A DNA stretch of 32,447 nt from a virus, in IMG/VR virus record IMGVR_UViG_3300048930_000010, positions 1 to 32,447 of that record, one strand, 5' to 3'. Each line of letters opens with the position of its first letter. Positions within the stretch are counted from its first letter, which is position 1. Below are positions 1 through 32,447 of this stretch, piece after piece. Both the position numbers and the translations under genes were made by a program. The notes beneath the pieces are model-generated. The model was given only the letters and a program-made list of their open reading frames with translations. It ran no database searches and was not told where the DNA came from.

Positions 1-33
1 CTTTGGGATCCACGATAGGTCGGGATACTTACT

Positions 34-555
34 TTGGGTTGGTTCAAACGATTTAGAGAAGTTTCTCCAATCTTCGTGGAAACCGGCACCTTTAGGGGTG
101 ACGGTGTTGAGCGAGCTTTAGAAGACTACAGGATGGTCTTCTCGGTGGAGGCTGATGAAACCCTCTACCGACACGCAATAAAGCGGTTTGCAGGGAATCC
201 CAGAGTAAAACTCGTTCATGGCGACTCTGGAGAGTTCCTTGAGTCATTGGAAATCTTCCAACCAGTCGTCTTTTATCTAGACGCTCACTGGTACGGGAAG
301 GGCGACGAAACTCCCCTTCCTCTCTTGAGAGAGCTTAGAGCGATCTCAAAGCGTCCATATAAGGACGTAGTAATCATCGACGACATGAGATTGATGGGCG
401 TCAAGACCGTCTCCGGTGGATGCGGTGACTGGCCTTTGGCTGAGTTTAACTGGGTTGATGTAACCAAGGAAAAGATCCTTGAGACCTGCCCAGGTGAAGC
501 TGAAATGGCTACAGACATCGACCGCCTGATTATCTACAGGAACACGAGAGCTTAA
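34..555 (+). CDS. SAM-dependent methyltransferase-like protein
   Basis: This 173-residue protein resembles class I SAM-dependent methyltransferase-like proteins. The N-terminal FVETGTFRGDG (about residues 14-24) looks like the glycine-containing SAM loop, followed by an acidic strand end (VFSVEAD), a HGDS segment and a YLDAHW motif near residue 80; VVIIDDM follows at about 112. The substrate cannot be read from sequence; a glycan, a protein or a small molecule are all possible. The start is TTG at 34; the frame is closed by a stop at 16-18, and no ATG precedes the conserved core, so the start is uncertain. The stop overlaps the portal start by one base (TAATG), so it is the first visible member of the late operon. 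The family is fairly sure, the activity is not. Confidence 0.6.
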   Translation: MGWFKRFREVSPIFVETGTFRGDGVERALEDYRMVFSVEADETLYRHAIKRFAGNPRVKLVHGDSGEFLESLEIFQPVVFYLDAHWYGKGDETPLPLLRELRAISKRPYKDVVIIDDMRLMGVKTVSGGCGDWPLAEFNWVDVTKEKILETCPGEAEMATDIDRLIIYRNTRA

Positions 556-2654
556 TGGAATACGGCGACACGGAAGTCGAAGAAGGGGGCATGGATGCCC
601 CCGACCTTTCAGAACTAAAGAGTCACGTACTCGGTTACTCCCGTGAGGCTGAGACTTGGATTGATTCTGACATCGCCCCTGTCCGTGAGCTAGCTACAAG
701 GTATTACAAGGGCGAGAAGTTCGGGAACGAGGAAGAAGGCAAGAGCCAGATCGTCCTCACGGAAGTCAGAGATTCGGTTCTCTCCCTTCTCCCGCACATC
801 ATGCGGGTGTTCTTCTCGGGGACGAAAGCAGTGGAGTTCATGCCCACTGGCCCTGAAGACATTGAGACCGCCGAACAAGCTACGGATTACATCAACCACA
901 TCGTCCAGAAGGACAATGATGGTTTCGGTGTTTGTTACGCCGCGTTCAAGGATGCCTTGGTTCGCAAGACCGGCATCATTAAGTGGTGGTGGGACGAGTC
1001 GTGGGTTGTTACCTCCCACGAGTTCTCGGGCCTCTCTGAGCAGGCGCTTGTTGCCCTCCTGAACGAGCAGGGGGTCGAGCCTGTTGAGATTGAGCAGGGC
1101 GTCGATTCGATGGGCGCTCCTGTCTTTGATGTAACAATTCGCCGGAAGAAGAAGAAGCAGCGGGCGTGTATCTCTGCCCTCCCTCCGGAGGAGTTCTTGG
1201 TAGACAAGAACGCTCGGTCGATTGACGACGCGGAGTACGTTGAGCATCGTTCTGAGAAGACCCCTTCCGACCTCATCGCAATGGGGTACGACCGTGAGCT
1301 TATCGAAGGCTTAGGCTCCGCTCCTGCGGACCTCCAGTTCAACGTAGAGAGGTTGGCCCGAAATCCGGCCTCCAACTATGTAGGCCACAACGTCAAGCGG
1401 ATCATGTACCGCGAGGCGTGGACGAAGTTCGATATGGACGGGGATGGCATTGCAGAACTCCTGAAGGTCTGCATTGCGAATAACGAACTGATCCACTGGG
1501 AACCCACGGACGAGGTTCCCTTTGCGACGTTCTGCCCTGATCCAGAACCGCACACCTTCTTTGGTCTCTCTGAGGCCGATAAGGTCATGGACCTCCAGCT
1601 AATCAAGTCAACCATGATGCGGTTGACCCTGGATTCAGCGACTCAATCCATCCACAACAGGACGTGGGCGGTTGAAGGTCAAGTGAACATGGCCGATGTC
1701 CTCAATAAAGAGATGGGCGCGGTCATCAGAACTCGCGCTCCGGGGATGATTGGCGAACTCGGTGGAGAGTTCATTGGTAACCAGATGCTACCCCTCATGG
1801 GGTACATGGACGCTATTAAGGAATCTCGGACGGGCCAATCCAAGGCTTCTCAGGGCTTGGATGCTGATGCCCTCCAGTCAACAACGAGGGCGGCGGTTTC
1901 CGCAACAGTTTCCGCTGCGGCGGCACGACAGGAGTTGGTGGCGAGGATATTCGCTGAGACGGGGATGAAGCGGCTCTTTAAGGGGCTTCTCCGTCTGGTC
2001 TCCCGGCATCAAGACGCTCCAAGAGTTATCCGTCTCCGTAACGAGTGGATTCCGATGGACCCCCGTTCGTGGGACGCCGAGATGGACGTGACGGTGAATG
2101 TCGCGATTGGCGCGGGGACCAACGAAGACCGCATGGGGTTCCTGGGGATGATTTCTGCCAAGCAGGAACAGATCCTCCAGTTGGCCGGAATGGACAATCC
2201 TTTGGTCAACCCGATCAACCTTTACAACACCTACTCCAAGATGCTTGAGCTTCAGGGGTGGAAAGACCCGAATACGTTCTTCACTGACCCCCGAAGTTGG
2301 GAGCCGCCGCCTCCCCAGCCTGACCCCGCACAAATGCTGGCTCAGTTGGAGATGGAGAAGATCAGAACGGAGATGGCGACGAAGGCTGAAGACCTTCGCA
2401 TCAAGAGAGAACAGGTCATGCTTGAACAAGACTTCAAGCGCGACCAACTAGACGCAGACATCATCTTGAAGTCGAAAGAGCTTGAGATGAAGTACAACGA
2501 AGCGGTGGATGTCGCCAAGATCAAGACGAAGATCGAAGCTGGACGCCAAGGCCCAGCGGTGGTCTTCAACGAGAAGCCCAAGAAGGTCCGCAAGATCCCT
2601 GTGAGAAATGAACAGGGCGACATCATTGCTGTAGACGAGGTTGAAGTCGATTGA
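555..2654 (+). CDS. Portal protein (P22-type)
   Basis: At 699 residues this is the size of the large P22-like portals. It would form the dodecameric ring at one capsid vertex through which DNA is packaged and ejected. The N-terminal part (about 30-150: EAETWIDSDIAPVRELATRY, then LLPHIMRVFFSG and AEQATDYINHIV) is typical of podophage portals. The C-terminal 100 residues are a long charged helix (QLEMEKIRTEMATKAEDLRI and onward), as expected for the barrel/crown region. A second in-frame Met lies at residue 13 (591) behind a purine-rich stretch; 555 is preferred because it overlaps the preceding stop by one base. It is followed by capsid, adaptor and nozzle genes further down, as expected for this role. 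Confidence 0.88.
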   Translation: MEYGDTEVEEGGMDAPDLSELKSHVLGYSREAETWIDSDIAPVRELATRYYKGEKFGNEEEGKSQIVLTEVRDSVLSLLPHIMRVFFSGTKAVEFMPTGPEDIETAEQATDYINHIVQKDNDGFGVCYAAFKDALVRKTGIIKWWWDESWVVTSHEFSGLSEQALVALLNEQGVEPVEIEQGVDSMGAPVFDVTIRRKKKKQRACISALPPEEFLVDKNARSIDDAEYVEHRSEKTPSDLIAMGYDRELIEGLGSAPADLQFNVERLARNPASNYVGHNVKRIMYREAWTKFDMDGDGIAELLKVCIANNELIHWEPTDEVPFATFCPDPEPHTFFGLSEADKVMDLQLIKSTMMRLTLDSATQSIHNRTWAVEGQVNMADVLNKEMGAVIRTRAPGMIGELGGEFIGNQMLPLMGYMDAIKESRTGQSKASQGLDADALQSTTRAAVSATVSAAAARQELVARIFAETGMKRLFKGLLRLVSRHQDAPRVIRLRNEWIPMDPRSWDAEMDVTVNVAIGAGTNEDRMGFLGMISAKQEQILQLAGMDNPLVNPINLYNTYSKMLELQGWKDPNTFFTDPRSWEPPPPQPDPAQMLAQLEMEKIRTEMATKAEDLRIKREQVMLEQDFKRDQLDADIILKSKELEMKYNEAVDVAKIKTKIEAGRQGPAVVFNEKPKKVRKIPVRNEQGDIIAVDEVEVD

Positions 2655-2860
2655 CCGGCTTTTCCATTACGCCGGATCGCCGCCCCACCGACGCTCAAGA
2701 GAAGGCGCTTGCCGCCACTGTGGAGCTTCGCGCAGAACGTGAAGCGATCAACCTTGAAATAGAACTCCTTGCAAACCGCGCTCGCGCATTGAGCTATCGC
2801 ATCTGCGCGATTGAGCGTGAGGTTTACAAGGCATACATGAATTCAACTGCTAGGAGCTAA
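2651..2860 (+). CDS. Small coiled-coil protein of unknown function
   Basis: A 69-residue protein starting at TTG 2651, overlapping the portal stop by four bases (TTGA), which points to coupled translation. Residues 14-60 form an almost continuous amphipathic, Ala/Glu/Arg-rich helix (AQEKALAATVELRAEREAI and onward). I do not recognise it. Small helical proteins next to portal genes can be head accessory proteins, but nothing in the sequence shows that. A good ribosome site (AGGAG) for the next gene lies within its last codons. Confidence 0.7.
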   Translation: MTGFSITPDRRPTDAQEKALAATVELRAEREAINLEIELLANRARALSYRICAIEREVYKAYMNSTARS

Positions 2861-2862
2861 TC

Positions 2863-3300
2863 ATGGCGACTTTTGTTCCGGTTCACGAACTGGCCGAATA
2901 TCTCGGTACGGCACAGATTCACAACGACTCGCACACGTTCAAGGCGGTGCTAACCAACACCGCGCCGGCTCAGGCGACGGACGCCACGCTGGCGGGCTTG
3001 ACGCAGATTTCCGCTGGCGCAACCAATTACGCTCCGGTGACGATCACCGGCAACGCCTGGACGGAAACGGGCGCAGGCACGGGCATCTGGGAGTTCGACT
3101 GCTCGCCGTTCTCGTGGACAGCCGACGCGGATTACGCTACGGCACGCTACATCTACATCTACGACGACACGCCGACGAGTCCGGTGGCCGATCCGGTGGT
3201 CGGTTACTTGGACTACGGCTCGACCTTCGTTGTGACCGCGGGCAACACCCTGACGGTCACACCGGGTGCCAATGGCGTCTGGAGGCTGACGGTCTCGTAA
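2863..3300 (+). CDS. Conserved phage virion-type beta protein
   Basis: This 145-residue protein belongs by appearance to a common phage family of about 140 residues with the pattern 'FKAVLTNTAP..ATDATLAGLTQIS', a central FxWTAD and 'DPVVGYLDYGS' before a short C-terminal strand region. It is probably all-beta and a structural or decoration component; the exact role is not known to me. ATG 2863 has a clear ribosome site (TAGGAG, about 6 bases upstream). It opens the first adhesin island between portal and scaffold. The stop at 3298-3300 abuts the GTG start of the beta-helix gene, so the two are likely co-translated. Confidence 0.75.
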   Translation: MATFVPVHELAEYLGTAQIHNDSHTFKAVLTNTAPAQATDATLAGLTQISAGATNYAPVTITGNAWTETGAGTGIWEFDCSPFSWTADADYATARYIYIYDDTPTSPVADPVVGYLDYGSTFVVTAGNTLTVTPGANGVWRLTVS

Positions 3301-4755
3301 GTGGCTGGGACGATCACCCTCACCGTCGATGGCGGGACAGCCTTAACACCGCTGTCCCTGTCCATTGAGGCGGGCGCGTTGACGATTGCTGGGCAACTGG
3401 TGACGCCCAGCATCCCGGCTGGCACAGACTACTCTGGCTTCACGCCGACAATCTACGCAGCGACCGCTGACATCGGCTCGGGCGATGGGTCGAGTGAAGC
3501 GAACGCGATGGATTTCCCGACGGCACTTGCGACAGCAACAGTCGGGGACATCATCGGGGTGCTTCCGGGTGTGTATTCACCAGCATCCACACCGTCAACG
3601 GATAGCTGGTTGCCTTGCTGGCAACCTACGAACGCCGGGTCATCAGGGAGTCCGATTCGGATTGTCGCCAAATATGCCGCCGTGCATTTGACCGGGCTGT
3701 GGTCAAACTCTGACCGAACTGAACTGAGGAACGGGCACTCAGGGACAGTGGATGGCTCTGGGTTATCTACGTTTGGCTCGCTGAACAAAGACTATATTGA
3801 GTGGCATGGGCTTTGCGTGGACGCAGCCCAGTCTGGGCCGAGAACCGAGAAGGCTCTCGTGACAATGAACGGATGCACTGGGGTCAAGATCCACAAGTGC
3901 GAGATTCGTGGGGCGACTGCGCAGTGGTCTGATAACTGGTCCGGTGTTCGGTACGAGAACTGCGACGAATGCGACGTGATTGATTGCCGCATCTACAACT
4001 TCTATGACACTGGAGGAAGTCATAGTTGGGGCATTCTCATGTACGGCGGCGAGAACTACGAAATCGCCTATAACGAGATTTACGACACGTATGGTGGCAT
4101 CTGCCCGAAGGGCATCTTGGGCGGGTATCCGCAGAACTCTCCGGGCACGATTCACCACAACCTCATTCACGATGTCGATGTCCGGCACATCCTCGTGATG
4201 GGCGTGAACGAAGACTCGGTGCCGGGATACGTCGATGTTTACCAGAACGTCATGTACGAATCTGGCAGGTTTGGCATCAGCTCCGCGCCACCCGGAGCGG
4301 ACACCCCGAGAAGTGTCCGGTTCGTGAACAACACGATTGTCGATTGCGGGTCTGCATCTGGAGATGGCGGGTGCTATCTCAAGCCGTACACAGGCAGCGG
4401 CTACGATGGCTGCGTGCTTCAGAACAACATCTTTGCCAGCAACTATGCGGGCATCCTGACTGATGGGAACGACGTGAACCCGTTCGATGTGATCGATCGG
4501 AACCTGTACTCAAGTTCGTCACTGGTCTTCAACGGGTCGAATTTTACGACCTTCCAAGCGACCGGACGCGAAACAAATGGAGCGACGGGTGACCCGCTGT
4601 TCACCAACGCAGGGGCTCGGGACTACACACTACAAGGCAGCTCCCCCGCCTTGACGCTCGGACGTGACCTGCTGAACCTCACCGGCACGCCGAACGCGAC
4701 GATTCCGGCTGGCGCGTACATCACCGGAACTGAAACGATTGGAGTGCGAGACTAA
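3301..4755 (+). CDS. Right-handed beta-helix adhesin/tailspike-like protein
   Basis: The 484-residue protein has a short N-terminal repeat unit (LSLSIEAGALTIAGQLVTPS, about residues 19-38) followed by a pectate-lyase-like parallel beta-helix (about 55-465). The beta-helix is seen from the rungs KIHKCEIRGA, CDVIDCRIYNF, YEIAYNEIYDTYGGI, GTIHHNLIHDV, VDVYQNVMYESG and VRFVNNTIVDCG, each with Asn/Asp at the turns. Such folds bind or cleave surface polysaccharide in phage tailspikes; no catalytic site can be assigned. The start is GTG 3301, directly after the preceding stop. The N-terminal unit matches the repeat of the 852-residue protein at 5717-8275. The final stop overlaps the next start by one base. 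Confidence 0.8.
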   Translation: MAGTITLTVDGGTALTPLSLSIEAGALTIAGQLVTPSIPAGTDYSGFTPTIYAATADIGSGDGSSEANAMDFPTALATATVGDIIGVLPGVYSPASTPSTDSWLPCWQPTNAGSSGSPIRIVAKYAAVHLTGLWSNSDRTELRNGHSGTVDGSGLSTFGSLNKDYIEWHGLCVDAAQSGPRTEKALVTMNGCTGVKIHKCEIRGATAQWSDNWSGVRYENCDECDVIDCRIYNFYDTGGSHSWGILMYGGENYEIAYNEIYDTYGGICPKGILGGYPQNSPGTIHHNLIHDVDVRHILVMGVNEDSVPGYVDVYQNVMYESGRFGISSAPPGADTPRSVRFVNNTIVDCGSASGDGGCYLKPYTGSGYDGCVLQNNIFASNYAGILTDGNDVNPFDVIDRNLYSSSSLVFNGSNFTTFQATGRETNGATGDPLFTNAGARDYTLQGSSPALTLGRDLLNLTGTPNATIPAGAYITGTETIGVRD

Positions 4756-5279
4756 TGGCGACGAAGGGCAGAACGGATGTCGGCGCGACGGCGCTAAACA
4801 TCGAGAGCCGCTTGTGCGGTCGTGCCGAGACGTTCACGGCAGGGGATGAAATCACAGCCGTGTCCGCGTACACGATCTGCACGACGGCCGATAAGCTGAT
4901 AAATGCGGCCCTGTACGATATGGCAACCGGCAACCGGCTTGCCCTCGGGACGGCTCAGACACAGACCGCGGGAACGACCGCGTGGCGCACAATCCCGCTG
5001 TCATACACGGTCAGTTCGATCACGGACATCATGATCGTCGTGCAGTCCGAGGGTGGCTCGGGCGACGGCCAGGTGTACTTCGACACAAACTCTGCCGTGA
5101 CGCATTATTACGATGCGTCTGCGGGGCAGAGTTACCCACCTCCGTCGACATGGACGACGGACGGTTGGGGCACTGACGCCGACCGCGACATCAGCGTATA
5201 CGCGACCTACACCGAAGCTGGCGGCGGCTCAGTCGCTCCGCTTGCAGCAGTCTATTACGGAATGTTGAGGAGCCGATAA
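4755..5279 (+). CDS. Beta-sandwich-like virion protein, unknown role
   Basis: This 174-residue protein is rich in Thr, Ala and Tyr, with alternating polar/hydrophobic segments that suggest a beta sandwich (for example AYTICTTADKLINAALYDMA, IPLSYTVSSITDIMIVVQSE). The core resembles carbohydrate-binding or lectin-like beta domains in phage fibre cassettes, but no family is certain. It ends VYYGMLRSR, a tail form common in small phage fibre proteins. ATG 4755 overlaps the beta-helix stop by one base, and a ribosome site (GAGGAG) for the next gene lies in its last codons. The tight coupling with the beta-helix gene suggests it is made with it and may be a partner or attachment subunit (inference). 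Confidence 0.7.
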   Translation: MATKGRTDVGATALNIESRLCGRAETFTAGDEITAVSAYTICTTADKLINAALYDMATGNRLALGTAQTQTAGTTAWRTIPLSYTVSSITDIMIVVQSEGGSGDGQVYFDTNSAVTHYYDASAGQSYPPPSTWTTDGWGTDADRDISVYATYTEAGGGSVAPLAAVYYGMLRSR

Positions 5280-5687
5280 ATGAAGATCCTGAAGCAGTCC
5301 ACCGCGACGACGATTGTTGTCGGTCCCATCGTGGACTCGGCAGATGCGTCTGCGGAGACTGGTCAGACCATTGCGCAGGCGGACGTGCTCTTGTGGAAAG
5401 AGGGCGGCACGACTCTGGCGCAGAAGAACGACGCCACCAGTTGCACGCACCGTTCCAACGGCCTGTACACCTGCCCGCTGAACACGACCGACACGGGAAC
5501 GCTCGGGCAGTTGATCGTGAACGTGGCGAAGTCAGGGACGCTGGTGTTTCGGGACGACTACACGGTGGTTCCTGCGAACGTCTATGACTCGCTCGCTGGG
5601 GCCGATACGCTGTGGGTGGACGTGCAGGAAATCAACAGCGCGGAAGTGACCGGCAACGGCGACGAAACCCCGTGGGATGGTGCTTAA
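5280..5687 (+). CDS. Conserved phage structural protein (MKILKQST family)
   Basis: A 135-residue protein whose start MKILKQSTATTIVVGPIVDS, followed by AETGQTIAQADVLLWKEGG, DTTGTLGQL-like and VVPANVYDSL segments, I recognise as a widespread phage family found beside tail-fibre genes. It is a predicted all-beta virion protein of unknown precise function. ATG 5280 has a GAGGAG ribosome site and follows the preceding stop directly. The C-terminus (DVQEINSAEVTGNGDETPWD) is acidic. About 29 non-coding bases with a strong GGAGGT site separate it from the large repeat gene. Confidence 0.75.
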   Translation: MKILKQSTATTIVVGPIVDSADASAETGQTIAQADVLLWKEGGTTLAQKNDATSCTHRSNGLYTCPLNTTDTGTLGQLIVNVAKSGTLVFRDDYTVVPANVYDSLAGADTLWVDVQEINSAEVTGNGDETPWDGA

Positions 5688-5716
5688 TCACGACTGATTC
5701 GGCGCGGAGGTAATCT

Positions 5717-8275
5717 GTGGCCGCGCCTTTGATCGAAGCTGCTGATTGCACAGTCAGCGGCTATAACATTTCGGCCCAGTCCAGTTGGGCGGTATCGCAT
5801 CCGGCCTGTTCGACCGGCGACCTACTGATCTGGAACATCGCGTGGGACGATTCCACGACGGTCACGGACGTTGCGGAGCCGTCCGGGGCGAATAGCGAAA
5901 CCCTCTCCGAGATTAACGCAACGCCGGTTGCGTCGGCCTCGACTGAAGTTCGCGGCAAATGCTGGTACACGGTCTGCACCGGGGCATGGTCCGCTGGCAC
6001 GCTGACCTTCACGCCTTCCGCGAGCGAGACGTGGACGGCGACGGTCATCCGTGTTCCAGCAGGTGAATTCGACGCTGCCGACCCCATCGGCAACGTCCTG
6101 ACGCGCAGCAGTTCGGCGACGACCGATACGACGGTCGAGAACCCCGTTGGGGATCTTGCAGCGGATGACGGCGGCGGCACGCTGGTCTGGTTCGCGTTTG
6201 CGGACGCGGACCCGCTCAGTGCGACGAACCCGACCGGCTGGACGATCCGTCAGCGGCAGGACTTGGGCGCGGTCGCGCATGGTATTGCGACCCGCGACTC
6301 AGCGACGGTCGATAGCGAAACCGTTGCCGAAGTCACATGGGCGATTGCCGGTGACTCGTGGGGCGGTATCAGTTATGTCGTTCACGGTCCCGGCGACTTA
6401 GCGGTAGAGATTGACGCCGCTGGCGCACTGACCCTTGCCGGTCAGACGGTAGATTTCAGCCTTACTGACCTCGGTGGGGATGCGTGGGCTGTCGGGGCCT
6501 GGGCCTCGGGCGCATGGGCGACGGGAGCATGGGACGTTGCGCCGAGCAGCAGCGACCTCTCGCTCGACATTGACACCGCTGGCGCACTGACTGTCTCGGG
6601 ACAGTCCCTGACGCTCGCCACGAGCATCGCCACGGCGAACGGTGCCCTGACCCTTGCCGGCCAGTCGGTCCTGTCGTCGGTCAACGTGGCGCTGTCCAAC
6701 GGCAGCCTGACGCTCGACGGGCAGACGCTCGACACGGACCTGTCGGCTGGCTTAGGGCTAGCAATCGACACGGCAGGGGCGCTCACCCTCGCCGGACAGA
6801 GCCTCACGGCGGCAACCAACGCCGCCCTGACGAGCGGCAGCCTGACCCTGAGCGGTCAGGACGTAACGCCTAGCCTCTCAGGGCTGTACGCATGGGAGCC
6901 TGGGGCGTGGGCGACCGGAGCCTGGGCCGCGAACTCGTGGCGCGGCATGGCCGGTGGCTCGCTCGGCGTGTCGGTGGACGCTGGGGCGCTGACCATCACG
7001 GGTCAGTCGGTCACGACGGCGATAGACGTTGCCCTGAGCCACGGCTCGCTGACCATTGATGGTCAGACGGTCAGCGCCACGGCTGGGAACAATCTTTCGG
7101 TTGAGATTGACACCGCTGGGGCGCTTACGGTTTCTGGCGAGACGGTCACAACCGACCTGACGCTTGATCTGTTCGTCGGTATTGATGCCGGTGCGCTGAC
7201 GATTGCTGGTCAGACGGTTACGACCGACCTGACCGCAGACCTATCGCTGTCGATTGAGGCCGGGGCGCTGACCATCAATGGTCAGGATGTTACCCCAAGC
7301 CTCACGGTCGATCAGGCGTGGGCCACGGGCGCGTGGGCATACGGCGCTTGGGCGAACAACTCCTGGCAGGGGATGGTCGGCCCGACCGATCTGGCCGTCA
7401 CCATCGACGCTGGTGCGCTGTCCCTCGCAGGGCAGGCCACGAAGTACCAGTGGACCGTCCCGTGGACCGAGGGCCAACTAACCCTCACCGGCCAGACGGT
7501 TGATACCGACCTCACCACCGGGCTGGCGGTCGCAATTGACACGGCTGGCGCTCTGTCCATTGCAGGACAAGACACGAAGTTCCAGTGGACCGTGCCGTGG
7601 GGTGAGGGGCAGTTAACCCTCACCGGGCAGACGGTTGCGGTTGAGCTTGGCGACGAGATTGCCGTAGACATTGACGCTGGCTCGCTGACCATCACGGGTC
7701 AGTCGGTCACGACGGCAACGAACGTCGCGCTGGCGAACGGCTCGCTGACTATTGCTGGTCAGTCGCTTGCATACGGGTTAAGTGTCGCGGTAGACGCCGG
7801 AGCTTTGACGCTCTCTGGCGAAGACTTGACGCCGGACCTCACCGGCCCGATTGACATTGAGATTGACGCCGGGAATCTGACGATTTCCGGTCAGGAACTT
7901 GCGGTCAGCGGGATTGAAGCCCCGCGAGACCCGATGATTGGCGGTAGCGGCCCCACGAGGGACGACCGCAAGAAGTTCAAGAAGTGGCTTGAAAAGAAGC
8001 CATACCAGCCGATTGACGTAGAGATTGAGGCGGGAACGCTCTCTATCTCCGGGCAACAAGTTGGCGTGAGCCTTACGGACTACCGTAAGCCGTTCACGAT
8101 TTCTCAAGACATCACGCGGCCTCTGTTGCGGCTCCCGCAAAAGAGAAAGTCGGTTGCTGTCTCGGTAGACATCGACAAGTTAATCGCTGAAGAACTTCGG
8201 TACGCCGAAGAACTGGAAGCGCAAAAGAGGAAGAAGCGCAGGAAACAGGACGAAGAAATCCTCCTGCTGATGTAA
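5717..8275 (+). CDS. Giant 20-copy 'AGALTLAGQ' repeat adhesin
   Basis: The 852-residue protein starts at GTG 5717 behind a GGAGGT site. Residues 1-227 are a beta-rich domain (STGDLLIWNIAWDDSTTVT, ETWTATVIRVPAGEFD, GGISYVVHG) like the N-terminal domain of the protein at 13847. Residues 228-787 hold 20 repeats of about 22 residues with the core (D)AGALT(L/I)xGQxVTxxL. Three Trp-rich blocks of GAWATGAW type follow repeats 1, 6 and 11. Repeats 12-13 and 14-15 form a duplicated pair (KYQWTVPWTEG, KFQWTVPWGEG). Residues 790-852 are a very basic then acidic helix (AQKRKKRRKQDEEILLLM). It is likely an extended beta fibre or decoration rod on the virion; no enzyme motif was seen. The stop overlaps the next ATG by one base. 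Confidence 0.8.
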   Translation: MAAPLIEAADCTVSGYNISAQSSWAVSHPACSTGDLLIWNIAWDDSTTVTDVAEPSGANSETLSEINATPVASASTEVRGKCWYTVCTGAWSAGTLTFTPSASETWTATVIRVPAGEFDAADPIGNVLTRSSSATTDTTVENPVGDLAADDGGGTLVWFAFADADPLSATNPTGWTIRQRQDLGAVAHGIATRDSATVDSETVAEVTWAIAGDSWGGISYVVHGPGDLAVEIDAAGALTLAGQTVDFSLTDLGGDAWAVGAWASGAWATGAWDVAPSSSDLSLDIDTAGALTVSGQSLTLATSIATANGALTLAGQSVLSSVNVALSNGSLTLDGQTLDTDLSAGLGLAIDTAGALTLAGQSLTAATNAALTSGSLTLSGQDVTPSLSGLYAWEPGAWATGAWAANSWRGMAGGSLGVSVDAGALTITGQSVTTAIDVALSHGSLTIDGQTVSATAGNNLSVEIDTAGALTVSGETVTTDLTLDLFVGIDAGALTIAGQTVTTDLTADLSLSIEAGALTINGQDVTPSLTVDQAWATGAWAYGAWANNSWQGMVGPTDLAVTIDAGALSLAGQATKYQWTVPWTEGQLTLTGQTVDTDLTTGLAVAIDTAGALSIAGQDTKFQWTVPWGEGQLTLTGQTVAVELGDEIAVDIDAGSLTITGQSVTTATNVALANGSLTIAGQSLAYGLSVAVDAGALTLSGEDLTPDLTGPIDIEIDAGNLTISGQELAVSGIEAPRDPMIGGSGPTRDDRKKFKKWLEKKPYQPIDVEIEAGTLSISGQQVGVSLTDYRKPFTISQDITRPLLRLPQKRKSVAVSVDIDKLIAEELRYAEELEAQKRKKRRKQDEEILLLM
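6398..8080 (+). repeat. Protein-coding tandem repeat array (20 units)
   Basis: Twenty degenerate units of about 66 bases code for the GALTLxGQ motif. Most are diverged at DNA level, but some are recent: a 33-base stretch at 6988-7020 recurs exactly at 7684-7716, and the segments around 7449-7502 and 7583-7636 are near-identical. Trp-rich blocks lie at about 6482-6537, 6888-6950 and 7315-7376. Such an array invites length change by slippage or recombination. Confidence 0.8.
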
Positions 8276-8505
8276 TGGATAAACGCAAGAACGCTCTACT
8301 CGCTGCACAAATTCTCGAAAACGAGGCGTGGAGCGAGGCATACGAGCAATTGGAATCCGCCCTTATAGAAGGCTGGAAGGCGTCCGAACCGGACGCATGG
8401 AAAGCACGAGAAGGGCTGTACGAACGGCTGCAAGCACTCAAGGACGTGAGGGCGCAGCTTGAGACTTTTCTAGCAACGGGCCAATTTGCAAGAAAGCCCA
8501 ATTGA
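8275..8505 (+). CDS. Small helical conserved phage protein before scaffold
   Basis: This 76-residue protein is predicted fully helical (LAAQILENEAWSEAYEQLES, then LIEGWKASEPDAWKAREGLY and LKDVRAQLETFLATG). It has the form of a common short phage protein encoded just upstream of scaffold or capsid genes (pattern LLENPxFxEAxxxLExxLIExW). Its function is not known to me. The ATG overlaps the preceding TAA by one base. Its stop TGA sits just before the ribosome site (GAGGT) of the scaffold gene. Confidence 0.72.
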   Translation: MDKRKNALLAAQILENEAWSEAYEQLESALIEGWKASEPDAWKAREGLYERLQALKDVRAQLETFLATGQFARKPN

Positions 8506-8512
8506 GGTTTAC

Positions 8513-9427
8513 ATGGAAGTTACGGCTCCGCAAGGAACAACCGTTCAGGAAGCAGCGAACAAGTTATCGGCCTTACTGAATCCGAAAGAGGAAACTCAGG
8601 AACCCGACAGCATCCCGACTGAGGAAGCGGCAAGCGAAAGCACCGAACCCGAAGTCACACCGGAGGCGCAAGAGGAACCCGTCACAACTTATAAAGTTAA
8701 GGTGGACGGTGAGGAAGTAGAAGTCCCGTTGGACGAACTCCTCAAGGGTTACTCACGCACTTCGGACTACACGAGAAAGACCCAGCAGATTGCCGAACAG
8801 CGGAAAGCCGCTGAGGCTGAGGCTGAAGCCGCTCGTGTGGAACGTGAGCAGTACAAGCAAGGACTTGAGGCTCTGAAGTCACAGATCATGTCTGTGGCCG
8901 AACCTGATTGGGAACGCCTGATGGCGGAAGATCCGATTGAGTTCGTCAAACAGAAAGAGCTTTTCAGGGACCGTAAGGAAAAGCTGGCCGCGCTCCAGGC
9001 GGAGCAATATCGCGTCTCTCAACGGGACGCAGCGGAACAGCAGAAGCGGTTAGCCCAGTTGGTCAATGAGGAACAAGCGAAACTTGTCACCCTCATCCCC
9101 GAATGGTCTGACGGCACCAAGGCGAAGGCAGAGAAGGAGAAGATCGTTGAATACGGCCTCTCCATCGGTTTCTCACAGGAGGAACTAAACAGCCTCTATG
9201 ACAGCCGCGCGGTATTGGCTCTCCGGCAGGGGATGCTCTACCGAGACATGGTTGCCAACGCCAAGGTCAAGAAGGAGAACGTCAAGGTCTCCCCTACGGC
9301 GAAACCCGGAACGCTCAAGCCCAACTCTCAGGCTCGTACTGCTGCGGAAGCTAAGGAACGTCTTAGGGCGTCAGGCAAGGTTGATGACTTTGCCTATGCG
9401 TTCAAGACGATGTTTCTCAAACAGTAA
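8513..9427 (+). CDS. Scaffolding protein
   Basis: I take the start as ATG 8513 (304 residues) because GAGGT lies 5 bases upstream; an upstream in-frame TTG at 8486 would overlap the previous gene and has no such site. The protein is acidic at the N-terminus (Glu/Pro-rich, residues 20-60). It then has VKVDGEEVEVPLDELLKGYS at about 68-88, a motif seen in podophage scaffolds, then a long coiled coil (QQIAEQRKAAEAEAEAARVE and on to about 200) and a basic C-terminus. Its place directly before the major capsid gene is the classic scaffold position. It would guide procapsid assembly and leave before maturation. No protease domain is visible. Confidence 0.82.
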   Translation: MEVTAPQGTTVQEAANKLSALLNPKEETQEPDSIPTEEAASESTEPEVTPEAQEEPVTTYKVKVDGEEVEVPLDELLKGYSRTSDYTRKTQQIAEQRKAAEAEAEAARVEREQYKQGLEALKSQIMSVAEPDWERLMAEDPIEFVKQKELFRDRKEKLAALQAEQYRVSQRDAAEQQKRLAQLVNEEQAKLVTLIPEWSDGTKAKAEKEKIVEYGLSIGFSQEELNSLYDSRAVLALRQGMLYRDMVANAKVKKENVKVSPTAKPGTLKPNSQARTAAEAKERLRASGKVDDFAYAFKTMFLKQ

Positions 9428-9439
9428 GGGACTACACAA

Positions 9440-10420
9440 ATGACTCAGTTTACGGGCAGTTTCTCCACCTACGATGCCGCAGACGGCATTCGGGAGGAAC
9501 TTGGCAATTTGATCTACGACATCAGCCCAACGGATACGCCGCTGATGTCGAACGCCGGTCGCGGCTCGGTTGGTAACGTCTACTTTGAGTGGCTTACCGA
9601 CTCGCTGACGGCGGCTTCCTCGACCAACTTCGTGATTGAAGGTGACGACCTCACGTCGTACACGACTGCCTCCAGCCGTGTTCGTCTTGGAAATTACACC
9701 GCGATCAGCACGAAGACCGTCCTCGTTACCGATACCCAGCGCGAAGTGAATAACGCTGGCGTCAGTGAGGAGTTGGCGTACCAGGTTGCCAAGATGGGCA
9801 AGGAACTGAAGCGGGACATGGAGAAGATCCTGTCCGGCCCGCAGCCTGCCGTCGCTGGCGACGACTCAACGGCTCGTAAGACGGCGGGCTTTGAGGCGTT
9901 CATTCGCACCAATGCAAGCCGGTCCTCGACCTCTGCTGGCGATCCGACGCTTTCTGGTTCCACGAAGGGCTACCCCAACGCGGCACCGGATGACGGTACG
10001 GCTCGTGCCTTCACGGATACGATCCTCAAGGACGTTATCCAGCAGATCTGGACGAGCGGTGGAACGCCGAAGATGGTCATTGTTGGCCCGGTCAACAAGG
10101 CTCGCGCTTCGGGCTTCACGGGCATCGCGGACATCCGTAAGGATGCACCGGGGGCTAAGCCTGCGACGATCATCGGCGCTGCGGATGTCTACGTTTCCGA
10201 CTTCGGCAACGTAACGTTCGTTCCGTCGCGGTTCTCGCGTGAGCAGTCGGCTCTGTTCGTCGATCCTGAGTATCTGGAGGTTGTGTACTTGCAGCCGTTC
10301 ATGCTCAAGGAGATGGCTCGCACGGGTCTCGCTGAGAAGCGGGTTCTGTCCGTGGAGTATGGCCTCAAGGTCTCGACGGAAGTGGCGCACGGTATCGCCG
10401 CTGACCTGACGACGACCTGA
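9440..10420 (+). CDS. Major capsid protein (DUF5309 / SU10 type)
   Basis: The 326-residue protein reads as a DUF5309-type HK97-fold capsid protein. The N-terminus has GIREELGNLIYDISPTDTPL, a characteristic start of this family; the middle has an E-loop-like FEWLTDSL and the block STKTVLVTDTQREVNNAGVS; the C-terminal third has VYVSDFGNVTFVPSRF and LAEKRVLSVEYGLKV. It assembles the head around the scaffold encoded just before it. Phages of the SU10/phiEco32 group use this family. The ATG follows a weak ribosome site (AAGGGA). A strong hairpin directly after the stop may adjust the amount of downstream transcript. Confidence 0.88.
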   Translation: MTQFTGSFSTYDAADGIREELGNLIYDISPTDTPLMSNAGRGSVGNVYFEWLTDSLTAASSTNFVIEGDDLTSYTTASSRVRLGNYTAISTKTVLVTDTQREVNNAGVSEELAYQVAKMGKELKRDMEKILSGPQPAVAGDDSTARKTAGFEAFIRTNASRSSTSAGDPTLSGSTKGYPNAAPDDGTARAFTDTILKDVIQQIWTSGGTPKMVIVGPVNKARASGFTGIADIRKDAPGAKPATIIGAADVYVSDFGNVTFVPSRFSREQSALFVDPEYLEVVYLQPFMLKEMARTGLAEKRVLSVEYGLKVSTEVAHGIAADLTTT

Positions 10421-10424
10421 TGAC

Positions 10425-10463
10425 AGGGGCGGGTGGAGGTTGCGAGCCTCCACCCTCTCCCCT
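10425..10463 (+). terminator. Strong hairpin after the capsid gene
   Basis: A perfect 9-bp GC-rich stem (10431-10439 with 10447-10455, loop TTGCGAG) is extended by AGGGG (10425-10429) pairing with CCCCT (10459-10463) across a small internal loop. It sits between the capsid stop and the ribosome site of the next gene. There is no clear U run, so it may be a leaky terminator or an RNA-stabilising 3' end. T7 has a terminator at the same place, after gene 10. Confidence 0.6.
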
Positions 10464-10472
10464 TGGAGTTAC

Positions 10473-10781
10473 ATGAAACGAGTCCTATCAAAAGACCCCT
10501 TAACGGGGGTTACGGAATTCTTTACTTTCGACCGGATGAACGACACGTTCACTATCCATAGTGAGCAGGACGTATCAGCGGCAGTCGAAAGTGCAAAGGC
10601 GTCGTTCAATTCTACGGATGAACGGGCCAGATGGGGCGACTGGCAGAAGGTTGCCACGATCCCATTGACTGTCCTTGATGATCTCAAGAAACGAGGAATC
10701 GCGGAGGACAACAAGAAGATGAAGGCGTGGTTAAACGACCGGGACAACAGGTTGTTCCGCACGAGGCCCGGACGTGTCTGA
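10473..10781 (+). CDS. Conserved phage protein after capsid, unknown role
   Basis: The start is set at ATG 10473 (102 residues) by the GGAG ribosome site 4 bases upstream; the frame is open further upstream but through the hairpin. The pattern DPLTGVTEFFTFDRMNDTFTI, RARWGDWQKVATIPLTVLDDL and a C-terminal KAWLNDRDNRLFRTRPGRV is one I recognise from many podophages, always near the capsid gene. The function is not established to my knowledge; a head-completion or capsid-associated role is an inference from position. The last codons overlap the GTG start of the glycosyltransferase gene by 8 bases. Confidence 0.75.
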   Translation: MKRVLSKDPLTGVTEFFTFDRMNDTFTIHSEQDVSAAVESAKASFNSTDERARWGDWQKVATIPLTVLDDLKKRGIAEDNKKMKAWLNDRDNRLFRTRPGRV

Positions 10782-11481
10782 CGAAATCAAAGTAGCAGTT
10801 TGCATCCCCGCGAGGGAGATGAGCCATACGTGGTTCGCCCAGTCTCTAGCTTTGGCTATGGGGTACATGGGCAAGAACCAGCCCGATGTAGATATGCGAC
10901 TCTACGTCAACAACGGGACCATTCTCTCGGAGCAGCGGCAGGCGTTAGCTAAGTTAGCCCTGCTTGATGGAGCCGATTGGACTGTCTGGTTCGATTCAGA
11001 CATGAGGTTTCCCAAGGACACGATTGAGCGTCTTCTGGCTCACGCCAAGCCAATCGTCGGGGCGAACTATCCTACCCGGAAGATGCCTGCGATTGAGCCT
11101 ACCTCTTTCCTAGACGACGAGAACCAAACCCGTGTCTACACGGAAAAGGACTCTACTGGACTCCAGCCTGTTGCTTCAACTGGGTTTGGATGTATTGCTG
11201 TTCATCGGAAGGTCTTTGAGGCAATGCCTCCGCCGTGGTTCCACATTCCTTGGGATGAGGAACTACAGCATTACGACTGTGGAGAGGACATCTACTTCTG
11301 TCGTAAAGCCAGAGAGAACGGCTTTGAAGTCCTGATCGACCACGACCTGTCCAAGTCCGTGTTCCACATTGGGCAAATTGAGTGGGGGCATGTTGAGGCT
11401 CTGAGCTTCCGTCCGAAGATCGAACAGCTTCGGCCTCACTTGATCGACAACCGGGTTCAAACACAGGTGAGCGCAGCCTAA
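10774..11481 (+). CDS. Glycosyltransferase (GT-A, family 2-like)
   Basis: The 235-residue protein has a GT-A layout: the opening VAVCIPAREM strand, a VWFDSDMRFP segment with a DxD metal/sugar-nucleotide site (D74, D76), VGANYPTRKM, TGFGCIAVHRKVFEAM at about 136-151, GEDIYFCRKAR with the acidic pair E171/D172, and a late His (H198) in VFHIG. It would transfer a sugar to an unknown acceptor; a virion or host-surface acceptor is an inference from its place between capsid and adaptor genes. The GTG start at 10774 overlaps the previous gene by 8 bases. The stop overlaps the adaptor ATG by one base. Confidence 0.75.
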   Translation: MSDEIKVAVCIPAREMSHTWFAQSLALAMGYMGKNQPDVDMRLYVNNGTILSEQRQALAKLALLDGADWTVWFDSDMRFPKDTIERLLAHAKPIVGANYPTRKMPAIEPTSFLDDENQTRVYTEKDSTGLQPVASTGFGCIAVHRKVFEAMPPPWFHIPWDEELQHYDCGEDIYFCRKARENGFEVLIDHDLSKSVFHIGQIEWGHVEALSFRPKIEQLRPHLIDNRVQTQVSAA

Positions 11482-12098
11482 TGGCGATTTCCACCTACTC
11501 TGAGCTTCAGTCTGCGGTTGGGGATTTCCTCAACCGGCAAGACTTAACGACGGTCATTCCGACGTTCATCTCTCTGGCTGAAGCTGACCTCAATCGGTCC
11601 ATCCGCCATAGATCAATGCTCACTCGGTCTACTGCGACGATTGACACGCAATTCACCGCTTTACCTACGGACTTCTTGGAAGCCAAGAACATCCAGCTGA
11701 ACAGCGAACCCATCACCGTACTTCGGTACGTGACGATGGAACACGCTGACCTCGTGAGACAGCGGAATCCTACAGGCCAGCCGTGCTATTACTCCATCGT
11801 TGGGGACACCTTAGAAGTCGTCCCGGTTCCTGATGCGTCGTTTACTGCCGAACTAACCTACTACAAAAAGCTCACTGCGCTGTCTGATTCGGACACGACC
11901 AACTGGCTGCTGTCCTATCACCCAGACGTTTACCTCTACGGGACGCTGATGCAGTCGGCTCCGTACCTCAAGGACGATCAGCGCATTCCGATTTGGGGAT
12001 CTTTGTACCGGCAGTACCTTGCTGACGTTAACGCATCCTCGGACAAGGCAGAGTTCTCTGGCAGTGCTTTGCACATGCGGCCTCGAACCTGGATCTAA
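11481..12098 (+). CDS. Head-tail adaptor protein (SU10-type)
   Basis: A 205-residue protein of the phage adaptor type: TYSELQSAVGDFLNRQDLT at the N-terminus, FISLAEADLNRSIRHRSMLT, LPTDFLEAKNIQL, then a beta segment and LLSYHPDVYLYGTLMQSAPY with a C-terminal helix. This arrangement is that of adaptor proteins that sit under the portal in short-tailed phages (SU10-like). It would join portal to the nozzle encoded at 18598. ATG 11481 overlaps the glycosyltransferase stop (TAATG). The stop TAA abuts the GTG start of the tailspike-like gene. Confidence 0.78.
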   Translation: MAISTYSELQSAVGDFLNRQDLTTVIPTFISLAEADLNRSIRHRSMLTRSTATIDTQFTALPTDFLEAKNIQLNSEPITVLRYVTMEHADLVRQRNPTGQPCYYSIVGDTLEVVPVPDASFTAELTYYKKLTALSDSDTTNWLLSYHPDVYLYGTLMQSAPYLKDDQRIPIWGSLYRQYLADVNASSDKAEFSGSALHMRPRTWI

Positions 12099-13847
12099 GT
12101 GGCAACGCTCGACGCAACAACCCAGGCCGAGTACGCCGCAGAGGTTAATGCTGCTGATCGGGCGCAGGTAATCATTGACGCTCTAGACGCCCCGGTTACA
12201 GTAAAAGTTTACACGTCGGAAGACGTGGTTGCTGCGTCAGGAACAATGGCTGACCCGTGGGCAACTGCCTCTGGATACGCATTAACAACCTCTACCCTCG
12301 ACGGGTTCTTTGTTACCGAGGCAGATAGCCCGAACGACGGATGGTACCTTCAATTTGAGTCAGGCTCAAGATACGTTCGCCTTTCGTTCGGTCTTTCTGG
12401 AAGCGGGAAAGAGGCTGTATGGAGCCTTCCGTCTTGGGATGTAGGGACCAGAGCAGGGATCAGTAGTGGCGTAATAAACGTCACCGGGAACCGGCCACCG
12501 GAGTGGAGCGGAGCGCCCTCTACGCTGTCCTTCATCCAAGGGACAGGAGGCTCGGCCAACTTCAGTGTGTACGTCTCTGACCCGGACGAAGACACGCTAA
12601 CGTACTCACTAGTCGGTACTTCGTATACTGGGATTAGCATTGGCGTTAATTCTGGCGTGTTGACGGTAACAAGCTCCGCCGCTGCTGCTGTCAGGGCTTT
12701 AACGGTTCGCGCAACGGACTCTAATGGGCTGTATGCGGACCATGCTTGCAGCGTAACAGTCGTCGCGCAAGGCGCTGGGATTAAGTGGAACCCTGGATTC
12801 TACATATTCCTTGCGCCTTCGACGGTTGATGGGGTCAACGGCGCATATATTGATTCAGCCGCTGCACGCGCGTCGAATTTGACATGGTTCCAGACATACG
12901 CAAGCGACCCGAAGATCAAGGGATTCGTAATCCATCAGTACATTCGCTCGCTTGAGACCGGGACGACGACGCCTAGTTACAGTTACATAAGCGAGGTTGA
13001 CGGCGTTCGATACGGCGGGTTCGCTTGCATCGATTACTACCTCGGACTGTGCGCCACATACGGAAAGAGGCTCGCAGTTCACTTAAAGCCACATGCGTTC
13101 GCAGGCGCGACGGCGCTTCCGGCGTATTGGATCAGTCAAGGGTGGGAACATCGGTACTATGGCGATTTCAACTCAGCCGCAAACATCGGAATCAGTGCTT
13201 GCCGGGATCGCTATATCGCCTTGCTGCAAGCATATGGGTCGCGGTACGACACGAATCCATATCTTGAGTTCACCTCTTACGGCGAAACCACTATATCGCT
13301 CCCTGTTGGAGTTACGGCCGCAACGTGGATTTCAAACTATAAAGCGATTCTTTCTGCGGCAGTCGAGGCGTGGCCTTCGACCATGTTCCGCTCGAATGAG
13401 AACGGACAAATAAACCAGGCAACGCAGAAGGAAGTTTACGAGCACATCGAGACACTGAACAACGCCGGGACAGGCTGCATCCTGACGGGCGGGCCGGATC
13501 ACGAAGATACCCTGACCGATCCCTATAACCCCGGCAACGAGAAAAGCTGGAACCAGCTTTGGCGTGGCGAGACGACAAGCCTCGGCACGGTATGGAAAGA
13601 CGCGCGAGGGCAATTTCCGCGAGTCGGAGAGACGCAGGAGCGCGGGTATTCAAACCCTTCGTTCTATCAGGACACCGCCGCAAACATTCTGACGTACCAA
13701 ATTAACTATATGCGCTCGTCGCACGTTGTATTTCTAAATTACAACAAGTGGACGGAAACCTACGCTGCGATTACTTCTCGGAATGGGCTAACTGATACCA
13801 CTTTGCCAACCTGTCTTGTTGGCCGAACTGTCACTGGCGGGACCTGA
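12099..13847 (+). CDS. Modular tailspike-like protein with Ig and TIM-barrel-like domains
   Basis: Three parts are visible in 582 residues. Residues 1-130 are a phage virion module (TTQAEYAAEVNAADRAQVII, WSLPSWDVGTRAG). Residues 132-225 are a cadherin/putative-Ig-like domain (FSVYVSDPDEDTLTYSLVG, LTVRATDSNGLYAD). Residues 228-582 resemble a glycoside-hydrolase TIM barrel: strands ending IKGFVIHQYIR, YGKRLAVHLKPHAF, NPYLEFTSYGETT with a candidate catalytic E396, TGCILTGGPDH and HVVFLNYNKW. It may cut or bind a host surface glycan. The start is GTG 12099, immediately after the adaptor stop. The stop overlaps the next ATG by one base. The barrel assignment is by pattern only. Confidence 0.68.
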   Translation: MATLDATTQAEYAAEVNAADRAQVIIDALDAPVTVKVYTSEDVVAASGTMADPWATASGYALTTSTLDGFFVTEADSPNDGWYLQFESGSRYVRLSFGLSGSGKEAVWSLPSWDVGTRAGISSGVINVTGNRPPEWSGAPSTLSFIQGTGGSANFSVYVSDPDEDTLTYSLVGTSYTGISIGVNSGVLTVTSSAAAAVRALTVRATDSNGLYADHACSVTVVAQGAGIKWNPGFYIFLAPSTVDGVNGAYIDSAAARASNLTWFQTYASDPKIKGFVIHQYIRSLETGTTTPSYSYISEVDGVRYGGFACIDYYLGLCATYGKRLAVHLKPHAFAGATALPAYWISQGWEHRYYGDFNSAANIGISACRDRYIALLQAYGSRYDTNPYLEFTSYGETTISLPVGVTAATWISNYKAILSAAVEAWPSTMFRSNENGQINQATQKEVYEHIETLNNAGTGCILTGGPDHEDTLTDPYNPGNEKSWNQLWRGETTSLGTVWKDARGQFPRVGETQERGYSNPSFYQDTAANILTYQINYMRSSHVVFLNYNKWTETYAAITSRNGLTDTTLPTCLVGRTVTGGT

Positions 13848-14746
13848 TGGCTCACGTACAAAGCACAAGCGAAAGTAGCTACAGCGCAACGACGACGCAT
13901 ACGCTGGCGTTCTCTAGCGGCGTGACTGCGGGGTCATTTTTGGTCGCGGCTATCCGCGAGAACAACAGCGTGTCGGCTGTTTCAGACGACGTTAACGGCT
14001 CATGGTCAGAACTGATCGACCTAGATAACACCGTCGTCGGGCTAAATGTCTGGTACAAGGAAAATGCTGGGGCCGGGGCTACGACGGTCACAGTGACGAC
14101 ATCCACTGGCGGGCAAACGCTGCGCTATGGCATTGCAGAGTACAGCGATGCCCCATCGTCTTCTGCCGTAGATGACTACGACTCCGCGTCATTTACAACG
14201 ACAACAACCCCGGCCACGGCGTCTCTGACAACCACTGGCGCTAACAGAACAATTATTTCTGTTATTGCAACCAACCTCTCCGCAACGAGCATCGCGCCTG
14301 CTGGCGGCGAATCAGAGAGACAGGAGGTTGACGCCCGGCTCCAATTCCAAGATGAGTTTGCTGCGACAGCAGGGAGTCATGGCGCAAGCTGGACGCTAGG
14401 CGCAACGCAGCCAGGGGTCTACGCGATCCTTGCGCTCAAGCCAGCTACGACCACAACCAAGTACGTCAAGATCCTTGCCGACTCACCAGCAGCAAGCGCA
14501 ACAGGGGTTGAGGTTGTTGTCTACAGCGCCCCCGCAGGCAGCAACTACATAACCGGCACAACAAGATACGGCTCCGCGGACGCCCAAGAGTTTGAGGCTT
14601 CCCTTGAGAGCGGGAGCGCAGTCCTGAAAGTCCTCGCTTCGGACGTTGGCTGTGACGGGCTTGCGGCAGCAACAACGGTCGCCGCTCTAGCCAGAAACAC
14701 TACATACACGACCGGCATGGTCTCTGCCACGATCATTGAGGAATAA
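13847..14746 (+). CDS. Beta-rich virion protein, paralogous domain to the repeat adhesin
   Basis: The 299-residue protein has an N-terminal beta domain of about 205 residues (HTLAFSSGVTAGSFLVAAIR, SWSELIDLDNTVVGLNVWYK, TLRYGIAEYSDAP, GVYAILALKP). Its order of motifs parallels residues 1-227 of the repeat adhesin at 5717. The C-terminal part (about 206-299: YVKILADSPAASATGVEVVV, EFEASLESGSAVLKVLASD) is a module I have seen as the end of other phage virion proteins. It is probably a fibre-associated or decoration protein; no catalytic residues were seen. It is one-base coupled to the upstream tailspike gene, with two bases to the next gene. Confidence 0.68.
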   Translation: MAHVQSTSESSYSATTTHTLAFSSGVTAGSFLVAAIRENNSVSAVSDDVNGSWSELIDLDNTVVGLNVWYKENAGAGATTVTVTTSTGGQTLRYGIAEYSDAPSSSAVDDYDSASFTTTTTPATASLTTTGANRTIISVIATNLSATSIAPAGGESERQEVDARLQFQDEFAATAGSHGASWTLGATQPGVYAILALKPATTTTKYVKILADSPAASATGVEVVVYSAPAGSNYITGTTRYGSADAQEFEASLESGSAVLKVLASDVGCDGLAAATTVAALARNTTYTTGMVSATIIEE

Positions 14747-14748
14747 AG

Positions 14749-15243
14749 ATGGCGATTCTTTCGACTGACCTGAAGATGTACCTCTCTGGCGGGGCGTCTA
14801 ACTCTGATCCTGCCGCTGCCCTCGGCGGAGCGATTTCAAGCTCCCAGATGGGAACGAATATCTTCGACAACGTGACCTCTGGGGAAGCCTCCGCTGGCGA
14901 CACTGAGTATCGTGGCGTCTACATAAAGAACACCAACGGCTCGCAGACGCTCACGAACGCGAAGGTGTGGATTCAGTCGAACACACCATCTACCAGCACC
15001 GCAGTCCAGATCGCTTTGGCTGACGAGGGTGCAAGCGCCACGATGGAGACGATTGGCTCAGAAGGCTCCGCTCCTACTGGTCCGACATTTGATGACGCGG
15101 AAGACGAGGCCAATGCTTTGAGTCTTGGCTCCTTGGCCGCTGGCGCTTACTACGGCATCTGGATCAAGCGAACGGTAGGGGCTTCTGCGGCTGCTTATGC
15201 GAACGACGGCTTCACCCTGAGAGTTAAGGGCGATACAGAGTGA
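14749..15243 (+). CDS. Conserved phage virion beta protein
   Basis: A 164-residue protein with LKMYLSGGASNSDPAAALGG at the start and TSGEASAGDTEYRGVYIKNT plus LTNAKVWIQSNTPS in the middle. I recognise this as a common phage family of structural proteins of unknown role, with a lectin-like beta-sandwich pattern and the closing LAAGAYYGIWIKRTVGASAA. It lies in the second adhesin island. The last codons overlap the GTG start of the next gene by 4 bases (GTGA), indicating coupled translation. Confidence 0.72.
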   Translation: MAILSTDLKMYLSGGASNSDPAAALGGAISSSQMGTNIFDNVTSGEASAGDTEYRGVYIKNTNGSQTLTNAKVWIQSNTPSTSTAVQIALADEGASATMETIGSEGSAPTGPTFDDAEDEANALSLGSLAAGAYYGIWIKRTVGASAAAYANDGFTLRVKGDTE

Positions 15244-15800
15244 CCGCGAATGCGTGGTTCCCACGAACCACGAGTGGCGCGAATACTTGGTCCGAGAGAC
15301 AGGTCGGCAGCGCACAGCAGGACTTTTCGGCTACCTATTCGGTATTCAATCCGGTCCAAGCTGACTTCGCCGCGCTGTACGATATCTCGCTCACTTCCGT
15401 ATGGGCGACGATCACGATTAACGCGACGATCAACCTCGTTGCCGAACGCCCATTTACCGCAACGTACACGATCCTCAGTCCTGTGTATCAGGACTTTGAG
15501 GCTCAGTACCTAGTTGACGGCGCTCCCGTCACGGGGACGATCCCGGTCCAGAGAGACTTTACGGCGGCTTACGCGATCACTGACGAGCTTCTCGTCATTG
15601 AGGTCTACCGGGATTTTGTCTCCTTGTGGACTTCCGCTGGTGTGGTCTATCGGGACTTCGCTTGCGAGTACCAAGTAACGGCAGACACGTCCGCTCCAGG
15701 CTGGACTGAAACTGACCAAGTAGACGAAACATGGGAAGCCGTATCGGCTGCCTCTGGAACATGGACTCCAGTAACCAATCCGACAGGAAGTTGGGCATAA
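15240..15800 (+). CDS. Short fibre protein with DFxAxY repeats
   Basis: This 186-residue protein starts at GTG 15240 inside the previous stop. Between residues about 27 and 148 it holds seven short repeats of the form (Q/R/A)DFxAxYxV: QDFSATYSV, ADFAALYDI, RPFTATYTI, QDFEAQYLV, RDFTAAYAI, RDFVSLWTS and RDFACEYQV, each separated by a short linker. This is a strand-turn repeat suggesting a small fibrous beta structure. The C-terminus is Trp/Thr-rich (TWEAVSAASGTWTPVTNPTG), a form common at the ends of phage fibre proteins. The function is unknown; the context supports a virion fibre or attachment component. Confidence 0.65.
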   Translation: MTANAWFPRTTSGANTWSERQVGSAQQDFSATYSVFNPVQADFAALYDISLTSVWATITINATINLVAERPFTATYTILSPVYQDFEAQYLVDGAPVTGTIPVQRDFTAAYAITDELLVIEVYRDFVSLWTSAGVVYRDFACEYQVTADTSAPGWTETDQVDETWEAVSAASGTWTPVTNPTGSWA

Positions 15801-16739
15801 ATGGCTGACACATTCACGACTACCCTCAACCTCACGAAGCCCGAAGTCGGCGCTTCAGCGGATACGTGGGGCACGAAGCTCAACGACAACCTTGACGACA
15901 TTGACGCGCTGTTTAGCGCCGGTCCTGTCCTTAAGGTCGCTAATGGCGGCACGGCTGCAACCACGGCTTCCGGCGCAAGGACGAACCTTGGCTTGGGGAC
16001 GATGGCTACGCAGGACGCATCTGCGGTGGCTATTACTGGCGGGTCTGTCAGCGTTGGGGCACTCGGGGTCTCGGCTACCGTCCCGTATTTGAACCTTACG
16101 GAATCCGACGCTTCCACCGACAATAAGACGTGGCTTATCTACGTTGAGAACGAGACCTTTTCCCTCTATGCAGAGGATGATGGGCTTACTAGCGGGACAG
16201 CAGCGGTCCAAATTGCCCGCACTGGCACAACCGTAGACTCCATCGCCCTCACTGCAACCGCCGTCACGATCAACGGCAACGCCGCATGGCACGCCGGGAA
16301 CGATGGCACTGGGAGCGGGCTTGATGCGGATACGCTAGACGGCCAGCAGGCGACGGCGTTTGCCGCAGCCGCCTCTACCGGCTCGTTCACGATCTACCTT
16401 CGCACTGCGAACAACTCTACCGAACTTGCGAGCGGCACCGCCTACTGGGTCAAGCGAGACGGCGTTGTAACCCTTCGTATCCCAGAGCTTGTCCATACCA
16501 CTGCGAACACAACCGCCGTGCTTGACGGCTTGCCTGCGGATGTCCAATCGTCCCTTGCGACGTATCAATACGCCCAAGTCCTCGGATTCGACAACGGCGC
16601 TGGCGTCCCGGTTACGGTCAACATCGCAAGCACCGGGCTTGATTACTTCCCGCTGAAGGTCACGGCTGGGTTGGCGAACTTCAACGCAGCCACGGCGACG
16701 AAGGGCATCTCCCACTGCTGCATCACGTACATGGTGTAG
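15801..16739 (+). CDS. Tail fibre protein
   Basis: The 312-residue protein shows classic tail-fibre motifs: LTKPEVGASADTWGTKLNDN near the N-terminus (an attachment module seen in many fibres), VANGGTAATTASGARTNLGL at about 45-65, and HAGNDGTGSGLDADTLDGQQ at about 165-185. The last 120 residues have low similarity to anything I know and are probably the receptor-binding tip. It would mediate host recognition. ATG 15801 follows the preceding TAA without a gap. It ends with TAG at 16737-16739 (ISHCCITYMV), showing that amber is a normal stop in this genome. Confidence 0.82.
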   Translation: MADTFTTTLNLTKPEVGASADTWGTKLNDNLDDIDALFSAGPVLKVANGGTAATTASGARTNLGLGTMATQDASAVAITGGSVSVGALGVSATVPYLNLTESDASTDNKTWLIYVENETFSLYAEDDGLTSGTAAVQIARTGTTVDSIALTATAVTINGNAAWHAGNDGTGSGLDADTLDGQQATAFAAAASTGSFTIYLRTANNSTELASGTAYWVKRDGVVTLRIPELVHTTANTTAVLDGLPADVQSSLATYQYAQVLGFDNGAGVPVTVNIASTGLDYFPLKVTAGLANFNAATATKGISHCCITYMV

Positions 16740-16740
16740 C

Positions 16741-17226
16741 GTGAGGCTCTTTAGGAACCCAAAAGGCGCGGTCTACGGAATCCTTGCCTTTGTCGCCGTT
16801 CTTCTCCTTCTGTTCTCCGTCAAGTCTAGGGGAGAGCAGACGCTAGAACTAGAAGCGGGCGCAGCGGTTCTACGTGGCGAAACTCCAGTCATCGGATTAA
16901 CCATCGGCTGTCCTGAGTGCGGGCCTGTAAACACCAGTTACGAGTTCGGCTTCGACCTCGTTGGTGATTCACATGACTACGAAGATAGTCCGAACTCCAT
17001 TGGGCCTCGGGTCATGCTGGTAGATGGATATAAGAAGTTTGAAGCCGGTCTAGGCTTCCAGTGGTGGAACGTGGAGACGGGTTATACCTGTCAGTTCACG
17101 TTCGCTCTCATGGCCCGCTACAGAGCTACAGATCGTGTAGCGGTTCAATGGCGACATTCTTCCAGCGCGGGATCTTGCCGGCCAAACGTGGGCCGGGATC
17201 TTGTGACCGTGGCGTGGAGATTCTGA
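16741..17226 (+). CDS. PagL-like outer-membrane lipid A deacylase candidate
   Basis: The 161-residue protein has an N-terminal hydrophobic segment (about 11-27, ILAFVAVLLLLFS) consistent with a signal peptide, followed by alternating beta strands and a terminal Phe, as in outer-membrane beta barrels. Near the end RHSSSAG gives H139 and S141, with D153 fourteen residues after the His. PagL lipid A 3-O-deacylase uses His, Ser at +2 and Glu at +14, so the spacing matches with Asp replacing Glu. If correct it removes an acyl chain from lipid A; it could change LPS during lysis or block superinfection (inference). The GTG start has no obvious ribosome site. It opens the lysis cassette. Confidence 0.55.
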   Translation: MRLFRNPKGAVYGILAFVAVLLLLFSVKSRGEQTLELEAGAAVLRGETPVIGLTIGCPECGPVNTSYEFGFDLVGDSHDYEDSPNSIGPRVMLVDGYKKFEAGLGFQWWNVETGYTCQFTFALMARYRATDRVAVQWRHSSSAGSCRPNVGRDLVTVAWRF

Positions 17227-17429
17227 TGGCGAAGGTGACAAACCTTGAAGAAGTCCGCGCTGAGAAAACCCCTCTCTGCGACTACTGCGGAGAGCCGGAC
17301 CACAAAGGGGCGTTCCAGTGCCCCCGCATCCGGTCGGTCAAGTTCGATAACGAAGAAGATACGGTCGAAATCCGGCTCTGGCACCCCGCAGTCTCCACCG
17401 CTCAAGAACTCGTGGCCGGGGGAGAGTGA
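17226..17429 (+). CDS. Zinc-knuckle-like small protein, possibly frameshifted
   Basis: This 67-residue protein starts at ATG 17226, overlapping the previous stop by one base, with GGAG 6 bases upstream. C18, C21, H26 and C32 form a C-x2-C-x4-H-x5-C zinc-knuckle-like motif (CDYCGEPDHKGAFQC). It stops at 17427-17429 just after a run of five G (17418-17422). In the +1 frame an acidic tail continues to 17499 (EDDWYDEDDDDSGLEDLPGN), overlapping the next start by 8 bases, as is usual here. Either a programmed frameshift or a one-base error could join them. The function is unknown; nucleic-acid or protein binding through zinc is an inference. Confidence 0.65.
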   Translation: MAKVTNLEEVRAEKTPLCDYCGEPDHKGAFQCPRIRSVKFDNEEDTVEIRLWHPAVSTAQELVAGGE

Positions 17430-17491
17430 GGACGACTGGTACGACGAAGATGATGACGACTCCGGGCTTGAAGACCTTCCAGGGAATAAGA

Positions 17492-17731
17492 ATGAATGAA
17501 ATCGACGCAGTTCACGTTGACGTTGAATGGAAGGAAATCTTCAAGTTCATCGGCTACGGCATCTTCGCCGTCATGGTTTGGCTTCTCAAGAAGTTTGGAG
17601 AGTCCCACTTAGCGTCGATGAAGGAACTAGCGAACGAACTGAAAGAGATGCGTAGGGAACTGAATGCGCTCTCCACCAGAGTCACGGCGGTTGAAATCCG
17701 CACCAACATCAATCATCGCAATGAGCCTTAG
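17492..17731 (+). CDS. Single-TM coiled-coil lysis protein (i-spanin or holin-like)
   Basis: I set the start at ATG 17492 (79 residues); the frame is open further upstream but without coding character, and AGGGAATA precedes this ATG. A single transmembrane helix (about 17-32, FKFIGYGIFAVMVWLL) is followed by KK and then a coiled coil (SMKELANELKEMRRELNALS). This N-in/C-out architecture fits an inner-membrane spanin, or a small one-TM holin/antiholin. No lipoprotein o-spanin was found nearby. It lies directly upstream of, and overlaps by 11 bases, the endolysin gene, which supports a lysis role. Confidence 0.6.
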   Translation: MNEIDAVHVDVEWKEIFKFIGYGIFAVMVWLLKKFGESHLASMKELANELKEMRRELNALSTRVTAVEIRTNINHRNEP

Positions 17732-18074
17732 ACAGAAGCAGTCAGAGTTCGCCCGTCTCGTCCCTCGGTTGATTGATAAAGCCTTTGAGCTTGGCTACGA
17801 GGTTACTCTTGGGGACGCTTACAGAGACCCTAGAGTGCATGGCCCGCTTGGCTCAAAGCGATCCTACAGCCATCCATATTCGATGCACAAGAATCGAATG
17901 GCTATTGATTTGAACCTGTTCAAAGACGGCGTTTATCTCACGTCTGGTGCGGAGCATAAGCCGCTCGGAGAGTGGTGGGAACAACAGCACGAGTGGGCGC
18001 GATGGGGCGGAAGGTTTGACGACCCAAATCACTATAGTTTTGGGCATGTCATTGACGGCATAGAGAGGAAGTAA
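17721..18074 (+). CDS. M15-family peptidase endolysin
   Basis: The 117-residue protein has the M15 peptidase signature: SMHKNRMAIDL gives zinc ligands H56 and D63, and DDPNHYSFGH gives H104 with a catalytic acid at D101. Upstream, VTLGDAYRDPRVHG (about 28-41) matches the substrate-cleft region of VanY/L-alanyl-D-glutamate endopeptidase-like phage lysins. It would cleave peptidoglycan cross-links or stem peptides at the end of infection. There is no signal peptide, so it depends on the holin. The ATG is at 17721, inside the preceding gene; the TAA overlaps the holin ATG by one base. Confidence 0.85.
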   Translation: MSLRQKQSEFARLVPRLIDKAFELGYEVTLGDAYRDPRVHGPLGSKRSYSHPYSMHKNRMAIDLNLFKDGVYLTSGAEHKPLGEWWEQQHEWARWGGRFDDPNHYSFGHVIDGIERK

Positions 18075-18598
18075 TGGGGATCAGGCTGAGTGAAAAAGCT
18101 AAGAAGGTCGTCTCTGTTGTCGCCCCTAGCCTTGGTGCCGCTCTTGGCGGCCCTCTGGGCGGTCTTGCTGGTCAGATTCTCGGTGGCCTTGTTAGTGGAG
18201 GCAAAGTCGCTGATCTTGAGGAAGCCATACTGACGCAGAAGCCCGAGACGCTTCTCGCCCTCAAGAAACTTGAACAGGACTACATTCTCAAACTAGAGGA
18301 ACTTGGCGTTGAGCAGCACAAGGTCGAAGCTCTGGACCGTGCGTCTGCGCGGGACATGGCAAAGATCAATATGCGCCCGCAGATGCTTCTCTCCCTCCTG
18401 TTCATCGGCGGGTACTTTCTAATCATGTCGGCGTTCTTCGTCGGGAAGATTGAGATTTCTGCCGAACTCAAGGAACCGTTCCTGATCCTCCTTGGCGTAA
18501 TTACGGCCAATGTCCCCTCAATTATGCAGTTCTGGTTTGGCACTTCGTCTGGTTCCCAGAGGAAGACGGACATTCTCGCGGAGCAGGCTGTCAAGTAA
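18074..18598 (+). CDS. Holin (3TM / gene-transfer-agent type)
   Basis: This 174-residue protein begins with a Gly/Ala-rich hydrophobic segment (about 13-43, APSLGAALGGPLGGLAGQIL). It then has a charged helical hairpin (44-95) and two clear transmembrane helices (about 104-123, LLSLLFIGGYFLIMSAFFVG; about 136-155). The ending FWFGTSSGSQRKT is a signature I know from phage holins of the 3TM type. It would make lesions in the inner membrane that release the endolysin encoded just before it. The ATG overlaps the endolysin stop, and the stop overlaps the next ATG, both by one base. Confidence 0.82.
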   Translation: MGIRLSEKAKKVVSVVAPSLGAALGGPLGGLAGQILGGLVSGGKVADLEEAILTQKPETLLALKKLEQDYILKLEELGVEQHKVEALDRASARDMAKINMRPQMLLSLLFIGGYFLIMSAFFVGKIEISAELKEPFLILLGVITANVPSIMQFWFGTSSGSQRKTDILAEQAVK

Positions 18599-20085
18599 TG
18601 CTCGTCAAACTGGAAATCCCTCCGGGCGTATATCGTAACGCCACGGAGTATTCCGCTGCGGGAAGGTGGTACGACACCAACCTGATCCGGTGGATTGATG
18701 GGCTAATGATGCCCGTCGGCGGGTGGCAGAAGTTCTCGCTGACTCCCGTTACAGGAACGTGCCGTGGGCTGTTCTCGTGGAGAGATAACGACAACTACCG
18801 CTGGCTGGCTATTGGGACGAACGAGAAGCTGTACGTCCACGACGAGGGGTCGTTGTTCGACATCACACCTGTGGGCTTTGTCCCTGGACAGGGCGACTCT
18901 CTCGCTGGTCTCGGCTACGGCGCATTGGATTACGGCGAGCAAGAGTACGGCACGGCGCGCACTGGAACTTCAGGGCTGATCCTAGAAGCCGCTACGTGGT
19001 CATTTGACTCGTGGGGTGAGAACCTTGTCGGCTGTTCGACTGGCGACGGAAAGGTGTACGAGTGGTCGGGCACGACATCATCGCCCGCCGCCGTTATTGC
19101 TAACGCGCCTATTGATAACCGCTTTGTCTATGTATCAGAACAGAGGCACCTTGTTGTTCTGGGCGCTGGCGGAGATCCGCGAAAGATCCAATGGTCAGAC
19201 GCGGAAGACAATACAGACTGGACGCCAACCTCGTCCAACCAGGCGGGCGACTTTGTTCTCAATACCAACGGGCATCTCCGTTGCGGAGTAAAGACCCGTG
19301 GCGAGACGTTGATTCTTACGTCAACCGACGCGCACGTAAAGAGGTTCATCGGATCCCCCTTGGTGTTCTCGTTTGACCGTGTTGGCACTCAATGCGGTGT
19401 CGCAGGCCCAAATGCTGCGGCGGCGGTGAATGGCACTGTCGTATGGCTTGGAACTGACGCGAAGCCGTATGTATACAACGGTGTTGTCCAGAACATCCCC
19501 TGCGACATCGAGGACTGGCTTGAGGCCCAGTTTAATCGCGTCAAGCAGACAGAGGTATACTGCGGGACTCTCGCAGAACAGTCCGAAGTATGGTGGTACT
19601 TCCCAGCGAACGATGGTGACACTAAGTACGCGGTCTGGAACTACAAACAAAACATCTGGTACATCGGCGAACTCGACAGAACCGCATGGCTAGACCGTGG
19701 AGTCTGGGGGCACCCCGTTGCGGTTTCCTCCGATGGTTACTTGTACCTCCAAGAGAGCGGCAACACCGACTCTGGGGTTACGCGAGCCGCAAGTATCTAC
19801 GCCAAGGCGGGATACATGGAGATTGGAAGCGGCGACAACATCATGGACGTGCTTCAGATTCTCCCCGACGAGCAGACGAGTGGTAACGTCAATGTTACTA
19901 TCAAAACAAGATTTGTTCCTAACGGAACAGAGTACACCTACGGCCCTTACACCGTAAGGTCCGATGGTTATACGGATACTCGTGCGGCTGGGAGACAAGC
20001 GTCCATCACGATCCAGGCTGTTGACGATGCAGACTGGAGAGTTGGAACGTACAGGGCTGACGTAAAGGCGAGCGGGGCGCGATGA
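18598..20085 (+). CDS. Tail nozzle / packaged-DNA stabilisation protein (P22 gp10-like)
   Basis: At 495 residues this is close to P22 gp10 and the nozzle proteins of SU10-like phages. The opening EIPPGVYRNATEYSAAGRWY, then LIRWIDGLMMPVGGWQKFSL and SWRDNDNYRWLAIGTNEKLY is typical of this family. Beta-propeller-like blades follow (WSFDSWGENLVGCSTGDGKV, FVYVSEQRHLVVLGAGGDPR, WSDAEDNTDWTPTSSNQAG). The final part is beta-rich. It would form the hollow tip below the adaptor and hold the DNA in the head. It is one-base coupled to the holin gene upstream; its stop overlaps the ATG of a tiny coiled-coil gene by four bases. Confidence 0.82.
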   Translation: MLVKLEIPPGVYRNATEYSAAGRWYDTNLIRWIDGLMMPVGGWQKFSLTPVTGTCRGLFSWRDNDNYRWLAIGTNEKLYVHDEGSLFDITPVGFVPGQGDSLAGLGYGALDYGEQEYGTARTGTSGLILEAATWSFDSWGENLVGCSTGDGKVYEWSGTTSSPAAVIANAPIDNRFVYVSEQRHLVVLGAGGDPRKIQWSDAEDNTDWTPTSSNQAGDFVLNTNGHLRCGVKTRGETLILTSTDAHVKRFIGSPLVFSFDRVGTQCGVAGPNAAAAVNGTVVWLGTDAKPYVYNGVVQNIPCDIEDWLEAQFNRVKQTEVYCGTLAEQSEVWWYFPANDGDTKYAVWNYKQNIWYIGELDRTAWLDRGVWGHPVAVSSDGYLYLQESGNTDSGVTRAASIYAKAGYMEIGSGDNIMDVLQILPDEQTSGNVNVTIKTRFVPNGTEYTYGPYTVRSDGYTDTRAAGRQASITIQAVDDADWRVGTYRADVKASGAR

Positions 20086-20240
20086 GGCTCCCTAACCAGC
20101 CTCCAAAGTACGACCAAAACCTTGAGCAGCAACGGTCGGCTGAGATTGAACGACAAATCCAGCAGATCCTTGCCGAACTCTCTCGGCTGAAAACTACTAC
20201 GGACGACCACGAGGAACGCTTGGTGGTGCTTGAGCCATGA
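20082..20240 (+). CDS. 52-residue coiled-coil microprotein
   Basis: ATG 20082 lies in the nozzle stop (ATGA) and the frame ends at TGA 20238-20240, which overlaps the next ATG by four bases. The product starts MRLPNQPPKYDQNLEQQRSA and continues as one amphipathic helix (IERQIQQILAELSRLKTTTD). Perfect nesting between two solid genes makes it a likely real gene. In other phages short coiled-coil proteins follow the stabilisation gene, but I cannot name this one. Confidence 0.72.
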   Translation: MRLPNQPPKYDQNLEQQRSAEIERQIQQILAELSRLKTTTDDHEERLVVLEP

Positions 20241-20587
20241 GTTGGCAGGGTTACATCGTGGATGCACTTCAGTACGACGTGCAGGACTTCACGATTGAGG
20301 ATATTGAAAGCGGCATTGCTTCTGGGAACTACCAACTCTGGGAGTCCGAGAACGCCGCAATGGTTACGTCTGGTGTCCCACTACAGAGTGGTGGGATTGG
20401 AGTACAGGTATTGGCGGCGGGCGGAGCATACGAAGAACTAATGCAACTACTCGATGATGTCGAGGAAGAAGCAAGACAGGCCGGATGCGAAGTCCTCACT
20501 ACGGTTGGGCGAACAGGGTGGGCGAAGGAAGCGCGTAAGCGTGACTTTACCCACGTAGCGTCCGTTTACGTTAAGAGGCTCACATAA
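20237..20587 (+). CDS. GNAT-like phage protein
   Basis: The 116-residue protein has the end of a GNAT-type fold: VLAAGGAYEELMQLLDDVEE, then ARQAGCEVLTTVGRTGWAKE and RDFTHVASVYVKRL. I know this arrangement from podophage proteins encoded between the tail and ejection genes. The acetyl-CoA loop is not well formed, so the fold may be used structurally rather than for catalysis. N-terminal residues 1-30 are acidic. ATG 20237 is four-base coupled to the microprotein gene; the stop overlaps the next ATG by one base. Confidence 0.65.
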   Translation: MSWQGYIVDALQYDVQDFTIEDIESGIASGNYQLWESENAAMVTSGVPLQSGGIGVQVLAAGGAYEELMQLLDDVEEEARQAGCEVLTTVGRTGWAKEARKRDFTHVASVYVKRLT

Positions 20588-21636
20588 TGGCATGGGTTGG
20601 ACCGGCAATCGGCGCGGCGGGGTCCGTCCTCGGCGGCATCGCGGGCGGCAAGAAATCAGGCGGCAATCAAGCCCCGAAGTGGCTTCGTCAGGGCGCGAAA
20701 CAACTTGGGGCGTTTGGGCAGGATCTAGCCCAGCAGCCCTACACTCCCTACGAAGGCAACCGTGTCGCTCCGTTCTCCCCGGACACGCAAGCTGCCTTTG
20801 ATATGATTCGGAACAACGTAGGGACGACTCAGCCCTACTATTCTTCCGCTCTGGATACGTCCCAGCGGTTGCAGAACGCAACCATCAACCCCCAGCAGGT
20901 GCAAGCCTCGCAGTGGGCCGGAACGGATCTTTCGCCCTACCTCAACCCTTACACGAATCAGGTGGTCGATGCCTCGCTTGCTGACCTCGAAAACCAAAGA
21001 GCCGTCCAGTACAACGGTCTTGCCTCGCAGGCGCAGGCCGCAGGCGCTTTCGGGGGTTCGCGGTTTGGGGTCGCGCAGGGCCAATTTGAGGCGGACGCGC
21101 TCAGAAACAAATCCCTCCTTGCCGCCCAGCTAAGGAATCAGGGCTTTGAGACTGCCGCTGGCTTGGCTTCTCAGGACGTTGACCGACTGAATCAGGCGAA
21201 GTACGCCAACCAGTCGTTCGACTTCCAGGGTCAGACTGCGACCGCTGACATGCAGAATCGTAATGCGTTCCTTACTGGAATCCTTGGGGACCGCATGGGC
21301 GCTGCTAACGCACAGGATGCGGAGATGCTTGCCCGCTCTGGCTCAGTGCAGCAGGCGCAGGCGCAGCGACCGCTGGACATTGCCTACAACGACTACCTTG
21401 ACCAGACACGAGCCTATCCTACTCAGCAGTTAAACTGGTGGTCGTCTGCCCTCCAGCCGGGCACGAGTGTTGCGGGAGTCGGGACGCCGCCGCAGTCCGG
21501 TGGACTCCTCGGCACCTTGGGCGGGGCGCAGTTGGGCGCACAGGTTGGTAACAGCATCTACGACTGGTGGAAGGGCATGACGCCTGCGCAGCCGCAGTTC
21601 GACCCCTACGACAGCTACAACGACTGGCAGGGTTAA
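20587..21636 (+). CDS. Ejection / internal virion protein 1
   Basis: The 349-residue protein opens with a Gly-rich hydrophobic stretch (WVGPAIGAAGSVLGGIAGGK) and then shows PYTPYEGNRVAPFSPDTQAA, SPYLNPYTNQVVDASLADLE and AQAAGAFGGSRFGVAQGQFE. These three blocks recur in phage proteins annotated as DNA-transfer or tail-tip internal proteins. It is rich in Gln and Ala with long helices. With the two genes that follow it probably makes the ejectosome, as P22 gp7, gp20 and gp16 do. It is one-base coupled upstream, with no gap downstream. Confidence 0.65.
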   Translation: MAWVGPAIGAAGSVLGGIAGGKKSGGNQAPKWLRQGAKQLGAFGQDLAQQPYTPYEGNRVAPFSPDTQAAFDMIRNNVGTTQPYYSSALDTSQRLQNATINPQQVQASQWAGTDLSPYLNPYTNQVVDASLADLENQRAVQYNGLASQAQAAGAFGGSRFGVAQGQFEADALRNKSLLAAQLRNQGFETAAGLASQDVDRLNQAKYANQSFDFQGQTATADMQNRNAFLTGILGDRMGAANAQDAEMLARSGSVQQAQAQRPLDIAYNDYLDQTRAYPTQQLNWWSSALQPGTSVAGVGTPPQSGGLLGTLGGAQLGAQVGNSIYDWWKGMTPAQPQFDPYDSYNDWQG

Positions 21637-22746
21637 ATGGACATCCCTGGACTTCTCGGACGACTCGCTGGCCTCCCCGGAGCCATCAATCAGGGTCTTC
21701 TCGGCTCAATGCCGGTTGACCCTCGGCTGGGTATTGACCCAGCCATGCTTCAGCAGGCGCGTCAAGGCGCTGGGACGGACTTTGCGATGGGGCTAGTGGC
21801 GGGCGGGAACGATCCCAGAACGCTCCTAGCGTCTCGTAGAGGGGCTACAGAGGGCTTCCGTGGGCGAGTGTTCGATCTGCTGAAGGAGCAGGAAACCTCC
21901 CGCATGATGGCAGACCGCGATAAGCGCGAAAAAGCCGAAGCGGCGCTACGCTCCAGCCTCCCTCCAGAGATGCAGCAGATTTACGACGTTGCAGGCCCGC
22001 AGGCTGTTGCCTCAAGGATGGCGGAGTTGGCGCTGGGCAGCGAGTCGGGCGGCGGCGGGATTGGTAACTTCAACCCCGGAGACTATACCCCCGCCTCTTT
22101 TGCGACGTTCATGCAGTCAAGGAACCCAGCCGACCTTGTTCGGTGGGTTACTCCGTCGCAAGAGAAGGTTGTTGTCATTGCTGGCGTCCCGCACGTAGTC
22201 AAGGGCGGAATGCCCGTGCCGCTGTCGTCTCTTGACGAAGAAGCTCAGGCGCAGGCCACGCTTGCTCAGGCGCGGACGCAAGGGCAGGGCGAAGGTCAAT
22301 TAGCCGTTGAAGCTCCGAAGCGTAACGAGCAGCGAAGGCTGGCGTACACGGCAATGGGTAACACCCGCGCTGCGGTGCAGGGAGCTAGGGACTTGGTTAG
22401 TCCGCTTACCACTGGCATTGGTGGCGCGGTTACTGGGGTCATCCCCGGCACGTCTGCGGTCGATCTACGGAAGAAGATTGACACGATCAAGGCAAACTTG
22501 GGCTTCGCGGAACTATCGGCCATGCGGCAATCTTCCCCGACTGGCGGCGCACTCGGTCAGGTAGCGGTCCAAGAGCTTGAGATGCTTCAATCCACCGTGG
22601 CCTCTCTGGATACCTTGCAGAGCAGCGGCGCGTTGCTTGAGGCTCTTAATAAGGTTGACCAGCATCTTAATAACTGGCAGGCGGCGGTCGATAAGGCGGC
22701 AGCGAGGGATGGGCAGTCCGCCCCTGACCCGCTTGGGATTCGATAA
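21637..22746 (+). CDS. Ejection / internal virion protein 2
   Basis: This 369-residue protein starts MDIPGLLGRLAGLPGAINQG, is Ala/Gln-rich, and has a helical middle (DRDKREKAEAALRSSLPPEM; EEAQAQATLAQARTQGQGEG). Its C-terminal half begins RNEQRRLAYTAMGNTRAAVQ and continues IDTIKANLGFAELSAMRQSS and LEMLQSTVASLDTLQSSGAL. That last block I know from phage ejection-type proteins. It would be carried in the capsid and released with DNA (inference from family and position). ATG 21637 follows the previous TAA directly; the stop overlaps the next ATG by one base. Confidence 0.62.
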   Translation: MDIPGLLGRLAGLPGAINQGLLGSMPVDPRLGIDPAMLQQARQGAGTDFAMGLVAGGNDPRTLLASRRGATEGFRGRVFDLLKEQETSRMMADRDKREKAEAALRSSLPPEMQQIYDVAGPQAVASRMAELALGSESGGGGIGNFNPGDYTPASFATFMQSRNPADLVRWVTPSQEKVVVIAGVPHVVKGGMPVPLSSLDEEAQAQATLAQARTQGQGEGQLAVEAPKRNEQRRLAYTAMGNTRAAVQGARDLVSPLTTGIGGAVTGVIPGTSAVDLRKKIDTIKANLGFAELSAMRQSSPTGGALGQVAVQELEMLQSTVASLDTLQSSGALLEALNKVDQHLNNWQAAVDKAAARDGQSAPDPLGIR

Positions 22747-24788
22747 TGGCGACTATTGCTGAAGTCAGGCAGAAATACCCGGAGTACAGCGACCTATCTG
22801 ACGAGCAGCTTGGCAAGTTGCTTCATCAGAAGTTCTACTCCGATATTCCTTACGAGGACTTTGCCGCCAAAGCAGGGATCGCCCAAGCTCCGCCGTCGCA
22901 CACGAAGGCAGTCCCGGCGAATCAGCCGACCGTCCAGAGCCTGCTCAAGAACGTCGCGGGCGAAGCATTGGGCGGCATAGCGGACATGGATAATATGCTG
23001 CGAACTCCCGTCCCGCTTGGGGCCGGAATTCAGGCAGCAACAGGCGTAGGGCGCGGAGAGGGCTTGCTTTCGCCGCCGCCTTTGATGGGCGACGAACAGT
23101 TCCATGATTCTGCAACGGGGCGGGGCGTTAGGTGGGCCGGTGCCGCTGCCGCATTCCCTGGGCAGTCTGCCCCAATGCGGGCGGTTAATGCCGGGACTTC
23201 CCTGCTCGGCGGAATCCTCGACTACGGGGCAGAGCAGGAGGGGATGCCTTGGTACAAGCGGATCCCCCTTGCCGTCTCGCCAACGCTCGCGGCTGGCGGG
23301 GTGGCAGGGCTGACTAAGCTAGCCTTGCGCGGACCGCCCAGTAAGGGCGCGGAGATGGCCGATAATATCGCCACAACCGAAGGGATGGGCGTTACGGATT
23401 ACTCCGTTAGCCAGGTTGCGCCAGAAGGGAACGCGCGACTCCCGCTAGTTGAGCGGGCAATCTCCTTTGCCTTCGGCGGGCAAGGGCCGTTCCAGCGGCT
23501 AGGCAAGGAACAGTCCGCCCAGTTAAGGACGCAAGCGGAGAAGATTGCAGGCGGGTCTGCGGATGACGCAGAGGCGGCTGGTAAGGCGGTATGGAACGGC
23601 CTGTTCGCCAGTAAGACCGGCTGGGTATCTCGCGCCAAGGCAAGCGAGAAGGCGCTGTGGGGCAACCTCGACGCTAAACTCCAGAACGTCAAGGCTGTAA
23701 AGGTCAAGGCGTTAGAATCTGCGCTTGACGGCCTCGTTGCGTCTTACGACAACCCGGCAATCGGACAGGCGGTCAACGCAGACAAGGTTGCTGCCGTAAA
23801 GCTCCGTGACGCGATCAAGGGCGCAAACGGGCAAATGTCGTACAACGACTTCATCAAGCTCCGCAGAGAGCTTGGCGAGCTTCAGTCTGGTAGCAGCCTA
23901 ATCCCCAGCGAGCGAGGCATCTCTGCATCGCAGGCGTCCAGGCTGTGGGCGTCCGTCATGGACGATTACCGGGCTATTGCCAAATCTGTTGGCGGAGACG
24001 CTGAGTTCGCTGCGGCGCACTCTTTCTCAAAGAACTACCACGAGAACTCGCGGAATTTCTTCAAGACCATCTTCGGCAAGGAAGCGGAGCCAACACGGAT
24101 CATTGACGAGATTGCGTCAGGAAACTTCCAGCAGCCAGCAAAACTCCGGGCGCTCCGCGATGCGCTAGGCCCGCAAGAGTTCGGGAAACTTCAAGAGTAC
24201 GTTATCAACCGGCTCGGCACCCCAACAGGGTCTAAGACCGGGACGTTCTCCCTTGAGACATTCCACACGAACTACAACAACAGGTTCGCTGGGGCAGGCC
24301 GTTCCGGCGAAGCCGTGGCTGATGCTATGTTCGGAAAGAAGGGGTCGCCCACTCGGGACGCCTTGGAGACGATGTTCAAGTTCTCCGAGAAAACGAAGGA
24401 CGGCTCTCAGCTTTTGTTCAATACTTCCGGCACATCAGGGTCCGGCCTTGCAGGCGCGTCCATTCAAGCCATCCTTGGCGACCTAGCTAAGAAGGCGGCT
24501 GGCATGGGAGTCGGCGCGGCGGCAGGAGCGGCGGCAACTGGTGGGGCCGGCGCTGGCGTTGCGGCCGGCATCATGGCTGGCGCAGGGCTGACAAACGCTG
24601 GCGCACGGCTGTTCACCAGCCCCAGGTTTGCCAGGTGGCTGTCCAAGACAGCATTCCAGACCAACGCACGATTCCCTAGCGCAATCATCGCCCTGAGTCA
24701 GACTCCCTTAGAGTCGCCTGAATTGGAAGAAGCCAAGGCTGCATTCCTTGAGGAATACAAGGCATTCAGCGCAAGGTCTTCCCAATAA
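22746..24788 (+). CDS. Ejection / internal virion protein 3 (large)
   Basis: The 680-residue protein begins TIAEVRQKYPEYSDLSDEQL followed by LHQKFYSDIPYEDFAAKAGI, a start I recognise from large phage internal virion proteins. The middle is helical and polar. Residues about 575-625 are Gly/Ala-rich and hydrophobic (AAGAAATGGAGAGVAAGIMA), able to insert into or cross a membrane. No transglycosylase motif was found, so a role in the trans-envelope conduit rather than peptidoglycan digestion is more likely (inference). It is the last gene of the late operon. Its final 23 bases overlap a converging microprotein gene on the other strand. Confidence 0.65.
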   Translation: MATIAEVRQKYPEYSDLSDEQLGKLLHQKFYSDIPYEDFAAKAGIAQAPPSHTKAVPANQPTVQSLLKNVAGEALGGIADMDNMLRTPVPLGAGIQAATGVGRGEGLLSPPPLMGDEQFHDSATGRGVRWAGAAAAFPGQSAPMRAVNAGTSLLGGILDYGAEQEGMPWYKRIPLAVSPTLAAGGVAGLTKLALRGPPSKGAEMADNIATTEGMGVTDYSVSQVAPEGNARLPLVERAISFAFGGQGPFQRLGKEQSAQLRTQAEKIAGGSADDAEAAGKAVWNGLFASKTGWVSRAKASEKALWGNLDAKLQNVKAVKVKALESALDGLVASYDNPAIGQAVNADKVAAVKLRDAIKGANGQMSYNDFIKLRRELGELQSGSSLIPSERGISASQASRLWASVMDDYRAIAKSVGGDAEFAAAHSFSKNYHENSRNFFKTIFGKEAEPTRIIDEIASGNFQQPAKLRALRDALGPQEFGKLQEYVINRLGTPTGSKTGTFSLETFHTNYNNRFAGAGRSGEAVADAMFGKKGSPTRDALETMFKFSEKTKDGSQLLFNTSGTSGSGLAGASIQAILGDLAKKAAGMGVGAAAGAAATGGAGAGVAAGIMAGAGLTNAGARLFTSPRFARWLSKTAFQTNARFPSAIIALSQTPLESPELEEAKAAFLEEYKAFSARSSQ

Positions 24789-24858
24789 AATAGAAGACAA
24801 ACGGCAGGGCTACAACACAAACAACAAGCCCTGCCCCAAGTCCGACAAAGAAATCCAT
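24766..24858 (-). CDS. 30-residue membrane microprotein
   Basis: On the minus strand ATG 24856-24858 follows a very good ribosome site (GGGAGGGTGAG, spacing about 6) and the frame ends with TGA at 24766-24768. The product MDFFVGLGAGLVVCVVALPF (then VFYFIGKTLR) is almost entirely one transmembrane helix with a basic C-terminus. It is the last gene of the minus operon and overlaps the end of the ejection gene on the opposite strand. The function is unknown. Ribosome site, hydrophobicity and place in a chain of similar small genes support it. Confidence 0.65.
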   Translation of the reverse strand: MDFFVGLGAGLVVCVVALPFVFYFIGKTLR

Positions 24859-24867
24859 CTCACCCTC

Positions 24868-24885
24868 CCGCCCCGTAAGGGGCGG
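24868..24885. terminator. Perfect 7-bp GC hairpin between converging operons
   Basis: CCGCCCC (24868-24874), loop GTAA, GGGGCGG (24879-24885). It lies just after the late (+) operon and between the last two minus-strand microprotein genes. In the plus direction it is followed by TTACTT, a weak U-rich tail, so it may stop late transcription; in the minus direction it stands just before a ribosome site and has no U run. Confidence 0.5.
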
Positions 24886-24984
24886 TTACTTCCTCGCCCT
24901 AAGCACAGCCGCGTCTGCGATGTACGCAGCCATCCCATGATCGCACCCACGGCGCAGCGCGGCTAGGTATGCCTTACTCCACAT
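24886..24984 (-). CDS. 32-residue microprotein
   Basis: Minus-strand ATG at 24984, TAA at 24886-24888. The product is MWSKAYLAALRRGCDHGMAA followed by YIADAAVLRARK, a single amphipathic, basic helix with no membrane character. A possible ribosome site (AGGGCGAG) lies upstream. It resembles the very short early proteins of many phages, but I cannot name it. Support comes from amino-acid composition and from filling the chain of minus-strand genes. Confidence 0.55.
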   Translation of the reverse strand: MWSKAYLAALRRGCDHGMAAYIADAAVLRARK

Positions 24985-25001
24985 TTTGTCTCGCCCTTGT
25001 C

Positions 25002-25112
25002 TCAGCCAGTTTGCAACTCATTGATAACCAATAAGCACAACTGGCATGATACCACTCCAAAACCCCTTATTTCTCGCCACATCCCAGTTTTGGGTGTGTA
25101 GAGGTTATCCAT
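25002..25112 (-). CDS. Possible 36-residue protein
   Basis: Minus-strand ATG at 25112 overlaps the preceding stop (ATGGATAA) and has a GGGAGA ribosome site 4 bases upstream. The product begins MDNLYTPKTGMWREIRGFGV and ends CQLCLLVINELQTG, with a Cys-x2-Cys pair and a hydrophobic end. Coding character is modest. Two shorter alternative frames with ribosome sites start inside it (9 and 15 codons), so the assignment is uncertain. Confidence 0.42.
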   Translation of the reverse strand: MDNLYTPKTGMWREIRGFGVVSCQLCLLVINELQTG

Positions 25113-25563
25113 GATTCTCCCGCGCAAGGTGGGCGTCGATGCGGGCGACAAGATCGCACCCGATGAATACCTTGCTCTGCACTTCGGCAAGCAGCGCGTC
25201 CGCAGCGGCCAGCCTTTCCAGAATCATTTTGTTCATGTCACAGGAACCTTCAAACGCCGCCTCCGCGTTCTCCGCTCTGCGCTGTTGATCGGCGCAAGTG
25301 TTCGCCGCGTGTGTCAATTCCAGTTGCGTTGAGGCCAGCCGCGAGCGGAGTTCATCGTTGCATTTCACACACGTCAGTTGACACGCGCCCTCGCCGTGGG
25401 TGACGCAGCAGGCTTCACCGCCTTGTAATTTGGCCAGCCGCGAGCGGAGGGACTCGATCTCGTCGGCGGCTTCGTACAGGGTCACTGCGGCCCGTGGCAC
25501 TTCGTACCCGCTTGATATTGGTTCTGCCCATGCCCGCAGTTGCTCCACGATGTCACTTGTCAT
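25105..25563 (-). CDS. Coiled-coil early protein (SDIVEQLR family)
   Basis: The start is taken at ATG 25563 (152 residues: TSDIVEQLRAWAEPISSGYE), because the frame upstream lies inside the previous gene. The N-terminal SDIVEQLR...AADEIESLRSRL is a pattern shared with many phage early proteins of unknown role and with the next gene upstream. ELRSRLA occurs twice here, and DNA for it is repeated in the 397-residue gene. A Cys-rich middle (EACCVTHGEGACQLTCVKC, about 54-72) may bind zinc. The rest is coiled coil. The stop overlaps the next gene by 8 bases. The function is unknown. Confidence 0.68.
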   Translation of the reverse strand: MTSDIVEQLRAWAEPISSGYEVPRAAVTLYEAADEIESLRSRLAKLQGGEACCVTHGEGACQLTCVKCNDELRSRLASTQLELTHAANTCADQQRRAENAEAAFEGSCDMNKMILERLAAADALLAEVQSKVFIGCDLVARIDAHLARENHG

Positions 25564-25825
25564 GGCTCTGCTCCATTGCTGCGTCGATGGGCGGGTACGT
25601 GAATCCGGCCTCCAAGACCCATCGCTCCAGCGTGTTGAAGTCGTCGTCTTGCAGCAGATCCGCAAGTCTCGCCATCAATCGCTGAATCGCCTTGTTGCGC
25701 TGTTCCGCGTCCTTGCGCAGCGCCGTGTTCTCGGCGGTCAGGCGCTCCAAAGCGTCGGCGGCTTGTTGGCGCACTGCCAATCCGGGGTTCTGCGTTGAGC
25801 GCAGCCTCTCTACGATGTCACTCAT
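25553..25825 (-). CDS. Small coiled-coil early protein (SDIVERLR family)
   Basis: The 90-residue product begins MSDIVERLRSTQNPGLAVRQ and has AADALERLTAENTALRKDAE and RLMARLADLLQDDDFNTLER. It ends with a PPIDAAMEQS segment. It is a shortened relative of its neighbours: the TAENTALRKDAE block and the AIDAAM end also occur in the 397-residue protein upstream. The ATG (25823-25825) overlaps the end of that gene by four bases and this gene's end overlaps the next by 11. The function is unknown. Confidence 0.68.
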   Translation of the reverse strand: MSDIVERLRSTQNPGLAVRQQAADALERLTAENTALRKDAEQRNKAIQRLMARLADLLQDDDFNTLERWVLEAGFTYPPIDAAMEQSHDK

Positions 25826-27015
25826 GGTTCACTCCCGGTCACGGTTACAGTGGTTCTCGTCATCGCGTCCAGTTCGTTGAACTGATCTTCGTCCAGCAAG
25901 TCTGCACAGCGTGCCATGATCTTTTGCAGCAGACGGACGGCTATGTTGAAGTCGGCCTCGGACACGACGCGCACCTCGCCATTGAAGCCTTTTTCTGTGG
26001 TCCCGTAATTCGTCAGCGGACCCTGAATCCAATAGAACTTCACTGCGCCGTGAAGAACCGGTTGAGCAGTGGCAGCGAGGAACGGCAAGTCTTCTCGACA
26101 CATGGCACGAGAAATAGACTCGGTTTCTGCGCTGTGAGGAAACCTCTGCGTCTCGGCCAATTGTGCAGAGGTTGCGTCACGTTCCCCTGATGCGATGCAC
26201 GCGATGTTCTCAAGCCGCACTTCCGTGTTGACCGGACGCGGTTCGGCGGCGATGCCGTGAATGCGCGTCAATAACCCCCGAAGCCGCACGTTGTCGGCTT
26301 CCGAGTCCTCTAGGTCGCGCTCTACGTTGTAGAATTTGACGCGCAGGGCGACGATTTCAGCGTTCGGCAAGTCCTCCCGGCACATCGCCTGCGCGTAGGG
26401 CCACTCAGCCGGTGCGCTGCCCTTGTACCGCAGCGTGCCAAGTCCACTACAGGTTAGGCAGATACGATCCGTGCCTGCATACGCGCCTTCCCCTTTGCAC
26501 GCTTCACACATGACCTCCTGAACAGCCGGTGCGTCGTCCGGCTCTGGCGGTGAGTTGCAGTCACAGCGGGGGTAATCGACGCAACATCTTTCTGTCAGCC
26601 CGCAGTTGCAGACCTGCGCCATCAGTCCGTCCCAATACGAACATTCGGGAGTGTGTTTCTTTGCTGCTGCCGGCCGCGCTGCCAAGTGCATAGCCGCATC
26701 AATCGCCGCATCAGCGTCCTCTGGCGTGTCGCCATTGAATTCAAAAGGCCACGCACGATCCCGCAGCCACCGATACCGCTCCGCGTCCTTGCGCAGCGCC
26801 GCGTTATCGGCGGTCAAAGCGTCGTGCTTATCCCGCCACTCATGCGCCCACCGCTGTTGCGCCTTGCCGTGGGCGTCGGCCCCGGCCAGCCGCGAGCGGA
26901 GTTCGTCCACGTAGGCGAGCAGGGCGCGGCGGTCATTACAGGCGTCCTGATGGGACGCCCCCGGCGCACCCCTGCCCGCATCCCTCGCCCGGATCGCCTC
27001 AAGGTCAGGCTTCAT
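25822..27015 (-). CDS. Mosaic coiled-coil and zinc-binding early protein
   Basis: ATG 27015 (397 residues) is chosen because GGAAGA lies just upstream; an ATG at 27057 would lie deep inside the previous gene. Residues 1-110 contain LRSRLAGADAHGKAQQRW, LTADNAALRKDAERYRWLRD and ADAAIDAAM, a pattern common in phage proteins of unknown role. Residues about 118-150 are Cys-rich (CNCGLTERCCVDYPRCDC). A DnaJ-like zinc ribbon follows (CEACKGEGAY, CLTCSGLGTL; about 170-196). The C-terminal part repeats AMCREDLPNAE as AMCREDLPFLA and ends with a segment like that of the 90-residue neighbour. It looks assembled from parts of smaller genes. The function is unknown. Confidence 0.62.
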   Translation of the reverse strand: MKPDLEAIRARDAGRGAPGASHQDACNDRRALLAYVDELRSRLAGADAHGKAQQRWAHEWRDKHDALTADNAALRKDAERYRWLRDRAWPFEFNGDTPEDADAAIDAAMHLAARPAAAKKHTPECSYWDGLMAQVCNCGLTERCCVDYPRCDCNSPPEPDDAPAVQEVMCEACKGEGAYAGTDRICLTCSGLGTLRYKGSAPAEWPYAQAMCREDLPNAEIVALRVKFYNVERDLEDSEADNVRLRGLLTRIHGIAAEPRPVNTEVRLENIACIASGERDATSAQLAETQRFPHSAETESISRAMCREDLPFLAATAQPVLHGAVKFYWIQGPLTNYGTTEKGFNGEVRVVSEADFNIAVRLLQKIMARCADLLDEDQFNELDAMTRTTVTVTGSEP

Positions 27016-27202
27016 CGTAGTCTTCCGGTAGGTCGTAGCGGGAGAGTAGGTCATCAATACGCCGCATTAGCCGAAGCGTGTCAGGCGGGGACTCGTATGT
27101 TTCGCACCAAGAATGCAAGTCCGACCGAGACTCTCTTAGCAATTTCACCGCCTCATCCCTTTCCGCCTTCACCCGCTGCAAGTATTCTCCAAGAATGCTC
27201 AT
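27005..27202 (-). CDS. Small coiled-coil early protein
   Basis: A 65-residue product, MSILGEYLQRVKAERDEAVK followed by LLRESRSDLHSWCETYESPP and DTLRLMRRIDDLLSRYDLPE. It is helical and charged, with an acidic end. The LRLMRRIDDLL piece resembles the RLMARLADLL and IMARCADLL pieces in two neighbours, so it may belong to the same shuffled family. ATG 27202 overlaps the stop of the upstream membrane microprotein (ATGA). The function is unknown. Confidence 0.66.
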   Translation of the reverse strand: MSILGEYLQRVKAERDEAVKLLRESRSDLHSWCETYESPPDTLRLMRRIDDLLSRYDLPEDYDEA

Positions 27203-27291
27203 TTCCGATACACCGCAGCGGCGGCCAACAAGAACAGCGCGATCACGAACGCCGCCATCCAGAAGTGAAGCATACTGATCGTCATGGACAT
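27199..27291 (-). CDS. 30-residue membrane microprotein
   Basis: Minus-strand ATG at 27291, TGA at 27199-27201, coupled by ATGA to the next gene and overlapping the previous one by 10 bases. The product MSMTISMLHFWMAAFVIALF (then LLAAAAVYRK) is one transmembrane helix with a basic C-terminus. A second ATG two codons in is also possible. The function is unknown; it has the same architecture as the 30-residue protein at 24766-24858 although the sequences differ. Confidence 0.66.
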   Translation of the reverse strand: MSMTISMLHFWMAAFVIALFLLAAAAVYRK

Positions 27292-27464
27292 AACTCGTTC
27301 CTCTCTTTCCGTCGCGCTATTTCCTTCCACGCCCACAAGCCAATAAGAACCTCAAGCACCGTCGTCTTATCGTGAACGGTATGCTTGGCTACGCCATTCA
27401 AGAACGCTAAAGCGTCGGCGTCTAGCTCCAACTCGACTGTTTCAGCCTTTGCTTTTCTCACCAC
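27282..27464 (-). CDS. Ribbon-helix-helix-like small protein
   Basis: The 60-residue product starts at GTG 27462-27464 behind GAGGAAG. The sequence KAETVELELDADALAFLNGV, then AKHTVHDKTTVLEVLIGLWA, has the layout of a ribbon-helix-helix domain: a short polar beta strand, a first helix, then a second helix after a turn. This would make it a small DNA-binding regulator, perhaps of the early operon. The C-terminus is basic (KEIARRKERNE). The RHH call is by pattern only; no operator can be assigned. It overlaps both neighbours. Confidence 0.5.
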   Translation of the reverse strand: MVRKAKAETVELELDADALAFLNGVAKHTVHDKTTVLEVLIGLWAWKEIARRKERNELCP

Positions 27465-27669
27465 GCTTCCTCACAAACTGGTCCCACGGCGGGGAGGGCT
27501 TGACCAACGTACCTTCCAACTTGCGCCTCACGCCCTCCACGATGAAGCGCGTTTTGACTAAGGCTACGAACTCAGTGATTCCAGGTATGTCACGCTCAAG
27601 CTCCTCCCGCCGTAGTTGAAGTCGCTGTTCTATGGCTGCGGACGATTCCTCAAGCCGCCTGTTGTTCAC
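27442..27669 (-). CDS. Small charged helical protein
   Basis: A 75-residue product starting at GTG 27667-27669 within the end of the HNH gene. MNNRRLEESSAAIEQRLQLR and ELERDIPGITEFVALVKTRF are helical. It then has a Pro-containing segment (KPSPPWDQFVRK) and a basic end. I do not recognise it. The overlap of 20 bases upstream and 23 downstream fits the style of this operon. Confidence 0.58.
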   Translation of the reverse strand: MNNRRLEESSAAIEQRLQLRREELERDIPGITEFVALVKTRFIVEGVRRKLEGTLVKPSPPWDQFVRKRGEKSKG

Positions 27670-28093
27670 TTAGCGTCGTCTGCCGATGGGCCTTGCAATG
27701 GCACGAGCGGCACAGCCAAACAACATCCAGTGGGCGGCTGTAGTCAACATGGTGCCCCTCAATTCGTTCCGTACTCCCACAGTGCCAGCAGGCTTCGGCC
27801 CTGGTTATTCGGCCATCACGGACGGCTCCGCTTAGTGCGTTGTTCGCCTTTACGTGCAGTTTCGGCCTGCTTTTAAATAACGAAGCCAACTGCTGCTGCC
27901 TATGTGGCGTAGTCCGATACCGTGCTTTGTCGTATTCCCTGATGGCATCAAGGTTTTTCTCTCGGTGACCAGAGACATCTTTCTTTGTGCATTCTTTGCA
28001 CTTGTTTAGATGTCCGTCTTTCATCTGTTTATGCGGATAGAACGACTCAAGCGGTAGCAACTTACTGCACTTAAAGCAAACCTTTCCAGACAT
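27650..28093 (-). CDS. HNH-type endonuclease with N-terminal zinc motif
   Basis: ATG 28093 (147 residues) is preferred to TTG 28096 because it is coupled to the upstream stop (TGATG). The N-terminal part has C6, C9, C32 and C35 (CFKC...CKEC, a zinc-finger layout common in phage proteins). The C-terminal part has C102/C105 (CWHC), the pair H114-H115 in GHHVDYSRPLDVVWLC, C128/C131 (CRSC) and H136. This matches HNH nucleases in which the HH...CxxC...H block forms the beta-beta-alpha-metal site. It could be a free-standing homing-type nuclease or a DNA-processing enzyme. It sits beside recombination genes. Confidence 0.75.
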   Translation of the reverse strand: MSGKVCFKCSKLLPLESFYPHKQMKDGHLNKCKECTKKDVSGHREKNLDAIREYDKARYRTTPHRQQQLASLFKSRPKLHVKANNALSGAVRDGRITRAEACWHCGSTERIEGHHVDYSRPLDVVWLCRSCHCKAHRQTTLSEQQAA

Positions 28094-28347
28094 CAAAAAG
28101 GCACCGTATCGTCAAACTCCTCGGCTGGGGCGCTTTTAGACTGCACCGGAGCGCGAGTGTTGTTCGCGTTCTTCGGTGTAACAGACAAACTCATGTACTT
28201 CGCGCCAGCCTTCGATGTCTGGAGCCAAGATGAAATCCAGTAATCCACTCCGCCTACGTTCAGGCTGCCTTTATAGTCCGGGTGCCGTTCCTCGCGCTTG
28301 TCATCGTTTTTGAACAATGCTCCGCGATCCCGATTGTCGTATGCCAC
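28093..28347 (-). CDS. DUF736/SSB-like protein with acidic SSB tip
   Basis: The 84-residue product has the DUF736-like core ALFKNDDKREERHPDYKGSL followed by NVGGVDYWISSWLQTSKAGA and KYMSLSVTPKN. It then has a Pro/Ser/Ala linker and the ending EEFDDTVPF. That final block is the acidic tip of bacterial single-stranded-DNA-binding proteins (DDDIPF type), which recruits partner enzymes. An OB-fold SSB-like role in phage replication or recombination is therefore likely, next to ERF and YqaJ genes. The GTG start (28345-28347) overlaps the preceding TAG by one base. Confidence 0.68.
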   Translation of the reverse strand: MAYDNRDRGALFKNDDKREERHPDYKGSLNVGGVDYWISSWLQTSKAGAKYMSLSVTPKNANNTRAPVQSKSAPAEEFDDTVPF

Positions 28348-28496
28348 TATCGCTTGCCTCCAAGTAATGCGTTAAGAATTGCAACAACAAACAGCACGCC
28401 GAAGATCCAGAAGCACCATGTAGCCTGCTGCGTATGCCCGGTTGCCGTGAATGTGATCCCGGCGAGAAGGAATAGGTCTAGCGAGTCAATCTTCAC
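28347..28496 (-). CDS. 49-residue membrane microprotein
   Basis: Minus-strand GTG at 28494-28496 and TAG at 28347-28349. The product MKIDSLDLFLLAGITFTATG continues HTQQATWCFWIFGVLFVVAI and ends LNALLGGKR. This gives one weak and one strong transmembrane segment and a basic C-terminus. The start lies in the last codons of the DUF3310 gene and the stop is coupled by one base to the next start, so it fits the operon exactly. The function is unknown. Confidence 0.65.
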   Translation of the reverse strand: MKIDSLDLFLLAGITFTATGHTQQATWCFWIFGVLFVVAILNALLGGKR

Positions 28497-28903
28497 GGCG
28501 CGAGCCTGTGGCAGTACCAACCAGCCTTACCAATGTCCGTATCACCGCCCTTATATTTCTCCCGCCAGATGTAAGCCACTGCCTGCCCCTTGCAGTAGCC
28601 CCTGAATTCCTCAACGGTCAGCATGGACTTGATTGCGTCAATGCACTCAATCTCACCCTGCGTATAGTGAGGTGGCTTATTGATAACTTCCTTATGCGTG
28701 GGCAAATCGTACAGCCCAAGCCGCTGTGACTCTTTCTGCAAATCACACAACGCTTGCAGCCGCTTCTCGTCAGTCTGTGCATACGGCCAGCCCGTAGCCT
28801 CAAATCTGTTGTCCTTCCTCGACTCGTCGCAGTCATGCTCCATCGCGTTCATCTCCCGTATCCAGTCCGCCTTGTGCGCGTTGTCTACGCAATCCTTTCC
28901 CAT
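28493..28903 (-). CDS. DUF3310 protein (T7 gp1.7-like)
   Basis: ATG 28903 (136 residues) is chosen because GGAGG lies 4 bases upstream; the frame is open for 400 bases further but there it is only a shadow of the exonuclease gene. The C-terminal half VINKPPHYTQGEIECIDAIK (about 73-92), EFRGYCKGQAVAYIWREKYK and GGDTDIGKAGWYCHRL is the DUF3310 domain. T7 gp1.7, which carries this domain, is a nucleotide kinase, so a role in nucleotide metabolism is possible. The N-terminal 70 residues are a charged helix without recognised function. It overlaps the exonuclease gene by 19 bases. Confidence 0.78.
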   Translation of the reverse strand: MGKDCVDNAHKADWIREMNAMEHDCDESRKDNRFEATGWPYAQTDEKRLQALCDLQKESQRLGLYDLPTHKEVINKPPHYTQGEIECIDAIKSMLTVEEFRGYCKGQAVAYIWREKYKGGDTDIGKAGWYCHRLAP

Positions 28904-29451
28904 GTGGCCTCCAGCGGAATCTTCTTGAACTGGCCCCGTTTCGGCTCCAAACCAGCCGTTAATGAGCGCCAGTATTCTTTTAGTATCGACTCCACGCTCG
29001 GCCAGTAGCTTTGCGATTTTGTCGTCCTCCAGATCCGGCATTCGTCCGGCGTCCAGGCGCATAGGTCCGCTACTCCCTCGTCTGTGAACTGAAGCTGACT
29101 CTGGCACTGCACCCAATACTGAATCGGGGGAGTCTCGTACATCCTCTGCGGACATTTTGCTTCCACCGTACCAAGCTGCGTTCGGCCATCCAATGTAGCT
29201 CCGCTCCAATCCTCCCATGCGATCCACTCCTGCTGGCTTGTAACGATGTCGCCGGTAAGTACCTCGTACTCCGCTATCGCATCGCATTCGTGGTCCGTCC
29301 CCCACTGCATCCTGGCGACAGCCTGCTCATCCGGTTCCTCCATCCCGTGCCAGCGTCGCCAGAATGCTTGCGGTGACTGATAGCCGTGACCTAGTGCGAC
29401 TGCGTGCGCGGAAGCTGTAAACCGCCCCTCGCGGTCCTTATGCAGCGCCAT
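28885..29451 (-). CDS. YqaJ-type recombination exonuclease
   Basis: The 188-residue protein has the order of a YqaJ/lambda-exonuclease-like nuclease: FTASAHAVALGHGYQSPQAF, then MQWGTDHECDAIAEYEVLTG with E55, the D88 in ATLDG, the ExK pair E97/K99 in LGTVEAKCP, and IQYWVQCQSQLQFTD with the Gln residues expected of the family. These make a PD-(D/E)xK metal site. It would digest one DNA strand to give 3' overhangs for the ERF annealing protein encoded two genes upstream. The ATG (29449-29451) overlaps the previous gene by 14 bases. Confidence 0.82.
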   Translation of the reverse strand: MALHKDREGRFTASAHAVALGHGYQSPQAFWRRWHGMEEPDEQAVARMQWGTDHECDAIAEYEVLTGDIVTSQQEWIAWEDWSGATLDGRTQLGTVEAKCPQRMYETPPIQYWVQCQSQLQFTDEGVADLCAWTPDECRIWRTTKSQSYWPSVESILKEYWRSLTAGLEPKRGQFKKIPLEATWERIA

Positions 29452-29719
29452 CTAAAGACGCCTCTCGCGGAGGAAGCGCGGCAATCCTGTCGAGAACATC
29501 TTCTACTTCCGAGTGAGTGAGGGATCCAAGTACGTAATCTGTAATCGGAGTGTCATAGCAAAGATCCCCGCCCCACAAAACAGCGACCTCAAGAAGACCG
29601 CGCTCTTCTCCATGCCCGTCAGTAATGACTGAAGCCGTGTACCCGTTATCAAAAGTGTGCCTAGCAAACGACCCAAGGCCACCGGGCTTCTTTTTGAACT
29701 TGAGGTCTCGATAGTTCAT
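29438..29719 (-). CDS. Unknown 93-residue early protein
   Basis: The product begins MNYRDLKFKKKPGGLGSFAR, is beta-rich in the middle (YTASVITDGHGEERGLLEVA, then VLWGGDLCYDTPI) and ends with a helix (LTHSEVEDVLDRIAALP). I do not recognise a family. It lies between the annealing and exonuclease genes, which suggests a part in the same recombination step. ATG 29719 is coupled by ATGA to the ERF stop. Confidence 0.66.
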   Translation of the reverse strand: MNYRDLKFKKKPGGLGSFARHTFDNGYTASVITDGHGEERGLLEVAVLWGGDLCYDTPITDYVLGSLTHSEVEDVLDRIAALPPREASLDGAA

Positions 29720-30351
29720 TTCCCCTCCGCCGTCTCTCGAAGACTGTCAAACCACTTCTTATCCCCCTGCGCGAGCTTCCTCGTCGCCCCGTCCAGCGTC
29801 TTCCAGTAGTCTCGGAAAGGCCCGACGCCCTGTTTCGCGGCGGCTTCCAACTCGTCCTTCACAACCTGGTCCAGCACAGGCGCAGCGGTGTCCTCGGCTG
29901 TCTCCTTGTCGCCATCCTCGTTCCCATTCAAGGGAATCTGGAACGTGTGGAACGCCATGTACTTCAGGGCCATCGTCAGTGCTTTGCTGAGGCTCTTGTC
30001 CCCGGTATCAGCAGCCTCACCAGCGTAGTAAACCTCTACACTCGACCCGTCCTCCACGCTCACGAACGTGTACCGAACGAACGCAGTTGTGAAGAACTGT
30101 AGCGTTCCCTTAGAGGTCGGCGCTTCCTTCCGCTCCACTGTCCCCAAATTTGGAATCATCACAACACCGGAGGCTTGCAGGGCTTTCTGCAACACCGCAT
30201 ATAAATCGTCGATTCCACGGAACTTGAACCCCTGGTGCTGGTTGGTCTGGTTCTTCGCCAAACCCTTCTCAGCCAAGTGGTCACGGACAGCGGCTAGACC
30301 TGCGTAAATCTTCTTTGGAACTTGAAGGTCAGTCTCGTACTCGTAACTCAT
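29716..30351 (-). CDS. ERF-family single-strand annealing protein
   Basis: ATG 30351 (211 residues) is fixed by its ATGA overlap with the upstream microprotein; a GTG at 30363 is less likely. The ERF signature is clear: QHQGFKFRGIDDLYAVLQKA (39-58) with the FRGIDD block, and AGEAADTGDKSLSKALTMAL (110-129) followed by KYMAFHTFQIP. ERF proteins, first known from P22, anneal complementary single strands and work with an exonuclease, here the YqaJ-type enzyme two genes on. The C-terminal 60 residues are a charged helical tail, probably for partner contact. Confidence 0.88.
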   Translation of the reverse strand: MSYEYETDLQVPKKIYAGLAAVRDHLAEKGLAKNQTNQHQGFKFRGIDDLYAVLQKALQASGVVMIPNLGTVERKEAPTSKGTLQFFTTAFVRYTFVSVEDGSSVEVYYAGEAADTGDKSLSKALTMALKYMAFHTFQIPLNGNEDGDKETAEDTAAPVLDQVVKDELEAAAKQGVGPFRDYWKTLDGATRKLAQGDKKWFDSLRETAEGK

Positions 30352-30512
30352 CGCTTCCCCCACTGTGACTCTTTCCCGTTCCGCTCAATGATCCGCTTCC
30401 AATGCGCTACCCGGTCATCCTCGGTCGGCACACTGCGGGCGATGAGTTCGGCAATGCCCCAGACTGCGATCAGGGCGAGGCAGGTAACTAGCATCAAGAT
30501 TTCCCATTCCAT
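30348..30512 (-). CDS. 54-residue membrane protein
   Basis: Minus-strand ATG at 30512 (overlapping the previous TGA by one base) and TGA at 30348-30350 (overlapping the ERF ATG). The product MEWEILMLVTCLALIAVWGI (then AELIARSVPTEDDRVAHWKR) has one transmembrane helix at about 4-22 and a charged cytoplasmic-type tail ending KESQWGKR. It is exactly nested between solid genes. The function is unknown. Confidence 0.7.
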   Translation of the reverse strand: MEWEILMLVTCLALIAVWGIAELIARSVPTEDDRVAHWKRIIERNGKESQWGKR

Positions 30513-30841
30513 CAGTAGCTATCCTCGTAAGAAGTTTCCTGCTCCTTCGCCTCGCGCATCTCGTTCTCAATGAACGGCGACCCGATGACGTAGGCTCTAA
30601 GTGCTTTGTCTAACACGGCCCCGACCTGAAGGAAGTCCCCATCCCGGTAAGCCGATACGAGGCTTGACCGGATCTGCGGAGACCGAACCAGGGTCTCAAT
30701 CAGCGCGTCGTAAAGGTGGTCAGGGACTTCGGTGTAAATGTCAGCGGTGAACTGTCTTTGGTCGGCAGGGGAGAGGTCTGCCGTACCGTCCGGCTCGACC
30801 CCTCCGGTAATCCAGTCCAGAAGGATGTCTCTTAGGCTCAT
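30512..30841 (-). CDS. First gene of the minus early operon, unknown
   Basis: The 109-residue product begins MSLRDILLDWITGGVEPDGT, is mainly helical (ADQRQFTADIYTEVPDHLYD, ALIETLVRSPQIRSSLVSAY) and ends in an acidic tail (REAKEQETSYEDSY). I do not recognise it. ATG 30841 has a near-perfect ribosome site (GGAGGTCAA). A sigma70-like promoter stands 25-53 bases upstream, so this gene is probably expressed early and strongly. Confidence 0.72.
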   Translation of the reverse strand: MSLRDILLDWITGGVEPDGTADLSPADQRQFTADIYTEVPDHLYDALIETLVRSPQIRSSLVSAYRDGDFLQVGAVLDKALRAYVIGSPFIENEMREAKEQETSYEDSY

Positions 30842-30865
30842 TTGACCTCCAACTTAGGAGCATCT

Positions 30866-30894
30866 ATAGTAAACCTATTATTTGCCCTTGTCAA
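30866..30894 (-). promoter_or_regulatory. Sigma70-like promoter for the minus operon
   Basis: Read on the minus strand: -35 TTGACA (30894-30889), a 17-base spacer, -10 TACTAT (30871-30866). The -35 matches consensus fully, the -10 in four of six bases. It stands directly upstream of the ribosome site of the gene starting at 30841. Confidence 0.7.
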
Positions 30895-30931
30895 CACCCG
30901 TTAATTGACCTAGAATAGTATCTATATGGCC

Positions 30932-30967
30932 TATTTTGCATGTAGAACTTATTTTGCATGTAGAACT
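30932..30967. repeat. Two exact 18-bp tandem repeats in divergent control region
   Basis: TATTTTGCATGTAGAACT occurs twice head to tail (30932-30949 and 30950-30967) without a mismatch. The repeats are AT-rich, contain the palindrome TGCA, and stand between the two divergent promoters, 37 bases from the minus -35 and 8 bases from the plus -35. This is the position of an operator or activator site controlling both directions; a short origin-type iteron is the alternative. Confidence 0.75.
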
Positions 30968-30975
30968 TAAAGGGC

Positions 30976-31004
30976 TTGACAGGAGTTGGTGATCGTGCTA
31001 TCCT
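30976..31004 (+). promoter_or_regulatory. Sigma70-like promoter for the plus early operon
   Basis: TTGACA (30976-30981), 17-base spacer, TATCCT (30999-31004). It predicts a transcript starting near 31011, which is the very base before the first paired base of the leader three-way junction. The -35 is perfect; the -10 has four of six consensus bases. Confidence 0.65.
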
Positions 31005-31011
31005 TCTAAAC

Positions 31012-31084
31012 ACTGGCAGTCCGGGGTCTGATTAAGGTAGTCAGATCGCTATACCAAGGAAAACCTAATGGGTAGCCTGCCAGT
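31012..31084 (+). ncRNA. Three-way-junction leader RNA
   Basis: Three stems close on each other. P1 is 8 bp (31012-31019 with 31077-31084). P2 is 7 bp with one G-U (31025-31031 with 31041-31047), loop TTAAGGTAG. P3 runs from GCTA (31048-31051, with 31073-31076) through CC/GG (31054-31055 with 31071-31072) to AGG/CCT (31057-31059 with 31064-31066), loop AAAA. P2-P3 and P3-P1 have no spacer; only TCCGG (31020-31024) joins P1 to P2. A ribosome site (AGGA, 31057-31060) and ATG (31068-31070) lie inside P3. It may be a translation-controlling leader element. I could not match it to a known riboswitch class or to a canonical tRNA. Confidence 0.5.
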
Positions 31085-31277
31085 CACGTACCGGGTCACG
31101 TCGGTCATGGAGCGAAAGCGAATAGCGTGTCAGTAGTGGATCCAGGGTAGCGGTCTGGTATCTGCGCAAGCCCGGGCACTGATTATCTCCCAATCAACCC
31201 GGCCCTCCCTAGACGAGGAGCCGCAGCCGATGCCAACCTCCCCAGATCGGAGGGAGGATAAGGGGAGGGATTATGCC
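31068..31277 (+). pseudogene. Leader reading frame interrupted by an amber codon
   Basis: From ATG 31068 (AGGA 7 bases upstream) the frame reads MGSLPVTYRVTSVMERKRIA then CQ, stops at TAG 31134-31136, and continues in the same frame without another stop to TGA 31275-31277: WIQGSGLVSAQARALIISQS, then TRPSLDEEPQPMPTSPDRRE and a short basic-acidic end. The joined product would be 68 amino acids plus the amber position. Both halves have plausible protein composition. It may be a 22-residue leader peptide, a readthrough product, a gene broken by one mutation, or simply an open frame over a structured RNA. Confidence 0.4.
31172..31202 (+). other. Hairpin in the early leader
   Basis: CCGGG (31172-31176) pairs with CCCGG (31198-31202), and TGATT (31180-31184) pairs with AATCA (31192-31196) around the loop ATCTCCC. 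A further CCTCC/GGAGG hairpin (31237-31241 with 31249-31253) lies downstream. With the three-way junction they make most of the 290-base leader before the gene at 31299 structured. Confidence 0.4.
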
Positions 31278-31298
31278 TGAAGTCAACGGAGGTTAACA

Positions 31299-31514
31299 GT
31301 GACCGTAGAAGACCTTGAGAACGCGAAACTCCTGAAAGCTCTCCACGATGCCGCCTCCGCTGTTTCTTACTACCACGCTGCTGAGGCGGATTGGGACAAG
31401 GAGCATGAGGAAAGAGCGAAGGCGCTGATTCAGTGGGGAGAGTTGAAGGCAGAGGCGATCAAGCGGGGAGTTTATAACAAGCATGACTTTAAGTATTACC
31501 TGGTAGTGACGTGA
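31299..31514 (+). CDS. Unknown 71-residue early protein
   Basis: GTG 31299 has GGAGGT 6 bases upstream. The product begins MTVEDLENAKLLKALHDAAS, is helical (AEADWDKEHEERAKALIQWG) and ends with an aromatic block, HDFKYYLVVT. It is the first firm gene of the plus early operon and lies after the long structured leader, so its expression may depend on that leader. I do not recognise a family. The stop is coupled by GTGA to the next gene. Confidence 0.65.
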   Translation: MTVEDLENAKLLKALHDAASAVSYYHAAEADWDKEHEERAKALIQWGELKAEAIKRGVYNKHDFKYYLVVT

Positions 31515-31783
31515 ACCCCTACTCCACCTCCCGCATCTGGCCTCCAGAAGTCCGCGCAGCCTACGCCTCCATGCCGAAGAACAAGTTTGGTCAGACTGTG
31601 AGCCTGTTCTACGCCCTGCCTAACGAGCTTGTGAGACTTGAGAACGAGTGGAGAGAGTGGGCGAAGAAGCATAAGGGGCTGCATCCGAAGTGGTTCAAGG
31701 ACTGGGCGGAGCATAAACGAAAGACCGCTCCCATTTACGTGAAAGGTCAAGAATCAACAACGGAGTCCGTTAATGTTCCATGA
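31511..31783 (+). CDS. Unknown 90-residue early protein
   Basis: Starts at GTG 31511, overlapping the previous TGA by four bases. The product begins MNPYSTSRIWPPEVRAAYAS, then has FGQTVSLFYALPNELVRLEN and a basic Trp-rich segment (EWREWAKKHKGLHPKWFKDW). The basic, aromatic middle might bind nucleic acid (weak inference). It overlaps the next gene by 11 bases. No family recognised. Confidence 0.62.
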   Translation: MNPYSTSRIWPPEVRAAYASMPKNKFGQTVSLFYALPNELVRLENEWREWAKKHKGLHPKWFKDWAEHKRKTAPIYVKGQESTTESVNVP

Positions 31784-32201
31784 CGCTACACGGCAGTATT
31801 TCTACCTGCCAGAACTTGAGACGAAAGCAGAGCAGGAGCGAGTGATTGCCGCTGCATTGATTGCCAGGATGTTCAAGGACTTCCACTGCGCGAAACGGCT
31901 CATCAAGAAGCACAAGATCACTGAGGCCAAGTATCACCGGCTGGATGACGAGACTCGACAAGTAATCCTGATTGGCAAGCTGGCGTGGGAGTGGTTCAAG
32001 TGCCCGCCGCTTAAACGGGCGACGAAGAAACTCACGCTTCAAGACTGCTGCGACGTACTCCATCTCGACATCAACCAGATTCGTGACGTGTACCTGAAGC
32101 CGTCAGCGTGGAGAGCGTACTGCGCGGTGGAGAACCGGACGAAGTGTAACCCGAGGACGAACAAGAACTACTCACAGTTCAACTTTGAGGTTGCGGCATG
32201 A
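31773..32201 (+). CDS. Unknown 142-residue basic early protein
   Basis: ATG 31773 lies in the end of the previous gene. The product is mainly helical and basic: TKAEQERVIAAALIARMFKD, CAKRLIKKHKITEAKYHRLD, and LTLQDCCDVLHLDINQIRDV followed by YLKPSAWRAYCAVENRTKCN. The LTLQDCCDVLHLDINQIRDV segment could be a helix-turn-helix (strand-free, two helices with a turn at HLD), which would make it a DNA-binding early regulator, but this is uncertain. The stop overlaps the next ATG by four bases. Confidence 0.62.
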   Translation: MFHDATRQYFYLPELETKAEQERVIAAALIARMFKDFHCAKRLIKKHKITEAKYHRLDDETRQVILIGKLAWEWFKCPPLKRATKKLTLQDCCDVLHLDINQIRDVYLKPSAWRAYCAVENRTKCNPRTNKNYSQFNFEVAA

Positions 32202-32299
32202 GGTACGACGATGACGAAATAAACGGTGTCACCGGACTGTTGCTAGTGATGTTTTTCGCTGGTGTCTTGCTGCTGCTGAATCACTGGGGGATGCCATGA
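32198..32299 (+). CDS. 33-residue membrane microprotein
   Basis: ATG 32198 sits in the preceding stop (ATGA) and the TGA at 32297-32299 overlaps the next ATG. The product MRYDDDEINGVTGLLLVMFF (then AGVLLLLNHWGMP) has an acidic N-terminus and one transmembrane helix (about 11-27). It is the plus-strand counterpart of the membrane microproteins of the minus operon. The function is unknown. Confidence 0.68.
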   Translation: MRYDDDEINGVTGLLLVMFFAGVLLLLNHWGMP

Positions 32300-32447
32300 C
32301 CTATCCATCGCCGATGGACATTGCCGAGGCAGAGGATAGGGAGGCAGACATGAGCGACCATCCGCTAGACAGCGACGATGATCCACGTAAGCCGATATTT
32401 GATGTTTTGAGTTGCTTGCGGAGAGACTATGAACGCGCTGCCGCTCC
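32296..32447 (+). CDS. Partial acidic early protein, runs off the window
   Basis: ATG 32296 overlaps the microprotein stop and the frame is open for 50 codons to the end of the window. The visible part begins MTYPSPMDIAEAEDREADMS and continues DHPLDSDDDPRKPIFDVLSC. It is strongly acidic and then changes to a charged helix (LRRDYERAA). No family can be assigned from this fragment; an internal ATG at codon 19 is an alternative start. Confidence 0.55.
   Translation, partial: MTYPSPMDIAEAEDREADMSDHPLDSDDDPRKPIFDVLSCLRRDYERAAA

What the first reader, a model, noticed from the sequence alone, without database searches (positions are those of the whole stretch)
31012..31084. Compact three-way-junction RNA at the predicted 5' end of the early transcript
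Three stems (8, 7 and about 9 bp) close on each other with only one five-base joiner, starting one or two bases after the predicted transcription start. A ribosome site and start codon are buried in the third arm, so folding would directly control translation. I could not place it in a known riboswitch class. It may be a ligand- or protein-sensing leader, or a free small RNA with a role in the early switch.
Basis: partly seen in the sequence, partly recalled or inferred. Interest (0 to 1): 0.75.

Follow-up and report, generated by a model that had tools for sequence, protein, structure and literature searches.

The report
Orphan folded RNA opening phage transcript
A phage's early transcript is predicted to begin with a compact folded RNA whose function is unproven and for which no relative could be found; its closest sister phage carries a quite different RNA, a remote member of the catalogued family RF02932, in exactly the same place, so this looks like a slot for exchangeable early-control RNAs.

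Summary
The predicted fold is real as a computation: 31012-31084 closes into a three-way junction (P1 8 bp, P2 10 bp, P3 11 bp in pieces, one 5-nt joiner). It starts 1-2 nt after the start predicted for a promoter TTGACA-17-TATCCT. It is more stable than shuffles (z about -4.3 for the exact 74 nt; p about 0.01 after scanning 74-nt windows). No homologue of the element was found, so covariation could be neither shown nor refuted. The only relative holding the locus (L002; flanking genes 88-92% identical in DNA, promoter block about 98%) has an unrelated sequence from the -10 region to the first gene. That sequence is a remote member of Rfam RF02932 (Betaproteobacteria-1), also starting at the predicted TSS. 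In a second phage group with a similar layout RF02932 also opens the rightward transcript. The window element fails the RF02932 test. Best reading: an orphan 5'-terminal leader RNA in a slot for exchangeable early-control RNAs, most likely acting in cis on its own transcript. Chance folding remains a serious rival. By-product: RF02932 has a covarying loop-loop kissing helix and an H-type pseudoknot absent from the Rfam structure line shown.

The parts
30976..31004 (+). Rightward early promoter TTGACA-17-TATCCT (TG before the -10), predicted +1 about 31011
   Evidence: the -35 is shared with L002, sequences part company from the spacer onward
31012..31084 (+). Three-way-junction RNA: P1 31012-31019/31077-31084, P2 31025-31034/31038-31047, P3 31048-31059/31064-31076, joiner 31020-31024
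31068..31136 (+). 22-codon ORF (MGSLPVTYRVTSVMERKRIACQ) with AAGG at 31056-31059, start buried in P3; probably not a gene
   Evidence: read from sequence; no counterpart in L002
31020..31095 (+). Possible pseudoknot UCCGG 31020-31024 with CCGGG 31091-31095; unsupported, expected by chance about 1 time in 8
   Evidence: read from sequence, hand estimate
31085..31298 (+). Rest of the noncoding leader up to the first gene; not more structured than shuffles (z about +1)
31299..31514 (+). First conserved gene of the rightward early operon, 71 aa, unknown family, GTG start with GGAGG 6 nt upstream
30866..30894 (-). Divergent leftward early promoter TTGACA-17-TACTAT of the ERF operon
30932..30967 (.). 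Tandem 18-bp repeat TATTTTGCATGTAGAACT x2 between the promoters; one copy in L002; possible operator
29716..30363 (-). ERF single-strand annealing protein of the divergent operon

Best explanation
31012-31084 is a genuine 5'-terminal RNA domain of the rightward early transcript. It lies in a slot, between the early promoter and the first early gene, that in the sister phage and in similarly arranged phages is filled by a different structured RNA (RF02932). Inferred mechanism: it folds as soon as about 75 nt have been made and acts in cis on its own transcript, either by engaging the transcribing polymerase as HK022 putRNA does (suppressing pausing or termination) or by shielding the 5' end of the early mRNA from decay; the polymerase option is slightly preferred. 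Shown by computation: the fold, its start at the predicted TSS, the swapped leader, and RF02932 in the same slot elsewhere. Inferred: transcription, function and mechanism.
For: Fold above chance. Its 5' stem begins 1-2 nt after the predicted +1. Sister L002: promoter block about 98% identical and flanking genes 88-92%, but 31005-31298 is replaced; local alignment of the two leaders is no better than shuffles, p 0.41. The L002 leader is a remote RF02932 RNA from its own predicted TSS: 26.6 bits, E 0.003 over all 4227 families, independent of my models, with both pseudoknot helices kept by different sequence. In L049/L097/L108/L119/L122/L133/L135 RF02932 starts 15-20 nt after a predicted TSS (promoters with 9-11 of 12 matches) and is followed by a primase-helicase gene; ERF and/or a CI-like repressor gene lies divergently upstream where the contig reaches. 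The leader has no terminator and no convincing ORF.
Against: No homologue, so no covariation for the junction itself. P1 is not favoured in the full-length leader. Elsewhere RF02932 lies inside operons, after primase, cro or tRNA genes, sometimes just after a terminator, which does not fit a simple promoter-proximal antiterminator. RF02932's own function is unknown. No transcript data.
Confidence: 0.42

Rival explanations
1. A fortuitous fold in a fast-changing spacer: the leader is unconserved DNA between promoter and first gene, and a stable hairpin at its start is chance or a generic 5' stem.
For: Scan-corrected p only about 0.01 and 2.4% of the window folds as well; no homologue anywhere searched; rest of the leader unstructured; sister has an unrelated sequence.
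Against: Start coincides with the predicted TSS; the slot holds a covarying structured RNA in L002 and in a second phage group.
Confidence: 0.33
2. A translation-control leader: P3 hides the SD and AUG of a 22-codon leader peptide, and folding or a ligand or protein sets its translation.
For: AAGG and AUG are inside P3 with workable spacing.
Against: The peptide is 22 codons without a relative or a counterpart in L002; the first conserved gene starts 215 nt downstream of the junction with its own SD; no Rfam riboswitch match at E up to 10.
Confidence: 0.12
3. A free small RNA, processed from the early transcript, acting in trans on host or phage targets.
For: Compact, stable, 5'-terminal; the RNA in the sister's slot is typed by Rfam as an sRNA.
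Against: No intrinsic terminator in 30800-31400; release would need processing.
Confidence: 0.1
4. A very divergent RF02932 RNA in which P2 and P3 have grown inside the first hairpin loop.
For: Same slot; CCGG in the first loop and ACCGGG in the next loop resemble the apparent CCGG/CCGG pairing of the divergent tandem copy in G017; AGCGAAAGCGAAUAGCG loosely resembles GGCGAAGNUAGCG.
Against: Model R1, filters off, gives at best -0.1 bits at the locus and nothing convincing in the window; CCGG lies at the wrong end of the loop.
Confidence: 0.03

Closest known systems
Rfam RF02932, Betaproteobacteria-1 RNA
   Same: Occupies the same place in the sister phage L002, and the 5' leader of the rightward early transcript in a second phage group with ERF and/or a CI-like repressor divergently upstream.
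   Different: Two hairpins in series with kissing loops and an H-type pseudoknot; the window has a single three-way junction and no model score.
HK022 putL/putR antiterminator RNA (PMC9378689)
   Same: About 70 nt, structured, at or near the start of a phage early transcript (putL lies just downstream of PL), no protein partner evident.
   Different: put is two stem-loops side by side; here P1 encloses the other two arms. put exists in two related copies in HK022; only one is seen here. Function untested.
phi29 packaging RNA (pRNA)
   Same: A phage RNA with a three-way junction (own knowledge).
   Different: Different phage type; no match in the Rfam searches.
5'-terminal stem-loops that stabilise mRNAs, such as the ompA leader
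   Same: Stem begins within 1-2 nt of the 5' end (own knowledge).
   Different: No half-life data; a junction rather than a simple hairpin.

Membership tests
RF02932 Betaproteobacteria-1 | Score against the family model (Rfam and my R1) | tested here: not met
   No Rfam match to RF02932 at E up to 10 in 30900-31310; R1 best -0.1 bits at the locus. The sister L002 scores 26.6 bits, E 0.003, below the gathering score 49.4
RF02932 Betaproteobacteria-1 | First hairpin loop GUCGGG...CAG and second loop ACUGUGGG joined by a 4-bp kissing helix | tested here: not met
   Not found in window 31011-31298 by R1 or by eye; in the family 52 of 54 members with letters there keep all four pairs (table), 98.4% of cells paired on distinct rows
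RF02932 Betaproteobacteria-1 | H-type pseudoknot 3' of the second hairpin (GGGnGGCGAAGnUAGC...CCC...GGCUG) | tested here: not met
   No recognisable counterpart in the window; covarying in the family
HK022 put RNA | Lies at or near the start of an early phage transcript | tested here: met
   By predicted promoter only
HK022 put RNA | Two stem-loops in series | tested here: not met
   Three-way junction closed by P1 against the description in PMC9378689
HK022 put RNA | Antitermination and anti-pausing through the beta' zinc-binding domain | not testable with these tools
   Needs transcription assays
Known riboswitch or other Rfam class | Match to a curated covariance model | tested here: not met
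   No match at gathering score in the window; only snoRNA, pestivirus and miRNA noise at E 0.4-4.4

The most novel reading that the evidence does not exclude
ERF-type phages keep an RNA slot between the early promoter and the first early gene, filled by interchangeable, unrelated structured RNAs (the RF02932 kissing-loop/pseudoknot RNA, or the new three-way junction of this window) that do the same job on the early transcript, such as factor-free modification of the transcribing polymerase.
Probability: 0.25. Interest if true: 0.75.

Novelty: new variant of a known kind. Interest (0 to 1): 0.42.

Why it matters
If the slot reading is right, two unrelated RNA folds serve one early-control step, which would make the unknown function of RF02932 directly testable. 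RNAs that modify the polymerase without a dedicated protein (putRNA) are few, so a second type would be of general interest. The kissing helix and pseudoknot give a better model for finding and testing RF02932 RNAs.

Tried and rejected
Rfam at E up to 10 on the leader: noise only. Distant blastn of the leader against phages: none; against plasmids: two weak hits, the better one reading as coding sequence by eye, not checked with a tool. Scans with four flanking proteins found only L002; a scan with the leader read through as a pseudo-protein found nothing; a scan with an 18-nt promoter string found L002 plus five unrelated contigs. Single-sequence model R2 found no second copy in 35 sources. 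The other close capsid relatives (G002-G004) gave no match to the early region. The similarity CUAAUGGGUAGCCU/CUACUGGGGAGCCU between window and L002 is at chance level (p 0.41). Direct repeat 31018-31034/31169-31185 (14 of 17) judged near chance. Tested whether RF02932 members in general start at a promoter: no, only L002 has a 9-of-12 promoter ending 0-14 nt upstream, about as often as control positions; the L119-type group has its promoter 15-20 nt further up. Partial R1 hits in G010/G013/G019 look like coding sequence by eye and were set aside.

Full report
Observation. Window 31010-31090 reads ACACUGGCAGUCCGGGGUCUGAUUAAGGUAGUCAGAUCGCUAUACCAAGGAAAACCUAAUGGGUAGCCUGCCAGUCACGUA. The minimum-energy and centroid folds agree on a three-way junction: P1 31012-31019/31077-31084 (8 bp), P2 31025-31034/31038-31047 (10 bp, loop AGG), P3 31048-31059/31064-31076 (11 bp in three pieces, AAAA loop), and one joiner, UCCGG. 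The 96-nt stretch has z -2.3, the exact 74 nt z -4.3, and after scanning windows p is about 0.01. P1 has probability above 0.9 until the transcript is about 158 nt long, then competes with downstream pairing and stands at 0.26 in the 288-nt leader; P2 and P3 persist at 0.73 and 0.89. Its strength is moderate, not overwhelming.

Setting. The window is a fragment of a tailed phage (portal PHROG 1216, major head protein PHROG 1328) with a leftward operon that includes ERF and a RecE-like exonuclease and a divergent rightward operon of small unknown proteins. Divergent promoters TTGACA-17-TACTAT (left) and TTGACA-17-TATCCT (right) lie between them, and no intrinsic terminator is predicted in 30800-31400. 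The right promoter predicts +1 at about 31011, one nucleotide before P1. The leader runs 288 nt to a GTG start at 31299. A 22-codon ORF starts inside P3 (31068). It has no counterpart in L002.

Homologues. Four protein scans of IMG/VR with flanking genes returned a single contig holding the locus, L002. Its neighbouring genes are 88-92% identical in DNA and its promoter block is about 98% identical, but similarity ends at the right-hand promoter and resumes at the first codons of the 71-aa gene. The two leaders align no better than shuffles (p 0.41). No other copy of the window leader was found.

What the sister carries. L002 2785-2873, from its own predicted TSS, matches Rfam RF02932 (Betaproteobacteria-1 sRNA): 26.6 bits, E 0.003 for all 4227 families, below the gathering score of 49.4. 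It is an end-to-end match. A pattern scan of viral contigs plus stem checks gave about 30 strong members, of which the typical ones score far above gathering. My model R1 (A1, 17 sequences including L002) finds 55 members in held loci; L002's R1 score of 47.9 bits is not independent, the Rfam score is. L129 links L002 to the family: the two share the pseudoknot region with compensating changes (read by eye). R1 with filters off gives no credible match in the window, so the window element is not an RF02932 RNA.

RF02932 structure. Hairpins HP1 and HP2 covary strongly. Two further contacts are not in the Rfam structure line as displayed. First, an H-type pseudoknot after HP2 (A1). Second, a kissing helix between the 3' end of the HP1 loop and the 5' part of the HP2 loop. 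In A3, 54 of 55 rows have letters there, and by the table 52 of them show four standard pairs, in eight different sequence pairs (GCAG/CUGU, ACAG/CUGU, CCAG/CUGG, GUGG/CCAC, GCAG/CUGC, GUAG/CUAC, CUAG/CUAG, UCAG/CUGA); the two exceptions are L179 and L002 itself, which keeps three of the four. On distinct rows 98.4% of cells pair, with double changes at three of four pairs, beyond every shuffle for the covariation score. A3 was fitted to R1, which does not contain this helix, so the fit does not create it.

RF02932 setting. In seven contigs of a second phage group (L049, L097, L108, L119, L122, L133, L135) the RNA starts 15-20 nt after the TSS of a predicted promoter (9 to 11 matches of 12; weakest in L097/L122), and in most of them it precedes a primase-helicase gene (Toprim and DnaB_C domains shown for L119). 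Divergently upstream lie ERF (L049, L119, L122, L133) and/or an HTH repressor with a weak S24 match (L108, L119, L135) (Pfam was run on the L119 repressor and the L122 ERF, the others were recognised by sequence similarity). Elsewhere the RNA lies within operons: after a primase gene in Acidovorax phage AP1, after a tRNA cluster in MW202545, after a Cro-like gene in L067, in tandem behind a terminator in G017 (terminator read by eye). It occurs in 14 of 393 Burkholderiaceae genomes, several with XRE-type genes nearby as judged by eye. Its function is not known to me, and no paper in the library names it.

Interpretation. The sister comparison shows that the leader is exchanged as a block, and that what sits there in the sister is a conserved structured RNA. 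The simplest reading is that the window junction is also a functional RNA in that slot. The mechanism is inferred. A cis effect on the transcript is favoured because the fold opens the transcript, forms early, and is not followed by a terminator. HK022 putRNA, about 70 nt, located (as putL) just downstream of PL and acting without a dedicated protein (PMC9378689), is the nearest working analogue, but its topology is two stem-loops in series, and HK022 25000-30500, the region between erf and gene O, has no R1 match. Chance folding of an unconserved spacer remains a serious rival, because the junction itself has no comparative support.

Caveats. TSS positions are promoter-consensus predictions. 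The viral RF02932 members were gathered with a pattern that fixes parts of both loops (GTCGGG...AC..CAGC...CTGNGGG), which biases them towards CAG/CUG; most of the variant kissing pairs come from Burkholderiaceae genomes found with the Rfam model and from phage record L145, which were not chosen by that pattern. Related rows count as separate sequences in the pair tables, so the number of independent changes is smaller than the number of cells.

Noticed in passing
Alignment A3 (55 RF02932 members in 54 loci from L002 to L181): RF02932 has a loop-loop kissing helix between hairpins 1 and 2 (98.4% of cells paired, double changes at three of four pairs) and an H-type pseudoknot, neither in the Rfam structure line displayed.
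   Followed up: yes
L163 2930-3060 and 2757-2888 (-), G017: Tandem RF02932 copies downstream of a terminator; the upstream copy is very divergent and appears to use CCGG/CCGG for the kissing contact.
   Followed up: partly
L043, L168, L177, L181: Chromosomal RF02932 RNAs in Burkholderiaceae with XRE-type regulator genes nearby (HipA-like fragment beside L043); judged by eye.
   Followed up: partly
L169, L173, L175: A small protein with the motif IP(F/Y)PL..GW or similar follows the RF02932 RNA in several Burkholderiaceae genomes; unknown family.
   Followed up: no
window 30932-30967: Perfect tandem 18-bp repeat between the divergent early promoters, single in the sister L002; possible operator although no repressor gene was recognised in the window.
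   Followed up: no
L002 2110-2340: Low-complexity GTAGCC/GTCGCC repeats encoding Gly-Tyr/Gly-Asp runs, and an extra 119-aa gene, inserted next to the early promoters in the sister phage only.
   Followed up: no
window 31273-31296: Seven-codon ORF MPEVNGG with its own SD ends on the SD of the first early gene; possible translational coupling.
   Followed up: no
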